Shown one piece after another: positions 1 to 64,000 of a stretch of DNA of 64,000 nt. Position 1 is the stretch's first letter; the number at the start of each line of letters is the position of its first letter. The notes under the pieces were generated by a model. The model did not search any database. It saw nothing but the letters and a program-made list of their open reading frames with translations, and was not told where the DNA came from. The stretch spans positions 62,001-126,000 of the forward strand of contig NZ_JANUGQ010000008.1 in the NCBI RefSeq assembly GCF_024756275.1, given 5' to 3'. The stretch is from Streptomyces pyxinae. GTDB taxonomy: Bacteria; Actinomycetota; Actinomycetes; Streptomycetales; Streptomycetaceae. Both the position numbers and the translations under genes were made by a program.

Positions 1-2
1 TG

Positions 3-875
3 CTGCTGGTGCTCGGCCGGGACCGGGCGCTGCTCGCCGCCCTGGCCCCGCCGGCCGCCGGGGCCGCCGTCGCCGCCGCGACCGGGCTGCCGGCCGCCGC
101 CCGGATCGCCCTGCTGCTGGCCTCGGTGGCCGCCGCGACCGTACTGGCCGCCCGCGCGGTGCTGCCCGGCCCGGCCGGCCGGGCACCCGGTGCGGGCCGG
201 TCCCGCCGGTCCGGGCGCCCCGGGAGCCCCGACCGGTCCGGCGGCCCCGGCCGGTCCGGCGGCCCCGGCCGGTCCGGCCGGTCGGCGCCCCGGCTCGCGG
301 CCTCGGTGCCGTACGGGCTCTTCGGCCTGGGCACCGGCGCCCTGGTGCTCTGGGCGGCGGTCGGCGAGCCGCTCCCCGGCGGCTCCGGTACGGCCCTGGC
401 CGCCCCCGCCGCCGTGGCGCTCACCCTCTCCATGGGCCCGGCCGAATGGCTGCTGCACCGCTTCCGGAGCGACAGCGGGGCCGGGCTGCGGGCGAGCACC
501 AGCACCGGAGCCTTCCGCCGCGCCACCGCCGCCGCCCTGGTCCGCTGTCTCACCGGCTACCTGGGGCTGTTGCTGGGCCTGGCCGTCACCGGCTCCCTGC
601 TCTGGCCCGGCGCCCCCGACCTCGACGGCCGCCGGCTCGGCGCCCTGCTGCTGCTCGGGACGGTGCTCTGGACCGGGCTGCTGCTCCAGTCCTTCGGGGC
701 GGTGACCGCCGCCGCGCTGATCTGTGCGACGGCGGCCGGGGTACGGACGGCGGCGTACGCGACCGGGGCGGGCCACCCGGAGACGGTGGGACTGCTCACC
801 ACCGGGGCGGCGGCCCTGACCCTGGCCGTGCTGAGCTGTCTGCTGCTGGGCCGGGTGACCACCCACCGCCACTGA
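3..875 (+). CDS. Integral membrane protein, 5' end outside the window
   Basis: Only the C-terminal part is present: the frame is open to the first base, and leucine codons precede the first GTG (position 9), so the true start lies upstream. The visible part is alanine/leucine-rich with several membrane segments, for example around the stretch containing LYGLLLGLAV-like sequence and the last 60 residues, separated by a cytosolic-looking Gly/Pro/Arg/Ser linker encoded by 18-bp repeats. I do not recognise a family. The next two genes are a spherulin-4 protein and a GH114-like glycosidase, so a role in handling an extracellular polysaccharide is possible, but that is context only. Confidence 0.7.
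   Translation: MLVLGRDRALLAALAPPAAGAAVAAATGLPAAARIALLLASVAAATVLAARAVLPGPAGRAPGAGRSRRSGRPGSPDRSGGPGRSGGPGRSGRSAPRLAASVPYGLFGLGTGALVLWAAVGEPLPGGSGTALAAPAAVALTLSMGPAEWLLHRFRSDSGAGLRASTSTGAFRRATAAALVRCLTGYLGLLLGLAVTGSLLWPGAPDLDGRRLGALLLLGTVLWTGLLLQSFGAVTAAALICATAAGVRTAAYATGAGHPETVGLLTTGAAALTLAVLSCLLLGRVTTHRH
233..281 (+). repeat. 18-bp direct repeat inside the first gene
   Basis: Two full copies and a partial third copy of an 18-bp unit (CCGGTCCGGCGGCCCCGG) lie head to tail. Being a multiple of three, the unit encodes a repeated Gly-Pro-Gly-Arg-Ser-Gly type linker and keeps the frame open. Confidence 0.8.
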
Positions 876-1026
876 GCACCCGGCCCCGGGGCGGACCGAG
901 CGCCCGCCCCGTCGTGCGCCCCGGCCCCGGGCCCCGGGGGCGACGGCACCGCCCGTCCGCGCCCGGGCCGACCCGTACGGAAGAATCGCGACAGCCCCCC
1001 GCCGACGACCGCCTGAGAGAACGACC

Positions 1027-1656
1027 GTGCACCCACCGGCGTCCCGCCATCTGCTCGTGCCCTACTACGAACACCCCGCCCTCCGTCCCGCCGAGTGGGA
1101 CGCCCTGGTCGCCGCCGCGCCCCGGCTGTACGGGGTGGTGGTCAACCCCGCCAGTGGCGCGGGCGAGGCGCCCGACCCGGCGTTCGCCGAGGCGGCCCGG
1201 CGGCTGCGGGAGGCCGGGGTGCCGGTCCTCGGGTACGCCGACACCGACTACGGGCGCCGCCCGCACGCCGCCGTCGTCCGCGACCTGACCCGGCACCGGG
1301 ACTGGTACGGCGCCGACGGGGCCTTCCTCGACCAGGTGCCGACCGGGCCCGAACACGCGCCGCACTACGAGCGGTTGCGGGTGGCCGCCCGGGCGGCCGG
1401 CGCCGGGACGCTGGTGCTCAACCACGGGGCGCCGCCGCATCCGGTGTACGACGCCCTGGGCGATCTGCTGGTCACCTTCGAAGGGCCCTGGTCCGTCTAC
1501 CGGACCGCCCGCCCGCCGGCCGCCCGCCACCACTGCCACCTGGTGTACGACGCCCCGCCCGGCGCCCGGCCCGCCAGCCGGGTGCACTGCGCGGTGCCCG
1601 GCGGCGGCGCGCACCCCTGGGCCGCCCTGCCGCACGGTCTGGAGGCCGCCCGATGA
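1027..1656 (+). CDS. Spherulation-specific family 4 (spherulin-4-like) protein
   Basis: A 209-residue protein starting at GTG. It begins with the HLLVPYYEHP and YGVVVNPASG motifs that I associate with the spherulin-4 family (TIM-barrel-like proteins related to polysaccharide hydrolases). Acidic residues in the YADTDYG and DGAFLDQVP segments sit where glycosidase-like barrels carry active-site acids; this assignment is inference. No signal peptide is obvious, unlike its neighbour. The stop overlaps the start of the GH114-like gene by four bases (ATGA), so the two are probably translated together and may act on the same substrate. Confidence 0.8.
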   Translation: MHPPASRHLLVPYYEHPALRPAEWDALVAAAPRLYGVVVNPASGAGEAPDPAFAEAARRLREAGVPVLGYADTDYGRRPHAAVVRDLTRHRDWYGADGAFLDQVPTGPEHAPHYERLRVAARAAGAGTLVLNHGAPPHPVYDALGDLLVTFEGPWSVYRTARPPAARHHCHLVYDAPPGARPASRVHCAVPGGGAHPWAALPHGLEAAR

Positions 1657-2492
1657 CCCGCCCCGGAGGCATCCGCCCGGCCGGCACCCGTCCCGGCCGC
1701 CGGTCCCGCCCGGCCGCCGCCCTGGTCCCGCTGCTCCTGCTTCTGCTGCTCGCCGGCTGCGCGCACGCCCCGGACGACCCGGCGCCCCACGCGGAACGCT
1801 GGCTGCCGAAGCCCGGGGTGGCCTGGCAGTGGCAGCTCAGCGGGCGGCTCGACCCGGCGGTGGATGTATCGGTGTACGACATCGACGGCTTCGACCAGTC
1901 CGCCGAGGCCGTCGCCGATCTGCACCGGCGCGGCCGCAAGGTGATCTGCTACCTCTCCACCGGCGCCTGGGAGGACTGGCGGCCGGACGCGGAGAAGTTC
2001 CCCCGGGAACTGATCGGCCGGGGCAACGGCTGGGACGGCGAGCAGTGGCTCGACATCCGCCGCACCGAGGAGCTGGAGCCCCTGATGGCCGCCCGGATCG
2101 ACATGTGCCGGCAGAAGGGCTTCGACGCGGTGGAGCCCGACAACATGGACGGCTACAAGAACCGCACCGGCTTCCCGCTCACCGCCGCCGACCAGCTCCG
2201 CTACAACCGGCTGATCGCCCGGCTCGCCCATGACCGGGGCCTCTCGGTGGGCCTCAAGAACGACCTGGACCAGATCCCGGAGCTGGTGGGCGAGTACGAC
2301 TTCGCCGTCAACGAGCAGTGCGCCGAGCACGACGAGTGCGCGGAGCTGACGCCCTTCGTCCGGGCCGGCAAGGCCGTCTTCCATGTCGAGTACGAGCTGG
2401 AGACGGCGGAGTTCTGCCCGGAGGCCCGGCGGCTGCGGCTCAGCTCCATGCTGAAGAAGTACGAGCTGGGCGCCTGGCGCCGCCCCTGCTGA
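1653..2492 (+). CDS. Lipoprotein, GH114-type endo-alpha-1,4-polygalactosaminidase-like
   Basis: A 279-residue secreted lipoprotein. The chosen ATG overlaps the previous stop and gives an Arg-rich N terminus, a leucine-rich core and the lipobox LLAGC near residue 32. The mature part has the hallmarks of the TIM-barrel GH114 family: YDIDGFDQ, VICYLSTGAWEDWRPD, LDIRR, GFDAVEPDNMDGY and LKNDLDQ. Family members cleave galactosamine-containing polysaccharide, which suggests a surface-attached enzyme acting on an amino-sugar exopolymer. Much longer in-frame upstream extensions cross the previous gene and are rejected. Confidence 0.85.
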   Translation: MTRPGGIRPAGTRPGRRSRPAAALVPLLLLLLLAGCAHAPDDPAPHAERWLPKPGVAWQWQLSGRLDPAVDVSVYDIDGFDQSAEAVADLHRRGRKVICYLSTGAWEDWRPDAEKFPRELIGRGNGWDGEQWLDIRRTEELEPLMAARIDMCRQKGFDAVEPDNMDGYKNRTGFPLTAADQLRYNRLIARLAHDRGLSVGLKNDLDQIPELVGEYDFAVNEQCAEHDECAELTPFVRAGKAVFHVEYELETAEFCPEARRLRLSSMLKKYELGAWRRPC

Positions 2493-2643
2493 CCCGCCCA
2501 TCCCCGCCGGACCCGGTCCCGGTCCGGCGGAAACGGGCGGGTGCCGCGCCCGTTCCGCGTGACCCGGCGTCCGCCGTCGTCCGCCGCCGTCAGTCCTCGG
2601 CCGTCGTCGGTCGGCGTCAGCCGTTGTCGGTCGATGCCGGTCG

Positions 2644-3009
2644 TCAGTTCAGCGGGGTGCGGACGGAGCCGTAGAACTGGATGGCCGGCCAGCCGCGCGA
2701 GACGGCCAGCTCGTTCAGCGCGTCCGCGATGTCCCGCTCGGTGATGGCGTGCCGGGCCGGGGTGTTGTCGGTCCTGACGGTGAAGCTCACCTGGAGGGCC
2801 GCGTCGATGTCACCGATGCTGGTCTGCCCCTCGAACGCGGTCCCGGGGGCGAATTCGACGGCCGGCCCGGCCGCCGCGCCCGCCCCTGCCGCGCTCGCCT
2901 CGGGCGTCCGCGCCTGGGTCGCCTCCGCCGCACCTCCGGACGCGAGCACCGCCCCGGCCGCCGCACTGCCCGAATATCCCAGCACGGCCCGCCTGGAAAC
3001 GCTGGTCAT
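2644..3009 (-). CDS. Small exported protein with Tat signal, unknown function
   Basis: A 121-residue protein whose N terminus (SRRAVLGYSG followed by an Ala/Gly-rich stretch) is a textbook twin-arginine signal. The mature part of about 80 residues contains ALQVSFTVRTDNTPARHAITERDIADALNELAVSRGWPA read in pieces, which suggests a small alpha/beta domain; I recognise no catalytic motif. It is a single gene between two oppositely oriented neighbours. The ATG lies just downstream of an AT-richer stretch (3055-3095) likely to hold its promoter. Confidence 0.7.
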   Translation of the reverse strand: MTSVSRRAVLGYSGSAAAGAVLASGGAAEATQARTPEASAAGAGAAAGPAVEFAPGTAFEGQTSIGDIDAALQVSFTVRTDNTPARHAITERDIADALNELAVSRGWPAIQFYGSVRTPLN

Positions 3010-3174
3010 GTTCCCCCTCCTTCACTGCGCACGGGCCTCCCCCCTGGAGACCCGCCGTGATCATACGATCACCTATCGCATCACGCCGTCGATATCCGGC
3101 CATGGTCCGGTGGGGCCCGGCCCGGCCATGAGCCGACCCGACATGGACCGGTGGTGGATGTCCCCGGACCGGGC

Positions 3175-4065
3175 TCACCCCCCGCCCAGCGCCGCCACCA
3201 CCAGCGCCGCCGTGGCCGCCGTCTCGGCGAGGGCGCCGAAGACATCGCCGGTCACGCCGCCGAACCGCCGTACGCACCGCCGCAGCAGGGCCTCCGCCGC
3301 CGCCAGGGCCAGCAGCGCCGCCAGGGCGCCCCGCAGCCCCCCGGGCCACCCCGCCACTGTCGCGCCCGCCGCCGCGCACCCCGCCACCACCAGCGCGGCG
3401 ACCACCAGTGCGGGCCGCGCCGGGACCGTACCGGCCACCACGGCGCCCAGGCCCTCGGGGCGGGCGGCCGGGACGGAGCGGCGGGCGGCCAGGGTGAGGG
3501 CCGTCCGGGCGACCGTGCCGGCGACGAGGGCCCCGGCCGCGCCGACCGCCCAGCCCGCCGCGTACAGCTCGGTCAGCGCCGCCACCTGGGCCAGCAGCAC
3601 CAGCACCAGGGTGACCACGCCGAACGGGCCGATGTCCGACCGTTTCATGATCCGCAGGGCGTCCTCGGCGGGTTTTCCGCTGCCCAGGCCGTCCGCCGTG
3701 TCGGCCAGCCCGTCCAGGTGCAGACCCCGGGTGAGCACCGCGGGCACCGCCACCGAGGCCACGGCGGCGAGCGCGGGCCCCGAGCCGAGCAGCAGCGGGG
3801 CGCAGCCGGCCAGGGCCGCGCAGCCGCCGACCACCAGTCCGGCGAGCGGCGCGCAGAGCATCCCGGTCCGGGCGGTGTCCCGGTCCCAGCGGGTGACCCG
3901 GGCCGGCAGCACGGTCAGGGTGCCGAAGGCGAACCGCACCCCGTGGCGCAGCCGCCCGCCGTCGTTCGCGCCGTCGTGCTCGGCGTCGTGTGTGGCGGGG
4001 CCGGGAGCGGGGCCGGGGTCGGGGGAACCGGGGGAGTGCTCAGGGGTGGCGGGGGAAGTGCTCAC
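3175..4065 (-). CDS. cobS: Adenosylcobinamide-GDP ribazoletransferase (cobalamin synthase)
   Basis: CobS joins adenosylcobinamide-GDP to alpha-ribazole in the membrane, the last assembly step of coenzyme B12. The sequence has the family start FAFGTLTVLPARV, the conserved acidic loop GLHLDGLADTADGLGSG and MKRSDIGPFG, plus many membrane segments up to the Ala/Leu-rich C terminus. I chose the GTG at 4063-4065 (296 residues); an ATG at 4117-4119 in the same frame would add 18 residues but leave little room for a promoter facing the divergent gene at 4146. The substrate enzymes CobT and CobU are encoded a few kilobases away on the same strand. Confidence 0.92.
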   Translation of the reverse strand: MSTSPATPEHSPGSPDPGPAPGPATHDAEHDGANDGGRLRHGVRFAFGTLTVLPARVTRWDRDTARTGMLCAPLAGLVVGGCAALAGCAPLLLGSGPALAAVASVAVPAVLTRGLHLDGLADTADGLGSGKPAEDALRIMKRSDIGPFGVVTLVLVLLAQVAALTELYAAGWAVGAAGALVAGTVARTALTLAARRSVPAARPEGLGAVVAGTVPARPALVVAALVVAGCAAAGATVAGWPGGLRGALAALLALAAAEALLRRCVRRFGGVTGDVFGALAETAATAALVVAALGGG

Positions 4066-4145
4066 CGCGCGCAGAGTAGTCGCTGACCCGGGCGCGGTAC
4101 ATTGCCCGGAACGGGGCATCGGCGGGCAAAACGGGAGCGGGTGGC

Positions 4146-5102
4146 ATGGGTCACTGGTGGTACCGGAACATCGTCGAACCGGGCAAGCTCCCGCTCTTCC
4201 TCGCGCTGGCCTCCTTCGTCCTGACCTTCCTGGTCACCCGTACGGTCACCCGGCTGATCCGGGCCGGACGGGGGCCTTTCCGCGACATCAGCCCCGGCGG
4301 GCTGCACATCCACCATGTGGTGCCCGGGGTCGTGCTCACCCTGATCGGTGGTTTCGGCGCGGTGGCCGCCGGCCGGCACGGTGCCGCGCCGCTGGTCTGC
4401 GCCGTGATCCTCGGGGTGGGGGCCGGCCTGGTCCTGGACGAGTTCGCCCTCGTCCTCCATCTGGACGACGTCTACTGGACCGAACAGGGCAGGCAGAGCG
4501 TGGAGGTGGTGGTGCTCACCACCGCGCTGCTCCTGCTGGTGCTGCTCGGCTTCTCCCCGCTGGGGGTGGACGAGCTGACGCCGGACGAACGGGAGGACCG
4601 GTTCAGCTATCTGCTCACCACCGGGGTGAACTTTCTGTTCGTGCTGATCGCCCTGGTCAAGGGGAAGTTCCGGATGGCACTCCTGGGCGCCCTGATCCCG
4701 TTCGTCGCGATCGTCGGCGCCCTGCGGCTCGCCCGCCCCGGCTCCCCGTGGGCCCGCCGCCTCTACCAGCGCCGGCCCCGGGCGCGGGCCAGGGCGGGAC
4801 TCCGCGCCTACCACCACGACCACCGCTGGGACCGGCTGCGGCGGCGCTTTCAGGACGTGATCGCCGGCGCCCCCGACCGTGTACCGCCGATGCTCCGCAG
4901 GGCGGCGGGGTCCTCGCCGCCCGACGGCGCCTCCGGCCGGTCCGGCGCCGGCACCTCCGGCACGGGCCGCCGCGCGGAGGGGACCCCGGCCGGCGGTACG
5001 CCGCCCGAGCGGGGCGCCACCACGGAGACCGGAACCACCGGAACCACCGGGACCGGCGCCCCCGAGGGCACTCCCCGGCGGCCGGACGACGATCCCCGCT
5101 GA
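4146..5102 (+). CDS. Conserved integral membrane protein, function unknown
   Basis: A 318-residue protein with about six membrane segments in the first 200 residues, a GGLHIHHVVPG motif near residue 55 and a conserved acidic pair in LVLDEFALVLHLDDVYW. I do not recognise a biochemical function; the HIHH and acidic motifs could bind metal, which is inference. The C-terminal 80 residues are Gly/Pro/Thr-rich and unlikely to be folded. Its last 253 bases overlap the end of the convergent rhomboid-like gene, so either both disordered tails are real or one gene ends earlier than the open frame suggests. Confidence 0.75.
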   Translation: MGHWWYRNIVEPGKLPLFLALASFVLTFLVTRTVTRLIRAGRGPFRDISPGGLHIHHVVPGVVLTLIGGFGAVAAGRHGAAPLVCAVILGVGAGLVLDEFALVLHLDDVYWTEQGRQSVEVVVLTTALLLLVLLGFSPLGVDELTPDEREDRFSYLLTTGVNFLFVLIALVKGKFRMALLGALIPFVAIVGALRLARPGSPWARRLYQRRPRARARAGLRAYHHDHRWDRLRRRFQDVIAGAPDRVPPMLRRAAGSSPPDGASGRSGAGTSGTGRRAEGTPAGGTPPERGATTETGTTGTTGTGAPEGTPRRPDDDPR

Positions 5103-5839
5103 CCCGCCCCGGCTCCGGTCGCCGCCCCGAAGGCCCCGGCATTCCCGGAGACCCCGGCGCTCCGGCGCCGCCACCACACCCCGGTCGCGTACAGCGCCAG
5201 CACCGCCGCGATGGCGGCCAGGTGCTCCTTGCCGGCCAGGTTGTTCTTGACCAGCACCTCGATCACCATCGACACGATCACCGCGCCGCCGGTCCAGCGG
5301 GCCCCGTACCGCAGGCAGAAGTAGACCGCGAGGCCCACCACCGCCGCCGAGGGGCCGGTGTCCACGATCCTGGCGTCCCCGGCCGGCACCCCCAGGAAGC
5401 CCAGCGGCCCGCCGGTGCCCAGCGCCAGCCCGAGCCGGGCGTACAGCGTGCCGGCCACGGTCGCCGCGTACGCGACGAGCACCGCCCGGCCCCGGTTCAG
5501 GCACAGCTCCGCGATGCCGAAGACCAGCAGCACCTGGGCGAGCGCGCCCCACACCGGCAGATGCAGCGCCGGGACGAAGAGCGACAGCGGGGTACGGAGC
5601 AGCCCCAGCCACACGGGGTCCTCGGCCCGCACCGCGCCCAGGTTCTGCACCACCCGGTAGCCCCAGGACTGGTTCTGCACCAGCTGCGCCACCGCCGTCA
5701 GCGAGACCGCGGTCAGCGTCAGCGGCAGGGCCCGCCACCCCCGCGTGGCGAGCCGCTCCCGTACGGCTCCGAACAGCGCGCCCCACTCCCGGCGGGCGAA
5801 GTCCCGCGCCGCCGCCCCCCGGCGGGCGGGCGGTGTCAT
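4850..5839 (-). CDS. Rhomboid-like integral membrane protein
   Basis: A 329-residue protein whose ATG overlaps the stop of the upstream LPG-synthase-like gene (ATGA), so the two are translationally coupled. Segments such as HLPVWGALAQVLLVFGIAEL, VAYAATVAGTLYARLG, DTGPSAAVVGLAVYF and GKEHLAAIAAVLALY follow the rhomboid layout: a serine in GPSA where proteases have GxSG, and a histidine in the last helix. This fits the divergent rhomboid-like families of actinobacteria; whether it is proteolytic is open. The last 80 residues are low-complexity and overlap the convergent gene. Confidence 0.75.
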   Translation of the reverse strand: MTPPARRGAAARDFARREWGALFGAVRERLATRGWRALPLTLTAVSLTAVAQLVQNQSWGYRVVQNLGAVRAEDPVWLGLLRTPLSLFVPALHLPVWGALAQVLLVFGIAELCLNRGRAVLVAYAATVAGTLYARLGLALGTGGPLGFLGVPAGDARIVDTGPSAAVVGLAVYFCLRYGARWTGGAVIVSMVIEVLVKNNLAGKEHLAAIAAVLALYATGVWWRRRSAGVSGNAGAFGAATGAGAGQRGSSSGRRGVPSGAPVPVVPVVPVSVVAPRSGGVPPAGVPSARRPVPEVPAPDRPEAPSGGEDPAALRSIGGTRSGAPAITS

Positions 5840-7704
5840 CGCCGTCCCCGCAGCTGCGGCGGGCGGCGCAGGACACGGGGCAGCCCGGGGACCTCCAGGA
5901 AGCCCTCGGCGCGGCCCGCGGCGACGCCGATGCGCGGCAGATGGGCGCTCTTCTCGAAGACCATGAAACGCGGCTCCCAGATCGGTCGGTACTTGGCGTT
6001 GGCGCGGTACAGCGACTCGATCTGCCACCAGCGGGAGAAGAAGCTGAGCAGGGAGCGCCACATCCGGAGCACGGGACCGGCCCCGAGCTTCGCACCACGT
6101 TCGAAGACCGACCGGAACATGGCGAAGTTGAGCGAGACCTGAGTGATCCCGATCTCTTCGGAGCGCCGCAGCAGGTCGATGACCATGAACTCCATCAGCC
6201 CGTTCTCGGCGTCCCGGTCCCGGCGCATCAGGTCCAGCGACAGTCCGCGTGGCCCCCACGGCACGAACGACAGCAGCGCGCGCGGGGTGCCGTCGGCGTC
6301 GGCGCACTCCAGCATCACGCACCGCCCGTCGGCCGGGTCGCCCAGCCGCCCGAGCGCCATCGAGAAGCCACGCTCGGTGGCGCCGTCCCGCCAGTCGTCG
6401 GCCAGCCGTACCAGTGCCGCCATCTCCTCGGCCGGGATGTCCTCGTGGCGGCGGATCCGGACCCGGTAGCCGGCCCGCAGCACCCGGTTGTACGCCTGCC
6501 GCACGGTCCGCATCGCCCGGCCGTCCAGGGTGAAGTCGGCGGTCTCCACGAGCGCCTCGTCGCCCATCTCCAGGGCGTCCATCCCGTGCCGGGCGTAGAC
6601 CGTGCCCGCCTCCTCGCTCGCGCCCATCACGGCCGGGACCCAGCCGTGCTCGCGCGCCTCGGCCAGCCACGGGGCGATCGCGCCCGGCCAGGCCTCCGGG
6701 TCGCCGATCGGGTCCCCGGAGGCGAGCGACACCCCGCCCACCACCCGGTAGAGCACCGCCGCCTTGCCGCTCGGGGACCAGACCACGCTCTTCTCCCGGC
6801 GCAGCGCGAAGTAGCCCAGCGAGTCACGATCGCCGTACCGGTCCAGCAGGGCGCGCAGCCGTTCCTCGTCGTCCTCGGTGAGCGGATCGACCGCCCGGCG
6901 GGAGCGGAAGGCCGCGTACAGCACCGCGATCAGCAGCGCGGTGGACATGATGTTGATGCAGACGTCCACCCAGCCGGGCGGCCGGACCTCCGCCAGCCGG
7001 CCGCTGTCCGGCACCAGGGTGACCAGCCGGGCGGCGCCGTACCGCCAGTGGTCCAGGAACGAGGACCGGCCCTCCGGCGCCGTGTTGGTGGCGCCGACCA
7101 GCAGTCCGGCCAGCAGCGAGGCGGCCAGCAGCCCCACCGCCGCCACCGCGGTGGCCAGCCGGGGGTTGGCGCGGTCGCCCTTGGCGTAGAACTCCCGGCG
7201 CCCGGCCAGCAGCGCGGCGAAGAAGGCCGCGGTGAGCGCCAGCGACACCCAGTTCTGCGGGTGCTCGCGGATCTCCGGGAAGACCATGACCAGCGCGAAG
7301 AGCAGCAGGAACAGTCCGCAGAGCACCATATTGAGGATCCAGGCGGCGCGCTTGCGGCGGCGCATGGTCACCGCCAGGAAGAGCGTCCAGAGCCCGGAGG
7401 CGAATCCGGCGGTGAGCAGATACGGGGTGAAGAAGTCGTCGGTGTTGTGGCGCCGCAGATCCTGGCCGAGCGAGACCCAGACGGCGCTCAGGAAGTTGAT
7501 GAAGGTGACCGCGCGCAGATACCAGACCGCGAACGCGGCCCCGCCCCGCGCCCACCGGCCCCCGCCGGGCTCCGGGGACCTGCCGGGCTCCGGGGACCTG
7601 CCGGGCTTGGGGGAGTCCTTCCGCTCCGCGACCGCGCCGGCCCCTCCGGGCACCGTGCTCCCCTGGTTGTTCCCGCTGGACTCAGGCAACCCGACCTCTC
7701 CCAT
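5836..7704 (-). CDS. Phosphatidylglycerol lysyltransferase-domain membrane protein (MprF/LysX-like)
   Basis: A 622-residue protein: a disordered Pro/Gly N terminus, six or so membrane helices (residues about 45-250) and a C-terminal GNAT-like domain of the LPG-synthase family (DUF2156). Recognisable C-terminal blocks are SVVWSPSGKAAVLYRVVGG, SGDPIGDP, EEMGDEALVE-like text and SLNFAMFRSVFERG. Family members transfer an amino acid from aminoacyl-tRNA to membrane lipid, altering surface charge and resistance to cationic compounds. No tRNA-synthetase domain is fused here, unlike LysX. I chose the ATG at 7704; an in-frame ATG at 7725 is an alternative. Its coupling to the rhomboid-like gene suggests a joint membrane role. 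Confidence 0.88.
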   Translation of the reverse strand: MGEVGLPESSGNNQGSTVPGGAGAVAERKDSPKPGRSPEPGRSPEPGGGRWARGGAAFAVWYLRAVTFINFLSAVWVSLGQDLRRHNTDDFFTPYLLTAGFASGLWTLFLAVTMRRRKRAAWILNMVLCGLFLLLFALVMVFPEIREHPQNWVSLALTAAFFAALLAGRREFYAKGDRANPRLATAVAAVGLLAASLLAGLLVGATNTAPEGRSSFLDHWRYGAARLVTLVPDSGRLAEVRPPGWVDVCINIMSTALLIAVLYAAFRSRRAVDPLTEDDEERLRALLDRYGDRDSLGYFALRREKSVVWSPSGKAAVLYRVVGGVSLASGDPIGDPEAWPGAIAPWLAEAREHGWVPAVMGASEEAGTVYARHGMDALEMGDEALVETADFTLDGRAMRTVRQAYNRVLRAGYRVRIRRHEDIPAEEMAALVRLADDWRDGATERGFSMALGRLGDPADGRCVMLECADADGTPRALLSFVPWGPRGLSLDLMRRDRDAENGLMEFMVIDLLRRSEEIGITQVSLNFAMFRSVFERGAKLGAGPVLRMWRSLLSFFSRWWQIESLYRANAKYRPIWEPRFMVFEKSAHLPRIGVAAGRAEGFLEVPGLPRVLRRPPQLRGRR

Positions 7705-7870
7705 GAACGCGATGATATGGGGCATTTCCCGCCAAGGCGGGCGCGTGAGCGAGGGCCCGCACCGGCCGCCCCGCGCACCCGCCGACCGGTCCGCCGACGG
7801 GGTCCGCCGACGGGTGGCGGCCGGCCCGCGCGAGGCCGGACCGGGCCCGTACGAGGCCGCGCCCGTACGG

Positions 7871-7912
7871 GACCGGGCCGTACCGGTGCCGGACCGGGCC
7901 GTACCGGTGCCG
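7871..7912 (+). repeat. Perfect 21-bp tandem duplication between genes
   Basis: Two exact adjacent copies of a 21-bp unit starting GACCGGGCCGTACCGG lie in the gap between the LPG-synthase-like gene and cobT. The rest of that gap (7705-7981) shows no gene. Confidence 0.85.
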
Positions 7913-7981
7913 GACGGAGGGCGTCCGTCCGGCACCGGCCGGGCCGGGACGGGGACGCCTCCCGTCCCGTACCGGCCCCGC

Positions 7982-9244
7982 TCAGCGCGGGCCGGTGGCG
8001 CCCCCGGCGGTGGACCCGTCCACCCGGGGGCCGACCGTGGCGCCCGCGTCCGCGTCCGCGCTGTCCGCGCCCGCACCAGCGCCTCCGTCCGCCGCCGTAC
8101 CGACCTCGGCGTCCGGGTCCGCGTCCGCGCCCTCCGCCGCCCCGGCCGGTCCATCGGGCCGGCCGGCGTGCCCGGGGCGCTCGGCGTGCTCGTCACGCTC
8201 GTCCCGCTCGGGCAGCTCCGCCGCGAAGGCGGCGGCGGCCCGGACGAGCGGCAGGGCGAGCAGCGCCCCGGTTCCTTCCCCTACGGAGACGCCCTGGTCG
8301 AGCAGTGGGTTGAGCACCATCCGGTCCAGCGCCTTGGCCTGGGCCGGCTCCCCGGTCAGCTGGCCCGCCAGCCACCAGTCCGGCGCCCGGAACGCGGCCC
8401 GCTGGCCCACCAGGGCACACGCCGCCGACACCACCCCGTCCAGGATCACCGGCATCCGGCGCACCGCGCTCTGGAGCAGGAAGCCGGTGATCGCCGCCAG
8501 ATCCGCGCCGCCGACCGCGGCCAGCAGCTCCAGCTGGTCGCCCATGACCGAGCGGGCCCGGCGCAGCGCGTCCCGGATCGCCGCGCACTTGCGCATCCAC
8601 GCCAGGTCGTCGATCCCGGCACCGCCCCGGCCGGTCACCACCGAGGCGTCCGTCCCGCAGAGCGCCGCGATCAGCGTCCCGGCCGCCGTGGTGCCGCCGA
8701 CGCTCAGATCGCCCAGCACCACCAGATCGGTGCCCGAGTCGGCCTCCTCGTCCGCGATCGCCATGCCGAGCCGGACCGCCCGCTCCGCCTCCTCGGGCGT
8801 CAGCGCGTCCGCCACGTCGATCCGGCCGGAGCCGCGCCGCACCCGGTGGCGTACGACCTCCTCGGGCAGCAGCGCCGGATCGCAGTCCAGGCCCGCGTCG
8901 ACCACCCGTACCGGCACGTCCAGCGTCCGCGCCAGCACCGCCACCGGACCGGTCCCGTCCAGCACCGCCCGCACCAGCTCGTGGGCGCTGCCCGCCGGCC
9001 GGCCCGAGACGTCCAGCGCGGCCACCCCGTGGTCACCGGCGAACAGCACCACCCGGGGCCGTTCCACCGGCCGCACCGGGACGGCCCCCTGCGCGGCGGC
9101 CAGCCACTCGCCCAGTTCGTCCAGGCGCCCCAGCGCGCCGGGCCGGACGGCGAGCCGTTCCCGGCGTTCCTCGGCGTCCCGCCGGACGGCGCTGTCGGGG
9201 CGCTCGATCAGATCGGAGAAGTCGTCCAGATTCAGCCTGCTCAT
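7982..9244 (-). CDS. cobT: Nicotinate-nucleotide--dimethylbenzimidazole phosphoribosyltransferase
   Basis: CobT makes alpha-ribazole phosphate, the lower-ligand nucleotide of cobalamin. Family blocks are visible: VVLFAGDHGVAA, DLVVLGDLSVGGTTAAGTLIAAL, VTGRGGAGIDD, GGADLAAITGFLLQSA and LNPLLDQGVSVGEGTGA with the catalytic glutamate of that last block. The ATG gives MSRLNLDDFSDLIE, 420 residues. That is about 65 longer than usual, because the C terminus carries an Ala/Asp/Gly-rich acidic tail after AAAFAAELPERDE. The tail is probably disordered. Same strand as the CobU fusion upstream. Confidence 0.92.
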   Translation of the reverse strand: MSRLNLDDFSDLIERPDSAVRRDAEERRERLAVRPGALGRLDELGEWLAAAQGAVPVRPVERPRVVLFAGDHGVAALDVSGRPAGSAHELVRAVLDGTGPVAVLARTLDVPVRVVDAGLDCDPALLPEEVVRHRVRRGSGRIDVADALTPEEAERAVRLGMAIADEEADSGTDLVVLGDLSVGGTTAAGTLIAALCGTDASVVTGRGGAGIDDLAWMRKCAAIRDALRRARSVMGDQLELLAAVGGADLAAITGFLLQSAVRRMPVILDGVVSAACALVGQRAAFRAPDWWLAGQLTGEPAQAKALDRMVLNPLLDQGVSVGEGTGALLALPLVRAAAAFAAELPERDERDEHAERPGHAGRPDGPAGAAEGADADPDAEVGTAADGGAGAGADSADADAGATVGPRVDGSTAGGATGPR

Positions 9245-9506
9245 CCGGGCACAGTACCGCCGCCGACCGGCCCGCAGGCACCCCGCCGGAATCCGCCGGC
9301 CGGCCCCCGGGGACCTCACGGGGAACCCGCCGAATGCCGCCGGACACCGCCCGTACGCCCCCGGCCCCCGGGCCCTCGCCCCCCCGGGCCGCTGCCTCCC
9401 GGGCCCTCCGTCTCCCGGGCCCTCCGCCCCCGGGGCCAAGCGCCCTTCGGGCCCACCGCCCCGGCCACGGCCCCCCCGGGCCCCCGGGGCTCGTCCTCCC
9501 GCCGGT

Positions 9507-10706
9507 TCAGTCCTTCAGCACCAGCGCCTGCCCCGCCACCACCAGCAGCACCTGCTCGCACTCCCCGGCGACGGCGGCGTTCAGCCGGCCCAGCTCGTCC
9601 CGGAACCGCCGGCTCCCCGCGTCGGCCGGTACGATCCCGGCGCCCACCTCGTTGGTCACCGCCACGACCGTACGGGGCGTGGCCCGGACCGCCGCCACCA
9701 GCTCGCCGACCCGCTCCCGCAGCTCCCGCTCGCCGCCCTTGGCCCAGCGCTCGTCGTCCCAGGCGGTCACCCGGTCCATGGCGTCCGTCAGCCAGAGCGA
9801 CAGGCAGTCGATCAGCAGCGCCGGACCCGCGCCGCCGAGCAGTTCCACCAGCTCACAGGTCTCCTCGGTACGCCAGGAGGCCGGCCGGCGCTCCCGGTGC
9901 AGGCGGACCCGGCCCGCCCACTCGGCGTCCCCGGCGCGGGTGCCGCCGGTCGCCACGTACACCACCTCCGGGCAGGCCGCCAGCCGCCGCTCGGCCTCCA
10001 GCGACTTGCCGGACCGCGCCCCGCCGGTGACCAGGGTGCGCCGGGGCGCCGCCGGGGGTTCCCGGTACGCCCCCGCCGTCAGCGTCGTCCCGTCCGGCAC
10101 CGCCCGCGCCCCGTACGCCGCCAGCCGCCGGTCCAGCTCCCGCGCCTGCGGCACGTCGTGGTCCAGGTGCGCGGCCACCACGTCGGTGCCGGGACCGACC
10201 GCCCCCACCGCCCGGAGCCGCGCCAGCCCGTCCGGGCGGTGGGTCACGTCCGCGACGACCGTGTCGTACGGGCGCGGCGGCCCGGACACCCCGGCGGGGG
10301 CGCCGCCCGGCGGCAGATAGAGCAGCCGCTCCCCGTCCGGCGAGGTCACCTCGTACCCGGTGCCGGGCGCGTCCATCGGCACCGCCCGCACCCGGTGGCC
10401 GCTGATCAGCGTCAGCTCCCGGCCGTCCGGCACCCGCCCGGCCGCCGGCAGGCCCGGTGGCAGCTCCACCGCCGGCCCGTCGTGCGGATGCGTCAGCAGC
10501 ACCTGCCGTACGCCGCCCAGCGACCGCCCGGCCCGCGCGGCGGCCAGCGGGGCGCCGGGGGTGAGGTCGAGCAGCAGCGCACCGTCCACCAGTAGCGCGG
10601 TGGCGGCCCGGGCCGAGGCGCCGCGTGCGGTGGCACAGCCGGCGCAGGGGCAGTCGGGTCGGGGGAGCCCGGCGGGAGCGCCGGTGCCGAGCAGAGTCAG
10701 TTCCAC
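9507..10706 (-). CDS. cobU: Fusion of an MBL-fold (PhnP-like) domain with adenosylcobinamide kinase/guanylyltransferase
   Basis: The C-terminal half (residues about 224-399) is CobU, which phosphorylates adenosylcobinamide and transfers GMP to it: P-loop GGARSGKS, VYVATGGTRAGDAEW, HRERRPASWRTEE, LLIDCLSLWL and VTNEVGAGIVP. The N-terminal half (1-212) begins LLGTGAPAGLPRPDCPCAGC, as in PhnP-type metallo-beta-lactamase-fold enzymes, but the metal motif is degenerate (THPHDGP instead of HxHxDH). A GTG start is supported by GGGAGG nine bases upstream. With cobT and cobS it completes the nucleotide-loop pathway, apart from a CobC phosphatase not seen here. Confidence 0.9.
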   Translation of the reverse strand: MELTLLGTGAPAGLPRPDCPCAGCATARGASARAATALLVDGALLLDLTPGAPLAAARAGRSLGGVRQVLLTHPHDGPAVELPPGLPAAGRVPDGRELTLISGHRVRAVPMDAPGTGYEVTSPDGERLLYLPPGGAPAGVSGPPRPYDTVVADVTHRPDGLARLRAVGAVGPGTDVVAAHLDHDVPQARELDRRLAAYGARAVPDGTTLTAGAYREPPAAPRRTLVTGGARSGKSLEAERRLAACPEVVYVATGGTRAGDAEWAGRVRLHRERRPASWRTEETCELVELLGGAGPALLIDCLSLWLTDAMDRVTAWDDERWAKGGERELRERVGELVAAVRATPRTVVAVTNEVGAGIVPADAGSRRFRDELGRLNAAVAGECEQVLLVVAGQALVLKD

Positions 10707-10797
10707 CCGATGATCCTCCCGCGTCCCCGCGACCGGTGCGCGCCCGGCTACGCTGCGGGCAGCAAACCGATCATCCGGTGAACCCTGGGAGGCCCCG

Positions 10798-11010
10798 ATG
10801 GTGTGGACGTGGCGGTTCGAGAAGTCCGACGGTACGGAGGTCCAGCCGGCGGTCCAGCCGGAGGAGTTCACGACCCAGGGGGACGCGGAGTCCTGGATCG
10901 GGGAGACCTGGCGGGAGCTGCTGGAGGGCGGCGCGGCCCAGGTCACCCTCTACGAGGACGGCGCGAAGATCTACGGCCCGATGAGCCTGGACGCCGAAGC
11001 CGCCCAGTAG
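10798..11010 (+). CDS. Small conserved actinobacterial-type protein
   Basis: A 70-residue protein with ATG preceded by GGGAGG at good spacing. The sequence MVWTWRFEKSDGTEV with an acidic middle and the ending DGAKIYGPMSL looks like a compact beta-rich protein. I recall similar small proteins in streptomycetes but know no function. It is divergent from the cobU fusion, and the 91-bp gap between them must hold both promoters. Confidence 0.75.
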   Translation: MVWTWRFEKSDGTEVQPAVQPEEFTTQGDAESWIGETWRELLEGGAAQVTLYEDGAKIYGPMSLDAEAAQ

Positions 11011-11763
11011 CCCCGGCCACCGGTGGGCGGGGCCCGGCCCACCCGGGCCCGAGCCCCGCCCACTCCGCCGCGCCAGGTCCCGGTCCACGCGCCCGCCCTG
11101 GCTCTCCGGGCCCGGGGCCGCCCGCCCGGTCTCCGGTGCAGGTTCCCCCGAGCCGGGCCCACTCGTCCGCACCCGGGCTCGCGCCGGGCCCGAGGGCCGC
11201 CCCGGTCCACCCGGGCCCCGCCCGCTCCACGCGCCCCGGCCTTCCGGGCCTGGGACCACCCGCCCGGTCTCCGGCACAGGCTCCCCGGAGCCGGGCCCCG
11301 TCCACGCACCCGCCTTGACTCTCGGGGCCCGGGGGCCGCCCGCCCGGTCTCTCCGGCGCAGGCTCCCCGGAGCCGGGCCCACTCGTCCGGACTTCGGGCC
11401 CGGGCCCAATCGTCCGGACCCGGACCCGAAGGACACCCACGCCTCAGGAATCGCGCCCCGCAAGGCGCCCGGCCCGAAGACCGCCCCGCGCCCGCGAGGC
11501 TCCCGGTCCCCGGCAGGTCGCCGTCGCCTCCGTCCCGGACCCTTCGGAAGGCGTCTCGCCCGGGCGGCTCCGGCCGCCGGTTCCAGGACCGACGGGGGCT
11601 CCGGTACCGGCTGAGGCCCCTCGGGCACGGGTCTCGTCCGTGCGCGGGGCCGCGTCCCGCGCTACGGAGGGCGGGCGCCACCCGCCCCGGCCGCCGCCGT
11701 CGGGGGGCACCGGGCTCCGGAAGGGGCCCGGCCCCCGCACCGCCCCGGGCCCGGGCCCCGTCC
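11011..11763. repeat. Gene-free region with three degenerate repeats
   Basis: No gene is supported in these 750 bases. Three copies of a roughly 70-bp imperfect unit lie at 11103-11170, 11242-11310 and 11319-11390. Each contains CCCGCCCGGTCTCCGG, then GCAGGCTCCCCGGAGCCGGG, and copies one and three continue with CCCACTCGTCCG. The open frames here on both strands are repetitive Pro/Gly/Arg text and lack start signals. The stretch from 11440 to 11763 is GC-rich sequence in which I see nothing further. Confidence 0.75.
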
Positions 11764-12873
11764 TCACATCTCGCCCAGCGTCACCGTCACCGTGTGCTCC
11801 CGGTCGTCCCGGTCGTAGACCACGGCCACCCGCTCGTCGGGCTTGCGCGGGGCCAGGGCCTCCAGCAGGGAGGTGATGGTGGTGATCGGGGCGTCCCCGA
11901 GCCGCTTGATCACATCGCCGGACCGGAGCCCCGCCCGCGCCGCCGCCCCGCCGGACTCCGCCGCCACGATCGCGACGCCCTTCGGCTGGTAGTTCCGGCC
12001 CAGCACCGTGCGGCCCTCGATGTCCAGCGCCGCCCGGCCGGAGTCGGTCACCCGGCCGTGGCGCACGATCTGGCCGGCCACCGTACGGACCATGGAGGAC
12101 GGGATGGCGAAGCCGATGCCCGGCGCCGCGCTGCCGAGACCCGGGTCGGCGGCCGCCAGGGTGGGGATGCCGATGACCTCGCCGGAGAGATTGACCAGCG
12201 CGCCCCCGCTGTTGCCCGGGTTGATCGCGGCCGAGGTCTGCACCATGTTCCCGAGCGTCGCGCCCCCGCCGCGCTCGGGACTCTCGCTCACGGTCCGGCC
12301 GGTGGCCGAGACGATGCCCTGGGTGACGCTGCTGGACAGCCCGAGCGGCGACCCCATGGCCAGCACGATCTGGCCCACCTCCACCTTCGAGGAGTCGCCC
12401 AGCGTCGCGGGCCGCAGCCCGGTGGCCGAGCCCTCCACCTTGATCACGGCCAGGTCCTGTTCCGGGTAGCTGGAGACCAGCCGGGCGGTGAGCGGCCGGC
12501 CGCCGGTCGCGGCGGTGACCCGGAACGTCCGCTCGCCCCCAACCACATGGGCGTTGGTCACCACATGGCCCCGGGAGTCGAACACCACCCCGGACCCCAG
12601 GCTCCGCCCCGCCTCGATCTGCACCACCGACGGCAGGACGTCCTTGATCACGGTCCGGTACGCGTTCTCCAGATCGGCCGCCGGACTCGGCGCGGCCGCC
12701 GCCCGGGTCGCGGCCGCCGCCGGGGCCCGGACCGGCGCCGCAGGCGACGAACAGCCGGCCGTCCCCGCCAGCAGGACCACCCAGGTCAGTACGGTCACGG
12801 CGGCCGGCACGACCGGCGGGACGGCGGCCCGGGTCACCCCGGCCGGCCGGAAGAGCACACGAAGGTCACCCAT
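11764..12873 (-). CDS. Trypsin-like serine protease with PDZ domain (DegP/HtrA family)
   Basis: A 369-residue extracytoplasmic protease. The N terminus has a membrane segment ending in GTAGC (Cys41), a weak lipobox, so it is either a lipoprotein or a signal-anchored protein. The chymotrypsin-like domain shows the triad: His109 in TNAHVV, Asp140 in DLAVIKV and Ser222 in NPGNSGGAL. A PDZ domain follows (about 275-369; AARAGLRSGDVIKRLGDAPI). Members degrade or refold damaged envelope proteins. It is transcribed away from the repeat region, and the methyltransferase gene lies upstream on the same strand, 195 bp away. Confidence 0.92.
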   Translation of the reverse strand: MGDLRVLFRPAGVTRAAVPPVVPAAVTVLTWVVLLAGTAGCSSPAAPVRAPAAAATRAAAAPSPAADLENAYRTVIKDVLPSVVQIEAGRSLGSGVVFDSRGHVVTNAHVVGGERTFRVTAATGGRPLTARLVSSYPEQDLAVIKVEGSATGLRPATLGDSSKVEVGQIVLAMGSPLGLSSSVTQGIVSATGRTVSESPERGGGATLGNMVQTSAAINPGNSGGALVNLSGEVIGIPTLAAADPGLGSAAPGIGFAIPSSMVRTVAGQIVRHGRVTDSGRAALDIEGRTVLGRNYQPKGVAIVAAESGGAAARAGLRSGDVIKRLGDAPITTITSLLEALAPRKPDERVAVVYDRDDREHTVTVTLGEM

Positions 12874-12899
12874 GCTCGGAGTATCCCGGCCACCGGCCG

Positions 12900-13068
12900 C
12901 ACCGGCCCGTCCGGAGGGTCCGATCAGGTGCGGTCAGGTGCGATCGGCTCCGGCCGGAGCCGGCCGGCCAGGGCCCGACACTCGTCAGGGGCCAACCGGC
13001 CCCGGTCACGTCCGGCCGGGTCAGCCGGTCCCGGTCAGGGTCGCGTCCGGCCGGGTCGGGTCACGGGC
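12900..13068. repeat. Short degenerate repeats between protease and methyltransferase genes
   Basis: The gap contains several near copies of GTCCGGCCGGGTC and of GGTGCGGTCAGG/GGTGCGATCGG motifs. No gene or clear hairpin with a T-tract is visible. Confidence 0.45.
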
Positions 13069-13974
13069 TCAGCCCCGTACCCCGCAGAGATGGAGCAGCG
13101 CCGCCACCCGGCGGTACGGCTCGGTGCGCCCGGCGCGGTCCTCGGCGGCGAGCAGCCGCTCCAGGTCGACGGCGGCCGGGAGGCCCTGGTCGGGCGGGAC
13201 GTTGTCGGTGAAGACCCGCACCCCGTACCAGGCGTGCAGCGGGGCGGCGATCCCGGCCAGCGTGGCCGTCAGGCTCTCCAGCCGGTCCGCCCGCACGGTC
13301 CCGCCCGGCCGGTCGGCGCGGGCACCGGTGTCGAACGCGGCCAGCGCGCCCGCCCAGTCCCCGGCGAGGCCCGGCCGCAGGGCCAGGGCGTCGGCGTTCC
13401 GTACCACCAGGGAGAGCAGGCCGCCCGGGGCCAGCATCCGGGCCAGCCCGGCGAGCAGCGGGTCCGGCTCCTCCACGTACATCAGCACCCCGTGGCAGAG
13501 CACCACGTCGAAACTGCCCGGCAGGAAGTGGACCCCGGTCTCCCGGCCGTCCCCCTCCACCAGCCGCACCCGCTCCCGGATGCCGGCCGGCTCACCGGCG
13601 AGCGCCTCCCGGGCCGCCTTGAGCAGCCCGGCGTCCGCCTCCATGCCGGTGATGGTGTGCCCGGCGCGGGCCAGCCGCAGCGCCTGCGCGCCCTGGCCCA
13701 TGCCCACATCGAGTATCCGCAGCCGCTGGCCCACCGGATAGCGGCCGGCTATCTGCTCGTCGAGCTGGCGGGCGACGATCTCCTGGCGGACGGTGTCGCG
13801 CAGCCCGCCGGGCCACTCCAGCCACTCGTCGGCGGCCGGGTCCCGGGGCCCGCCGGCCCGGTCCCGGGCCGCGTCGTCCAGCGCACCCCGGAAACCCGCG
13901 GCGCCGTCCGCGTACGCGTCCGGCCCGGCGCCACCGCTCCCGGGGCCCGCCCATCCGGCGGAGTCGCCGGTCAG
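13069..13974 (-). CDS. SAM-dependent methyltransferase, probable non-standard CTG start
   Basis: A Rossmann-fold class I methyltransferase: motif I ILDVGMGQG, then GMEADAGLL, RLVEGDG and DVVLCHGVLMYVEEPD. Substrate unknown. The only standard start in frame is a GTG at 13734, which would place motif I at residue 8 and remove a helix-forming stretch (EWLEWPGG, VRQEIVARQLDEQIAGRYP) expected before it. The frame is open back to a CTG at 13972-13974 that overlaps the upstream stop (CTGA) and has GGGGAG five bases before it, so I extend the gene to there (about 301 residues). The exact start is inference; the core from 13734 is certain. Confidence 0.75.
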   Translation of the reverse strand: MTGDSAGWAGPGSGGAGPDAYADGAAGFRGALDDAARDRAGGPRDPAADEWLEWPGGLRDTVRQEIVARQLDEQIAGRYPVGQRLRILDVGMGQGAQALRLARAGHTITGMEADAGLLKAAREALAGEPAGIRERVRLVEGDGRETGVHFLPGSFDVVLCHGVLMYVEEPDPLLAGLARMLAPGGLLSLVVRNADALALRPGLAGDWAGALAAFDTGARADRPGGTVRADRLESLTATLAGIAAPLHAWYGVRVFTDNVPPDQGLPAAVDLERLLAAEDRAGRTEPYRRVAALLHLCGVRG

Positions 13975-14567
13975 GGCCGCTCCCCGCGCTTGACCTTCGG
14001 CTTCGGCAGCCGCAGCCGCCGGATCTGGAGCGAACGCATCAGGCCGTACGCCACCGCGCCACGCTTGGGCGCGTCCGGGAAGCGCTCCCGCAACTGCTTC
14101 TTCAGCCGGAAGGCGACCCCGATCGAGTCGAGGACGATCAGCACGATCACCCCGAGCCAGAGCGTCAGCGCGATGTTCTGGAGCTGCGGCACCTTGATCA
14201 TGGAGAGGACCAGGATCACCACGGCGAGCGGCAGGAAGAACTCCGCGACGCAGAAGCGGGAGTCGATGAAGTCGCGCACGAACCGGCGCACCGGGCCCTT
14301 GTCCCGGGCGGGCAGATAGCGCTCGTCACCGCTGGCCAGGGCCTCGCGCTGCTTGGACAGGTCCGCGCGGCGCGCCTCGCGCTGGCGGCGCATCGCCTCC
14401 TTGCGGTCCATCGGCGCCGACGAGGCGCGGCGGCGCTGGGTCTGGGCCTCACTCCGCTTCGGGGTCGGGCGGCCCTTCGGGGCCTGGGGGTCGCGGGGCT
14501 GCTTGGAGAGGTCCGCCGTCACCGATGCGGTGGGGGCCTTCTCATCCTTCGTACGGCTACGGAACAC
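13971..14567 (-). CDS. DUF3043 family membrane protein
   Basis: A 198-residue protein. It opens with VFRSRTKDEKAP, continues with a very basic stretch (PKGRPTPKRSEAQTQRRR, REARRADLSKQREALASGDERYLPARDKGPVRR) and has two membrane helices near residues 120-165. This is the layout of DUF3043, a conserved actinobacterial family without an assigned function. The GTG at 14565-14567 is chosen by that N-terminal pattern; no strong ribosome site precedes it. The open frame extends much further upstream, but that part is antisense to pspA. The gene is divergent from pspA and couples to the methyltransferase at its end. Confidence 0.85.
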   Translation of the reverse strand: MFRSRTKDEKAPTASVTADLSKQPRDPQAPKGRPTPKRSEAQTQRRRASSAPMDRKEAMRRQREARRADLSKQREALASGDERYLPARDKGPVRRFVRDFIDSRFCVAEFFLPLAVVILVLSMIKVPQLQNIALTLWLGVIVLIVLDSIGVAFRLKKQLRERFPDAPKRGAVAYGLMRSLQIRRLRLPKPKVKRGERP

Positions 14568-14822
14568 AAAGCCCAAGGGTACGGGGTCGCCCGTGGCGGC
14601 CCCAGCCCCTCCGGGAACGATCCGGCAACGGCCCGCGTCCCCCATACCAACTCCACCCCGGGGTCCTCTACTCCCTGGGCCGGACGCACGGCCGCGGCCA
14701 GTCGTTCTTGGGGAGGAGCGCATCCGTATCGGAACAGTGCGGTAATGGAGGCAGGGCCCGTACTGTGGGTCCTGTTGGAGTGCCGGAGCCGAGTCCGTCA
14801 GAAAAGGGGGCGCGCGAAGCCC

Positions 14823-15626
14823 ATGAGCGGTGTGATGAAGCGTATGGGGATGATCTTCCGCGCGAAGGCAAACAAGGCCCTGGACCGGGCCGAGGATCCG
14901 CGCGAGACCCTCGACTACTCGTACCAGAAGCAGCTGGAACTGCTCCAGAAGGTCCGCCGGGGCGTCGCGGACGTGGCCACCTCCCGCAAGCGCCTCGAAC
15001 TGCAGCTGAACCAGCTCCAGGGCCAGTCGGCCAAGCTGGAGGACCAGGGCCGCAAGGCGCTGGCGCTCGGCCGCGAGGACCTGGCCCGGGAGGCGCTCTC
15101 CCGCCGGGCCGCGCTCCAGCAGCAGGTCACCGACCTGGAGACCCAGCACCAGACGCTCCAGGGCGAGGAGGAGAAGCTGACCCTCGCCGCCCAGCGCCTC
15201 CAGGCCAAGGTCGACGCCTTCCGCACCAAGAAGGAGACGATCAAGGCCACCTACACCGCGGCCCAGGCGCAGACCCGGATCGCGGAGTCGTTCTCCGGCA
15301 TCTCGGAGGAGATGAGCGACGTCGGTGTCGCCATCCAGCGCGCCGAGGACAAGACCGCCCAGCTCCAGGCGCGGGCCGGCGCCATCGACGAGCTGCTCGC
15401 CTCGGGTGCCCTGGACGACCAGTCGGGGCTGGCCAAGGACGACATCCAGGCCGAGCTGGACCGGCTCTCCGGCGGTACGGACGTCGAGCTGGAGCTCCAG
15501 CGGATGAAGGCCGAGCTGGCCGGCGGCTCCTCCCAGCAGGCCATCGAGGGCGGCGCGGCCTCGCCCCAGGCCCGCCCGCAGGACCAGTCCCAGCAGACCG
15601 GCCGCCCCCGGTTCGACAAGCAGTGA
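14823..15626 (+). CDS. pspA: PspA/IM30 family membrane-stress protein
   Basis: A 267-residue, almost entirely helical coiled-coil protein with the family start MKRMGMIFRAKANKALDRAEDP and SYQKQLELLQKVRRGVADVATSRKRLE. PspA oligomers bind and stabilise the cytoplasmic membrane under envelope stress. An upstream in-frame GTG-type extension to 14745 is rejected because the ATG used here matches the conserved N terminus. The C-terminal 25 residues are Gln/Pro-rich. The PspAA gene follows after 64 bases, and promoters must lie in 14568-14822, shared with the divergent DUF3043 gene. Confidence 0.93.
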   Translation: MSGVMKRMGMIFRAKANKALDRAEDPRETLDYSYQKQLELLQKVRRGVADVATSRKRLELQLNQLQGQSAKLEDQGRKALALGREDLAREALSRRAALQQQVTDLETQHQTLQGEEEKLTLAAQRLQAKVDAFRTKKETIKATYTAAQAQTRIAESFSGISEEMSDVGVAIQRAEDKTAQLQARAGAIDELLASGALDDQSGLAKDDIQAELDRLSGGTDVELELQRMKAELAGGSSQQAIEGGAASPQARPQDQSQQTGRPRFDKQ

Positions 15627-15690
15627 CCGGTAGCCACCAGCAGTGATCGAGCAGTGACCGAGCGGTGCCGATGACCGGAAGGACGGCGTC

Positions 15691-15975
15691 ATGATCGTAC
15701 GGATCATGGGGGAGGGCCAGGTCGAGCTGACCGAGGCCCATGTCCGTGAGCTGGACGCGCTCGACGACGAGCTGCTGGCCGAGGTGGAGCGGGGGGACGG
15801 CGACGGCTTCCGCCGCACCCTGGCCGCTCTGCTCGACCGGGTCCGCGCGCTCGGCACCCCGCTGCCGGACGACTCCCTGGAGCCGTCCGGGCTGGTCCTC
15901 CCGGCCCCGGACGCCACCCTGGACGAGGTCCGGACGCTGCTCTCCGACGACGGCCTGATCCCGCCGCCCGCCTGA
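15691..15975 (+). CDS. pspAA: PspA-associated protein PspAA
   Basis: A 94-residue acidic protein starting MIVRIMGEGQVELTEAHVRELDALDDELLAEVE, the pattern of the small PspAA proteins that sit beside PspA in actinobacteria. It probably partners with PspA or tunes the stress response; the mechanism is not visible from sequence. A strong hairpin at 16175-16208 probably ends the two-gene transcript. Confidence 0.85.
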   Translation: MIVRIMGEGQVELTEAHVRELDALDDELLAEVERGDGDGFRRTLAALLDRVRALGTPLPDDSLEPSGLVLPAPDATLDEVRTLLSDDGLIPPPA

Positions 15976-16383
15976 CGGCCTTCCGCCGGCCGACGGTCCG
16001 TTCCGCCTCGGGCCTCCGTCCCGGGCCTGACGGCCTGCTCCGGCCTCCGGCCCGACGGCCTGCTCCTGCCCCGGACCCGGCCCGGTGGCCTCTCGGCAAA
16101 CGGCCGCTCCCGGCCCTACCGGCGCTCCCGCCGTACGCCTCCACTCCGGACCACTCCGCGCCACTCCACATCCGCCGAGCCCCCGCCCCGCCCGGGACGG
16201 GGGCTCGGCGCTGCCGGTCGCCGGGCCTGGCGCCCCCGGGCCCGAGAGACATCCGGCCCCGGGCCCCGGCGCGTACCCGGGAGGCCTCCGCCCCCACCCG
16301 GTTCCGGCACCGGTGGGTCCGTCTGAGTCTGTCTGGGTCCTTCTGGGTCCGTCTGGGTCCGGCCACCCCGTACCGTTCTGGAC
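15976..16383. other. Gene-free gap with short repeats, a hairpin and the kinase promoter
   Basis: Repeated GACGGCCTGCTCC-type text lies at 16000-16090. A perfect hairpin follows at 16175-16208. Four copies of a TCTGGGTCC-type 10-11-bp unit lie at 16321-16365. A likely -10 box, TACCGT, at 16371-16376 stands seven bases before the GTG of the histidine kinase. Confidence 0.65.
16175..16208 (+). terminator. Perfect 11-bp stem hairpin after pspAA
   Basis: CCGAGCCCCCG and its exact complement CGGGGGCTCGG are separated by 12 bases. There is no T-tract, as is common for streptomycete terminators. Confidence 0.65.
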
Positions 16384-17673
16384 GTGACCTCCCTCGGAAC
16401 CGGCATGGCCCGCGGCCGGTGCTGGCTGCGCGGGCATCCGTTCGCCTTCGACGGTGCCCTGGCGGCCGTCGTGCTCGTCAGCATGGTCGCCGGCTCGTTC
16501 GCGGACCCGCACGGCGGCCCGGGCCGGGCCGCCTTCGGGGAACGGGCCCCGTCGCCGCTCGGAGTGGTGCTGATGGTGCTCGCCGCCGCGGCCCTGGTGG
16601 GCCGGCGGCGCGCCCCGCTGCCGGTGCTGGGGTTCACCGCCGCCGCCACCGTGGCCCAGCTGGTCACCGGCGACCGGCCGGTGCCCGTGACGACCGCCGC
16701 CGTGATCGCCCTCTACACCGTGGCCTCCCGCACCGACCGCCCCACCGCCTGGCGGGTCGGCCTGCTGACCATGGCCGTGCTCACCGCCGCCGCCATGCTC
16801 TTCGGCCCGGCGCCCTGGTACAGCCAGGAGAACTTCGGGGTCTTCGCCTGGTCCGGCATGGCCGCCGCCGCGGGCGACGCGGTACGCAGCCGCCGGGCCT
16901 TCGTGGACGCCATCCGGGAGCGCGCCGAACGGGCCGAGCGCACCCGTGAGGAGGAGGCGCGGCGGCGGGTGGCGGAGGAGCGGCTGCGCATCGCCCGGGA
17001 CCTGCACGACGTGGTGGCCCATCACATCGCCCTGGTCAATGTGCAGGCCGGGGTGGCCGCCCATGTCATGGACCGCCGCCCCGACCAGGCCAAGGAGGCG
17101 CTGGCGCACGTCCGGCAGGCGAGCCGCTCGGCCCTGGACGAGCTGCGCGCCACGGTCGGGCTGCTCCGGCAGTCCGGTGACCCCGAGGCGCCCACCGAAC
17201 CGGCGCCCGGCCTCGGGGTCCTGGACGAGTTGCTGAACACCTTCCGGCGGGCGGGCCTCCCGGTGGAGCTGGCCCGGACCGACCAGGGGCTGCGGCTGCC
17301 GGCCGCCGTGGATCTGGCGGCGTACCGGATCGTCCAGGAGGCGCTGACCAATGTCCGCAAGCACGCCGGGCCCGCCGCCCGGGCCGAGGTCAGCGTCGTA
17401 CGGGCGGGCCGCACCATCGAGGTGACCGTGCTCGACGACGGCTCCCCGAAAGCCCCGCCGAGAGCCCCTGCGGCGGCCCGGGACAGCACCCCGAAGGCCC
17501 CGCCGGGAACCCCGGCGGCGGCCCGGGACGGCGGCGGGCACGGCCTGCTCGGCATGCGCGAACGGGTGGCGGCCCTCGGTGGCTCCCTCGCCACCGGCCC
17601 CCGGTACGGCGGCGGCTTCCGGGTGCAGGCGATACTTCCGGTCACCGACACGGCGGCCCCGGGGGACCCATGA
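16384..17673 (+). CDS. Membrane sensor histidine kinase (NarL-type partner)
   Basis: A 429-residue kinase: about five membrane helices in the first 150 residues, a basic coiled linker (REEEARRRVAEERLRIARDLHD), a HisKA_3 dimerisation domain with phospho-acceptor His208 in DLHDVVAHH, and an HATPase domain with the N-box VQEALTNVRKHAG and GHGLLGMRERV. Between the N-box and the glycine box lies an insert of two 16-17-residue repeats (SPKAPPRAPAAARD, then TPKAPPGTPAAARD). The GTG is probably the first transcribed codon (TACCGT seven bases before). It overlaps the response regulator start by ATGA. The signal is unknown; the adjacent RND pump is a plausible target. Confidence 0.9.
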   Translation: MTSLGTGMARGRCWLRGHPFAFDGALAAVVLVSMVAGSFADPHGGPGRAAFGERAPSPLGVVLMVLAAAALVGRRRAPLPVLGFTAAATVAQLVTGDRPVPVTTAAVIALYTVASRTDRPTAWRVGLLTMAVLTAAAMLFGPAPWYSQENFGVFAWSGMAAAAGDAVRSRRAFVDAIRERAERAERTREEEARRRVAEERLRIARDLHDVVAHHIALVNVQAGVAAHVMDRRPDQAKEALAHVRQASRSALDELRATVGLLRQSGDPEAPTEPAPGLGVLDELLNTFRRAGLPVELARTDQGLRLPAAVDLAAYRIVQEALTNVRKHAGPAARAEVSVVRAGRTIEVTVLDDGSPKAPPRAPAAARDSTPKAPPGTPAAARDGGGHGLLGMRERVAALGGSLATGPRYGGGFRVQAILPVTDTAAPGDP

Positions 17674-18440
17674 CAGACGCACCGCAGGCACCACCAACAC
17701 CTCAGACACCTCAGACACCGGGAACACCCCAGACACCGGGAACACCCCCCATCCGGGTGCTGCTCGCCGACGACCAGGCGCTGCTGCGGAGCGCGTTCCG
17801 GGTGCTGGTCGACTCGGAGCCCGACATGGAGGTGGTGGGCGAGGCGGCGGACGGCGCCGAGGCCGTCGCCCTGACCCGCGCCACCCGCGCCGACGTGGTG
17901 CTGATGGACATCCGGATGCCGGGCACCGACGGCCTCGCCGCCACCCGGACGATCTGCGCCGACCCCGGTCTCGCCGGGGTACGGGTGGTCATGCTCACCA
18001 CCTTCGAGGTGGACGAGTACGTGGTGGGCGCGCTGCGCGCCGGGGCCTCCGGTTTCCTCGGGAAGGGCGCCGAACCGGACGAACTGCTGGGCGCCATCCG
18101 GCTCGCCGCCGCCGGCGAGGCGCTGCTCTCGCCCGCCGCCACCAAGGGCCTGATCGCCCGGTTCCTGGCCCAGCCGGAGGCGGGCGCGGAGACCGGGGAG
18201 CGGTCGGCGGCGGCCGCCGCGTACGCCGAGCGGCTGGCGGCCCTGACCGGGCGGGAGCGCGAGGTGCTGGTCCTGGTCGGCGGCGGGCACTCCAACGACG
18301 AGATCGCCCGGCGACTGGCGGTCAGCCCGCTCACCGTCAAGACCCATGTGAACCGGGCCATGGCGAAGCTCGGCGCCCGCGACCGGGCGCAGCTCGTCGT
18401 CACGGCGTACGAATCCGGCCTGATCCGCCCCCGGACATGA
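17670..18440 (+). CDS. NarL/LuxR-type response regulator
   Basis: A 256-residue regulator. After an unusual Thr/Pro/Gln repeat (TPQTPQTPGTPQTPGTPP) comes a receiver domain with acidic pocket ADDQ, phospho-acceptor Asp80 in VLMDIRMPG, switch threonine in MLTTFE and lysine in FLGKGAEP. The C-terminal LuxR helix-turn-helix is visible as LTGREREVLVLVGGGHSNDEIARRLAVSPLTVKTHVNRAMAKL in parts. It is coupled to the kinase and followed by a hairpin at 18455-18479, then by the RND pump gene, which it may control. Confidence 0.93.
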   Translation: MTDAPQAPPTPQTPQTPGTPQTPGTPPIRVLLADDQALLRSAFRVLVDSEPDMEVVGEAADGAEAVALTRATRADVVLMDIRMPGTDGLAATRTICADPGLAGVRVVMLTTFEVDEYVVGALRAGASGFLGKGAEPDELLGAIRLAAAGEALLSPAATKGLIARFLAQPEAGAETGERSAAAAAYAERLAALTGREREVLVLVGGGHSNDEIARRLAVSPLTVKTHVNRAMAKLGARDRAQLVVTAYESGLIRPRT

Positions 18441-18454
18441 CGCCGCCCCCGGAC

Positions 18455-18479
18455 ACCCTCGGGGCAGTGCCCCCGGGGT
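18455..18479 (+). terminator. Hairpin after the two-component genes
   Basis: ACCCTCGGGGC pairs with GCCCCCGGGGT across AGT with two mismatches, shortly after the regulator stop. No T-tract is present. Confidence 0.45.
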
Positions 18480-18734
18480 GAAGCCCTAGGGGGGAGCCCC
18501 GTCGGGAACGACCGTGCGGGGACGGCGGAGGAGCCACGACTACTCCGTTCGCGGTATGCGGCCCACCCGGAAATGGGCCCGGGGACCGAGGGATCCGGCC
18601 TCCGCCATGGCCGAAGGTATAGGCGGGCACCAGCCGTCCGCCGACGACCGCCACCACCATCCCGTGGCCACCCCACCGCCGTACCGAGCCGGCCCGCGCC
18701 CGTCCGCCGTGCACACCATCAGAAGAGAGACCCC

Positions 18735-21700
18735 ATGTCCTGGCTGTCCAGATTCAGCCTCGCGCAACGGGCCCTGATCGGGCTGATCTCGGTCGTCCTG
18801 ATCGTCTTCGGGGCGATCGCCATCCCGCAGCTGAAGCAGCAGTTGCTGCCCTCCATCGAACTCCCCATGGTCTCGGTGCTCGCCCCCTACCAGGGCGCCT
18901 CCCCGGACGTGGTGGAGAAGCAGGTCGTCGAGCCGCTGGAGAACAGCATCAAGGCGGTCGACGGAATCAAGGGTGTCACCTCCACGGCGAGCGAGGGCAA
19001 CGCCGTCATCATGGCCAGCTTCGACTACGGGGACGAGGGCACCAAGCAGCTCGTCGCCGACGTCCAGCAGGCCGTCAACCGGGCCCGCGCACAGCTGCCG
19101 CAGGACGTGGACCCGCAGGTGGTGGCCGGTTCGACCGACGACATGCCGACCGTCGTCCTCGCCGCCACCTCCGACAAGGACCAGCAGGCGCTCGCGGACG
19201 AGCTGGAGCGGACCGTGGTCCCCGCGCTCCAGGACATCGAGGGCGTCGGCCAGGTCTCGGTCGACGGCGTCCAGGACCTCCAGGTCTCGGTCACCCCCGA
19301 CGACCGCAAGCTGGCGGCGGCCGGACTGACCACCATGGCGCTGGCCGACGCCCTCAAGGCGGGCGGCGCCACCATGCCGGCCGGCTCCTTCTCCGAGGCG
19401 GGCAAGAGCCGGACCGTCCAGGTCGGCGGCGGCTTCACCTCGCTCCAGCAGATCCAGGACCTCCGCGTCGCGCCCTCCGCGCCGGGCGCGGCGGGCACCC
19501 CGCCCGGCGCCGGTGAGGGAGCCGAGCCGAAGAAGGCCGTCCGGCTCGGCGATGTGGCCACCGTCAAGCAGACCGAGGCCACCCGGGCCTCGCTCACCCG
19601 CACCAACGGCAGGCCCAGCCTGGCCGTGATGGCCACCATGGACAAGGACGGCAGCGCCGTCGCCATCTCCGAGGCCGTCAAGGAGAAGCTGCCCGGCCTC
19701 CGCCGCGACCTCGGCGCGGGCGCCGAACTGACCGTCGTCTCCGACCAGGGACCTGCGGTCTCCAAGTCGATCTCCGGACTGACCACCGAGGGCGCCCTCG
19801 GTCTCGCCTTCGCGGTCGTGGTGATCCTCGTCTTCCTGGCCTCACTGCGCTCCACCCTGGTCACCGCGGTCTCCATCCCGCTCTCCGTGGTGCTGGCGCT
19901 GCTGGTGCTCTGGACCCGCGACCTGTCGCTGAACATGCTGACGCTCGGCGCGCTCACCATCGCCATCGGCCGGGTGGTGGACGACTCGATCGTGGTGCTG
20001 GAGAACATCAAGCGCCACCTCGGCTACGGCGAGGAGCGCCGGGAGGCCATCCTCACCGCCGTCCGTGAGGTGGCCGGCGCGGTCACCTCCTCCACCCTCA
20101 CCACCGTCGCCGTCTTCCTGCCGATCGGCCTGGTCGGCGGCATGGTGGGCGAGCTGTTCGGTTCCTTCTCGCTGACCGTCACGGCGGCGCTGCTCGCCTC
20201 CCTGCTGGTCTCGCTGACCGTCGTCCCGGTCCTCTCGTACTGGTTCCTGCGCGCCCCCAAGGGCACCGAGGCCGACCCGGACCTGGCCCGGCGCGCGGCG
20301 GAGGAGAAGGAGAACCGCAGCCTCCTCCAGCGGGCGTACGTCCCGGTGCTCCGGTTCGCCACCCGGCGCCGGCTCACCAGCGTGGCCCTCGCCCTCGTGG
20401 TGCTGTTCGGCACCTTCGGCATGGCCCCGCTGCTGAAGACCAACTTCTTCGACCAGGGCGAGCAGGAGGTCCTGACGGTCAAGCAGAAGCTGGCGCCCGG
20501 CACCAGCCTGGAGGCGTCCGACGCCGCGGCCCGGAAGGTCGAGCAGGTCCTCGCCGCCACCGACGAGGTGAAGGACTACCAGGTCACCGTCGGCTCCTCC
20601 GGCTTCATGGCGGCCTTCGGCGGCGGCACCGGTGCCAACCAGGCGTCGTACCAGGTGACGCTGAAGGACTCGGCCTCGTACGAGAAGGCCCGCGACCACA
20701 TCGACGCCGGGCTGGCCGGGCTCAAGGGCATCGGGGACACCACCATCGCGGCCGGTGACGGCTTCGGGAGCCAGGACCTGAGCGTCGTCGTCAAGGCCGC
20801 CGACGGGGCCACCCTCCGCAAGGCCGCCGACCAGGTCCGTACCGAGGTGGCCGAGCTCGACGGCGTCACCGACGTCCAGAGCGACCTGGCCCAGTCCGTG
20901 CCGAGGATCTCGGTACGCGCCAACGCCAGGGCCGCCGACGCGGGCTTCACCGACGCCACCCTCGGCATGGCGGTCACCCAGGCGGTCCGGGGCACCCCGG
21001 CCGGCACGGCGATCCTCGGCGACACCGAGCGGGACGTGGTCATCACCTCGGCCACCCCGGCCCGCACCCTGGACCAGCTCCGCGCGCTGCCGCTCGGCCC
21101 GGTGAAGCTGGGCGACGTGGCCGATGTCAGGCTGGTGCCCGGACCGGTCTCCATGACCCGGATCGACGGCTCCCGCGCCGCCACGATCACCGCCAAGCCG
21201 ACCGGCGACAACACCGGCGCGGTCAGCTCGAAGCTCCAGACCCGGATCGCCGCCCTGGACCTGCCCGCCGGCGCCACCGCCTCCATCGGCGGTGTCTCGG
21301 AGGACCAGGAGGACGCCTTCGCCAAGCTGGGCCTGGCGATGCTGGCGGCCGTGGCGATCGTCTTCATGCTGCTGGTGGCCACCTTCCGGTCGCTGGTCCA
21401 GCCGCTGATCCTGCTGGTCTCCATCCCGTTCGCCGCCACCGGCGCCATCGGTCTGCTGGTCGTCACCGGCACCGCCATGGGCGTCCCGGCCCTGATCGGC
21501 ATGCTGATGCTGATCGGCATCGTGGTCACCAACGCCATCGTGCTGATCGACCTGATCAACCAGTACCGGGCCCAGGGCCTGGGCGTGGTGGAGGCCGTGC
21601 TCGAAGGCGGCCGGCACCGGCTGCGCCCGATCCTGATGACCGCCCTGGCGACGATCTTCGCGCTGCTGCCGATGGCCCTGGGCATCACCGGCCAGGGCGG

Positions 21701-21890
21701 CTTCATCGCCCAGCCGCTGGCGGTGGTGGTGATCGGCGGTCTGATCACCTCCACGCTGCTCACCCTGCTGCTGGTGCCGACGCTGTACGCGATGGTCGAG
21801 CTTCGCAAGGAGCGCCGCCGCACCAGGCGCGCCGCCCGCCGCGAGGCCGGGCGGACCCCCGCCGAGCCCCGGGAGCCGGTGAAGGTCTGA
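18735..21890 (+). CDS. RND-family efflux transporter (AcrB/AcrF type)
   Basis: A 1051-residue transporter with twelve membrane helices and two large extracytoplasmic loops. It shows the RND start MSWLSRFSLAQRALIGLISV, PNIELPMVSV-like text, the proton-relay helix IGRVVDDSIVVLENIKRH (Asp-Asp pair) and the second-half GIVVTNAIVLIDLINQYR. HAE1/AcrB members export drugs or lipophiles by proton exchange. No periplasmic adaptor or outer-membrane gene is adjacent, as expected for a monoderm. The ATG has a purine-rich AGAAGAGAGA upstream. The NarL-type pair immediately upstream suggests induced expression, and a perfect hairpin follows. Confidence 0.93.
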   Translation: MSWLSRFSLAQRALIGLISVVLIVFGAIAIPQLKQQLLPSIELPMVSVLAPYQGASPDVVEKQVVEPLENSIKAVDGIKGVTSTASEGNAVIMASFDYGDEGTKQLVADVQQAVNRARAQLPQDVDPQVVAGSTDDMPTVVLAATSDKDQQALADELERTVVPALQDIEGVGQVSVDGVQDLQVSVTPDDRKLAAAGLTTMALADALKAGGATMPAGSFSEAGKSRTVQVGGGFTSLQQIQDLRVAPSAPGAAGTPPGAGEGAEPKKAVRLGDVATVKQTEATRASLTRTNGRPSLAVMATMDKDGSAVAISEAVKEKLPGLRRDLGAGAELTVVSDQGPAVSKSISGLTTEGALGLAFAVVVILVFLASLRSTLVTAVSIPLSVVLALLVLWTRDLSLNMLTLGALTIAIGRVVDDSIVVLENIKRHLGYGEERREAILTAVREVAGAVTSSTLTTVAVFLPIGLVGGMVGELFGSFSLTVTAALLASLLVSLTVVPVLSYWFLRAPKGTEADPDLARRAAEEKENRSLLQRAYVPVLRFATRRRLTSVALALVVLFGTFGMAPLLKTNFFDQGEQEVLTVKQKLAPGTSLEASDAAARKVEQVLAATDEVKDYQVTVGSSGFMAAFGGGTGANQASYQVTLKDSASYEKARDHIDAGLAGLKGIGDTTIAAGDGFGSQDLSVVVKAADGATLRKAADQVRTEVAELDGVTDVQSDLAQSVPRISVRANARAADAGFTDATLGMAVTQAVRGTPAGTAILGDTERDVVITSATPARTLDQLRALPLGPVKLGDVADVRLVPGPVSMTRIDGSRAATITAKPTGDNTGAVSSKLQTRIAALDLPAGATASIGGVSEDQEDAFAKLGLAMLAAVAIVFMLLVATFRSLVQPLILLVSIPFAATGAIGLLVVTGTAMGVPALIGMLMLIGIVVTNAIVLIDLINQYRAQGLGVVEAVLEGGRHRLRPILMTALATIFALLPMALGITGQGGFIAQPLAVVVIGGLITSTLLTLLLVPTLYAMVELRKERRRTRRAARREAGRTPAEPREPVKV

Positions 21891-21895
21891 GAAAC

Positions 21896-21937
21896 CCCGA
21901 GGGGGCGCCCCGCTCAATGGCGGGGCGCCCCCTCGGG
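21896..21937. terminator. Perfect 18-bp stem hairpin between convergent genes
   Basis: CCCGAGGGGGCGCCCCGC (21896-21913) and its exact complement (21920-21937) flank a six-base loop TCAATG. It lies just after the RND gene and downstream of the convergent nadA, so it can end both transcripts. Confidence 0.85.
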
Positions 21938-22015
21938 CGTACCGGCGGAGCCATGTACGGCAACGGCTCCACGAGGCCCTGCCACAGGGCAGGTGCGACA
22001 ACAGGCCCGCAGGCC

Positions 22016-23197
22016 CTACGGCAGGGCGAGCATCCGCTCCAGGGCCAGCTTGGCGAAGCTCTCGGTCTCCCGGTCCACCTGGATCCGGTTGACCAGCTTG
22101 CCCTCGGCCAGCGACTCCAGCGCCCACACCAGGTGGGGCAGGTCGATCCGGTTCATGGTGGAGCAGAAGCAGACCGTCCGGTCCAGGAAGACGACCTCCT
22201 TGTCCGGGTGGGCGTTCGCCACCCGCCGGACCAGGTTCAGCTCGGTGCCGATGGCCCACTTGGAGCCGGCCGGGGCGGCCTCCAGGGTCTTGATGATGTA
22301 CTCCGTGGAGCCCACGTGGTCCGCCGCCGCGACCACCTCGTGCTTGCACTCCGGGTGCACCAGCACGTTGACGCCGGGGATCCGGGCGCGTACGTCCTCC
22401 ACCGACTCCAGCGAGAACCGGCCGTGCACCGAGCAGTGGCCGCGCCAGAGGATCATCTTCGCCGCCCGCAGCTGCTCGGCGGTGAGCCCGCCGTTCGGCT
22501 TGTGCGGGTTGTAGACGACGCAGTCCTCCAGCGACATGCCCATCTCTCGGACGGCGGTGTTCCGCCCCAGGTGCTGGTCCGGCAGGAAGAGCACCTTCTC
22601 GCCCTGCTCGAACGCCCAGTCCAGGGCGCGCTTGGCATTGGAGGAGGTGCAGATGGTGCCGCCGTGCTTCCCGGTGAACGCCTTGATGTCGGCGGAGGAG
22701 TTCATGTACGAGACCGGCACGGTCACGTCCGTGATGCCCGCGTCGGCCAGCACGTCCCAGCACTCCGCGACCTGCTCGGCGGTGGCCATGTCGGCCATCG
22801 AGCAGCCGGCGGCCAGGTCCGGGAGGACCACCTTCTGGTCGTCCGTGGTCAGGATGTCGGCGGACTCGGCCATGAAGTGCACACCGCAGAAGACGATGTA
22901 CTCGGCCTCCGGCCGCGCCGCCGCGTCCCGGGCCAGCTTGAACGAGTCACCCGTCACGTCCGCGAACTGGATGACCTCGTCGCGCTGGTAGTGGTGACCG
23001 AGGACGAAGACCTTGTCCCCGAGCTTCTCCTTCGCCGCGCGGGCGCGCGCCACCAGGTCCGGGTCGGACGGCGAGGGCAGGTCGCCGGGGCACTCCACGC
23101 CGCGCTCGCTCCTGGGGTCGGCCTCGCGGCCGAGCAGCAGAAGGGCGAGCGGCGTCGGTTGCACATCCAGCGGTTGGGCGGTGGTCACGGCACGCAC
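22016..23197 (-). CDS. nadA: Quinolinate synthase
   Basis: NadA condenses iminoaspartate with dihydroxyacetone phosphate to quinolinate, the first dedicated step of de novo NAD synthesis, using a 4Fe-4S cluster. Visible motifs: KVFVLGHHYQRDEVIQFAD, VFCGVHFMAESADIL, PDLAAGCSMADM, SYMNSSADIKA, CTSSNA, LPDQHLGRN, VHPEC and VCFCSTMNRIDLPHLV; the three cluster cysteines fall in the GCSM, HPEC and CFCSTM segments. It has 393 residues with a short extra N terminus. nadB and nadC are not adjacent. Its upstream region holds three matching palindromes, a likely operator. Confidence 0.96.
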   Translation of the reverse strand: MRAVTTAQPLDVQPTPLALLLLGREADPRSERGVECPGDLPSPSDPDLVARARAAKEKLGDKVFVLGHHYQRDEVIQFADVTGDSFKLARDAAARPEAEYIVFCGVHFMAESADILTTDDQKVVLPDLAAGCSMADMATAEQVAECWDVLADAGITDVTVPVSYMNSSADIKAFTGKHGGTICTSSNAKRALDWAFEQGEKVLFLPDQHLGRNTAVREMGMSLEDCVVYNPHKPNGGLTAEQLRAAKMILWRGHCSVHGRFSLESVEDVRARIPGVNVLVHPECKHEVVAAADHVGSTEYIIKTLEAAPAGSKWAIGTELNLVRRVANAHPDKEVVFLDRTVCFCSTMNRIDLPHLVWALESLAEGKLVNRIQVDRETESFAKLALERMLALP

Positions 23198-23219
23198 CCT
23201 TTCTTCTCAGACACCTTTT

Positions 23220-23232
23220 CGTCTATTTGACG
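23220..23232. promoter_or_regulatory. Palindrome CGTC-N5-GACG, copy 1, upstream of nadA
   Basis: CGTC TATTT GACG lies 23 bases before the nadA start, where a repressor would block transcription. An AT-rich stretch next to it (TATGATAGATAG on the nadA strand, 23234-23245) is a likely -10 region. Confidence 0.55.
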
Positions 23233-23254
23233 CTATCTATCATAACCCGCTTCA

Positions 23255-23267
23255 CGTCACTTTGACG
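23255..23267. promoter_or_regulatory. Palindrome CGTC-N5-GACG, copy 2, upstream of nadA
   Basis: CGTC ACTTT GACG; in this copy the symmetry extends inward to CGTCA CTT TGACG. It starts 35 bases from copy 1. Confidence 0.55.
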
Positions 23268-23276
23268 ATGCCCATA

Positions 23277-23291
23277 GCGTCGATGTGACGC
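23277..23291. promoter_or_regulatory. Palindrome GCGTC-N5-GACGC, copy 3, upstream of nadA
   Basis: GCGTC GATGT GACGC, perfect over 15 bases including the spacer. It starts (CGTC at 23278) 23 bases from copy 2. Confidence 0.55.
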
Positions 23292-23593
23292 GTTCGCCGG
23301 ACGACCCCACGACCACCGGTCACCACCCACTCACGTACACGGGAGTGTCGGCCCAGGCCCGGCCCGCCCGGCCACCCACTCGCGGACAGGGGAGTGTCGG
23401 CCCAGGCCCGGGCCGCCCGGCCACCCCGTCACGGACGGATGAGTGACGGCCCGGGGTGGGGCCGTGCAGGGTCGCCCCCGCAGGAGACGGCGGTCATACC
23501 CGGCCCACTCATCCCGGTAACGGTTGTTCCGCCGGCTCCGAGGAGGTGAGCCCGGAGGGGCCACGCCCCCACCCCACCGGCAGCAAACAACCC

Positions 23594-23875
23594 GCACCGC
23601 GCAAAGAACCGCAACGCACCCCCCACGGAACCGCGACGCACCCCGGACCCGCACCGCGCACACAAGCGCAACGCCCCACCCACAGAACCGCGACCCACCC
23701 CGGACGCGCACCGCGCACACAACCGCAGCGCACCACCCACGGAAGCGCGACCCACCCCGGACGCGCACCACGCACGCAAGCGCAACGCACCGCCCACCAG
23801 GCACACCACCCACAGCGGCGCACCGCGCACAGAACCGCAACGCACCACCCACCGAGGCGCACCGGACCCCGCCGT
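23594..23875 (+). repeat. 57-bp tandem array within element copy 1
   Basis: Five starts of GCACC(G/A)CGCA spaced 57, 57, 57 and 55 bases. Each unit continues with a GCGCAACGC-type core, then CACCCAC, then CCCCGGAC. Because 57 is 19 codons, all frames look like open repetitive ORFs (Arg-Thr-Ala-His or Cys-Ala-Val-Arg rich), which I regard as by-products. Confidence 0.8.
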
Positions 23876-23896
23876 GCCCCGCACGGCAAGGCGGGG
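23867..23896. terminator. Hairpin closing element copy 1
   Basis: CCCCGCC-G-TGCC pairs with GGCA-A-GGCGGGG around the loop CCGCAC, with one internal mismatch. It may act as a terminator just upstream of the erpA promoter region. Confidence 0.55.
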
Positions 23897-24024
23897 CTGG
23901 GGCCGACTACGCCACATGTGCGAGCATGAAGAGGTAAGGCACGCGCTCGGCCCGGAATGAATCCGCGGCCCCGCCGGTTAGCACCGTCGGCAAGCAGTCT
24001 CCGTACAACCCGGGAGAGAAGCAG

Positions 24025-24381
24025 ATGTCCGTATCGGACGAGAAGACCACTGTCAGCGACGGCATCCTTCTGTCGGACGCCGCCGCGGCCAAGGTCAAGG
24101 CCCTGCTCGACCAGGAAGGCCGTGACGACCTGGCCCTGCGCGTCGCCGTTCAGCCCGGCGGCTGCTCCGGCCTGCGGTATCAGCTCTTCTTCGACGAGCG
24201 CTCGCTCGACGGCGACGTGGTGAAGGACTTCGGCGGCGTCAAGGTCGTCACCGACCGGATGAGCGCCCCGTACCTGGGCGGCGCCTCCATCGACTTCGTC
24301 GACACCATCGAGAAGCAGGGCTTCACGATCGACAACCCGAATGCCACGGGTTCCTGCGCCTGCGGCGACTCCTTCAGCTAG
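24025..24381 (+). CDS. erpA: A-type iron-sulfur cluster carrier/insertion protein
   Basis: A 118-residue HesB/IscA-family protein that binds iron-sulfur clusters and passes them to target enzymes. The three cluster cysteines are visible in GGCSGLRY and in the C-terminal CACGDSF. The ATG has GGGAGAGAAGCAG before it. Nearby client proteins include the 4Fe-4S enzyme NadA and the Rieske protein QcrA, which is context rather than proof. A 14-bp perfect hairpin follows the gene. Confidence 0.93.
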   Translation: MSVSDEKTTVSDGILLSDAAAAKVKALLDQEGRDDLALRVAVQPGGCSGLRYQLFFDERSLDGDVVKDFGGVKVVTDRMSAPYLGGASIDFVDTIEKQGFTIDNPNATGSCACGDSFS

Positions 24382-24404
24382 ACAGCCGAGTCGCGACCGC
24401 ACCT

Positions 24405-24447
24405 CGCGAGGGCGGTGCCCCCGGACGCCGGGAGCACCGCCCTCGCG
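24405..24447 (+). terminator. Perfect 14-bp stem hairpin after erpA
   Basis: CGCGAGGGCGGTGC (24405-24418) and its exact complement (24434-24447) flank a 15-base loop. Confidence 0.8.
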
Positions 24448-24546
24448 CATCCCGCCCGCCGGCGGCCGCCCGCCGGCAGCGAGCAACCAGCCACCGGCAG
24501 CCGGAAACGAGCAGGTCCCGGTCGATCCACCCCCTACAGTGATCAC

Positions 24547-24909
24547 ATGCCTTCCGCACTGATGATCGGTTACGACCCGCAGGCGATACCCGGCACGGAC
24601 CCGGCCGCCTTCCAGGCCCGGCTGGACCAGGAACTGGCCCGCTTCGGCGAGCACAGGATCGACGCCGCCATGGCACTGGTCGTCCACGGCGAGGAGGCCG
24701 AACGGGCACTGGTGACCGCCCTCACCGAGCGCCCCTGGGACGTCGTGCTGGTCGGCGCGGGCATCCGCAAGACGGAACAACTGCTGCCGCTCTTCGAGCG
24801 GATCGTCAATCTCAGCCGCCGCCACGCCCCCGCCGCCGCGATCGCCTTCAACAGCGGCGTCGACGACAGCCTGGAGGCCGCCCTGCGCGCGCTGCGGACG
24901 GCCTCCTGA
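24547..24909 (+). CDS. Conserved small protein, unknown function
   Basis: A 120-residue protein starting MPSALMIGYDPQAIPGTDPAAF, with later text DVVLVGAGIRKTEQLLPLFERIVNLSRRHAP, which suggests a small alpha/beta fold. I recall similar proteins in streptomycetes without function. A TACAGT box six bases before the ATG indicates a leaderless transcript starting at the initiation codon, which fixes the start; the frame extends further upstream but without support. Confidence 0.8.
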   Translation: MPSALMIGYDPQAIPGTDPAAFQARLDQELARFGEHRIDAAMALVVHGEEAERALVTALTERPWDVVLVGAGIRKTEQLLPLFERIVNLSRRHAPAAAIAFNSGVDDSLEAALRALRTAS

Positions 24910-24952
24910 CCCGTCACCTCCGCCCCGCCGGTACCCGCCCCGGCCGACCGGG

Positions 24953-26581
24953 TCAGGCCAGCGGCACCCGCTCACCGCTCGCCGCGTCCAGTACCGGACG
25001 GGCGCCCAGCGGGGCCTTCAGGGTGACGGTCGCGGTCTGCTCCTTGGCGATCATGACGCAGGCGCGCCCCGGTTCGGTCGGCTTCTCGACCACCGTCAGC
25101 CGGACCCGGGAGGCCGTCTCCTCCGCGGTCAGCGCGTACGTGGAGCACACCCCGCCCCAGAAGTGGGCCGTCAGCTTCCGGCCGTCCACCTGGTACGACT
25201 GGATCTGCCGCGCCGCCTGTCCGGGCGTCCCGACCTCCGAGGAGCCCGGGTCGCTCGGGCGCGGGGTCCGGCCCGGCGCGGGCGCCAGATGGTCGGGCGC
25301 GACCGCCGGATAGGTGATGGTGAACGGCCGCGCGGCACCCTTCGGGGCCACCTCGAACAGCCAGGACGGCACGAGCAACGGGCGCCCGTCGGTGAACGCC
25401 GCCGCGAGACCGAACCGCGCCCCGGTCACCGTCACCGTCTCCCGCGCCCCCGGGGCCTTCGGCTCGCAGGGCCTGGCCGGCGCGTCCTCGGTCACGGCCG
25501 ACGAGTCCCCGGTCACCGCCGGCGCGTCCCCGGTCAGGGCCGGCGAGTCCTTGGTCAGCGGCGCCGGCGTGGCACACCCGGCGATGCCCGCCCCGCCGTC
25601 CCCCGGGTCGGCGTTCAGCAGCGCCAGCGCCTCCCTCGCCCCGATCACCGGGTACTCGGCGTCCTCCGCGGGGGCCTTCAGCCGGCCGCTGCCCCCGGTC
25701 ACCGCGCCGTCCGGGCCGATCCGGAGCCCGGTCGACCAGCCGTACGTCGGCAGCCCGCCCACCACCGGGTCGGCGTTCACCACCCGCTCGGCGCCCATGA
25801 CCTGGCTCGCGTCCAGTGCCGCGTCCTTCTGCCCGAGCGCCGCCAGCACCGGCGCGGCGGCCCGCTTCGCCGCCTCCTCGCCCACCGGGCCACCGGCACG
25901 TCCCGGCACCGCTCCGTCCCGGGCCCCCGGCACCCCGCCGCTGGGGCACTCCTTCCCCTTGAGGCAGTTGTCCCCGGTCGGCCCGGCGGCCGTCCCCGAC
26001 AGCTGGTACGTCCAGGTGCCGGGCGCCTCCCGGCTCACCCGCAGGCTCGGTCCCGTACCGTCCTTCGCCGGGCCGACCTGCCAGTCCGCGCCCACCGACC
26101 GGGGCTCCCCGGTCAGCCCGAGCGCCCGCGCCAGCCGGGTCACGTCGGCGGCGGCCACCGTCCCGCGCGGCCGGTGGACACGGGCCGAGTCCGGGCCCTG
26201 GGGCAGCTCACCGGCCGCCCGGTACACCACCCCGCCCGGCGCCGGCTCCCCGGGCGCGATGCCCGGGCCGGGGCTCCCGGTGGAGCTTCCGGGGCTCGCC
26301 GCCTCCTCGGTGTGGCCGTCCAGCCGGAGCGGCGGCGGCGCCACCTCCCGCTCCGCGCCCGGCGCGGTCCGGCCGGACCCGTCGTCCGAGGCGGCCACCG
26401 CGAACCAGGTCCCGCCGCCCCCGGCCAGCAGGACCGCCGCCGCCACCGCGGCGACCGTGAACCGCGGCCGCCGCCCGCCCTCCCGGACGGAGGCGCCCCG
26501 GGGGACCGGCGCCCCGGACTTCTGACGACCCGCGCGCTCCTCGGGTTCAGTCGGCCCTGTCGGATCCGTGCTGCTGCTCAC
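24953..26581 (-). CDS. Membrane-anchored secreted protein, unknown function
   Basis: A 542-residue protein: a hydrophilic N terminus, one membrane helix (FTVAAVAAAVLLAGGGG) and a large Pro/Gly/Thr-rich extracytoplasmic part. I chose the GTG at 26579-26581 (SSSTDPTGPTEP) because AAGGAG lies seven bases upstream. Conserved-looking segments are YGWSTGLRIGPDGAVTGGSG, YPVIGAREALALLNAD, WLFEVAPKG and AHFWGGVCSTYAL. A variable stretch carries three near-repeats of PALTGDAPAVTGDSSAVTED type. I recognise no enzyme family. Confidence 0.78.
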   Translation of the reverse strand: MSSSTDPTGPTEPEERAGRQKSGAPVPRGASVREGGRRPRFTVAAVAAAVLLAGGGGTWFAVAASDDGSGRTAPGAEREVAPPPLRLDGHTEEAASPGSSTGSPGPGIAPGEPAPGGVVYRAAGELPQGPDSARVHRPRGTVAAADVTRLARALGLTGEPRSVGADWQVGPAKDGTGPSLRVSREAPGTWTYQLSGTAAGPTGDNCLKGKECPSGGVPGARDGAVPGRAGGPVGEEAAKRAAAPVLAALGQKDAALDASQVMGAERVVNADPVVGGLPTYGWSTGLRIGPDGAVTGGSGRLKAPAEDAEYPVIGAREALALLNADPGDGGAGIAGCATPAPLTKDSPALTGDAPAVTGDSSAVTEDAPARPCEPKAPGARETVTVTGARFGLAAAFTDGRPLLVPSWLFEVAPKGAARPFTITYPAVAPDHLAPAPGRTPRPSDPGSSEVGTPGQAARQIQSYQVDGRKLTAHFWGGVCSTYALTAEETASRVRLTVVEKPTEPGRACVMIAKEQTATVTLKAPLGARPVLDAASGERVPLA

Positions 26582-26760
26582 CGCATCGCTCCTTCTCGGC
26601 TCCTTCGCCGACCGGTAGGCGGCCGGGAACACCGATCGGACGCGCGACCCGGGCCGCCGGTTCCCCCGACCCGCCGGAACGGCCGGGTTTCAGCCTCCCG
26701 GACGAACCACGCGCCCCCGTCCACGGGAACGCGCGACCGCCACCGGAACGAAGATCCGGC

Positions 26761-26840
26761 CGGCACCACCCACCGCCACCGGTCCACCACAGCCCGGGAC
26801 CGGCACCGCCCGCCGCCACCGGTCCACCACCGGCCCGAGG
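26761..26840. repeat. Two tandem 40-bp units
   Basis: Units at 26761-26800 and 26801-26840 share CGGCACC near their start and CGCCACCGGTCCACCAC. The gap 26582-26863 holds no supported gene. Confidence 0.7.
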
Positions 26841-26863
26841 GCCGAGCCGAGAACCGGCTCCCC

Positions 26864-27106
26864 TCAGGCCCCGTATTCCGAGGCCGTCGAGGCGATCAGC
26901 CGGGCCGAGTCCGGCGGTACCACCACGCCATGGATACGGGAGGGCTCCACCGGAGCCGGCGCGTCCGCGGCCGGGACCACCCAGTGCGGAGCCATCCGGG
27001 CCCCCGCCCCGCGCAGCTCCGCCAGGCTCATCTCGGGCTCCCGCCGCTGGGGCCGCCGGCCGTGGACCGTCCCTTGACTCTCCCTGTAGTTCTCCATGCT
27101 CCGCAC
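26864..27106 (-). CDS. Small hypothetical protein
   Basis: An 80-residue frame with two close starts, GTG at 27106 and ATG at 27097 (ENYRESQGTV). It is richer in varied residues than the shadow frames around it (SLAELRGAGARMAPHWVVPAAD, SRIHGVVVPPDSARLIAS). No good ribosome site is visible and I recognise no family, so it may not be translated. Confidence 0.45.
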   Translation of the reverse strand: MRSMENYRESQGTVHGRRPQRREPEMSLAELRGAGARMAPHWVVPAADAPAPVEPSRIHGVVVPPDSARLIASTASEYGA

Positions 27107-27226
27107 CGTATGCGCGGAGGCCCGAGCGAAATAGACCTACTATCGGGTAGTTTCGGCCCTTCAGCCGCGCCCCGCCGACCGGATAGCGTGAACCGTCAAC
27201 GCCGCCTTACCCAGGAGCGCCCAGCC

Positions 27227-28201
27227 GTGCGAATCGCAGTCACCGGCTCCATCGCCACCGACCACCTGATGACCTTCCCCGGCCGCTTCGCCGACCAACT
27301 GGTCGCCGATCAGCTGCACACGGTCTCCCTCTCCTTCCTGGTCGACACCCTCGACGTCCGCCGGGGCGGCGTCGGCCCCAACATCTGCTTCGGCATGGGA
27401 CAGCTCGGCATCCGGCCCGTCCTGGTCGGCGCGGCCGGCTCGGACTTCGACGAGTACCGGGCCTGGCTCGACCGCCACGGCGTGGACACCGACTCCGTAC
27501 GGATCTCCGAAGTGCTGCACACCGCCCGCTTCGTCTGCACCACCGACGCCGACCACAACCAGATCGGCTCGTTCTACACCGGCGCCATGAGCGAGGCCCG
27601 GCAGATCGAGCTGAAGGCCGTGGCCGACCGGGTCGGCGGCCTCGACCTGGTCCTCATCGGCGCCGACGACCCCGAGGCGATGCTCCGGCACACCGAGGAG
27701 TGCAAGACCCGCTCCATCCCCTTCGCCGCCGACTTCTCCCAGCAGATCGCCCGGATGAGCGGCGACGAGATCCGCACCCTGCTGGACGGCGCCACCTACC
27801 TCTTCTCCAACGAGTACGAGAAGGGGCTCATCGAGTCCAAGACCGGCTGGTCCGACGAGGAGATCCTGGACCGGGTCGGCCACCGGGTCACCACCCTCGG
27901 CGCCCGGGGTGTCCGGATCGAGCGGGCCGGCGAGCCCGCCATCGAGGTCGGCACCCCGGACGAGGAGGCCAAGGTGGACCCGACCGGCGTCGGGGACGCC
28001 TTCCGGGCCGGCTTCCTCGCCGGCCTCTCCTGGGGCGTCGGCCTGGAGCGCGCCGCGCAGGTCGGCTGCATGCTGGCCACGCTCGTCATCGAGACCCTCG
28101 GCACCCAGGAGTACACCCTGCGCCGGGCCAACTTCATGGACCGGTTCACCAAGACCTACGGCGACGAGGCCGCCGCCGAGGTCCGCGAACACCTGATCTG
28201 A
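27227..28201 (+). CDS. PfkB-family carbohydrate (possibly adenosine) kinase
   Basis: A 324-residue ribokinase-fold sugar or nucleoside kinase. Motifs: ITGSIATDHLM-type start, the GGVGPNICFGMGQLG glycine pair and the signature VDPTGVGDAFRAGFLAGLSWG with the catalytic aspartate in GVGD. Similar actinobacterial proteins are annotated as adenosine kinases; the substrate cannot be read from the sequence. The GTG is supported by AGGAG nine bases before. Upstream, CTAC-N6-GTAG (27137-27150) in an AT-richer patch may be part of the promoter. Confidence 0.9.
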   Translation: MRIAVTGSIATDHLMTFPGRFADQLVADQLHTVSLSFLVDTLDVRRGGVGPNICFGMGQLGIRPVLVGAAGSDFDEYRAWLDRHGVDTDSVRISEVLHTARFVCTTDADHNQIGSFYTGAMSEARQIELKAVADRVGGLDLVLIGADDPEAMLRHTEECKTRSIPFAADFSQQIARMSGDEIRTLLDGATYLFSNEYEKGLIESKTGWSDEEILDRVGHRVTTLGARGVRIERAGEPAIEVGTPDEEAKVDPTGVGDAFRAGFLAGLSWGVGLERAAQVGCMLATLVIETLGTQEYTLRRANFMDRFTKTYGDEAAAEVREHLI

Positions 28202-28255
28202 CCCGCGCTCACCCGCCGGGCGCCGTTCCGGCCCGCCCCGGCCCGGTGTCAGGAG

Positions 28256-29719
28256 TCATGACGTCCGGCGGACCAGATACGCCGTCCCACGGTCCGCCGG
28301 ACGCTCGCCCAGATACTCCTGTCCCCGCATCTCGCACCAGGCCGGCACGTCCAGCCGGGCCGCCTCGTCGTCGCTGAGCACCGTCACCGTGCCACCCACC
28401 GGTACGTCCCCGAACACCTTGGCCAGCTCGATCACCGGGATCGGACACCGCCGCCCCAGCGCGTCCACCACCACCGAATCCGCCCCTGCCGCCCCGGCTG
28501 CCTCGGCCGCCCCGGCCTCGGCGAACGGCGGCGCTCCCGCTCCTGTCGTCCCCGCTCCCGTCGTCCCCCCACTCGTCGTCCCCGCCCCCGCCGGTGCGCC
28601 GAACCGCTCCCGCACCCCGGAGACCAGCCCCGGCAGCACCGCCAGGAACCGGTCCACCTCCTCCTCCGGCGTCCCGGCCGGCAGCGACACCCGGACATTG
28701 CCCTCCGACAGCACCCCCATCGCCCGCAGCACATGACTCGGGGTCAGCGTGGAGCTGGTGCAGGAGGAACCGGACGACACCGAGAAGCCGGCCCGGTCCA
28801 GCTCGTGCAGCAGGGTCTCCCCGTCGACATAGAGACAGGAGAAGGTCACCAGATGGGGGAGGCGCCGCACCGGGTCGCCCACCACCTCGGCGTCCGCCAC
28901 CAGCTCCGGCACCCGGGCCCGGACCCGGTCCACCAGCTCCCGCAGCCGCGCGCCCTCGGCCGCCGCCTCGGCCCGTACCGCCCGGAGCGAGGCGGCGGCG
29001 GCCAGTACCGCCGGGATGTTCTCGAACCCGGCCGCCCGGCCGGACTCCCGCTCGTCCGCCGGCCCCCGGACCGCGAACCGCACGCCCTTCCGTACCGCCA
29101 GCAGCCCCACCCCGGCGGGCCCGCCCCACTTGTGGGCGCTCGCCGCCAGCAGCGACCAGCCCGCCGGCACGGCGCCCCAGGGCAGTGACTGCGCCGCGTC
29201 CACCAGCAGCGGCACCCCGGCCGCCCGGCACGCCTCCGCCACCTCGGCCACCGGCTGTTCGGTGCCCACCTCGTGGTTGGCCGACTGGAGGCAGGCCAGC
29301 GCCGTGGCGCCGTCCAGCTCCGCCGCGTACGCCGCCGGATCCACCCGCCCGGTCCGGTCGACGCCGACCTCGGCCACCGTCCCGCCCTCCGCCGCGTGCG
29401 CCTCGGCGGCGTGCAGGACGGCCGAGTGCTCCACCGCCGACACCACCAGCCGCCGCCCGGCCCGCCGCCGCCCGGCCAGCGCCCCGGCAACCCCCGTGTG
29501 CACCGCCCGGGTACCCGAAGGGGTGAACGTCAGCTCGTCCGGACGGCACCCCACCGCATCCGCCGCCGTCTCCCGCGCCGCGTCCAGCAGCAGCCGCGCC
29601 CGCCGCCCCTCCCGGTACAGCCGCGCGGGATCGGCCCACCCCTCGTCCAGCGCGGCGACCAGCGCCTGCCGCGCGACAGGGTGAAGAGGAACGGAGGAGG
29701 CAGCGTCGAAGTAGACCAC
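28256..29719 (-). CDS. Cysteine desulfurase fused to a TusA-like sulfurtransferase domain
   Basis: A 487-residue fusion. Residues 1-370 are a PLP-dependent NifS/IscS-type desulfurase: VYFDAASSVPLHP, TPSGTRAVH, VSAVEHSAVLH, VDAAQSLPWG, the PLP lysine in SAHKWGGPAG and the persulfide loop SSGSSCTSSTLTP. After an Ala/Gly/Thr linker, residues about 415-487 form a TusA domain with its catalytic cysteine in ALGRRCPIPVIELAKV. One chain could thus release sulfur from cysteine and relay it. It is divergent from ctaC, so it may serve cofactor or tRNA thiolation in the same growth phase; the recipient is unknown. Confidence 0.92.
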   Translation of the reverse strand: MVYFDAASSVPLHPVARQALVAALDEGWADPARLYREGRRARLLLDAARETAADAVGCRPDELTFTPSGTRAVHTGVAGALAGRRRAGRRLVVSAVEHSAVLHAAEAHAAEGGTVAEVGVDRTGRVDPAAYAAELDGATALACLQSANHEVGTEQPVAEVAEACRAAGVPLLVDAAQSLPWGAVPAGWSLLAASAHKWGGPAGVGLLAVRKGVRFAVRGPADERESGRAAGFENIPAVLAAAASLRAVRAEAAAEGARLRELVDRVRARVPELVADAEVVGDPVRRLPHLVTFSCLYVDGETLLHELDRAGFSVSSGSSCTSSTLTPSHVLRAMGVLSEGNVRVSLPAGTPEEEVDRFLAVLPGLVSGVRERFGAPAGAGTTSGGTTGAGTTGAGAPPFAEAGAAEAAGAAGADSVVVDALGRRCPIPVIELAKVFGDVPVGGTVTVLSDDEAARLDVPAWCEMRGQEYLGERPADRGTAYLVRRTS

Positions 29720-30053
29720 CCCCTCACGCTAGTCCTCCAGCACCCCCACCCCCAGGCCCACCTGACCCCGGACGAGTCACCCCCGGTCCCGCCTCCTCCG
29801 CACCACCCGGACTCCCCCTGTCCATCCACCCCGGTCCACCCCGGTGGGGGTCACCCGGACGAAGTCCGGGGGAGAAGAAGCCTCAAAAAGTTCAGTGCGG
29901 CGCGTTGGGCACCCTCCCCGCGCGACCCCAAATAGCGTCCAGTAGGGTTTGGTCCGCATAAACATCCAAACCCCTGCCCGCGCCAGGGCCGGCGACCGAC
30001 CAGCGAGACGGCCGCAGCCGACCGCGCGGGCGAGACTCTCGGGAAGGCGCTAC
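29720..30053. other. Divergent control region between the desulfurase fusion and ctaC
   Basis: There is no gene here. A 7-bp stem hairpin with GAA loop (CCCGGAC/GTCCGGG) lies at 29854-29870. AT-richer text around 29925-29975 (AAATAGCGTCC, AGTAGGGTTTGG, CATAAACATCC) is the likely ctaC promoter, though I cannot place its boxes firmly. Confidence 0.55.
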
Positions 30054-31022
30054 GTGAGTCCCAACGGCTCCGACCGCTCGTCGCGGCGCCCGATGCGGCG
30101 GAAGCTGCCGCAGGTGCTGACTGCGGGCCTGATCCTGGCTACCGCCTCGGGTTGCTCGTACAACTGGGAGAACTTCCCCCGCCTCGGCATGCCCACGCCG
30201 GTGACGGAAGAGGCCCCGCGGATCCTCTCCCTCTGGCAGGGCTCGTGGGCGGCCGCGCTCGCCACCGGCGTCCTGGTCTGGGGCCTGATCCTGTGGAGCG
30301 TCATCTTCCACCGGCGCAGCCGCACCAAGGTCGAGGTTCCCCCGCAGACCCGGTACAACATGCCGATCGAGGCGCTGTACACGGTCACCCCGCTCATCAT
30401 CGTCTCGGTGCTGTTCTACTTCACCGCGCGGGACGAGTCGAAGCTCCTGGCCCTCTCGGACAAGCCCGCCCACACGGTCAACGTGGTCGGCTACCAGTGG
30501 AACTGGGGCTTCAACTACATCGAGGACGTCGACGGCAAGCCGAACACCTCGGAAACGAAGGCCAAGGAGTTCGACAGCATCCCGGACCGGTACAAGAAGG
30601 ACTTCCCGGCCGGTGCCGAGGGTGTCTACGAGTACGGCGTCCCGGGTACCCGCAACCCGCAGAACGGCAATCCCGGTCCGACCCTGTGGCTGCCGAAGGG
30701 CGAGAAGGTCCGGTTCGTCCTGACCTCCCGTGACGTCATCCACTCCTTCTGGGTCCTGCCCTTCCTGATGAAGCAGGACGTCATCCCGGGCCACACCAAT
30801 GTCTTCGAGGTGACTCCCACCCGGGAGGGCACCTTCAGGGGCAAGTGCGCCGAGCTCTGCGGCGTGGACCACGCCCGCATGCTCTTCAATGTCAAGGTGG
30901 TCTCTCCGGAGCGCTACCAGCAGCATCTGAAGGAGCTGGCGGAGAACGGGCAGACCGGCTTCATCCCGTCGGGCATCGAGCTGACCGACCCGGCCAGGAA
31001 CTCGGAGACCAACCAACTGTGA
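30054..31022 (+). CDS. ctaC: Cytochrome c oxidase subunit II (aa3 type), lipoprotein
   Basis: CtaC accepts electrons from the cytochrome c domain of the bc1 complex through its CuA centre. A 322-residue precursor: basic N terminus, lipobox LATASGC, two membrane helices (about 55-75 and 100-118) and a cupredoxin domain with VIHSFWVLP and [12 protein letters not shown], which supply the CuA ligands His, two Cys, His and Met. An actinobacterial insert ([17 protein letters not shown] and beyond) lies between helix two and the copper site. The GTG has GGGAAGG eight bases before; the longer in-frame start at 29949 is rejected. Stop overlaps ctaD start (GTGA). Confidence 0.96.
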
Positions 31023-32767
31023 GCATCCTCAACGAACCTCAGGGTGCCGCCGCGGCAGCCGACGGCTCGGGTGAGCCGTACGCCAACGAGCTGCCCGTAC
31101 GGCGCAAGCAGCCCGGCAATGTCGTCGTGAAGTGGCTGACCACCACCGACCACAAGACGATCGGCACGCTCTACCTGGTCACCTCGTTCGCCTTCTTCTG
31201 CATCGGCGGTCTGCTGGCGCTCTTCATGCGCGCCGAGCTGGCCCGTCCGGGTACGCAGATCATGTCGAACGAGCAGTTCAACCAGGCGTTCACGATGCAC
31301 GGCACGATCATGCTGCTGATGTTCGCGACGCCGCTGTTCGCCGGATTCGCGAACTGGATCATGCCGCTGCAGATCGGCGCGCCCGACGTGGCGTTCCCGC
31401 GGCTGAACATGTTCGCCTACTGGCTCTACCTCTTCGGCTCGCTGATCGCGGTGGCCGGCTTCATCACCCCGCAGGGTGCGGCCGACTTCGGCTGGTTCGC
31501 CTACTCCCCGCTGTCGGACGCCATCCGCTCGCCGGGTGTCGGCGCCGACATGTGGATCATGGGTCTGGCCTTCTCCGGCTTCGGCACGATCCTCGGCTCG
31601 GTCAACTTCATCACCACGATCATCTGCATGCGCGCCCCCGGCATGACGATGTTCCGGATGCCGATCTTCACCTGGAACGTGCTGCTGACCGGTGTGCTGG
31701 TCCTGCTCGCCTTCCCGGTGCTGGCGGCGGCGCTCTTTGCCCTGGAGGCGGACCGCAAGTTCGGTGCCCATGTCTTCGACGCGGCCAATGGCGGCGCGTT
31801 GCTCTGGCAACACCTCTTCTGGTTCTTCGGCCATCCAGAGGTGTACATCATCGCCTTGCCGTTCTTCGGCATCGTCTCCGAGATCATCCCGGTGTTCTCG
31901 CGCAAGCCGATGTTCGGCTACATCGGTCTGGTGGCCGCCACCATCGCCATCGCGGGTCTCTCCGTGACGGTGTGGGCGCACCACATGTATGTCACCGGCG
32001 GTGTGCTGCTGCCGTTCTTCTCCTTCATGACCTTCCTGATCGCGGTCCCGACCGGTGTGAAGTTCTTCAACTGGATCGGCACCATGTGGAAGGGGTCGCT
32101 CTCCTTCGAGACGCCCATGCTGTGGACGATCGGCTTCCTGGTCACCTTCACCTTCGGTGGTCTGACCGGCGTCATCCTGGCCTCGCCGCCGATGGACTTC
32201 CACGTCTCCGACTCGTACTTCGTGGTGGCGCACTTCCACTACGTGGTCTTCGGCACCGTGGTGTTCGCGATGTTCGCCGGCTTCCACTTCTGGTGGCCGA
32301 AGTTCACCGGCAAGATGCTGGACGAGCGGCTCGGCAAGATGACCTTCTGGACGCTGTTCTTCGGCTTCCACGGGACCTTCCTCGTCCAGCACTGGCTGGG
32401 CGCCGAGGGCATGCCCCGCCGGTACGCGGACTACCTCGCCGCGGACGGCTTCACCGCGCTGAACACCATCTCCACGATCAGCTCGTTCGTCCTGGGCCTG
32501 TCGATCCTGCCGTTCTTCTACAACATCTGGAAGACCGCCAAGTACGGCAAGAAGATCGAGGTCGACGACCCGTGGGGCTACGGCCGTTCGCTGGAGTGGG
32601 CGACCTCCTGCCCGCCGCCGCGGCACAACTTCCTCACGCTGCCGCGCATCCGGTCGGAGTCGCCCGCGTTCGACCTGCACCACCCTGAGATCGCCGCCCT
32701 GGGGCAGCTGGAGAACCACGGCCAGAAGGACACCGCGCTGTTCGGTGGCAAGGAGGTCGGCAAGTGA
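31019..32767 (+). CDS. ctaD: Cytochrome c oxidase subunit I (aa3 type)
   Basis: CtaD carries haem a and the haem a3-CuB site where oxygen is reduced to water. A 582-residue protein with twelve membrane helices. Landmarks: [11 protein letters not shown] (haem a His), [19 protein letters not shown] (CuB His and the cross-linked Tyr), WAHHMYVTG (CuB His pair) and [11 protein letters not shown] (haem a3 and haem a His). The GTG start overlaps the ctaC stop, and the stop overlaps the ctaF start, so ctaC-ctaD-ctaF are coupled. Longer frames reaching into ctaC are rejected. Confidence 0.97.
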
Positions 32768-33162
32768 AGATCCAGGGAAAGATGTTCCTCTGGCTGAGCA
32801 TCTTCATCCTCGCCATGGCCGTGGTCTACGGCCTCTGGTCGAAGGAGCCGGTCGGTACGACGGCGCTCTTCCTGGCCTTCGGTCTCGCGCTCATGATCGG
32901 CTACTACCTGGCCTTCACGGCCCGGCGGGTGGACGCCATGGCGCAGGACAACAAGGAAGCGGACGTCGCGGACGAGGCCGGTGAGGTCGGCTTCTTCTCG
33001 CCGCACAGCTGGCAGCCGCTCTCCCTGGCCATCGGTGGCGCCATGGCCTTCCTGGGTGTCGCCCTCGGCTGGTGGCTGCTGTACTTCTCGCTTCCGCTGC
33101 TGCTGGTCGGCCTCTTCGGCTGGGTCTTCGAGTACTACCGGGGCGAGAACCAGAACCAGTAG
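32764..33162 (+). CDS. ctaF: Cytochrome c oxidase subunit IV (actinobacterial)
   Basis: A 132-residue membrane protein with four helices in two hairpins (residues about 8-28, 33-52, 83-102, 104-122) around a charged loop ([14 protein letters not shown]). This is the small fourth subunit of actinobacterial aa3 oxidase. Its GTG overlaps the ctaD stop, and a strong hairpin ends the operon 48 bases later. Confidence 0.93.
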
Positions 33163-33210
33163 CTCCCGCCCTTCCGGCGCCGCGCCGGAAGCCGACCCGC
33201 GGCTCGCACG

Positions 33211-33260
33211 AAACGAGTGGCCCGGCAACCCCCGTACGAGGGTCGCCGGGCCACTCGTTT
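33211..33260 (+). terminator. Terminator of the ctaC-ctaD-ctaF operon
   Basis: AAACGAGTGGCCCGGC (33211-33226) and its exact complement GCCGGGCCACTCGTTT (33245-33260) form a 16-bp stem. An inner ACCC/GGGT stem extends it, and the stem ends in TTT. Confidence 0.88.
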
Positions 33261-33308
33261 GGGCTCATCCCGCGTGCCGCTCCAGTCACACATTCCTACG
33301 GTGTGGTT

Positions 33309-34556
33309 ATGAGCCAGACGCCGCGCATTCGCACCACGTTCTGCTGCACCGTTCTGGTCGTCGCCGCAGGCGCGAGCGCGACCGCGTGCGGGGGACCGGA
33401 CGGTCATCCGCTGGCCATGAAGCCGTACGACGCCGCCCGGCAGGTGGCCTTCAACACCCCGGCGGACAACCGCAAGGCGGAGCTCGGCGCCCCGCTGGAG
33501 ATCACCTCACGGGGCGGCGGCAGCCGGATCACGGACGTCAGCGCCGTCGACTCGGCCGGCCGCCATCTCGCCGGTGAGCTGTCCGCCGACGGCAGCCACT
33601 GGCGCTCCACCAGCCCGCTCGCCGCCTCCTCCCGGTACACCGTCCGGGTCGCCACCGAGGACGGCGACGGCCTCCCCGGCGCCCGCACAATGAGCTTCGA
33701 GACGGCCGCCGCCAAGAAGGCGCTGAAGGTCGAGTTCGGCCCGGACGGGGGCACCTACGGCGTCGGCCAGCCCCTCACGGCGACGCTCAGCGAGCCGGTC
33801 ACCTCCAAGGAGGGCCGGGCCGCCGTCGAGGGCTCCCTCAAGGTCCGTTCCAAGCCCGCCGTCACGGGTGGCTGGCACTGGGTGGACGACAAGACCCTGC
33901 ACTATCGCCCGAAGGAGTACTGGCCGGCGGGCGCCAAGGTGACGGCCTCCGGCAATCTGGCCGGGGTCAGGATCGCCGACGGCCTCTACGGCGGCGGCAA
34001 CCCGGTGCTCAATCTCACCATCGGGGACCGGATGGAGGCCGTCACCGACGCGGCGGCCCACACCATGACGGTGAAGCGCAACGGCGAAGTGATCAACACC
34101 ATTCCGGTCACCACCGGCAAGCCCGGCTTCTCCACCCGCAACGGCGTCAAGGTCGTGCTCGGCAAGGAGTACTACGTACGGATGCGCGGGACCACCGTCG
34201 GCATCGCGGAGGGCAGCTCCGACTCGTACGACCTGCCCGTCTACTACGCCACCCGGGTCACCTGGAGCGGCGAGTACGTGCACGCCGCCCCCTGGTCCTC
34301 GGGCTCGCACGGCGCCGCCAATGTCAGCCACGGCTGCACCGGCATGTCCACCAGCAACGCCGCCTGGTTCTTCGAGACCTTCAAGGTCGGCGACCTGGTG
34401 ACCGTCGTCAACAGCGAGGGCGAGGACATGACCCCGTTCGGCAACGGCTTCGGCGACTGGAACCTGCCCTGGGACAAGTGGAACCAGGGCAGCGCCCTCG
34501 CCGCCGCCACCCGCGCGGCGACCGAGACCCCCCGCCTGCGGCCTGGTGCTTATTAG
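33309..34556 (+). CDS. L,D-transpeptidase lipoprotein (YkuD family)
   Basis: A 415-residue exported enzyme that forms 3-3 cross-links in peptidoglycan. The N terminus has a signal peptide ending at Cys in ATAC, so it is probably lipid-anchored. Ig-like domains follow (about 50-250; GTYGVGQPLTATLSEPV, GGWHWVDDKTLHYRP). The YkuD catalytic domain is marked by HAAPWSSGSHGAANVSHGCTGMS with the nucleophile in SHGC. TACGGT eight bases before the ATG suggests a leaderless transcript, so longer in-frame starts are rejected. It ends four bases from the convergent receiver-like gene. Confidence 0.94.
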   Translation: MSQTPRIRTTFCCTVLVVAAGASATACGGPDGHPLAMKPYDAARQVAFNTPADNRKAELGAPLEITSRGGGSRITDVSAVDSAGRHLAGELSADGSHWRSTSPLAASSRYTVRVATEDGDGLPGARTMSFETAAAKKALKVEFGPDGGTYGVGQPLTATLSEPVTSKEGRAAVEGSLKVRSKPAVTGGWHWVDDKTLHYRPKEYWPAGAKVTASGNLAGVRIADGLYGGGNPVLNLTIGDRMEAVTDAAAHTMTVKRNGEVINTIPVTTGKPGFSTRNGVKVVLGKEYYVRMRGTTVGIAEGSSDSYDLPVYYATRVTWSGEYVHAAPWSSGSHGAANVSHGCTGMSTSNAAWFFETFKVGDLVTVVNSEGEDMTPFGNGFGDWNLPWDKWNQGSALAAATRAATETPRLRPGAY

Positions 34557-34560
34557 AGGC

Positions 34561-34962
34561 TCAGGCCTCCACGGAGAGCCGGGCCCGCAGCAGTTCCGCC
34601 AGGGCGTCGGGGAAGTCGACCGGGTCGACCGGGAGGGTGACGGCGGCGTCGGCGCGGCTCCAGGTGGCGAGCCAGGCGTCCTGGGGGCGGCCGATCAGCA
34701 GCAGCACGGGCGGGCACTCGAAGACCTCGTCCTTGATCTGCCGGCAGCCGCCCATGCCGCCCGCCGGCACCGCCTCGCCGTCCAGCACACAGGCGTCCAC
34801 GCCGCCCTCCTCCAGCCGGGCCAGCACCGCCGGGAGGGTCGCGCACTCGGCGTACTCGACCGGCGGGAGGTCCGTCGCGGGCCTGCGCCCGGCCGCCAGC
34901 CTGACCTGCTCACGGGTGTTCGCGTCGTCGCTGTAGACCAGTACGGTGGCGCTCGACTGCAT
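34561..34962 (-). CDS. Receiver-like (atypical response regulator) protein
   Basis: A 133-residue stand-alone domain with the response-regulator outline: acidic pair in VYSDDANTRE and a candidate phospho-acceptor in DACVLDGEAVP. The switch Thr/Ser and the conserved lysine of true receivers are not apparent (LLIGRP and VTLPVDP occupy those places), so phosphorylation may be lost. There is no output domain. It is divergent from ctaE (181 bp apart), and a regulatory link to respiration is only a suggestion from position. Confidence 0.75.
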   Translation of the reverse strand: MQSSATVLVYSDDANTREQVRLAAGRRPATDLPPVEYAECATLPAVLARLEEGGVDACVLDGEAVPAGGMGGCRQIKDEVFECPPVLLLIGRPQDAWLATWSRADAAVTLPVDPVDFPDALAELLRARLSVEA

Positions 34963-35131
34963 TGTTCCTCCGAGATCGTCGGCGGCATGAGGGCGGGAAC
35001 CGATGCGCGGGATGCTACTCCTCCCGACCGTCCCTCAGCACCGGGTCGAACGGCCCCCGGATGGGCCGTTCGGGCAGGACGACCGGCATCAACACTCCGA
35101 ACGGCACCCCCCGGAGTGAGGGCGGGATAAG

Positions 35132-35152
35132 CGACCGACATAATGTCGGTCG
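35132..35152. promoter_or_regulatory. Perfect 10-bp palindrome over the ctaE start
   Basis: CGACCGACAT (35132-35141) and its exact complement (35143-35152) flank one base. The second arm begins with the ATG annotated for ctaE. The centre contains CATAAT, which could be a -10 box feeding a leaderless start at the GTG at 35152. It could be an operator, an RNA hairpin masking the start, or both. Confidence 0.6.
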
Positions 35153-35763
35153 TGGCGACAGCAACGACAGTAGATACCGGGCACGCGCACCCGACGGTCA
35201 ATCGGCCGAACCTCACCAGTGTCGGAACGATCATCTGGCTGAGTTCCGAGCTGATGTTCTTCGCGGCCCTCTTCGCGATGTACTTCACCCTGCGATCGGT
35301 GACCGGTCCCGAGTTCTGGGCGGAGAAGGCCAGTGCGCTGAACTTCCCCTTCTCGGCGACCAACACCACGATCCTGGTGCTCTCCTCCCTCACCTGCCAG
35401 CTCGGCGTGTTCGCCGCCGAGCGCGGGGACGTGAAGAAGCTCCGGACGTGGTTCATCATCACGTTCGTGATGGGTGCGATCTTCATCGGAGGCCAGGTCA
35501 CGGAGTACACCGAGCTGGTCAAGCACGAGGGCCTCTCGCTCTCGTCCGACCCGTACGGCTCGGTGTTCTACCTGACCACCGGCTTCCACGGCCTGCACGT
35601 GACGGGCGGTCTCATCGCCTTCCTGCTGGTCCTCGGCCGGACCTACGCGGCCAAGCGATTCACGCACGAGCAGGCGACCGCCGCCATCGTCGTGTCCTAC
35701 TACTGGCACTTCGTCGATGTCGTCTGGATCGGCCTCTTCGCCACGATCTACATGATCAAGTAG
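35143..35763 (+). CDS. ctaE: Cytochrome c oxidase subunit III
   Basis: A 206-residue membrane subunit of the aa3 oxidase with five helices, as in actinobacteria. Landmarks: [40 protein letters not shown] and [18 protein letters not shown] at the C terminus. It lies apart from ctaCDF but directly upstream of qcrCAB, the standard actinobacterial arrangement that links oxidase and bc1 production. The start may be the ATG at 35143 or the GTG at 35152 (see the palindrome). Confidence 0.95.
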
Positions 35764-35826
35764 TCGGGTCCGGTACCCGACATCCAGCAAGCATCGACGC
35801 AGAAGATCCTGACACCGGGGTAATCC

Positions 35827-36636
35827 GTGAAAAAGCTCTCCGCACGACGACGCCATCCGCTGGCGGCGGTCGTCGTCCTACTCCTCGCGCTGGCGGCCAC
35901 CGGGGGGCTGTACGCCGCGTTCGCGCCCGCGGACAAGGCGCAGGCCGATGAAACCGCCCAGTCCCTCGCCATCGAGGAGGGCAAGAAGCTCTACGCCGTC
36001 GGCTGCGCCAGCTGCCACGGCACCGGCGGTCAGGGCACCAGCGACGGCCCGAGCCTGGTCGGCGTCGGTTCCGCCGCCGTGGACTTCCAGGTCGGCACCG
36101 GCCGGATGCCGGCCCAGCAGCCGGGCGCCCAGGTGCCCCGGAAGAAGAACATCTACTCGCAGGCCCAGATCGACCAGCTCGCCGCGTACGTCGCTTCGCT
36201 CGGCGCCGGTCCGATCGCGCCGACCGAGAAGCAGTACAGCCCGGAAGGCGCCGACATCGCGCGTGGCGGTGACCTCTTCCGTACCAACTGCGCCCAGTGC
36301 CACAACTTCACCGGTGAGGGCGGTGCCCTGACCAAGGGCAAGTACGCCCCCAGCCTGGAGGGCGTGAGCGAGAAGCATCTCTACGAGGCCATGCAGACCG
36401 GCCCGCAGAACATGCCGTCCTTCCCCGACACGACGATGCCGGAGAAGGAGAAGAAGGACATCATCGCGTACATCAAGTCCGTGAACGGTGATGAGACGCC
36501 CACCCCCGGCGGCTTCGCGCTGGGCGGTCTCGGACCGGTCAGCGAGGGTCTGTTCGGCTGGATCTTCGGTCTGGGTGCCCTGATCGCTGTCGCCATCTGG
36601 GTCGCGGCCCACACCGCTAAGGCCAAGAAGTCATGA
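35827..36636 (+). CDS. qcrC: Cytochrome bc1 complex diheme cytochrome c subunit
   Basis: QcrC replaces both cytochrome c1 and soluble cytochrome c in actinobacteria. A 269-residue protein with an N-terminal signal-anchor (RRRHPLAAVVVLLLALAATGG), two cytochrome c domains with haem motifs CASCH and CAQCH, distal methionines likely in GRMPAQ and QNMPSFP, and a C-terminal membrane helix (GWIFGLGALIAVAIWVAAH). It lies 63 bases after ctaE, and its stop overlaps the qcrA start (ATGA). Confidence 0.96.
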   Translation: MKKLSARRRHPLAAVVVLLLALAATGGLYAAFAPADKAQADETAQSLAIEEGKKLYAVGCASCHGTGGQGTSDGPSLVGVGSAAVDFQVGTGRMPAQQPGAQVPRKKNIYSQAQIDQLAAYVASLGAGPIAPTEKQYSPEGADIARGGDLFRTNCAQCHNFTGEGGALTKGKYAPSLEGVSEKHLYEAMQTGPQNMPSFPDTTMPEKEKKDIIAYIKSVNGDETPTPGGFALGGLGPVSEGLFGWIFGLGALIAVAIWVAAHTAKAKKS

Positions 36637-37682
36637 GTAGCCAAGAGATTTCAGAAGCAGAGAGCCTGCGCCACGAGCAGGACGCCCACGGCACCGAGGT
36701 CGCCGAGCACCCGTTCGCCGACCCCGGGCTGCCGCCCCACAAGCCGCGCAAGCAGGACATCGACGAGCGGGCCGCCCGGCGCTCCGAGCGTGCGGTCGCC
36801 CTGCTGTTCACGGTGTCGATGCTGGCCACGATCGGCTTCATCGCCTCGTTCGTGATCTTCCCGGTCGACAAGATCATCTATGTCTGGCCGCTGGGTCACG
36901 TCAGCGCGACCAACCTGTCGCTGGGCCTGACGCTCGGCATCGCCCTCTTCTGCATCGGCGCGGGCGCGGTCCACTGGGGCCGCACCCTGATGTCCGACGA
37001 GGAGATGGTCGACGAGCGCCACGCCGTCGCGGCCACCCCCGAGGTCAAGGCCAAGGTCATGGCCGACTTCGCGGACGGCGCCCGCGAGTCGGCGATCGGC
37101 CGCCGGCCGCTGATCCGCAACACCATGTTCGGCGCGCTGGCCATGGTGCCGCTCTCCGGCGTGGTGCTCCTCCGCGAGCTGGGCCCGCTGCCCGAGGACA
37201 AGCTGCGCAAGACGCTGTGGTCCAAGGGCAAGCAGCTCATCAACATGAACACCAACGAGCCGCTGCGTCCCGAGGACGTGGCCGTCGGCTCGCTGACCTT
37301 CGCCAAGCCCGAGGGCCTGGAGGAGCACGCCGAGGACTTCAACAACCAGATCGCCAAGGCCGCCCTGATGATCGTCCGCATCCAGCCGGACGACATCAAG
37401 GACAGGCGCCAGCTGGAGTGGTCGCACGACGGCATCGTGGCGTTCTCCAAGATCTGCACCCACGTGGGCTGCCCGATCTCCCTGTACGAGCAGCAGACCC
37501 ACCACGTGCTGTGCCCGTGCCACCAGTCCACCTTCGACCTCTCCGACGGCGCCCGGGTCATCTTCGGTCCGGCCGGTCACCCCCTTCCGCAGCTGCGGAT
37601 CGGTGTGAACGACAAGGGCTACCTGGAGGCGCTCGGCGACTTCGACGTGCCCGTCGGTCCTGCATTCTGGGAGCGCGGATGA
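36633..37682 (+). CDS. qcrA: Rieske iron-sulfur subunit of the cytochrome bc1 complex
   Basis: A 349-residue subunit with a long charged N terminus, three membrane helices (about 57-77, 92-112, 163-182; typical bc1 Rieske proteins have one) and a C-terminal Rieske domain. The 2Fe-2S ligands are in CTHVGCP and CPCHQSTFD, with GPAGHPLPQL forming the proline loop. It oxidises menaquinol at QcrB and passes electrons to QcrC. It overlaps qcrC and qcrB by ATGA at both ends. Confidence 0.96.
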   Translation: MSSQEISEAESLRHEQDAHGTEVAEHPFADPGLPPHKPRKQDIDERAARRSERAVALLFTVSMLATIGFIASFVIFPVDKIIYVWPLGHVSATNLSLGLTLGIALFCIGAGAVHWGRTLMSDEEMVDERHAVAATPEVKAKVMADFADGARESAIGRRPLIRNTMFGALAMVPLSGVVLLRELGPLPEDKLRKTLWSKGKQLINMNTNEPLRPEDVAVGSLTFAKPEGLEEHAEDFNNQIAKAALMIVRIQPDDIKDRRQLEWSHDGIVAFSKICTHVGCPISLYEQQTHHVLCPCHQSTFDLSDGARVIFGPAGHPLPQLRIGVNDKGYLEALGDFDVPVGPAFWERG

Positions 37683-39310
37683 GCACCACGACCGCAACCG
37701 AAACGAAGCGCAAGGCGCCCGCCGGCGAGCGGGTGGCCGACTGGGCGGACGGCCGGCTGGGGATCTACTCCCTGGCCAAGGCCAACATGCGCAAGATCTT
37801 CCCGGACCACTGGTCCTTCATGCTCGGTGAGATCTGCCTCTACAGCTTCCTGATCATCATCCTCACGGGTGTGTATCTGACGCTGTTCTTCCACCCGAGC
37901 ATGAACGAGGTGGAGTACAGCGGCTCCTACGTGCCGATGCAGGGCATCCGCATGACGGAGGCGTACGCCTCGACGCTGGACATCAGCTTCGACGTCCGCG
38001 GTGGTCTGCTCATCCGGCAGATCCACCACTGGGCCGCGGTGATCTTCCTCGCCGGCATGTTCGTGCACATGATGCGCGTCTTCTTCACCGGCGCGTTCCG
38101 CAAGCCGCGCGAGATCAACTGGCTGTTCGGCTTCCTGCTGTTCGTCCTGGGCATGTTCACCGGTTTCACCGGCTACTCGCTCCCGGACGACCTGCTCTCC
38201 GGCACCGGTGTCCGCTTCACCCAGGGCGCCATCCTGTCCGTGCCGATCGTCGGCACGTACATCTCGATGTTCCTGTTCGGCGGGGAGTTCCCGGGCCACG
38301 ACATCATCGCCCGGTTCTACTCGATCCACATCCTGCTGCTGCCGGGCATCATGCTCGGTCTCGTGGTGGCCCACCTGATCCTGGTCATCTACCACAAGCA
38401 CACCCAGTTCGCGGGTCCCGGCCGCACCAACAAGAACGTGGTCGGCATGCCGCTGCTGCCGGTCTACATGGCCAAGGCCGGAGGCTTCTTCTTCCTGGTC
38501 TTCGGTGTCATCGCGGTGATCGCGGCGCTGTTCACGATCAACCCGATCTGGGCGCTCGGTCCGTACCGTCCGGACCAGGTGTCCACCGGCGCCCAGCCCG
38601 ACTGGTACATGGGCTTCGCCGAGGGTCTGATCCGTGTCATGCCGGGCTGGGAGATCAACCTGTGGGGCCACACCCTGGTCCTCGGGGTGTTCATCCCGCT
38701 GGTGGTCTTCGGCCTGGTCCTCGCGGCCATCGCCCTCTACCCGTTCATCGAGTCCTGGATCACCGGCGACAAGCGCGAGCACCACATCCTGGACCGCCCG
38801 CGCAACGCGCCGACCCGGACCGCGCTGGGCGTCGCCTGGGTGACCTCGTACATGGTCATGCTGATCGGTGGTGGCAACGACATCTTCGCCACCCACTTCC
38901 ATCTGTCGATCAACTCGATCACCTGGTTCGTCCGGATCTTCTACTTCCTGGGCCCGGTCCTCGCGTTCATCGTCACCAAGCGGATCTGCCTGGGGCTCCA
39001 GCGCCGCGACCGCGACAAGGTGCTGCACGGACGCGAGTCCGGCATCATCAAGCGGCTGCCGCACGGTGAGTTCGTGGAGGTCCACGAGCCGCTCAGCCAG
39101 GCCCAGCTGCACTCGCTCACCGCGCACGAGCAGTACAAGCCCGCCCACCTCGGTCCGGTGACGGACGAGAACGGCGTGAAGCGCAAGCTCACCCGGGGCG
39201 AGAAGCTCCGGGTGAAGCTGAGCAAGGGCTACTTCGCCGACGGCAACCAGATCCCCAAGGCGACCGCCGAGGAGTACAAGGAGATCTCGGAGGGCCACGG
39301 CCACCACTGA
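37679..39310 (+). CDS. qcrB: Cytochrome b subunit of the cytochrome bc1 complex
   Basis: QcrB holds the two b haems and the quinol sites. A 543-residue protein with eight membrane helices and a long C-terminal cytosolic tail typical of actinobacteria. Landmarks: RQIHHWAAVIFLAGMFVHMMRVF and YSIHILLLPGIMLGLVVAHLILVIYHKH (haem-ligating His pairs) and the Qo-site loop PDWYMGF in place of PEWY. The ATG overlaps the qcrA stop. A perfect hairpin ends the ctaE-qcrCAB operon. Confidence 0.97.
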   Translation: MSTTTATETKRKAPAGERVADWADGRLGIYSLAKANMRKIFPDHWSFMLGEICLYSFLIIILTGVYLTLFFHPSMNEVEYSGSYVPMQGIRMTEAYASTLDISFDVRGGLLIRQIHHWAAVIFLAGMFVHMMRVFFTGAFRKPREINWLFGFLLFVLGMFTGFTGYSLPDDLLSGTGVRFTQGAILSVPIVGTYISMFLFGGEFPGHDIIARFYSIHILLLPGIMLGLVVAHLILVIYHKHTQFAGPGRTNKNVVGMPLLPVYMAKAGGFFFLVFGVIAVIAALFTINPIWALGPYRPDQVSTGAQPDWYMGFAEGLIRVMPGWEINLWGHTLVLGVFIPLVVFGLVLAAIALYPFIESWITGDKREHHILDRPRNAPTRTALGVAWVTSYMVMLIGGGNDIFATHFHLSINSITWFVRIFYFLGPVLAFIVTKRICLGLQRRDRDKVLHGRESGIIKRLPHGEFVEVHEPLSQAQLHSLTAHEQYKPAHLGPVTDENGVKRKLTRGEKLRVKLSKGYFADGNQIPKATAEEYKEISEGHGHH

Positions 39311-39633
39311 TCCGCTGATCGCCTGATCCGGCCGCGCACCGCAGGCCGGAGGCCGCATCTCCGAGACCGAAGACCGGTACCGGTCCGCGGGTCGCCACGG
39401 CAGGAGCCCCGTCCATCCGATGGACGGGGCTCTTCGCCGTCCCCGGGGCTCCGTGTCCCCGGGGCTCGATAGGGTGGGTCCGAGGTGCCGGTACGGCCCC
39501 GGTACGGCCCCGGAGCGGAGCCCGCCGCGGCCCGTCACCGGTCGGCGTCCCGACCCGCGATCCGCCCGGGCGCCACCGGCCCGGCCCGTACGACCGACGA
39601 CACGACAGACCACGAACACGACCAGGAGCGGCC
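39311..39633. other. Gap between qcrB and trpD
   Basis: The gap contains the operon hairpin at 39404-39432 and, beyond it, GC-rich text with CGATAGGGTGGG (39468-39479), a possible trpD -10 region, and a repeated CCGGTACGGCCC motif at 39488-39512. I see no Trp-rich leader peptide or attenuator. Confidence 0.5.
39404..39432 (+). terminator. Terminator of the ctaE-qcrCAB operon
   Basis: GAGCCCCGTCCATC (39404-39417) and its exact complement (39419-39432) have a single central base, followed by TTC. The innermost pairs would open to form the loop. Confidence 0.8.
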
Positions 39634-40698
39634 ATGAGCGCTGTGCACCCCGCTGGAGGCGACCACGCGGCGGGCCTTTCCTGGCCCGTCGTCCTCGACG
39701 AGCTGCTCGGCGGCCGGGACCTGCCCGCCGACGCCACCGCCTGGGCGATGGAGCGGATCCTGACCGGCGAGGCGACCGGCGCCCAGATCGCCGGGTTCGC
39801 GGTGGCGCTGCGGGCCAAGGGCGAGACGGTCGAGGAGATCACCGGCCTGGTCCGCACCATGTACGACCACGCCCGGGTGATCGATGTCCCCGGCCCCTCG
39901 GTGGACATCGTCGGCACCGGCGGCGACGGTGCCCGGACCGTCAACATCTCCACCATGTCCGCCGTGGTGGTGGCCGGCACCGGGGCCAAGGTGGTCAAGC
40001 ACGGCAACCGGGCCGCCTCCTCCGCCTCCGGCGCCTCCGACGTGCTGGAGAAGCTGGGCGTCAATCTGGAGCTGACGCCGGCCCGGGTGGCGGAGGTGGC
40101 GGGCGAGGCGGGCATCACCTTCTGCTTCGCCGTCAAGTTCCACCCCGCGCTGCGCCATGTCGCCGCCGCCCGCCGGGAGCTGGGCATCCGCACCACCTTC
40201 AACTTCCTGGGCCCGCTCACCAACCCGGCCCGGGTGACCGCCCAGGCGACCGGAGTGGCCGACGCCCGGATGGCGCCGATCATCGCCGGGGTGCTCGCCG
40301 CCCGGGGCTCCTCGGCGCTGGTCTTCCGGGGCGACGACGGGCTGGACGAGCTGACCACCACCGCCACCTCCCGGGTCTGGGTGGTCCGGGACGGGACGGT
40401 GCGCGAGGAGCCGTTCGACCCCCGGGACGTGGGCATCGACCTGGTGCCGGTGGAGGCGCTGCGCGGGGCGGACGCCTCGTACAACGCCGAGGTGGCCCGC
40501 CGGCTGCTGGCCGGTGAGACCGGCCCGGTACGGGACGCGGTGCTGCTCAACTCGGCGGCGGCGCTGGCCGCGCTGGAGCCCTCCGGCGCCCCGCTGACGG
40601 AGCGGATCCGGGCCGGGATCGAGCGGGCGGCGGAGTCCGTCGACTCGGGCGCGGCCCGGGCGGCACTGGAGCGCTGGGTGACGGCCAGCCACCGCTGA
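39634..40698 (+). CDS. trpD: Anthranilate phosphoribosyltransferase
   Basis: TrpD adds phosphoribosyl to anthranilate, the second step of tryptophan synthesis. A 354-residue enzyme with the PRPP-binding [50 protein letters not shown] and [11 protein letters not shown] motifs. The ATG has AGGAGCGGCC before it. It stands alone; other trp genes are not in the window. A strong hairpin at 40859-40898 probably ends its transcript. Confidence 0.96.
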
Positions 40699-40858
40699 GC
40701 CCGGCCATCGCCTGGTAAGTCCGGCCGCCGCGGAGTTCGGCCGTCGCCTGGTTCGGCCGCGGCCGGTGCGGCCACCGCCGGGTGCGGCCGTGGCCGAGCG
40801 GGGCCGGGGGAGCGATGGGCTACTCACCGGTAAGGGGCGGAGGCCGCCGCCGAGTGTG
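40699..40858. other. Short gap with GGCCG-type repeats after trpD
   Basis: Near-repeats of CGCCTGGTTCGGCCG and GGTGCGGCC text occur at 40705-40795. No gene is visible. Confidence 0.45.
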
Positions 40859-40898
40859 ACGCAGGGCGCAGTCCGGATGACGGACCGCGCCCTTGCGT
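40859..40898 (+). terminator. Hairpin between trpD and the SAM-IV riboswitch
   Basis: ACGCA-GGGCGC-A-GTCCG pairs with CGGAC-C-GCGCCC-T-TGCGT across GATGA: sixteen pairs with one mismatch and one bulge. Confidence 0.75.
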
Positions 40899-40928
40899 AC
40901 CCCCGAACGTGTGGCAGGATGCTTGCAC

Positions 40929-41033
40929 GGTCATGAGCGACAGCGACTACGGCCCCGGCCCGCTGTCCGGCAACCCTCCGTCCGTGGCGGGGTGCCCCGG
41001 GTGAAGACCTGGTCGTGGACAGAAAGTCCACGA
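40929..41033 (+). promoter_or_regulatory. SAM-IV riboswitch
   Basis: The text GGTCATGAGCGACAGCGA, CCGGCAACCCTCCG, GGCGGGGTGCCCCGGGTGAA and GACCTGG, in this order, is the S-adenosylmethionine-binding core as I know it from actinobacterial SAM-IV leaders. GGTC (40929-40932) pairs with GACC (41006-41009). It is followed by an 8-bp hairpin with AGAAA loop (41013-41033), a feature that separates class IV from class I. It precedes a class V aminotransferase gene, so methionine or SAM sufficiency should lower that gene's expression. Confidence 0.88.
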
Positions 41034-41106
41034 CAAGCGCGGACCCCTTGGCATCCCGCGATGCCGGCGGCCCGGGGTCCTGGTCCTTCGAGGGAGCAGC
41101 AGTCTC

Positions 41107-41127
41107 ATGAGCAAACGAATGCGCTGA
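41107..41127 (+). CDS. Six-residue leader ORF after the riboswitch
   Basis: ATG AGC AAA CGA ATG CGC TGA encodes Met-Ser-Lys-Arg-Met-Arg, with GGGAG 12-16 bases upstream. It lies between the riboswitch and the aminotransferase. Two of six residues are methionine, so its translation could report methionine or initiation status. It is too short to prove by sequence. Confidence 0.4.
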   Translation: MSKRMR

Positions 41128-41455
41128 GGCGTCTACTTCACCCGGCTTCCGGCGAGATCCGGAAGTTCCCGGAAGCTCTGACGTCCGGCTGCCCCGGAGC
41201 TCCGGCGTCCTGAAGTCCTGACATCTCGACGTCCCGGGGCCCTGAGGTCCCGGCGTCTGGAAGTCCGGATGTCTCGACGTCCCGAAGCCCTGGCTTTCCG
41301 GCGTCCGACGTTCTGAAGCAGCGCCTTTCCTCCCCTCCGTACGGCCGCCCCGGTGTGCCGTGCGTCGAGGCGATTCCCGTGCCCCGGGCCTCCATCGGCG
41401 TGCCCGCACGGGTCCCGTACAGCCATTCCGCCCCGTTCCGCTGGGAGACACCGTC
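41128..41455. repeat. Degenerate repeats in the long leader before the aminotransferase gene
   Basis: Roughly 45-50-bp units recur, each with a (A/G)TCTCGACGTCCCG core (41223 and 41271 regions) and GGAAGTCC(C/T)G-type flanks. No longer gene is supported; the leader continues to the ATG at 41456, which has GGGAG before it. Confidence 0.5.
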
Positions 41456-42913
41456 ATGTCCGCACGCCCGAACGCCGCCGTCACGCCCGCCACGCCCGCC
41501 TTCACGAGCCCCGCCCCCGCCGTCGTCCCGGCCGCCGTCGCCCCCGCCGCCGATCCCGCCGCGACCGCCGCCGAGCCCGTCTGCGCCGGGCCGCTGCCGG
41601 TGCTGGGGCGGGATGTGACGGTGCCTCTGGTCACCGGCGGCGAGGTCAGCTACGCGGCGCTCGACTACGCGGCCAGCGCCCCGGCCCTCCAGCGGGTCTG
41701 GGACGACATCGCCGCCTACGCCCCCTACTACGGCAGCGTCCACCGGGGCGCGGGATACCTCTCGCAGCTCTCCACCGACCTCTTCGAGAACAGCCGGACC
41801 ACGGTGGCCGAGTTCCTCGACTGCCGCCCGGACGACCAGGTGATCTTCACCCGGGCCACCACCGACTCGCTCAATCTGCTGGCCGGCGTGCTCCCCGCCG
41901 ACTGCGAGGTGTTCGTCTTCGAGACCGAGCACCACGCCTCCCTGCTGCCCTGGCAGCGCCACCGGGTCACCTATCTGGACGCGCCCCGCACCCCCGCCCG
42001 GGCGGTCGAGACCCTGGAGCGCGCCCTGGCCGACCGGGAGCCCTACGGCCCCGCCCTGGTCTGCGTGACCGCCGCCTCCAATGTGACCGGTGAGCTCTGG
42101 CCGGTACGTGAACTGGCCGCCGCCGCCCATGCCCACGGCGCCCGGATCGTGGTGGACGCCGCCCAGTTCGTGCCGCATCTGCCGTTCTCGGTACGCGATC
42201 TGGACGTGGACTGGGTCGCCTTCTCGGGCCACAAGCTCTACGCGCCCTTCGGCTCCGGGGTGCTCGCGGGCCGCGCCGACTGGCTGCGGGCGGCGGAGCC
42301 GTACCTGGCGGGCGGCGGGGCCTCCCGGGCGGTGGCCCGGCGTCCCGACGGCGGGGTGGACGTGGAGTGGCACACCACCGCCGCCCGGCACGAGGCCGGC
42401 TCCCCGAACGTGATCGGTGCCTATGCCGTCGCCGCCGCCTGCAAGGCGCTCACCGAGGCCGGGTTCGACACCCTGGTCGCCCGGGAGCGGCTGCTCATCG
42501 AGAAGGTGCGGGCCGGTCTCGCGGAGGTGCCCGAGGTGACGGTGCTCTCGCTCTTCGGGGACGACGCCCCCCGGGTCGGGGTGCTCTCCTTCGTGGTGGA
42601 GGGGTGGAACAGCTCGCACTTCGCGGCGGCGCTCTCCGCCGAGTACGGGATCGGGGTCCGGGACGGCCTGTTCTGCGCCCATCCGCTGGTCCGCACGCTG
42701 CTGGGCGGCGACCCGGGGGAGGCGGGGGAGTGCGGCGCGCCCGAGGCCCGGCCGGGGGAGCGGTCGCTCAACGCCATCCGGGTCAGCTTCGGTGCCGGCA
42801 CCCCGGACGAGCACGTGGAGCGGTTCGTCCGGGCGGTCGGGGAACTGGTGCGGGACGGCGCCCGGTGGAGCTACCGCACCGAGAACGGCCGCTGCGTGCC
42901 CGACCGGGGCTGA
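41456..42913 (+). CDS. Class V (cysteine desulfurase-like) aminotransferase under SAM-IV control
   Basis: A 485-residue PLP enzyme. After a disordered Ala/Pro start, the fold is clear: LDYAASAPALQRVWDDI, SVHRGAGYLSQLSTDLFE, FTRATTDSLNLLAG, FETEHHASLLPW, VDAAQFVPHLPFSVRDL and the PLP lysine in FSGHKLYAPFGSGVL. The reaction is not certain; desulfurase or a related cleavage/transamination of a sulfur amino acid fits the SAM-IV riboswitch upstream. The ATG at 41456 has CTGGGAGACACCGTC before it; the longer frame from 41360 is rejected. Confidence 0.88.
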   Translation: MSARPNAAVTPATPAFTSPAPAVVPAAVAPAADPAATAAEPVCAGPLPVLGRDVTVPLVTGGEVSYAALDYAASAPALQRVWDDIAAYAPYYGSVHRGAGYLSQLSTDLFENSRTTVAEFLDCRPDDQVIFTRATTDSLNLLAGVLPADCEVFVFETEHHASLLPWQRHRVTYLDAPRTPARAVETLERALADREPYGPALVCVTAASNVTGELWPVRELAAAAHAHGARIVVDAAQFVPHLPFSVRDLDVDWVAFSGHKLYAPFGSGVLAGRADWLRAAEPYLAGGGASRAVARRPDGGVDVEWHTTAARHEAGSPNVIGAYAVAAACKALTEAGFDTLVARERLLIEKVRAGLAEVPEVTVLSLFGDDAPRVGVLSFVVEGWNSSHFAAALSAEYGIGVRDGLFCAHPLVRTLLGGDPGEAGECGAPEARPGERSLNAIRVSFGAGTPDEHVERFVRAVGELVRDGARWSYRTENGRCVPDRG

Positions 42914-42929
42914 GCCGGCGGAACCGGGC

Positions 42930-42966
42930 CGGGACCGGGGCCCCCGGGGGAGGGGCTCCGGTCCCG
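42930..42966 (+). terminator. Hairpin after the aminotransferase gene
   Basis: CGGGACCGGGGCCCC (42930-42944) pairs with GGGGCTCCGGTCCCG (42952-42966) with a single G-T pair. Confidence 0.75.
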
Positions 42967-43210
42967 CCCGGTGCCGGTGCCGGTGCCGGGCGCCGGGAGT
43001 GGCCCGCCGCCCGGGAGCTGCCCCCGCTCCCGTCCGGCGCGCGCGGTGGAGGTGCGGGCCCTACGATCCGGGGTAGCCGGGGCGGGCGGCCCCCCGGCAG
43101 GCAGGGACCCGGGCCGCCCGCCGCCGCCAGGACGGTCCGGCGCCCGGACCGCCGGCCGCCGCCGGGACCGGTGCCCGGACCGGCGTCCGCCGCCCGACGA
43201 AGGAGCCGCC

Positions 43211-44488
43211 ATGACCGCCCCGCCCCGCCCCGCCGAGGTGCTGGTCGTCGGCGCCGGACTGGCCGGCCTCGCCTGTGCCGGGGATCTGCTCGCCGCCGGG
43301 GTGGACGTACGGCTGGTGGAGGCGTCCGACGGAGTGGGCGGCCGGATGCGTGCCGACCGCCACGAGGGCTTCACCATCGACCGCGGCTTCCAGGTGTTCA
43401 ACACCTCCTATCCGCAGGTGAAGCGGCGGTTGAACCTCCGCGAGCTGCGGCTGCGGCCGTTCACCCCCGGGGTGCGGGTCCACACCGGCGGCCGGCCGCT
43501 GCGGGTGACCGACCCGACCCGGGACCCGCGCGGCGGCGCCGCGCTGCTGGCCTCCCGGGCGATCGGCCCCCGGGACTTGGCCGCCTTCGCCGCGCTCTCG
43601 GCCCGGGACGCGCTCGCTCCGGCCCGGCTGGTGAAGCGGTTCCCGGACGGGATCGGCGGCGAGGTGACCACCCGGACGGCGCTGGCCGTCGCCGGTTTCT
43701 CCGAGGAGTGGGTGGAACTGTTCTTCCGGCCGTTCCTCTCCGGGGTCTTCCTGGAGGACCGGCTGGAGACCTCCGGCCGGTTCTTCCACCTGGTCTGGCG
43801 GAGCATGCTGCGCGGCACCCTCTGTCTGCCCGCCGGTGGCATCGGGGCCGTACCCCGGCAGCTCGCGGCGGACCTGCCGGACGGGGTGCTGCGGCTGGAG
43901 ACCCCGGTGGACCGGCTCACCGGTGACGGCGCGCTCCTGACCGACGGGACCGAACTCCCGGCCCGGGCCGTGGTGGTGGCGGCCGGTCCGGAGACCTCCG
44001 CCCGGCTGCTGCCGGGGCTCGCCGTTCCGGCGTACCGGACCGTCACCACCTACTACCACGCCGCCGGCCGGCCCCCGCTGGACGAGCCGGTCCTCGTCAC
44101 CGACCACCGGCTGCGGTTCCTCAACAGCTGTGTGCTCAGCCGGGTGGTGCCCGGCTACGCCCCGGCCGGCCAGGCCCTGGTCGCCACCTCGGTGCTGGGC
44201 ACGGACACCGCCGGCCGGGAGCCGGAGGTGCGGGCGGCGCTGGCGGAGGCGTACGGCACCGACACCGGCGGCTGGCAGGTGCTCACCGTACGGACGGTGG
44301 CCGGGGCACTGCCCGCGATGGAGCCGCCCCAGCCGCTGAGCCGCTCCACCCGGGTCGCGCCCGCCCGGTACGCCTGCGGGGACCACCGGGCGACCGGCTC
44401 GGTACAGGGCGCCCTGGCCTCCGGCGCCCGGGCCGCCCGTGAAGTGCTGCGGGACCTGAGGATGCCGGGCGCCCGGCCGGGGCACTAG
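43211..44488 (+). CDS. FAD-dependent amine oxidase / phytoene-desaturase-like oxidoreductase
   Basis: A 425-residue flavoprotein with the dinucleotide-binding start VLVVGAGLAGLACAGDLLAAGVDVRLVEASDGVGGRMR and HEGFTIDRGFQVFNT. The C-terminal FAD site is YACGDHRATGSVQGALASGARAA. Relatives include protoporphyrinogen oxidases and carotenoid desaturases, but no carotenoid genes are adjacent, so the substrate is unknown. The ATG has AAGGAGCCGCC directly before it, fixing the start. Confidence 0.88.
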   Translation: MTAPPRPAEVLVVGAGLAGLACAGDLLAAGVDVRLVEASDGVGGRMRADRHEGFTIDRGFQVFNTSYPQVKRRLNLRELRLRPFTPGVRVHTGGRPLRVTDPTRDPRGGAALLASRAIGPRDLAAFAALSARDALAPARLVKRFPDGIGGEVTTRTALAVAGFSEEWVELFFRPFLSGVFLEDRLETSGRFFHLVWRSMLRGTLCLPAGGIGAVPRQLAADLPDGVLRLETPVDRLTGDGALLTDGTELPARAVVVAAGPETSARLLPGLAVPAYRTVTTYYHAAGRPPLDEPVLVTDHRLRFLNSCVLSRVVPGYAPAGQALVATSVLGTDTAGREPEVRAALAEAYGTDTGGWQVLTVRTVAGALPAMEPPQPLSRSTRVAPARYACGDHRATGSVQGALASGARAAREVLRDLRMPGARPGH

Positions 44489-44612
44489 CCTCCTTGAGCA
44501 CCCCGGTCCGTGCCGCCCCGGGACGGACCGCACCCCGACCCCGCCATCCGCCTCCACCATCCCGCCCTCCCGTTCATCCAGCCCTCCCGTCGTACGAGAA
44601 GAGAAGCGGTAC

Positions 44613-45497
44613 GTGTCGCTCGCCGGACCCTCCACGCCCGCCTGCCCGGCCCCGCGCGCCGGCGCCGCCCTGCTGCGCAGGATCCGCGGTGCCCTGCGCG
44701 CCACAGCGGTGTCGGTCTGGAACGACAATGTCGCCGACTGGGCCGCCGCGCTCACCTACTACGCGGTGCTCGCCCTCGTCCCGGCGCTGCTGGTCGCCGT
44801 CACGGCGATCGGGATGGCCGCCCCGGACGCCACCGGCCGGCTGATCGTGGAGCTCACCGCGTACGCCCCCGCCCAGTCCGCCGACGCGCTGCGCGGTGCC
44901 CTGCAGGGGATGACGGCGGCCGGATCCACCGCCTGGCTGCTGGTGGTGACCGGCTCGGTGAGCGCCGTCTGGTCGGCCTCCAGCTACCTCGCGGTCTTCC
45001 GCCGCGCCCTGCACGCCATGTACCGGGAGCCGGACACCCGGCCGGCGCTGCGCGCCGCCCACACCATCGTGCTCACCGCGCTGGTGCTGCTGGCGCTGCT
45101 GCTGACCGGTTCGGCGGCGATCGTCTTCTCCGGGCCGCTGGCCCACCGCACCGCCGGCGTGCTGCACCTCTCCGGGCTCGGCACCTGGAACGCGCTGCGC
45201 TGGCCGCTGATGCTGGTCGTGGTGACCGTGCTGGTGATGATCCTCTTCCGGACCGGTCCGCGCCGGGCCCGGGGCGTCCGCCGGGGGCTGCCGGGCGGGC
45301 TGCTCGCGGTGCTGCTCTGGTTCGCCGCTTCCACCGGGTTCGCGCTCTACACGGCCCATGTCGGCTCGTACAGCCGGCTCTACGGCTCCCTGGCCGGCGT
45401 GGTGGTCTTCCTGGTGTGGCTCTGGTTCACCAACCTGGCCCTGCTGGTCGGCGCCCAGTTCAATGTGGAGCTGAGCCGGAAGCGGGACGGCGCCTGA
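44613..45497 (+). CDS. YihY/UPF0761 (BrkB-type) membrane protein
   Basis: A 294-residue protein with about six membrane helices and the family patterns WNDNVADWAAALTYYAVLALVPALL, YREPDTRPALRAAH and VGSYSRLYGSLAGVVVFLVWLWFTNLALLVGAQFN. The function of this widespread family is unsettled (once called ribonuclease BN). GTG start with GAGAAG upstream. Confidence 0.88.
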   Translation: MSLAGPSTPACPAPRAGAALLRRIRGALRATAVSVWNDNVADWAAALTYYAVLALVPALLVAVTAIGMAAPDATGRLIVELTAYAPAQSADALRGALQGMTAAGSTAWLLVVTGSVSAVWSASSYLAVFRRALHAMYREPDTRPALRAAHTIVLTALVLLALLLTGSAAIVFSGPLAHRTAGVLHLSGLGTWNALRWPLMLVVVTVLVMILFRTGPRRARGVRRGLPGGLLAVLLWFAASTGFALYTAHVGSYSRLYGSLAGVVVFLVWLWFTNLALLVGAQFNVELSRKRDGA

Positions 45498-45548
45498 CAG
45501 CCCCCGACCACCCCGGCCACTCCGCCCCCGCTCGGCACTCCGGCTGTC

Positions 45549-45830
45549 TCAGGCGTCGAGTCCGATGGCGAAGGCGGCTTCCAGATCGTGCTGGGAGTAG
45601 GTGCGGAAGGCGACATGGGTGTCGGTGCCCTCGACGCCCGGGATCTTGCTGATCCGGCCCGGGATGACGTCCGCCAGGTCGTCATGGCGGGCCACCCGCA
45701 CCATGGCGATCAGGTCGTAGGTACCGGTCACCGAGAAGACCTCGCTGACGTTCTCCAGCGCGGCGATCGACTCCGCGATCTCGGGAATCCGGTCCACGCT
45801 GGTCTTGATGAGCACGATCGCGGTGATCAC
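45549..45830 (-). CDS. Stand-alone Lrp/AsnC ligand-binding (RAM) domain protein
   Basis: A 93-residue protein consisting only of the ligand-binding domain of Lrp-type regulators: ITAIVLIKTSVDRIPEIAESIAALENVSEVFSVTGTYDLIAMVRV in parts, then THVAFRTYS. There is no DNA-binding domain, so it may sense amino acids or modify a full Lrp protein. Its ATG overlaps the stop of the rhomboid gene (ATGA). Confidence 0.88.
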   Translation of the reverse strand: MITAIVLIKTSVDRIPEIAESIAALENVSEVFSVTGTYDLIAMVRVARHDDLADVIPGRISKIPGVEGTDTHVAFRTYSQHDLEAAFAIGLDA

Positions 45831-46576
45831 GGCTGTCCTTCTCCGTCGGGGGCCGCTGCCTGGCCCTTCACTCTAGCCTCCCGGCCGTAGCGCACCCAGG
45901 CGTAGAGGAAGCCCAGCGAGAACCCCACCAGATGGGCCAGGTACGCCACCCCCGGCCCGCTGCCCGCGTTCCCGGCCGCCAGCCACTGGAGGACGAACCA
46001 GAAGGCCAGCACCAGCCAGGCGGGGAAGCGCAGCGGCAGGAAGAACAGGAACGGGAAGAGGCTGGTCACCCGGGCCCTCGGGAAGAGGAAGAGAAACGCG
46101 CCCAGCACCCCCGAGATCGCCCCGGAGGCGCCCACCAGCGTCTGGTCCGACTCGGCGTGCGCCATCGCGTACCCGGCCAGCGCCAGACAGCCGCTGCCCA
46201 GATAGAAGAGGAGGTACTCGACATGGCCGAGCCGCTCCTCGGCCATCGCGCCGAAGACGAACAGAAACAGCATGTTGCCGAGCAGATGCAGCCAGTTCCC
46301 GCTGACGAAGAGCGCGGTCAGCGGCGAGAGCAGCGCGTCCGGCGAGCCGCTCATCAGCTCGGCGGGCACCACGCCCCAGCGCCGGAAGTAGGCGCCCTGG
46401 GCGGCCAGCAGGGTGTCACCGGTGCCGTACGAGGGATTCAGCCCGGAGACCGGACTGGCGAGGAAGACCAGGGCGCAGGCCCCGATCAGACCGTAGGTGA
46501 CCGCCGGTCCGCGCCAAGGGAGCATGGGCAGATCATGACGGATCAGGACCGAGCGGGACAGGGTGCCTCGCCGCAT
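45827..46576 (-). CDS. Rhomboid family intramembrane serine protease
   Basis: A 249-residue membrane protein with six or more helices. The catalytic dyad is visible: serine in LVGASGAISGVLGAF and histidine in AYLAHLVGFSLGF. HLLGNMLFLFVFG in helix two matches the family. The start is uncertain: ATG at 46576 (used here) or ATG at 46525, which leaves the first helix at the N terminus as in many relatives; neither has a clear ribosome site. It overlaps the Lrp-like gene. Confidence 0.9.
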   Translation of the reverse strand: MRRGTLSRSVLIRHDLPMLPWRGPAVTYGLIGACALVFLASPVSGLNPSYGTGDTLLAAQGAYFRRWGVVPAELMSGSPDALLSPLTALFVSGNWLHLLGNMLFLFVFGAMAEERLGHVEYLLFYLGSGCLALAGYAMAHAESDQTLVGASGAISGVLGAFLFLFPRARVTSLFPFLFFLPLRFPAWLVLAFWFVLQWLAAGNAGSGPGVAYLAHLVGFSLGFLYAWVRYGREARVKGQAAAPDGEGQP

Positions 46577-46875
46577 GCCGGGGGTACCCGTGAGGCCGTA
46601 GGGTAAGGGGCCGGTCGGCCGCCACGGGCCCGGCCGGCCGGCGGCACGGCGGTTCGACGGCGCACCGCGCTCCCGTCCGGATCACGCCCGGGCCGGTCCG
46701 GAGCACACGGCCCGGCCGCGCTCCGGTCACGGCCCCGGCCCGGTCGCGGGGTCCGGTCCCGGCACCCGGCTCGGGCCCGGCGGATCCGGCCACCGGGCGT
46801 TCCGGGAGCCGGAAACCGGACACCTTACTTCCCGGACACCGGGATACTCGGAAAATCGGAAAAGAGGACGGCACG

Positions 46876-47136
46876 ATGACGACGGTTCCCCTGCCGACCG
46901 CGAAGACCCGCTGGCGCTGCACGCTCTGCGGCAATCTGACGCGCTTCGACGTCACCCGTTCCTCGAAGGTCGTGGAGTACGTCCACCTCGACCTGGCCGG
47001 AGAGCCCAGCGTCGAGGAGCGGGACGTGGTCAGTGAGACGATCGAATCGGTCCGCTGCCGCTGGTGCAACGCGGTGGACCGGATCGAGCTGGTGGACCGG
47101 CCGGGGGCCGGGGCCCAGGACAGCACGGGTTCCTGA
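46876..47136 (+). CDS. Small zinc-ribbon-like protein
   Basis: An 86-residue protein with two CxxC pairs, WRCTLCGN near residue 16 and VRCRWCNA near residue 60, separated by a charged central stretch: a treble-clef or zinc-ribbon layout. Function unknown. The ATG has AAAAGAGGACGG before it, and the preceding 40 bases are AT-richer (GGATACTCGG, AAAATCGG), probably its promoter. Confidence 0.82.
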   Translation: MTTVPLPTAKTRWRCTLCGNLTRFDVTRSSKVVEYVHLDLAGEPSVEERDVVSETIESVRCRWCNAVDRIELVDRPGAGAQDSTGS

Positions 47137-47215
47137 CGGCCGGCGACGGGGGCGAGCGGGTACGGAGAAGCAGCACGCGGGGCGCGTGTACGGACGGGTG
47201 ATGGGGTGACGGATC

Positions 47216-48580
47216 GTGGAGCGGTCAGGGAGCGGCGCGGAACCGGCCGGCGCGGCCGGTGATGCCGCCGAGGCGCTCGACCGGCCCCTGCCCGAGGGCG
47301 TACGGCGGCGGGTGGTCGCCCTGGTCTCGGACGCCTTCGGCGCCCTGACCGTCGGCGAGCTGCCCGCCCCGCTGCGGCAGTACGCGCGCTTCACCCCGAG
47401 CCGCCGCGCCCGGTTCGCGGGCAGCGCGATGGCGGCCGCGCTCGACAGCGATCCGCTCTTCCGGCAGCGGATCGGGGAGCGGCTGCGGGAGGGCCAGCCC
47501 GAGCTGGCCGCCGCCCTGGAGTCCGGGGCCCCGCCGGCCGCCGCCGACCCGGTGGACGTGGCCGCCGCGGCGTACGTGCTCCGCCCGGCCGGCTGGGCCA
47601 AGCTGGTCGCCGCCGCCGGCGAGGAGGCCCAGCGGGCGGACGCCGAGCGGGCCGACGAGGCCGGGCGCCAGGAGCTGGAGCGGCTGCGCGCGGAGCTGGC
47701 CGAGGCGCGGGAGCGGTCCCGTACGGAGACCGAGCGGCTGCGCGCCGAGCTGGAGGCGGCCCGCAAGGAGGCCGAGTCGCTCCAGCGCAAGCTGCGCGCC
47801 GCCCAGAGCGACGTCAAGCGCGGCGAGGCGGCGCTGCGCCGGACGCAGGGCGAGATCGACACCGCCCGGGCCGAGGCGGCCGCCCAGGTGTCGGCCGCGG
47901 AGAGCGAGACCCGCCGGGTGAAGGCCCGGCTGGGCGAGACCGAGGCGGCCCTGGAGGCCAGCCGCCGGGCCGCCCGCGAGGGGCGCTCGGTGGAGGACAT
48001 GCGGCTGCGGCTGCTGCTGGACACCGTGCTGGAGTCGGCCCAAGGACTCCGCCGCGAACTGGCCCTGCCGCCGGTCTCGGTGCGCCCCGGCGACACGGTG
48101 GACGCCGTGGAACCCGGCCGGATGTCGCCGAAGGACATCGCCGCCCGGGCGCTCTCGGAGACCGACCCGGCCCTGCTGGACCAGCTGCTGGCGCTGCCCC
48201 AGGCGCATCTGGTGGTGGACGGCTACAACGTCACCAAGACCGGCTATCCGACCATGCCGCTGGAGAAGCAGCGGCTGCGGCTGCTCGGCGGGCTCTCCGC
48301 GCTCGCCGCCCGCTCCGGCGCCGAGGTCACCTGCGTCTTCGACGGCGCCGAACTGGCCGCCCCGGTGCTGCTGGCGCCGCCGCGCGGGGTGCGGGTGCTG
48401 TTCTCCAAACCGGGCGTCACCGCCGACGAGCTGATCCGCCAGCTGGTGCGGGCCGAACCGCCGGGCCGTCCGGTGGTGGTGGTCTCCACCGACCGCGAGG
48501 TGGCCGACGGCGTCGCCAAGTCGGGCGCCCGGCCGGTCGCCTCCGCCCTGCTGCTGAAGCGGCTCTCGCGCGCCTCCTGA
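47216..48580 (+). CDS. NYN-domain (YacP-like) RNA-binding protein with coiled coil
   Basis: A 454-residue protein. The N-terminal 130 residues are helical. Residues about 140-260 are a long coiled coil of Ala/Glu/Arg heptads (ERLRAELAEARERSRTETERLRAELE in parts). The C-terminal 165 residues form a NYN/PIN-like domain: HLVVDGYNVTKTGYP with the catalytic-type Asp and Asn, CVFDGAE, VLFSKPGVTADELI and VVVSTDREVAD. Relatives are ribonucleases or RNA-binding proteins; activity is inferred. GTG start. Confidence 0.85.
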   Translation: MERSGSGAEPAGAAGDAAEALDRPLPEGVRRRVVALVSDAFGALTVGELPAPLRQYARFTPSRRARFAGSAMAAALDSDPLFRQRIGERLREGQPELAAALESGAPPAAADPVDVAAAAYVLRPAGWAKLVAAAGEEAQRADAERADEAGRQELERLRAELAEARERSRTETERLRAELEAARKEAESLQRKLRAAQSDVKRGEAALRRTQGEIDTARAEAAAQVSAAESETRRVKARLGETEAALEASRRAAREGRSVEDMRLRLLLDTVLESAQGLRRELALPPVSVRPGDTVDAVEPGRMSPKDIAARALSETDPALLDQLLALPQAHLVVDGYNVTKTGYPTMPLEKQRLRLLGGLSALAARSGAEVTCVFDGAELAAPVLLAPPRGVRVLFSKPGVTADELIRQLVRAEPPGRPVVVVSTDREVADGVAKSGARPVASALLLKRLSRAS

Positions 48581-49420
48581 ACACCGGACGGCTCCGGACG
48601 CGCCGAACGCGCTTCGGCGGCGCCGTTGTCCCCGTGACCTCGGCGGCCTCCGTGTCCCCGGCATCCTCCGTGTCCCCGGTGGCTCCCTGGACCGGGTCTG
48701 CTCCATGCCCCCCGTGTTCCCTGTGACTCGGGTGCCCCCCTGGCCCCGGCGGTCTCCCGCCCCGGGAGCCACTGTGTCACCGGGCGCCCAGCTCCCCGGC
48801 ACCCTCCGTGTCCCTGGCACCCTCCGCGTCCCCGGTGGTCCCAGAGGCGCGGGTGCGCCCCTGGCGCCCCGACGGCCTCCCGACCCGGTGGCCTCTCGCC
48901 CCGGGTGTCTCCATGTCACCGGGCGCCCCTGGGCTCCCCGGTGTTCCCTGAGACTCCGGTGTACCCCTGGTCCTGGCGGCCTCCCACCCCGGCAACCCCC
49001 GTGTCACCGGGCGCCCCAGGCCCCCCGGTGTCTCCCGCGTCACCGGCGTTCCGGATGACTCCGGTGCCTTTCCGGGCACTTCGGCGGTTTCCGGCTCCCG
49101 GGCTCCCGGGCTCCCTGGCCTTCGGGCTCCCGGGCGATGAGGCGTGCCTCCGGACAGCGGCGGCTGTCTCCTCGTGCGGGGGCGAGTGCCTCCGGGTGCT
49201 TCGGGTCTCGGGTCGCCCCGAGCGTGCGGCGGCCCGGGTGCGCGTCCGGACGCCCCGGGTGCCGTGTCCGCTTCCGGGTTCCTCGGTGGTTCTTGTCCGC
49301 TTCTGGGTTCGGCTGCCCGGCTCGCGGGCATTCATCGGGACGGACCGTCAGCCCCTCATGACAATGAGTAGACGACGCGTCAATAATCCCCTCGGCAGCC
49401 ATCTTTTTTCTGATGAGGAT
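48581..49420. repeat. Gene-free region with about 100-bp degenerate repeats
   Basis: Between 48640 and 49080 related units recur, with the shared text CCGGTGTTCCCTG(T/A)GACTC, GGTG(C/T)(A/C)CCCCTGG, GGCGGCCTCCC and GTGTCACCGGGCGCCC (clearest at 48714-48800, 48850-48935 and 48940-49025). Antisense frames here read as Gly/Pro-rich collagen-like text without proper starts. The end (49360-49420) is AT-richer, with a run of six T at 49404-49409, leading into the next promoter. Confidence 0.7.
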
Positions 49421-49450
49421 TTGAACTGATCACAGTTGGGTCACTAGGGT
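49421..49450 (+). promoter_or_regulatory. Promoter of the first NlpC/P60 gene
   Basis: TTGAAC (49421-49426) and TAGGGT (49445-49450) are 18 bases apart. Transcription would start near 49457, giving a leader of about 175 bases. Confidence 0.6.
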
Positions 49451-49456
49451 CGGGCC

Positions 49457-49632
49457 ACAAACCTTCGCGGAGGTGATCACCCAGCCGGGGTGGCAGCGAA
49501 GGAGCCGTCCAGTTCGGGCACTTCGCGCGATTTCGGCTCGTTTCACGGGGGAGCCGGACCCGGTGCGCGAGGCCGGGGTGCCGACCACCCGGAGCCCGGG
49601 GGGCGGTTCGAGGAAGAAGGAGCTCGTCCTTC
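49457..49632 (+). promoter_or_regulatory. Structured leader, candidate c-di-AMP (ydaO-like) riboswitch
   Basis: CCTTCGC (49462-49468) pairs with GCGAAGG (49496-49502), enclosing the palindrome GGTGATCACC and a CACCC/GGGTG hairpin. Further on, CACGGGGGAGCCGGACCCGG and CGGGGTGCCGACC resemble the GGGGGA...CC and GGGGTGAA...CC segments of ydaO RNAs. Such riboswitches are known to precede muralytic-enzyme genes in Streptomyces. The complete consensus is not matched by eye, so the class is tentative, but a structured leader is well supported. Confidence 0.5.
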
Positions 49633-50703
49633 GTGGCGTCCCACCGTCGTCCCAAGCGGCCGAGCCGCACCCGTGTGACCGTGCTCACCGCGACCGCCGC
49701 CGCAGCCGTCGCCCTGACGTCCCAGGCCGCCCAGGCCGACCCCAAGCCGACCAAGGGCGAGGTCAAGGCGAAGGTCGACAAGCTCTACCACGAGGCCGAG
49801 AAGGCCACCGAGGAGTACAACGGCGCCAAGGAGCAGCAGAGCAAGCTCCAGAAGGAGGCCGAGGCCCTCCAGGACCAGGTCGCCCGCGGTCAGGACGAGG
49901 TCAACGAGCTGCGGAACGCCATCGGTTCGGTGGCCACCGCCCAGTACCGCTCCGGCGGCATCGACCCCTCGCTCCAGCTCTTCCTCTCCTCCGACCCGGA
50001 CGACTACCTCGACAAGGCGTCCGCCGCCGACCAGTTGAGCGTCAAGCAGGCCGACGCCCTGGAGACCATCCAGGCCAAGCAGCGCACCCTCGCCCAGCAG
50101 CGGGCCGAGGCCACCGCCAAGCTCGCGGACCTGGAGGACGTGCGCAAGGCGCTGGGCGAGAAGAAGCAGGCGTACCAGGGCAAGCTGGCCGAGGCGCAGA
50201 AGCTGCTCAACTCGCTGACCGCCGCCGAGCGCGCCAAGATGCAGCAGGAGGAGCAGCAGCGCGCCGAGAAGGCCGGCCGGGAGGCCGACCGGGCCAGCCG
50301 GGGCGGTGGCGGCGGCGAGAGCGGCCGGCCGGACCTCGGGAACGAGGTGCCCGCCTCGCAGCGCGGCGCCGCCGCCCTCAGCGCGGCCGCCACCCAGATC
50401 GGCAAGCCGTACGTCTCCGGCGAGGAGGGCCCCAACGCCTACGACTGCTCGGGCCTGACCCAGTGGTCGTACCGCCAGGCGGGCGTGAGCATCACCCGGA
50501 CCACCTACACCCAGCAGAACGACGGGCCGAAGATCGGCCGCAGCCAGCTCAAGCCGGGCGACCTGGTCTTCTTCAACAACCTGGCGCACGTGGGCCTCTA
50601 CGCGGGCAACAACACCGTGCTGCACGCCCCGCACCCGGGTGCCAGCGTCCGCTACGAGTCGATGGAGTACCTCGGCAGCTTCCAGTTCGGCGTGCGCATC
50701 TGA
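49633..50703 (+). CDS. Secreted NlpC/P60 (C40) peptidoglycan hydrolase 1
   Basis: A 356-residue secreted enzyme: signal peptide ending near AAQADPKP, a long coiled coil (about 45-225, EAEKATEEYNGAKEQQSKLQKE and later) and a C-terminal NlpC/P60 domain with catalytic Cys in AYDCSGLTQWSYRQAG and His in LAHVGLYAGN, plus HAPHPGASVRYE. It cleaves stem peptides during growth or division. The GTG (ASHRRPKRPSR) follows AAGAAGGAGC with a longer spacing. It is preceded by a structured leader and followed by two hairpins. Confidence 0.93.
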   Translation: MASHRRPKRPSRTRVTVLTATAAAAVALTSQAAQADPKPTKGEVKAKVDKLYHEAEKATEEYNGAKEQQSKLQKEAEALQDQVARGQDEVNELRNAIGSVATAQYRSGGIDPSLQLFLSSDPDDYLDKASAADQLSVKQADALETIQAKQRTLAQQRAEATAKLADLEDVRKALGEKKQAYQGKLAEAQKLLNSLTAAERAKMQQEEQQRAEKAGREADRASRGGGGGESGRPDLGNEVPASQRGAAALSAAATQIGKPYVSGEEGPNAYDCSGLTQWSYRQAGVSITRTTYTQQNDGPKIGRSQLKPGDLVFFNNLAHVGLYAGNNTVLHAPHPGASVRYESMEYLGSFQFGVRI

Positions 50704-50710
50704 CGCCCGC

Positions 50711-50733
50711 TCGGCCTCGCTCGCCGAGGCCGA
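50711..50733 (+). terminator. Hairpin after NlpC/P60 gene 1
   Basis: TCGGCCTCG and CGAGGCCGA flank the loop CTCGC, eight bases after the stop. Confidence 0.7.
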
Positions 50734-50909
50734 CTGCGCACGGGTACCCGGGTCCGCCGGAGGCAATCACCCCCCGGTGCCCGGGGGCCCGGCCGGCACC
50801 GGTCCCGGGGTACGAAGGCCAACCGCCTCCGGATCCCGGGGGGTCCTCGGCTGACGCGCCCGGACACCGCCCCCGAACGAGTGGTTCGCCGCCCCGCGTA
50901 CTGACGCCC

Positions 50910-50945
50910 CGCCCCGCCGGTGACCTTGTGGTCTCCGGCGGGGCG
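50910..50945 (+). terminator. Second strong hairpin after NlpC/P60 gene 1
   Basis: CGCCCCGCCGG pairs with CCGGCGGGGCG. An inner GACC/GGTC stem with loop TTGT extends it after one T-T mismatch. Confidence 0.75.
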
Positions 50946-51077
50946 GCGCTGTTCGAGCCCGCGTCGAACTCATCAGGCCATTGGCCGACCTGTAATCACC
51001 CGGCTACTGTCTGCCGCGCGACGGCCCGCCCGGCCCGTCGCCCGTCAGTCGTCCAGCAGCCGAAGGGAGCGCGGTCC

Positions 51078-52115
51078 GTGGCGTCCCACCGCCGGTCCAC
51101 CTCACCGGGTCTCACCCGGAGCGCCAAGGCCACCGTCCTCTCCGCCGCCGCGGCGGCCACCGCCGCCGCCCTGGGGGCCGCGGGCCCGGCCGGCGCGGCA
51201 CCGGGCGAGCCCGCGGGCCCCGGCCGCGCCGAGGCCACCCGGGCCCGGGTCGACGCCCTGCACGCCGAGGCCGAGCGGGCCACCGAGCTGTTCAACGCGG
51301 CGGACGAGCGCACCGACCGGCTCCGTGAACAGGTCGCCCGGATCCGGGACAGCGTGGCCCGGGGCCAGGAGCGGGCCAACCGGATGCGGGCCGCGCTCGG
51401 CGCGGTGGCCGGCGCCCAGTACCGCTCCGGCGGCATGGACCCGGCGCTGGCGCTGCTGCTCTCCGCCGACCCGGACAGCTATCTCGACCGGGCGGCCGTG
51501 CTCCAGCGGATGGGCGAGCGGCAGACCGCCGCGCTCGGCCAACTCCGTACCCTCCAGCGGAAGCTGGCCCGGGAGCGCGCCGAGGCCACCCGGGCGCTCG
51601 GCGAACTGGAGCAGGGCCGCGCCGAGGTGGCCCGGCAGAAGCGGGCCGTCGAGGCCAAGCTGTCGGCCGCCCGCGCCCTGCTCAACACGCTCACCGCCCG
51701 CGAGCGGGACGCCTACGCCCGCTCCGCCCGCTCCGACGAGCGCTCGCTGCCGCTCCCCGCCGATGCCACCGGCCGGGCGGCGGTCGCCGTGCGGGCCGCC
51801 CGCTCGGCGCTCGGCAGGCCCTATGTCTGGGGCGCCAACGGCCCCTCGGGCTTCGACTGTTCGGGACTGATGCAGTGGTCGTACGCCCAGGCCGGGGTGG
51901 GCCTGCCGCGCACCTCGCAGGCCCAGCGGAACGCCGGCCGCCAGGTCCCGCTCTCCCAGGCCCGCCCCGGCGACCTGGTCACCTACCGGGACGACGCCAG
52001 CCATGTCGGGATGTACGTGGGCGGCGGCCGGGTGGTGCACGCCCCCTACCCGGGTGCCAGCGTCCGCTACGACCCGGTCGGCATGATGCCGGTCTCCGCC
52101 GTCACCCGCCCCTGA
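51078..52115 (+). CDS. Secreted NlpC/P60 (C40) peptidoglycan hydrolase 2
   Basis: A 345-residue paralogue of the preceding protein with the same plan: N terminus ASHRRSTS, signal peptide ending near AGAAPGEP, coiled coil (ALHAEAERATELFNAADERTDRLREQ and on) and an NlpC/P60 domain with Cys in GFDCSGLMQWSYAQAG and His in SHVGMYVGGGRVVHAPYPGASVRYD. GTG start with AAGGGAG nine bases before. The tandem pair looks like an old duplication with changed regulation. Confidence 0.93.
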   Translation: MASHRRSTSPGLTRSAKATVLSAAAAATAAALGAAGPAGAAPGEPAGPGRAEATRARVDALHAEAERATELFNAADERTDRLREQVARIRDSVARGQERANRMRAALGAVAGAQYRSGGMDPALALLLSADPDSYLDRAAVLQRMGERQTAALGQLRTLQRKLARERAEATRALGELEQGRAEVARQKRAVEAKLSAARALLNTLTARERDAYARSARSDERSLPLPADATGRAAVAVRAARSALGRPYVWGANGPSGFDCSGLMQWSYAQAGVGLPRTSQAQRNAGRQVPLSQARPGDLVTYRDDASHVGMYVGGGRVVHAPYPGASVRYDPVGMMPVSAVTRP

Positions 52116-52204
52116 CCCCCGCCGGCCCGAAGCGCGCCGGCCGCCCCGCCCACCGCCGGGGCACCCCGCCCCGCCCCGGCGCCCCGGCCCGTACGATCGG
52201 CCGG

Positions 52205-53341
52205 GTGGCGGTGCGTGGGCGGGCGAGGGCGGCGGTGGCGGCGGTGCTGGGCCTCGCGCTGCTCTCCGGCGGCTGTACGGCGCCGGCCGCCTCCACCACC
52301 ACGGCCGGCATCCGCGCCGCGCTGGACCGCCGGGCCGCCGTCGTCCGGGCCGGGCTCCCGCCCGAACTGCCGCTGGGCCCGCTGGCGTACCGCCCGCTCT
52401 CGGTGGACCGGCGCGGCGACCGGGCCACCGTGCGCGCCGAGCTGAGCTACCGGTTCACCGGTTACGACCCCGGCGCGGTGACCGCCGCCCGCACCCTGGA
52501 GCTGGCCGAACGGGACGGCCGCTGGCAGGTGGTGACCGACCGGCCCGCCGGGGGCGCCCCGCGCCAGCTCTGGGAGCAGGGCCGGATCGACGTGGTGCGC
52601 GGCGCCCGGAGCCTGGTGCTGGGCGTCGCCGGGGACCGCCCCCGGCTGCGCGGACTGGCGGCGGTGGCGGACAGGGCGGTGCCCGCCGTCTCGGCCGTCT
52701 GGCCCCGCCCCTGGGCCCGGCGGCTGGTGGTGCTGGCCCCGGCGACACTGCCGGACATGGCGGCGCTGCTGGGCGCCGAGGCGGCCGGGTACCGGGGCAT
52801 CGCCGCCGTCACCACCGGAGAGACCGGCGGCCGGCCGGACGCCCCGGCTGACCGGGTGGTGGTCAACCCGGAGGCGTACGCGGTGCTGAGCGACACCGGC
52901 CGGGCGGTGGTGATCACCCATGAGGCGGTCCATGTGGCGACCCGCGCCGACACCTCGGCGGCCACCCCGCTCTGGCTCTCCGAGGGCCTCGCCGACTGGA
53001 TGGCCTACCGGGACGCGGACGGCGCCGCCGGGCAGACCGGCCGGGAGCTGCGCGAGGCGGTACGGGCCGGCCGGCTCCCCGACGCCCTCCCGGACGACCG
53101 GGACTTCGCCTTCGACGCCGACCCGGAGGCGCTGGCCCGCGCCTACGAGGGCGGACGGCAGGCGTGCGAACTGATCGCGGAGGGCTGGGGCGAGAGCGAC
53201 CTGGTCGCCTTCTACCGGGCGGTGGGCCGGCACGGCCGCCGGGCCGGCGCCGTCGAGGCCGCGCTGCGCGAGGTGCTGGGCGTCACCCCGGCGGAGTTCA
53301 CCGCCCGGTGGCGGGCTCATCTGCGGGAGCGGCTGGGGTGA
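52205..53341 (+). CDS. Lipoprotein with zinc-metallopeptidase-like HEAVH motif
   Basis: A 378-residue lipoprotein (lipobox LLSGGC near residue 22). The second half has THEAVHVATRAD, an HExxH zinc site, followed by PLWLSEGLADWMAYRD, where the glutamate would be the third ligand of a gluzincin. The N-terminal half (FTGYDPGAVTAARTLELAERDGRWQVV in parts) resembles an NTF2-like or beta domain. Peptidase activity is inferred. GTG start. Its end overlaps the convergent glycosyltransferase by 44 bases. Confidence 0.82.
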   Translation: MAVRGRARAAVAAVLGLALLSGGCTAPAASTTTAGIRAALDRRAAVVRAGLPPELPLGPLAYRPLSVDRRGDRATVRAELSYRFTGYDPGAVTAARTLELAERDGRWQVVTDRPAGGAPRQLWEQGRIDVVRGARSLVLGVAGDRPRLRGLAAVADRAVPAVSAVWPRPWARRLVVLAPATLPDMAALLGAEAAGYRGIAAVTTGETGGRPDAPADRVVVNPEAYAVLSDTGRAVVITHEAVHVATRADTSAATPLWLSEGLADWMAYRDADGAAGQTGRELREAVRAGRLPDALPDDRDFAFDADPEALARAYEGGRQACELIAEGWGESDLVAFYRAVGRHGRRAGAVEAALREVLGVTPAEFTARWRAHLRERLG

Positions 53342-54563
53342 GGTCCGCCCGCCGTACCGGCTGGGCCGGCACCGGTACGGGCTCCCGCAGCCGGGGCTCG
53401 GTGACCGTGCGGCGCCAGAGCACCCGCCCGGCGCTCACCGAGGCGGCGACCAGCAGCCCGTTCCGTACCGTCAGCAGCAGCAGGCCCAGCGGGTCGCTGT
53501 CCACCACGTGCGAGAACCAGATGGGGAACTCCAGCAGCGTCACCCCGGTCGCGACCAGCACCAGCCGTGCCGCCGGGCGCATCGGGCTGCCCCGGAAGAC
53601 CAGGCAGACGGCGGCCAGCCCGACCAGCCACAGCAGGTACTGCGGGCTGATCACCCGGCTCGTCGTCACGAACAGCAGCACCGCGACGAAGGCCGCGTCC
53701 ACCAGCGTGGTCGTCCCGAACTCCCGCGCCCGCAGCCGCCACACCAGCAGCCAGCCGAAGGCCCCGGCGGTCAGCGCCAGCGCGAGGGCCGACACCACGG
53801 GCACATACGGCCCCAGGAACTCCACCGAGCCGTAGTTCAGCCGCGCCTCGCCCTCCCAGCCCAGATGCCGGACCACATGGAAGAAGAGCGCCCCCAGCGA
53901 CTCCACCTCGGTGCCCCGGTCCCGCTGGAAGGTCAGGAACGCCAGCGCACCCGGCATCGCCGCCGCGCACGCCCCCAGCACCACCGCGCCGGACACCGCC
54001 GCGGCGGTCCACGACCGCCGGGTCGCCCGCCCCCGCCGGGTGCCGGCCAGCAGCAGCACCGGCCAGACCTTCAGCAGCGCCCCCAGTCCGGCCAGCGCCC
54101 CCAGCGTCCGGGGGTGCCGCACCCCGGCGAGCAGCGCGGCCACCGCGACCGCGGTGACCATCACGTCGTACCGGGCGTACGCGGTGGGACCGAGCAGCGG
54201 CAGTCCCACGATCCACACCCACGCCCCCGACAGGCACTTCCCCGGCCGCCCGCCGGCCCGCACGAGCAGCCCGAAGGCCACCGCGTCACTGGCGAAGGCC
54301 AGCAGGAAGAACGCGTGGGCGTAGTCCAGGAACGGCAGCAGCCCGGGGGAGAGCACGGCGTAGGCGGCGGCCGGCGGATACTGCCAGGTCACGTCCGCGA
54401 GCGGATAGCTGCCCGCGCTCAGCACCTCGTACCAGCCCCGGTAGATCACCGAGATGTCCGTGGTGACATCCGGTCCGGGGAGCCGGAAGACGCTGAAGAC
54501 ACTGAGCAGAAGCACGGCTCTGGTCAGCAGCCAGACGGCGATCGCGGCGCGGGGGCCCTTCAT
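53298..54563 (-). CDS. GT87-type polyprenyl-linked mannosyltransferase-like membrane protein
   Basis: A 421-residue protein with ten or so membrane helices and the early acidic loop PDVTTDISVIYRGWYEVLSAGSYPLADVTWQYPPAA that is typical of GT87/DUF2029 (PimE-like alpha-mannosyltransferases). ISPQYLLWLVGLAAV in a late helix also fits. The sugar donor would be polyprenyl-phosphate-mannose. It is divergent from the GT4 gene, which suggests a shared glycolipid or glycan pathway. Confidence 0.87.
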   Translation of the reverse strand: MKGPRAAIAVWLLTRAVLLLSVFSVFRLPGPDVTTDISVIYRGWYEVLSAGSYPLADVTWQYPPAAAYAVLSPGLLPFLDYAHAFFLLAFASDAVAFGLLVRAGGRPGKCLSGAWVWIVGLPLLGPTAYARYDVMVTAVAVAALLAGVRHPRTLGALAGLGALLKVWPVLLLAGTRRGRATRRSWTAAAVSGAVVLGACAAAMPGALAFLTFQRDRGTEVESLGALFFHVVRHLGWEGEARLNYGSVEFLGPYVPVVSALALALTAGAFGWLLVWRLRAREFGTTTLVDAAFVAVLLFVTTSRVISPQYLLWLVGLAAVCLVFRGSPMRPAARLVLVATGVTLLEFPIWFSHVVDSDPLGLLLLTVRNGLLVAASVSAGRVLWRRTVTEPRLREPVPVPAQPVRRADLTPAAPADEPATGR

Positions 54564-54644
54564 AGCTACCTCGTCCGGAGGAGAGAGCGGTCAGGTCGGT
54601 GGTGCCGGGCGGGGAGTGCGCGAGGGCCGGTAATCTCGGCGTCG

Positions 54645-55787
54645 ATGCACAAGACGTTGATCGTAACCAATGACTTTCCGCCCAGACCCGGTGGAATCCA
54701 GGCGTTCCTGCACAACATGGCGCTGAGATTGGACCCGGAGCGGCTCGTTGTGTACGCATCCACCTGGAAGCGTGGCCGGGAGGGCGCCGAGGCCACCGCC
54801 GCGTTCGACGCCGAGCAGCCCTTCCGGGTCGTCCGCGACCGGACCACCATGCTGCTGCCCACCCCCCGGGTCACCGCCCGGGCCACCGCGCTGCTGCGCG
54901 AGCACGACTGCGCCTCGGTCTGGTTCGGCGCGGCGGCCCCGCTCGGTCTGATGGCCCCGGCCCTGCGCCGCGCGGGCGCCCGGCGGCTGGTCGCCACCAC
55001 CCATGGCCACGAGGCCGGTTGGGCCCAGCTGCCCGGCTCCCGCCAACTGCTCCGGCGGATCGGCGAGGGCACCGACACGATCACCTACCTGGGCGAGTAC
55101 ACCCGCTCCCGCATCGCCCGGGCGCTCACCCCGGAGGCCGCCGGGCGGATGGTCCAGCTGCCGCCCGGCGTGGACGAGAAGACCTTCCACCCCGACTCCG
55201 GCGGCGCAGCCGTCCGCGAGCGCCTCGGCCTCACCGACCGTCCCGTGGTGGTCTGCGTCTCCCGGCTCGTCCCGCGCAAGGGGCAGGACACCCTGATCCG
55301 CGCGCTGCCCGCGATCCTCCGCCGGGTGCCGGACGCCGTGCTGCTGATCGTCGGCGGCGGCCCCTACGAGGCCGACCTCCGCCGGCTGGCCGGGGAGACC
55401 GGGGTGGCCGCCTCGGTCCGCTTCACCGGCGCCGTCCCCTGGTCCGAGCTCCCGGCCCACTACGGCGCCGGCGACGTCTTCGCCATGCCCTGCCGCACCC
55501 GCCGGGGCGGCCTGGACGTCGAGGGGCTCGGCATCGTCTACCTGGAGGCCTCCGCCACCGGCCTCCCGGTCGTCGCAGGCGACTCGGGCGGCGCCCCCGA
55601 CGCCGTGCTCGACGGCGAGACCGGCTGGGTGGTCCGGGGCACCGCCCCCGAGGAGTCCGCCGACCGGATCGTCACCCTGCTCCAGGACCCCGAGCTGCGC
55701 CGCCGGATGGGCGAACGCGGCCGGGCCTGGGTGGAGGAGAAGTGGCGCTGGGACCTCCTCGCCGAGAAGCTCCGCACCCTGCTCTGA
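54645..55787 (+). CDS. pimB: GT4 glycosyltransferase, PimB-like mannosyltransferase
   Basis: A 380-residue cytosolic GT-B enzyme with TLIVTNDFPPRPGGIQAFLHNMALRL at the donor/acceptor cleft start, TTHGHEAGWAQ, VCVSRLVPRKGQDTLIRALP and the GT4 motif DVEGLGIVYLEASATGLPVV with its two glutamates. The start pattern matches phosphatidylinositol-mannoside mannosyltransferases (PimB'), so that function is likely but not certain. TAATCT eight bases before the ATG indicates a leaderless transcript. Confidence 0.85.
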   Translation: MHKTLIVTNDFPPRPGGIQAFLHNMALRLDPERLVVYASTWKRGREGAEATAAFDAEQPFRVVRDRTTMLLPTPRVTARATALLREHDCASVWFGAAAPLGLMAPALRRAGARRLVATTHGHEAGWAQLPGSRQLLRRIGEGTDTITYLGEYTRSRIARALTPEAAGRMVQLPPGVDEKTFHPDSGGAAVRERLGLTDRPVVVCVSRLVPRKGQDTLIRALPAILRRVPDAVLLIVGGGPYEADLRRLAGETGVAASVRFTGAVPWSELPAHYGAGDVFAMPCRTRRGGLDVEGLGIVYLEASATGLPVVAGDSGGAPDAVLDGETGWVVRGTAPEESADRIVTLLQDPELRRRMGERGRAWVEEKWRWDLLAEKLRTLL

Positions 55788-55790
55788 ACC

Positions 55791-56039
55791 TCAGGGCACC
55801 AGCACCACCTTGCCCAGGTTCCGCCGCTCCTCGATGATCCGGTGTGCCCGGGCCGCCTCCGCCAGGGGCAGCTCGGCGTGCACCGGCGCCCGCAGTGCGC
55901 CGCTCCGGTGCAGCTCCCACAGCTCGTCCCGCCACCGGGCGTACAGCTCCGGCTTCCCGAGCGCCACGGCGGCCATCCGGAAGCCGATGGCCGAGGCGCC
56001 CCGCACCAGCAGCTCGTACGCCTCGATCACCCCGCCGCC
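55791..56039 (-). pseudogene. C-terminal remnant of a zinc-free alcohol dehydrogenase/quinone oxidoreductase gene
   Basis: About 80 codons remain: VIEAYELLVRGASAIGFRMA, YARWRDELWELHRSGALR, then LPLAEAARAHRIIEERR and NLGKVVLVP, an unmistakable end of an NADPH:quinone-oxidoreductase-type medium-chain dehydrogenase (normally about 320 residues). Upstream of this the frame runs straight into the dispersed repeat element at about 56040, and no Rossmann domain or GroES-like domain is found beyond it. A GTG at 56028-56030 could in principle start a 79-residue fragment. It is best seen as a gene cut by insertion or deletion at the repeat. Confidence 0.85.
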
Positions 56040-56059
56040 CGAGCGTGGGTACGGCCCTG

Positions 56060-56607
56060 AGGGGCCCCGGCCCCCCACCCACGGACAGGGGAGTGACGGC
56101 CCGGGGTCGGGCCGCCCGGCCACCCACGCACGGATACGGGAGTGTCGGGCCGGGGTGAGGCCGCCCGGCCACCCACGCAGGTGCACGGGATTGACGGGCC
56201 GGGGTGGGGCCGTGCAGGGTCGCCCCCGCAGGAGACGGCGGTCATACCCGGCCGACAAGACCGGTAACGGTTGTTCCGCCGGCTCCGAGGAGGTGAGCCC
56301 GGAGGGGCCACGCCCCCACCCCACCGGCAGCAAACAACCCGCACCGCGCAAAGAACCGCAACGCACCACCCACAGAAGCGCAACGCACCCCGGACGCGCA
56401 CCGCGCACGCAAGCGCAACGCGCCACCCACCGAGGCGCACCGCGCACGGAACCGCAACGCCCCACCCCCACCAGGGCACACCACCCACCGAGGCGCACCG
56501 CACACAGAACCGCAACGCACCACCCACAAGGCGCCCCATCCACCAGGGCGCGCCGCGCACGGAACCGCAACGCCCCACCCACCGCACAGCGCCGCGCCTC
56601 GCGCGGC
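56060..56607 (+). repeat. Composite dispersed repeat element, copy 2
   Basis: Same order of parts and same orientation as copy 1: three units starting at 56075, 56120 and 56169 (45- and 49-bp steps), identical blocks 56201-56253 and 56261-56367 separated by seven variable bases, an array starting at 56341 with units also at 56398, 56437, 56495 and about 56550, and a closing hairpin at 56591-56607. It lies between the truncated oxidoreductase and the 3' end of the acyl-CoA ligase gene. Confidence 0.85.
56591..56607. terminator. Hairpin closing element copy 2
   Basis: GCCGCGC pairs exactly with GCGCGGC around CTC, nine bases beyond the acyl-CoA ligase stop on the opposite strand; it can serve as that gene's terminator. 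Confidence 0.6.
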
Positions 56608-56615
56608 AGCGCGGC

Positions 56616-58415
56616 TCAGGCCCGGTAGATCGCCTCGATCTCGTCCGCGAAGTCCTTCGCCACCACGTTCCGCTTCAGCTTCAGCGACGGCGTGATGTGC
56701 CCGGCCTCCTCCGTGAACTGGGCGTTCAGAATGCGGAACTTGCGGACCGACTCGGCCTTGGAGACCGCCGCGTTGCCGTCGTCCACCGCCCGCTGCACCT
56801 CGGCCAGCAGGTCCGGGTCGTCCTTCAGGCTCGCGGCCGTGGACCCCGCCGGCTTGCCGTGCTCGGCGGCCCAGCGGCCCAGGAACTCCTCGTCCAGGGT
56901 GACCAGCGCGCCCACGAAGGGGCGTCCGTCACCGACGACCATGCACTCCGCGACCAGCGCGTTCCCCCGGATGCGGTCCTCGATCACCGCCGGAGCGACG
57001 TTCTTGCCGCCGGCCGTCACCAGGATCTCCTTCTTGCGGCCGGTGATGGCCAGATAGCCGTCCTCGTCCAGGGTGCCGATGTCCCCGGTGTGGAACCAGC
57101 CGTCCGCGAGCGCCTCGGCGGTGGCGGACTCGTTGTTCCAGTAGCCGCTGAAGACATGCTCCCCATGCACCAGCACCTCGCCGTCGTCGGCGATCCGCAG
57201 CACCGAGCCCGGCAGCGGCTGGCCGACCGTGCCGACCTTCGGCCGGTCGTACGGGTTGAACGCGGTCGCCGCGCAGGTCTCCGTCAGGCCGTACCCCTCC
57301 AGCACCGAGAAGCCGATGCCCCGGTAGAAGTGGCCGAGCCGCGCGCCCAGCGGGGCGCCGCCGGAGATGGCCGCCTCGCAGCGCCCGCCGAGCACCGCGC
57401 GGAGCTTGCCGTAGACCAGTTTGTCGAAGACGAAGTGCCGCAGCTTCAGCCCGAGCGACGGGCCCTGCGGGGTGTCCAGCGCGTGGCTGTAGGCGATGGC
57501 CGTCTGCGCGGCGCCGTCGAAGATCCGGCCCTTGCCGTCCGCCTGGGCCTTGGCGCGGGCGCCGTTGTAGACCTTCTCGAAGACCCGGGGCACGCCCAGG
57601 ATCAGCGTGGGGCGGAAGGACGCCAGGTCGTCGGTGAGGTTCTTGATGTCCGAGACGCAGCCGAGCCGGATCGGCGCCAGCACGGCGGCGACCTCCACCA
57701 GCCGGCCGAAGACATGGGCGGCGGGAAGGAAGAGGAGGACCGAACAGTCCCCGGTGCGGAACAGGGGTTTGAGGCGCTCCACCACATTGCCGCACTCGGC
57801 GAAGAAGTTCCGGTGGGTGAGCACACAGCCCTTGGGGCGGCCGGTGGTGCCCGAGGTGTAGACGATGGTGGCGATGTCGTCCGCCTTGGCGGCCGAGGTG
57901 CGCTCCTCCAGCGTCTCGTCCGGTACGCCGGCCCCCGCGCCGGCCAGTTCCTCCAGGCCGCCCCGGTCGATCCGCCACAGGTGCCGCAGCTCCGGCAGCC
58001 GGTCCCGTACCGACTCCACGGCGTCGGCGTGCGCCCCGCTCTCCACCATCACCGCGACCGCGCCCGAGTCCCCGAGGATCCACTGGATCTGCTCGGCCGA
58101 ACTGGTCTCGTACACCGGGACGGTCACCGCGCCGGCGCTCCAGATGGCGAAGTCCATCCGGACCCACTCGTACCGGGTGCGGGAGATCAGGGCGACCCGG
58201 TCGCCGGGCCGGACGCCCCGGGCGATCAGCCCTTTGGCGGCGGCGCGGACCTCCGCGAGGAACTCGACGGCGGTCACGTCCTCCCAGCCGCCGTCGGCGG
58301 TCTTGCGGCCCATGACCGTGACATCCGGGTGCTGAGCGGCATTGCGGCGGACGAGATCGGTCAGGTTGCCGTCCGTCGGGACCTCGTACAGTGCCGGAAG
58401 GCTGAACTCGCGCAA
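56616..58415 (-). CDS. fadD: Long-chain fatty acid--CoA ligase
   Basis: A 599-residue adenylate-forming enzyme that activates fatty acids with ATP and CoA. Motifs: VYTSGTTGRPKGCVLTHRN (P-loop-like), LEGYGLTETCAATAFNP, WFHTGDIGTLDEDGYLAITGRKKEILVTAGGKNVAP and the C-terminal catalytic lysine region SLKLKRNVV. The start is TTG, supported by GAGGAGC nine bases upstream and by the natural N terminus REFSLPALYEVP. It is transcribed toward element copy 2 and is divergent from the phosphoesterase gene. Confidence 0.95.
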   Translation of the reverse strand: MREFSLPALYEVPTDGNLTDLVRRNAAQHPDVTVMGRKTADGGWEDVTAVEFLAEVRAAAKGLIARGVRPGDRVALISRTRYEWVRMDFAIWSAGAVTVPVYETSSAEQIQWILGDSGAVAVMVESGAHADAVESVRDRLPELRHLWRIDRGGLEELAGAGAGVPDETLEERTSAAKADDIATIVYTSGTTGRPKGCVLTHRNFFAECGNVVERLKPLFRTGDCSVLLFLPAAHVFGRLVEVAAVLAPIRLGCVSDIKNLTDDLASFRPTLILGVPRVFEKVYNGARAKAQADGKGRIFDGAAQTAIAYSHALDTPQGPSLGLKLRHFVFDKLVYGKLRAVLGGRCEAAISGGAPLGARLGHFYRGIGFSVLEGYGLTETCAATAFNPYDRPKVGTVGQPLPGSVLRIADDGEVLVHGEHVFSGYWNNESATAEALADGWFHTGDIGTLDEDGYLAITGRKKEILVTAGGKNVAPAVIEDRIRGNALVAECMVVGDGRPFVGALVTLDEEFLGRWAAEHGKPAGSTAASLKDDPDLLAEVQRAVDDGNAAVSKAESVRKFRILNAQFTEEAGHITPSLKLKRNVVAKDFADEIEAIYRA

Positions 58416-58736
58416 GACTGCTGCTCCTCATCGGGCTCCGGCGCCACGGCTCTGTGCAATCGCCGGCTGCGGTCCAAGGTCGGGCAGGTGCTCGGTGGGG
58501 CGAGCACGACTGGACTGCCCGGACGTTACCCACCAGTACTCAGTTCCGGATAGAGGCGATGGCCAGATGTTCCGTGCGTCACACACGGAACGCGGCGCTC
58601 CGCAGACAGTAATCCACCCCCTCCGCGACTCGGAAGTAACCGCAGGTCCGCCCCGGTCCTTCCCGGCCACGCCCCGCCCCGACCAGGACCGGAGGCCCCA
58701 TCCACCTAGCCCGGCCGGGCGCCTATCGTGGGCCCC
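58416..58736. other. Divergent control region between fadD and the phosphoesterase gene
   Basis: The region contains an 8-bp inverted repeat, GTTCCGTG (58569-58576) and CACGGAAC (58584-58591), in an AT-richer context (AGTACTCAGTTCCGGATAGAGG at 58535-58556), a possible operator. Near the right end, TATCGT (58724-58729) is a -10 box for a leaderless phosphoesterase mRNA. Confidence 0.5.
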
Positions 58737-59510
58737 ATGCGAGTCCATGTGGTCAGCGATGTGCACGGCAACGCCGAAGGGCTCGCCCGGGCGGGGGAGG
58801 GCGCCGACGCCCTGATCTGCCTCGGGGACCTGGTGCTCTTCCTCGACTACGCCGACCACTCGCGCGGCATCTTCCCCGACCTGTTCGGCGCCGACCACGC
58901 CCGCCGGTACGTGGAGCTGCGCACCGCCCGCCGGTTCGACGAGGCCCGGGAGCTCGCCCGGCGGCTGTGGTCATCGACCGGTACGCCCGCCGAGGCCACC
59001 GAGGCCGTGGAGGCGGCCGTCCGGCGCCAGTACACGGAGCTGTTCGCCGCCCTCCCCGCGCCCACCTACGCCACCTACGGCAATGTGGACGTCCCGCACC
59101 TCTGGCCGGAGTACGTCCGGCCCGGCACCACCGTGCTGGACGGCGAGCGGGTGGAGATCGGCGGCCGGGTGTTCGGCTTCGTCGGCGGCGGCCTCCGCAC
59201 CCCGATGCGGACGCCGTACGAGATCTCCGACGAGGAGTTCGCCGCCAAGGTCGAGGCGCTCGGCGAGGTGGACGTGGTGTGCAGCCACATCCCGCCGGAC
59301 GTGGCGGAGCTGACGTACGACACCGTGGCCCGCCGCTTCGAGCGCGGCAGCCGCGCCCTGCTCGCCGCCATCCACCGGGTCCGCCCCCGGTACGCGCTCT
59401 TCGGCCATGTCCACCAGCCGCTGGTCCGGCGGATGCGGGTGGGCGCCACCGAGTGCGTGAACGTCGGCCACTTCGCCGCCACCGGCCGCCCCTGGGCCCT
59501 GGAGTGGTGA
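58737..59510 (+). CDS. Calcineurin-like metallophosphoesterase
   Basis: A 257-residue enzyme with the dimetal signature VSDVHGNAEG, CLGDLV, YGNVD and, near the end, VCSHIPP and LFGHVHQPLVRR. Substrate unknown; relatives hydrolyse phosphodiesters or phosphomonoesters. I chose the ATG at 58737 (RVHVVSDVHG) because TATCGT lies eight bases before it; a GTG nine bases upstream would overlap that promoter box. Confidence 0.9.
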   Translation: MRVHVVSDVHGNAEGLARAGEGADALICLGDLVLFLDYADHSRGIFPDLFGADHARRYVELRTARRFDEARELARRLWSSTGTPAEATEAVEAAVRRQYTELFAALPAPTYATYGNVDVPHLWPEYVRPGTTVLDGERVEIGGRVFGFVGGGLRTPMRTPYEISDEEFAAKVEALGEVDVVCSHIPPDVAELTYDTVARRFERGSRALLAAIHRVRPRYALFGHVHQPLVRRMRVGATECVNVGHFAATGRPWALEW

Positions 59511-59730
59511 TCCGAGCGGCGACCGGGCCCCGCCGGGCCGGGCCCGTAACGGCCGGGGGAGCCGGCCGAGCGGGGGCCGGGATCCGCCGGGCCGCGCCCG
59601 TACCGTGCCCCGCCCGGGGCGCGTACCGGCCAGACCCCCGGCCGGCGGCCCCGGGCCACGGGCAGGCGGCCCGTAACCACGCGATAGCCTTCCTTCACAT
59701 CCACCGGGACCGCACTGAGGAGCCACCGCG

Positions 59731-60177
59731 ATGGCGGAACACACCACCTCCAGCATCACGATCGAGGCGGCCCCCGCCGATGTCATGGCGGTGATCTCCG
59801 ACTTCGCGCGCTATCCGGAGTGGACCGGCGAGGTCAAGGAGGCGGAGGTGCTGGACACCGACGCCGCCGGCCGTGCCCAGAAGGTCCGGCTGCTGCTGGA
59901 CGCGGGCGCCATCAAGGACGACCACACCCTGGCCTACACCTGGACCGGGGCCGACGAGGTGAGCTGGACGCTGGTCAAGTCGCAGATGCTGCGCGCCCTG
60001 GACGGCTCCTACCGGCTCGCCCCGCTGGCCGGCGGGGCGCGCACCGAGGTGACCTACCGGCTCACCGTGGACGTCAAGATCCCGATGCTCGGCATGATCA
60101 AGCGGAAGGCCGAGAAGGTCATCATCGACCGGGCGCTGGCCGGCCTCAAGAAGCGGGTCGAGTCGACCGCTCCCTGA
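59731..60177 (+). CDS. SRPBCC (polyketide cyclase/dehydrase-like) family protein
   Basis: A 148-residue START-like domain: SSITIEAAPADVMAVISDFARYPEWTGEVKEAEVLD in parts, then YRLTVDVKIPMLGMIKRKAEK and a long C-terminal helix ending LKKRVEST. Such proteins bind hydrophobic ligands in a deep cavity. Good ribosome site TGAGGAGCC. It is followed after 23 bases by the ArsA-like gene, with which it probably forms an operon. Confidence 0.9.
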   Translation: MAEHTTSSITIEAAPADVMAVISDFARYPEWTGEVKEAEVLDTDAAGRAQKVRLLLDAGAIKDDHTLAYTWTGADEVSWTLVKSQMLRALDGSYRLAPLAGGARTEVTYRLTVDVKIPMLGMIKRKAEKVIIDRALAGLKKRVESTAP

Positions 60178-60200
60178 CCCCCGCCGATCTCCCGACCGCG

Positions 60201-61502
60201 ATGCGCATCCTCCTCTTCACCGGGCCCGGCGGGGCCGGCCGGACCACCGTCGCCGCCGCCACCGCCTGGGCCGCCGCCCGCCACGGCCGGCGCGTGCTCC
60301 TGCTGACCGGCGACCCGGCCGACCGGGTGCCGTGGTCCCGGGACGGCGCCCCCGACCACCCCGGCTCCGGCCCGGCGGCCGGCCCCGGGAAGCGCGAGGA
60401 CCCCGGGAATCCCGGCGATCCGGGAGCCCCCGGGAGCCCCGAAAGCCCCGAGGACCGTCCCGGTGCCCCGGTCGTCCGGCATGTCGACTCGGCCGCCCAC
60501 TTCCGGGCCGAGCTGCTCGCCCTCCAGGAGCGCGCGGCGGTCGCGCTCGATCTGCTGGGCGCCGCCCCACTGGCCGACGAGGAACTGACCGAGCCGCCGG
60601 GAGCCGACCGGTTCGCCCTGCTCCGGGCACTGCGCGAGGCGGCGGCCGGGGACTGGGAGCTGGTCGTCGTGGACCTGCCGCCGGTCCATGAGGCGCTGGC
60701 CCTGCTGGCCCTGCCCGAGCAGCTGCGCCGCTATCTGCGCCGGCTGCTCCCGGCCGAGCGGCAGGCCGCCCGCGCGCTGCGCCCGGTGCTGGCCCAGCTG
60801 GTCGGGGTGCCGATGCCCGCCGAGTGGCTGTACCGCACGGCCGCCCGCTGGGACGAGGAGCTGGCCGCCGCCCAGGAGGTGCTGGACGCCCCCGGCACCA
60901 CCGTGCGGCTGGTCGCCGAGCCCGGCCCCGCCGCCACCGACGCGCTGCGCACCGCCAGGGCCGGGCTCGCCCTGCTCGGCCGGGGCCCGGAGCTGGTGGT
61001 GGCCAACCGGCTGCTGCCGACCACCTCCATGGACCCCTGGTTCGCCGGGCTCGCCGCCCAGCAGCAGAGCCATCTCAAGTCGCTGTACGAGGACTTCGGC
61101 GCCGGTGCCACCGACGCTTCCGCCGGGGTGGTCGAGCTGCCACACCTCGGCCGCGACCCCCGCACCCCCGAGGACCTGGTGCCGCTGGCCCCGCCGGTGG
61201 ACGCCCTGCCGCCGGCCGCGCCGCCCGGCGCCGGGCCCGGCTGGCGGGTGGAGGACCGGCGGGACCCGGACGGCATCCTGGTCTGGCACCTCCCGCTGCC
61301 CGGCGCGGTCAAGAGCGAGCTGGGCCTCGTCCGGCGCGGCGACGAACTGGTGCTGTCGGTCGGCCCGTTCCGGCGAATCGTTCCGCTGCCGAGCGCGCTG
61401 CGCCGCTGCACCGTCTCCGGGGCGCGGCTGGCCGACGGGGTGCTGAGCGTCCGCTTCACCCCCGACCCCGGGCTGTGGCCGAAGACGCCGCGCACGACCT
61501 GA
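60201..61502 (+). CDS. ArsA/Get3-like protein with altered P-loop
   Basis: A 433-residue protein resembling anion-transporting or Get3-type ATPases: RILLFTGPGGAGRTTVAAATAWAAARHGRRVLLLTGDPAD at the start, LVVVDLPPVHEALALL for Walker B, a middle helical region and a C-terminal alpha-crystallin-like beta domain (LPLPGAVKSELGLVRRGDELVLSVGPFRRIVPLP in parts). The P-loop reads GPGGAGRTT, so both lysines of the usual GKGGVGKTT are replaced. A Pro/Gly/Glu-rich insert of about 40 residues follows strand two. Nucleotide binding may be weak or lost. Confidence 0.85.
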   Translation: MRILLFTGPGGAGRTTVAAATAWAAARHGRRVLLLTGDPADRVPWSRDGAPDHPGSGPAAGPGKREDPGNPGDPGAPGSPESPEDRPGAPVVRHVDSAAHFRAELLALQERAAVALDLLGAAPLADEELTEPPGADRFALLRALREAAAGDWELVVVDLPPVHEALALLALPEQLRRYLRRLLPAERQAARALRPVLAQLVGVPMPAEWLYRTAARWDEELAAAQEVLDAPGTTVRLVAEPGPAATDALRTARAGLALLGRGPELVVANRLLPTTSMDPWFAGLAAQQQSHLKSLYEDFGAGATDASAGVVELPHLGRDPRTPEDLVPLAPPVDALPPAAPPGAGPGWRVEDRRDPDGILVWHLPLPGAVKSELGLVRRGDELVLSVGPFRRIVPLPSALRRCTVSGARLADGVLSVRFTPDPGLWPKTPRTT

Positions 61503-61564
61503 ACGCGGTGCCGCCGTTCGGGTAACGTCGGGCGTACAGAACCGGTCGTCCGCAGGAGTACGCC

Positions 61565-62158
61565 ATGAGCGATGCCACCGAGCGCCCCTCCGCCGGAGCA
61601 GCCGGGGCCGGAGCCGGCCGCGGCGCCGGAGCCGACTTCGACGCCGACGCGTGGGCGAGGGCCTGCGCCGAGGACCTGGCGGCCGAGAAGGCCCGCCGGC
61701 GCGGGCAGAGCGGGCCGCCGCCCGGCGCCGCCGCCGAGGAGCTGCGCAAGCTGGTCGACGCCGTCGCCGACAAGGTCGCCGGACTGCGCGCCCCGCTGCT
61801 CGGGGCGGGTGCACAGAGCGCCGTACGGCAGCTGGTGGAGCAGACCAGGTCGGCCGTGGAGCCGGTCATCGAGCGCAACCCGCAGGTCTTCGACCACCTC
61901 GCCGCCGCCGGCAACGAGCTGCTGGCCGCCTACCGCTCCGCCGTCACCGGCCAGGAGACCCGCTGGACCCGGGGCACGCACCCCGGGAGCACGGAGGCAC
62001 CGGGTCCGGAACCACGGGAGACGGGCGCCCCGGACGCCCCCCGCGCCCCAGGTGCTTCCGGCGGTGCGCCCCCGGGGGGCGACCCCCGCCCGGACCGCCG
62101 CCCGGACCGCCGCGACGACGGCCCGGACGGCGGCAGCGAGCACATCGACCTGGACTGA
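61565..62158 (+). CDS. DUF5304-like protein, unknown function
   Basis: A 197-residue protein: disordered N terminus, a helical middle (FDADAWARACAEDLAAEKARRR, EELRKLVDAVADKVAGL, VEQTRSAVEPVIERNPQVFDHLAAAGNELLAAYRS in parts) and an acidic Pro/Arg/Asp tail ending EHIDLD. This fits the streptomycete DUF5304 family as I recall it. ATG with GCAGGAGTACGCC before it. It sits between the ArsA-like gene and glkA. Confidence 0.8.
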   Translation: MSDATERPSAGAAGAGAGRGAGADFDADAWARACAEDLAAEKARRRGQSGPPPGAAAEELRKLVDAVADKVAGLRAPLLGAGAQSAVRQLVEQTRSAVEPVIERNPQVFDHLAAAGNELLAAYRSAVTGQETRWTRGTHPGSTEAPGPEPRETGAPDAPRAPGASGGAPPGGDPRPDRRPDRRDDGPDGGSEHIDLD

Positions 62159-62223
62159 CGGAGCCCCGTCCGCCCTCGGGTACGGTTGGCCGTAGCGGGG
62201 CTCGACCGAAAACTGAGGGACAC

Positions 62224-63165
62224 ATGGGACTCACCATCGGCGTCGACATCGGCGGCACGAAGATCGCGGCCGGCGTGGTCGACGAAGAGGGCAAGATTCT
62301 CGACGATCACAAAGTGCCCACGCCGGGGACCCCCGAGGGCATCGTGGACGCCATCTGCGCGGCGGTCGCCGCGGCGGGCAAGGGACACGACATCGAGGCG
62401 GTCGGCATCGGCGCCGCCGGGTACGTGGACGACAAGCGGGCCACCGTCCTGTTCGCGCCCAACATCGACTGGCGCCACGAGCCGCTGAAGGACAAGGTCG
62501 AGCAGCGCGTCGGGCTGCCCGTGGTGGTGGAGAACGACGCCAACGCCGCGGCCTGGGGCGAGTACCGCTTCGGCGCCGGCAAGGGCCACGAGGACGTCAT
62601 CTGCATCACCCTCGGCACCGGGCTCGGCGGCGGCATCATCATCGGCAACAAGCTCCGCCGGGGCCGCTTCGGCGTGGCCGCCGAGTTCGGCCACATCCGG
62701 GTGGTGCCGGACGGCCTGCTCTGCGGCTGCGGCAGTCAGGGCTGCTGGGAGCAGTACGCCTCCGGGCGCGCCCTCGTCCGGTACGCCCGCCAGCGCGCCT
62801 ACGCCACCCCGGAGAACGCCTCGATCCTGCTGGGCCTCGGCGACGGCACCCCCGGCGGCGTGGAGGGCAAGCACATCTCCCAGGCCGCCCGGCAGGGCTG
62901 CCCGGTGGCCGTCGACTCCTTCCGGGAGCTGGCCCGCTGGGCGGGCGCCGGCCTCGCGGACCTGGCCTCGCTCTTCGACCCCTCGGCGTTCATCGTCGGC
63001 GGCGGTGTCTCGGACGAGGGCGACCTGGTGCTGGACCCGATCCGCAAGTCCTTCCGCCGCTGGCTGATCGGCGCCCAGTGGCGCCCGCACGCCCAGGTGC
63101 TGGCCGCCCAGCTCGGCGGCGAGGCCGGCCTGGTCGGCGCCGCGGACCTGGCCCGCCAGGGCTGA
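62224..63165 (+). CDS. glkA: ROK-family glucokinase
   Basis: GlkA phosphorylates glucose with ATP and in Streptomyces is also required for carbon catabolite repression. A 313-residue protein with the ATP-binding GVDIGGTKIAAGVVDEEG, sugar-site ENDANAAAWGEYRFGAG, TLGTGLGGGIIIGNKL and the zinc motif CGCGSQGCWEQYASG. EFGHIRV supplies the catalytic-region histidine. ATG with TGAGGGACAC before it. Followed by a perfect 15-bp hairpin. Confidence 0.96.
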   Translation: MGLTIGVDIGGTKIAAGVVDEEGKILDDHKVPTPGTPEGIVDAICAAVAAAGKGHDIEAVGIGAAGYVDDKRATVLFAPNIDWRHEPLKDKVEQRVGLPVVVENDANAAAWGEYRFGAGKGHEDVICITLGTGLGGGIIIGNKLRRGRFGVAAEFGHIRVVPDGLLCGCGSQGCWEQYASGRALVRYARQRAYATPENASILLGLGDGTPGGVEGKHISQAARQGCPVAVDSFRELARWAGAGLADLASLFDPSAFIVGGGVSDEGDLVLDPIRKSFRRWLIGAQWRPHAQVLAAQLGGEAGLVGAADLARQG

Positions 63166-63335
63166 CGCCCGGCCCCGGCCCCGCCCGGGAGCCCGAGCCG
63201 TGCCGATCCGGCCCCCGGCGGCGGCCCCCGGAACCGTACGCCCCCGAGCGCGACCGGCCCGGAGCCGTACCCGCGCCCGGCCGGAGCCGTACCGGTGTCC
63301 CGTACGGAACCGCACCGGGGCCGTCCGCTCGTCCT

Positions 63336-63379
63336 GACCGTGCCCGCCGCGTCCTTCCGGGGAGGCGGCGGGCACGGTC
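63336..63379 (+). terminator. Perfect 15-bp stem hairpin after glkA
   Basis: GACCGTGCCCGCCGC (63336-63350) and its exact complement (63365-63379) flank a 14-base loop. Its right arm ends just before the -10 box of the next gene. Confidence 0.82.
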
Positions 63380-63392
63380 GTATCGTGGCGGC

Positions 63393-64000
63393 ATGCCTGC
63401 CCCCACCACCGACACCCTGCCCAACTCCCGCACCGAGCCGGACGGTTCGGCCGTCGTCCGGGTGCTCAGCTACAACATCCGCTCGATGCGCGACGACGAG
63501 GACGCGCTCGCCCGGGTCATCCACGCCTGCGCCCCCGATCTGGTCTTCGTCCAGGAGGCGCCGCGCTTCTTCCGCTGGCGCAAGCACGCGGCCCGGCTCG
63601 CCGCCAAGAGCGGGCTGGTGACCCTGACCGGTGGCGCCACCGCGGCCGGCCCGCTGCTGCTCTGCTCGCTGCGGGTCACCGCCGAGGAGACCGAGGACGT
63701 CCTGCTGCCGCTCACCCCCGGGCTGCACCGGCGGGGGTTCGCGACGGCGGTGGTCCGGATCGCCGGCGTCCGGCTCGGCCTGCTGAGCTGCCATCTGAGC
63801 CTGCGCGAGGGGGAGCGGTACGCCCAGACCGGGATGGCCCTCGACCGGCTGGCCGGCTGGGAGGCGGCGGGTGTCCGGCACGCGGTGGTGGCCGGTGACA
63901 TCAACGAGCGCCCGGACGGCCGGTCCTTCCGCCGGCTCTCCGCCGGGCTCCAGGACTGCTGGGAGGTACGGCCCTGGGGCGGCGAGCACACCTCCACCCC
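63393..64000 (+). CDS. Endonuclease/exonuclease/phosphatase family protein, 3' end outside the window
   Basis: The frame is open from ATG to the last base (202 residues visible). Motifs of the Mg-dependent nuclease/phosphatase fold are clear: VLSYNIRSMRDD, DLVFVQEAPRFFRWR with the metal-binding glutamate, LLSCHLSLREGERY and the Asp-Asn pair in AGDINERPDG. Substrate unknown (DNA, phospholipid or inositol phosphate relatives exist). TATCGT six bases before the ATG suggests a leaderless transcript. The C terminus with the final catalytic histidine is missing. Confidence 0.88.
   Translation, partial: MPAPTTDTLPNSRTEPDGSAVVRVLSYNIRSMRDDEDALARVIHACAPDLVFVQEAPRFFRWRKHAARLAAKSGLVTLTGGATAAGPLLLCSLRVTAEETEDVLLPLTPGLHRRGFATAVVRIAGVRLGLLSCHLSLREGERYAQTGMALDRLAGWEAAGVRHAVVAGDINERPDGRSFRRLSAGLQDCWEVRPWGGEHTST

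What the first reader, a model, noticed from the sequence alone, without database searches (positions are those of the whole stretch)
23323..23897. Large composite non-coding repeat element present twice, 33 kb apart
Copy 1 (23323-23897) and copy 2 (56060-56607) share a four-part plan: about 49-bp units x3, two blocks of 53 and 107 nt that are identical between copies, an array of about 57-bp units, and a terminal hairpin. The flanking arrays have diverged while the central 160 nt have not, which indicates selection on the core, gene conversion, or recent copying with fast array evolution. It contains no transposase, no terminal inverted repeats and no credible gene. I know of no described element with this plan.
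Basis: seen in the sequence. Interest (0 to 1): 0.8.

Follow-up and report, generated by a model that had tools for sequence, protein, structure and literature searches.

The report
Dispersed folding repeat in Streptomyces
A roughly 120-base non-coding sequence that folds into a hairpin with one almost unchanging inner loop is scattered, in up to about 60 copies, through the chromosomes of some Streptomyces species; it looks like a mobile or formerly mobile element of an undescribed type, and no enzyme that moves it was found.

Summary
In detail: two ~575-bp composites share identical blocks of 55 and 107 nt between diverged 49- and 57-bp arrays. But the conserved unit is the central ~120-nt core, not the four-part composite. 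It occurs 7 times in this genome, 31-63 times in three other Streptomyces, and in at least 20 of 392 sampled congeners. The arrays are optional shells. Eleven relatives read at the copy-1 site lack the element. The core folds into a rod with strong compensatory change (24 of 30 pairs) around a near-invariant loop, GCA opposite GA plus a C-A mismatch (229 of 232 sequences). G-T exceeds A-C, so one strand carries the structure. Of 71 neighbouring pairs, 60 are inverted with 5' ends inward, none the opposite. No Rfam family matches; no transposase was linked; Y1 transposase is absent from 14 of 16 genomes, including this one. Best reading: a non-autonomous, REPIN-like mobile repeat whose core is recognised as folded single strand (DNA or RNA) by an unidentified protein. 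Mover, ends and expression are untested.

The parts
23307..23914 (+). Copy 1: whole inserted stretch between the nadA and erpA-like upstream regions (ends uncertain by about 15 bp)
   Evidence: 11 relatives read lack it between the conserved TCGATGTGACG and GTGTGCGAGCATGAA blocks
23323..23452 (+). Copy 1: 49-bp tandem units, accessory shell
   Evidence: flanks of the copies on C6, C23 and C1 are different
23448..23580 (+). Copy 1: structured core
   Evidence: covariance models R1 and R2; alignment A6
23469..23475 (+). Helix P2, 5' strand (pairs with 23546-23553 with one bulged G)
   Evidence: register; the single-sequence fold pairs its inner half
23476..23482 (+). Near-invariant loop, 5' strand CCCCGCA
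23483..23494 (+). Helix P3, 5' strand (pairs with 23528-23539)
23528..23539 (+). Helix P3, 3' strand
23540..23545 (+). Near-invariant loop, 3' strand GAGGAG (GA opposite GCA; A opposite C)
23546..23553 (+). Helix P2, 3' strand
23593..23852 (+). Copy 1: 57-bp tandem units, accessory shell
23869..23896 (+). Copy 1: short terminal hairpin
   Evidence: folded; homology with copy 2 not established
56045..56612 (+). Copy 2: composite, behind a 3' fragment of an oxidoreductase gene
56066..56212 (+). Copy 2: 49-bp tandem units; one stretch matches the core's 5' end at 80% over about 50 bp
56196..56327 (+). Copy 2: structured core (CCCCGCA 56224-56230, GAGGAG 56287-56292)
56419..56582 (+). Copy 2: 55-57-bp tandem units

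Best explanation
The core is the recognised unit of a non-autonomous, dispersed repeat that works like a REPIN. It folds, on one strand, into a ~120-nt rod: outer stem P1, helix P2, a near-invariant asymmetric loop (GCA opposite GA, with a C-A mismatch two base pairs away), and helix P3. A protein supplied in trans recognises this loop in the folded single strand and copies or moves the element, singly or as an inverted doublet with 5' ends inward. Insertions are seldom found between divergent genes. Flanking DNA then grows species-specific palindromic or tandem shells, such as the 49- and 57-bp arrays here. SHOWN: dispersal, multicopy families, sites empty in relatives, covariation, near-invariant loop, strand asymmetry, doublet polarity, differing shells. 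INFERRED: movement by a trans-acting protein, and that the recognised form is single-stranded DNA (RNA remains possible).
For: Copies: 7 here; in eight other genomes 57, 31, 15, 9, 6, 2, 1 and 0; 63 exact 5'-motif hits in one single-contig 7.1-Mb genome, reversed-pattern control 0 in all 12 genomes. Prevalence, this genome included: 20 of 392 genus genomes; 21 of 293 order genomes, 20 of them in this genus; lower bounds. Sites empty in relatives: 11 of 11 read at copy 1, chosen from the 18 same-genus relatives; at copy 2, 5 of 8 relatives read have only 21-129 bp there. Structure: 82.4% of cells paired, 24 of 30 pairs changed on both sides, covariation score 0.336 against 0.120 in shuffles and at most 0.102 in slid versions. 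Loop intact in 229 of 232 distinct hits (partly selected, see Tried and rejected). G-T 136 versus A-C 6 at the first 11 positions of P3 in 144 sequences. Doublets: 60 of 71 adjacent pairs are (-,+), none (+,-). The closest copies within a species reach identity 1.0, 1.0, 0.985 and 0.897 in four species, against at most 0.939 between species.
Against: No mover found: among ORFs within 2 kb of 105 hits in 80 loci, the recurrent ones came mostly from shared (orthologous) loci and none looked like a transposase by eye (not family-searched). Y1 transposase (PF01797) occurs in only 2 of 16 genomes, not in this one nor in those with 57 and 63 copies; but both genomes that have it (G179, G155) carry the element, though not near those genes. 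No target-site duplication or exact ends were established. Mean core identity hardly differs within (0.76-0.81) and between (0.74-0.79) species, and shared gaps hold reciprocal best matches in only 3 of 20 comparisons, which also fits old retention plus gene conversion. Both strands of copy 1 fold about equally well (z -2.1 and -2.2), so the strand claim rests on G-T/A-C counts, which count sequences, not events.
Confidence: 0.5

Rival explanations
1. A host-useful RNA element: when read through, the rod acts in 3' untranslated RNA (stabiliser, processing site or terminator) through a host RNA-binding protein or nuclease; copies spread by duplication and are kept by selection.
For: Covariation with a near-invariant loop and G-U bias; of 86 classified copies 34 lie between convergent genes and only 4 between divergent genes (no genome-wide expectation was computed); some intergenic gaps are occupied in several species.
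Against: No orientation preference among codirectional neighbours, 24 with and 24 against; patchy presence, 20 of 392 congeners by model R1; inverted doublets put both strands in any transcript; copy 1 sits between divergent genes.
Confidence: 0.25
2. A trans-acting structured RNA (RNP partner), or an element copied through its own RNA, like a bacterial SINE.
For: Conserved loop motif and G-U bias.
Against: No conserved promoter was seen, though none was systematically sought; reverse transcriptases were not tested for; high copy number with degenerate members is unusual for an RNA gene.
Confidence: 0.12
3. Local duplication or gene conversion between two copies, with no wider family.
For: Identical 55- and 107-nt blocks.
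Against: Seven copies on five contigs and multicopy families in many species.
Confidence: 0.03

Closest known systems
REP / BIME / REPIN with TnpA-REP (RAYT) (PMC8266576, PMC3733652, PMC3116915; passages seen)
   Same: Many intergenic copies; inverted doublets with a spacer; imperfect hairpin with a conserved mismatch; evidence for one folded strand; compensatory changes; tandem clusters.
   Different: Core ~120 nt rather than 20-50; no GTAG or CGTC tag enriched; Y1 transposase absent from 14 of 16 genomes; the constant part is an inner loop.
Small mobile sequences such as RU-1/RU-2/RU-3 and MITEs (PMC2759123, PMC2229807; search listing only)
   Same: About 100-170 bp, non-coding, intergenic.
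   Different: No parent insertion sequence found; target duplication not tested; internal helices covary here.
Stable 3'-UTR palindromes in S. coelicolor transcript maps (PMC4681348; passages seen)
   Same: Stable hairpins downstream of Streptomyces genes.
   Different: The passages seen treat them as probable decay intermediates and name no repeat family of this kind.
IS110-family bridge RNA (recalled, no call)
   Same: Mobile-element RNA with internal loops.
   Different: No recombinase-like gene noticed by eye among recurrent neighbours; not searched by family.

Membership tests
REP / REPIN | Palindrome of 20-50 nt | tested here: not met
   Core models have 130 and 119 positions
REP / REPIN | GTAG (or CGTC) tetranucleotide at one end | tested here: not met
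   GTAG in 4 and CGTC in 40 of 233 upstream 32-mers, against background frequencies 0.035 and 0.265; downstream, either strand, 2 and 40. The complement GACG is enriched upstream, 122 of 233
REP / REPIN | RAYT (Y1) transposase in the genome, often flanked by the repeat | tested here: not met
   PF01797 in 2 of 16 genomes, none in G000, G006 or G210; the three genes in G179 and G155 have no listed core near them
REP / REPIN | Inverted doublets separated by a short spacer | tested here: met
   60 of 71 adjacent pairs; 15 pairs in G179
REP / REPIN | Recognition of one folded single strand | tested here: inconclusive
   G-T commoner than A-C on one strand; no binding data
MITE | Terminal inverted repeats shared with an autonomous transposon | tested here: inconclusive
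   A complementary outer stem exists; no recurrent transposase-like ORF beside copies, judged by eye
MITE | Target-site duplication | not tested
   Ends known only to about 15 bp
Any Rfam 15 family | Match at gathering score | tested here: not met
   No element match in the window; at E up to 1 on 14 loci only three microRNA matches far below their gathering scores, two of them over cores
IS91 / Helitron-like | Y2 transposase in the genome | tested here: inconclusive
   PF04986 in 0 of 16, but the control rang nowhere

The most novel reading that the evidence does not exclude
A bacterial element that spreads through its own folded strand, recognised by a still unknown protein at a GCA/GA-plus-C-A loop: in effect a new class of single-strand mobile element, possibly copied through RNA like a SINE, restricted to streptomycetes.
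Probability: 0.15. Interest if true: 0.88.

Novelty: new variant of a known kind. Interest (0 to 1): 0.62.

Why it matters
Streptomyces genomes are mined intensively, yet a repeat with up to about 60 copies and strong structural covariation matches no Rfam family and turned up in none of the listings of my literature searches. It gives a clean recognition motif with which to fish for the protein that binds or moves it. If the mover is a new enzyme, it may act on folded single strands without the known Y1 machinery. The elements also seem to break assemblies: at least five of the 15 cores of G155 lie within 150 bp of a contig end.

Tried and rejected
RAYT/Y1 mobilisation: rejected for this genome and for the genomes with 57 and 63 copies; of the 16 genomes, 10 carry the element and 6 showed no R1 match, and both Y1 genomes are among the 10. 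IS91-like Y2: inconclusive. Phage or plasmid carriage: no exact pattern match in viral contigs, none in phages with a G179 composite, none in plasmids with copy 1, one partial plasmid match with the G179 composite. Autonomous element with a gene between or beside cores: none noticed, by eye. Protein coding: of the ORFs listed over the cores only the reverse-strand frame at copy 2 was family-searched, and it matches only in its oxidoreductase end. Replication-strand bias in G210: none seen (45 unpaired copies, Fisher p 0.54, origin assumed near the middle and not located). R2's third, weak window hit (14575-14609, E 0.2) was not counted.

My first P2 register left a false C-A pair (31 of 65 sequences at one column pair); a one-base bulge resolves it, but and model R2 use the old register. 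The 40 lowest hits (32-46 bits) appear to be true cores read on the opposite strand and were dropped; searches use the best 103 of 105, 96 of 136 and 56 of 62 hits. Of 303 aligned hits, 218 passed the loop regex and 66 remained after dereplication; one, L151, was left out of A6. Because that regex demands much of the loop, I recounted the loop on the CM alignments; but the named loci had been fetched with a pattern containing it, so part of that count is selected too. Of the 92 stretches only the first 80 were analysed.

Full report
WHAT IS THERE. The two composites are real. Copy 1 (23323-23897) and copy 2 (56060-56607) share exact blocks of 107 and 55 nt; identity is 97% in the core, 80% in the 49-bp part and 84% in the 57-bp part, and the arrays are as described. 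Copy 1 lies between divergent nadA and an Fe-S biosynthesis gene (Pfam NadA and Fe-S_biosyn). Copy 2 lies between a glycosyltransferase and an AMP-binding enzyme gene, directly behind an 83-codon C-terminal piece of a zinc-binding dehydrogenase.

THE UNIT IS THE CORE. The whole genome (7.38 Mb, 78 contigs) holds seven cores: three on the window's contig and one each on C10, C6, C23 and C1. With copy 1 plus flanks as query, similarity extends into arrays at copy 2 and at the copies on C77 (near 186 kb) and C10, but is confined to the core or little more at the other three; the copies on C6 and C1 have other tandem units and that on C23 almost none (by eye). The arrays are therefore accessory.

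AN INSERTION. In all 11 relatives read, out of 18 same-genus relatives, the conserved blocks upstream of nadA and erpA are separated by a short, variable stretch without a core, instead of about 620 bp. At copy 2, 5 of 8 relatives read have 21-129 bp between the two genes; the other three have 389-642 bp that I did not analyse further. G006, read separately, has a truncated core of its own and an extra gene there. The insertion thus followed divergence from these relatives, or the element was lost from all of them.

A FAMILY. All counts of genomes here include this one. A BLAST search found hits in 15 of 199 genus genomes, several of them weak. A covariance model from 25 sequences gave 57, 31, 15, 9, 6, 2, 1 and 0 matches in eight other genomes, and matches in 20 of 392 genus genomes and in 21 of 293 order genomes, 20 in this genus and one in another genus of the same family. 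Few candidates per genome were scored in the large searches, so these are lower bounds. A pattern scan of named genomes returned 92 stretches; those listed come from S. noursei B-3066, S. ficellus AS11, S. lavendofoliae JCM 4391 and strains CB03234, WAC05374, or43, PR69, ISL-1 and NBC_01481. One single-contig 7.1-Mb genome (G210) has 63 exact 5'-motif hits, none in its first fifth; the reversed pattern hits nothing.

STRUCTURE. On 65 divergent sequences and 30 stated pairs, 82.4% of cells pair (shuffles 69.6%), 24 pairs change on both sides (15.9), and the covariation score is 0.336 (shuffles 0.120; best slid version 0.102). The loop CCCCGCA opposite GAGGAG is the constant part: GCA, GA and the C-A mismatch are intact in 229 of 232 distinct hits (partly selected). 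The pairs beside the mismatch switch between C-G and G-C (4 and 2 of 65) while the mismatch stays. In some divergent genomes the region between P1 and P2, mismatched here, reads by eye as a long paired helix (L337, L338; L354-L366). G-T exceeds A-C on the strand written here: 136 to 6 at P3 positions 0-10 in 144 sequences (all 12 positions give 137 to 48, the A-C mainly at the last, poorly paired position); 49 to 14 of 924 cells in 66 dereplicated sequences; 134 to 51 on A6, 31 of the A-C being the register artefact. These count sequences, not events. Thermodynamic folding alone does not separate the strands.

ORGANISATION. Of 71 adjacent pairs in 183 loci, 60 are (-,+), 11 tandem and none (+,-); some places are represented by two loci. 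G179 has 15 such doublets, embedded in a nested inverted repeat roughly 450 bp long whose outer part (GTCCTCAATCGCCGGACGGGCTTG) is a different palindrome. In CB03234 another palindrome surrounds the cores: 35 occurrences within 300 bp against 5 elsewhere in the fetched loci, two mismatches allowed. So the core is constant and the shell changes with the lineage; the 49- and 57-bp arrays are this genome's shell.

GENE CONTEXT. Of 105 hits in 80 named loci (two of them weak, 35-40 bits), 34 lie between convergent genes, 48 between codirectional genes (24 with, 24 against) and 4 between divergent genes; 12 are at locus edges and 7 inside predicted frames (a simple GC3 gene caller, no expectation computed). 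The closest copies within a species are more alike (up to 1.0) than any between species (at most 0.939), though in ficellus the within-species maximum is only 0.897, and means hardly differ; several gaps are occupied in more than one species, with reciprocal best matches in 3 of 20 comparisons. This fits bursts with reinsertion or gene conversion.

MECHANISM. Dispersal, insertion, polarity and strand-specific structure are shown; movement by a trans-acting protein that reads the loop in a folded strand is inferred. No mover was found: no transposase-like recurrent neighbour by eye, Y1 transposase in 2 of 16 genomes and not here, Y2 inconclusive. REP elements are the best analogue. They too are recognised strand-specifically, with a conserved mismatch needed in E. 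coli (PMC8266576, passages), and form inverted doublets with compensatory changes (PMC3116915, passages). Length, tag and transposase tests are not met, so this works like a REPIN but is not filed as one.

LITERATURE. Searches showed no description of this family in their listings; the library is open-access only. In the main texts of PMC2267715 and PMC3733652, two surveys of stem-loop or palindromic repeats, the words Streptomyces and Actinobacteria do not occur.

Noticed in passing
window 40929-41045: SAM-IV riboswitch at 110.5 bits, the only Rfam gathering match in the window.
   Followed up: no
window 55794-56042: C-terminal 83 codons of a zinc-binding dehydrogenase gene, cut off where copy 2 begins; similar DNA lies elsewhere in several other genomes. 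Possible gene-fragment capture or remnant of a broken gene.
   Followed up: partly
window 23216-23290: Long conserved stretch upstream of nadA (TTTTCGTC...TGACGCTATCTATCATAAC...TCGATGTGACG), largely shared by the 11 relatives read; looks like an operator.
   Followed up: no
L207:5320-5470: Three CRISPR-like repeats (GGGGCCATCCCCGCGTGCGCGGGGAGCAG, the first partial) about 140 bp from the core on C23; the resemblance to type I-E repeats is recalled.
   Followed up: no
L189-L203; L097, L114: Separate Streptomyces palindrome GTCCTCAANCGCCGGACGGGCTTG nested around the cores in G179 and or43.
   Followed up: partly
L120:2924-3093: A second palindrome (GGGGGTCCCCCC...CTCGAGCGAAGCCGAGAGCTTGGGGGAG) inside the P3 arm of a core.
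   Followed up: no
L177, L178, L091, L107: Cores upstream of a lipoprotein gene that I take, from memory of the sequence, for a phosphate-binding protein, in four genomes: a shared or reused site.
   Followed up: partly
window 11094-11341: 138-bp tandem duplication (1.8 copies, score 297).
   Followed up: no
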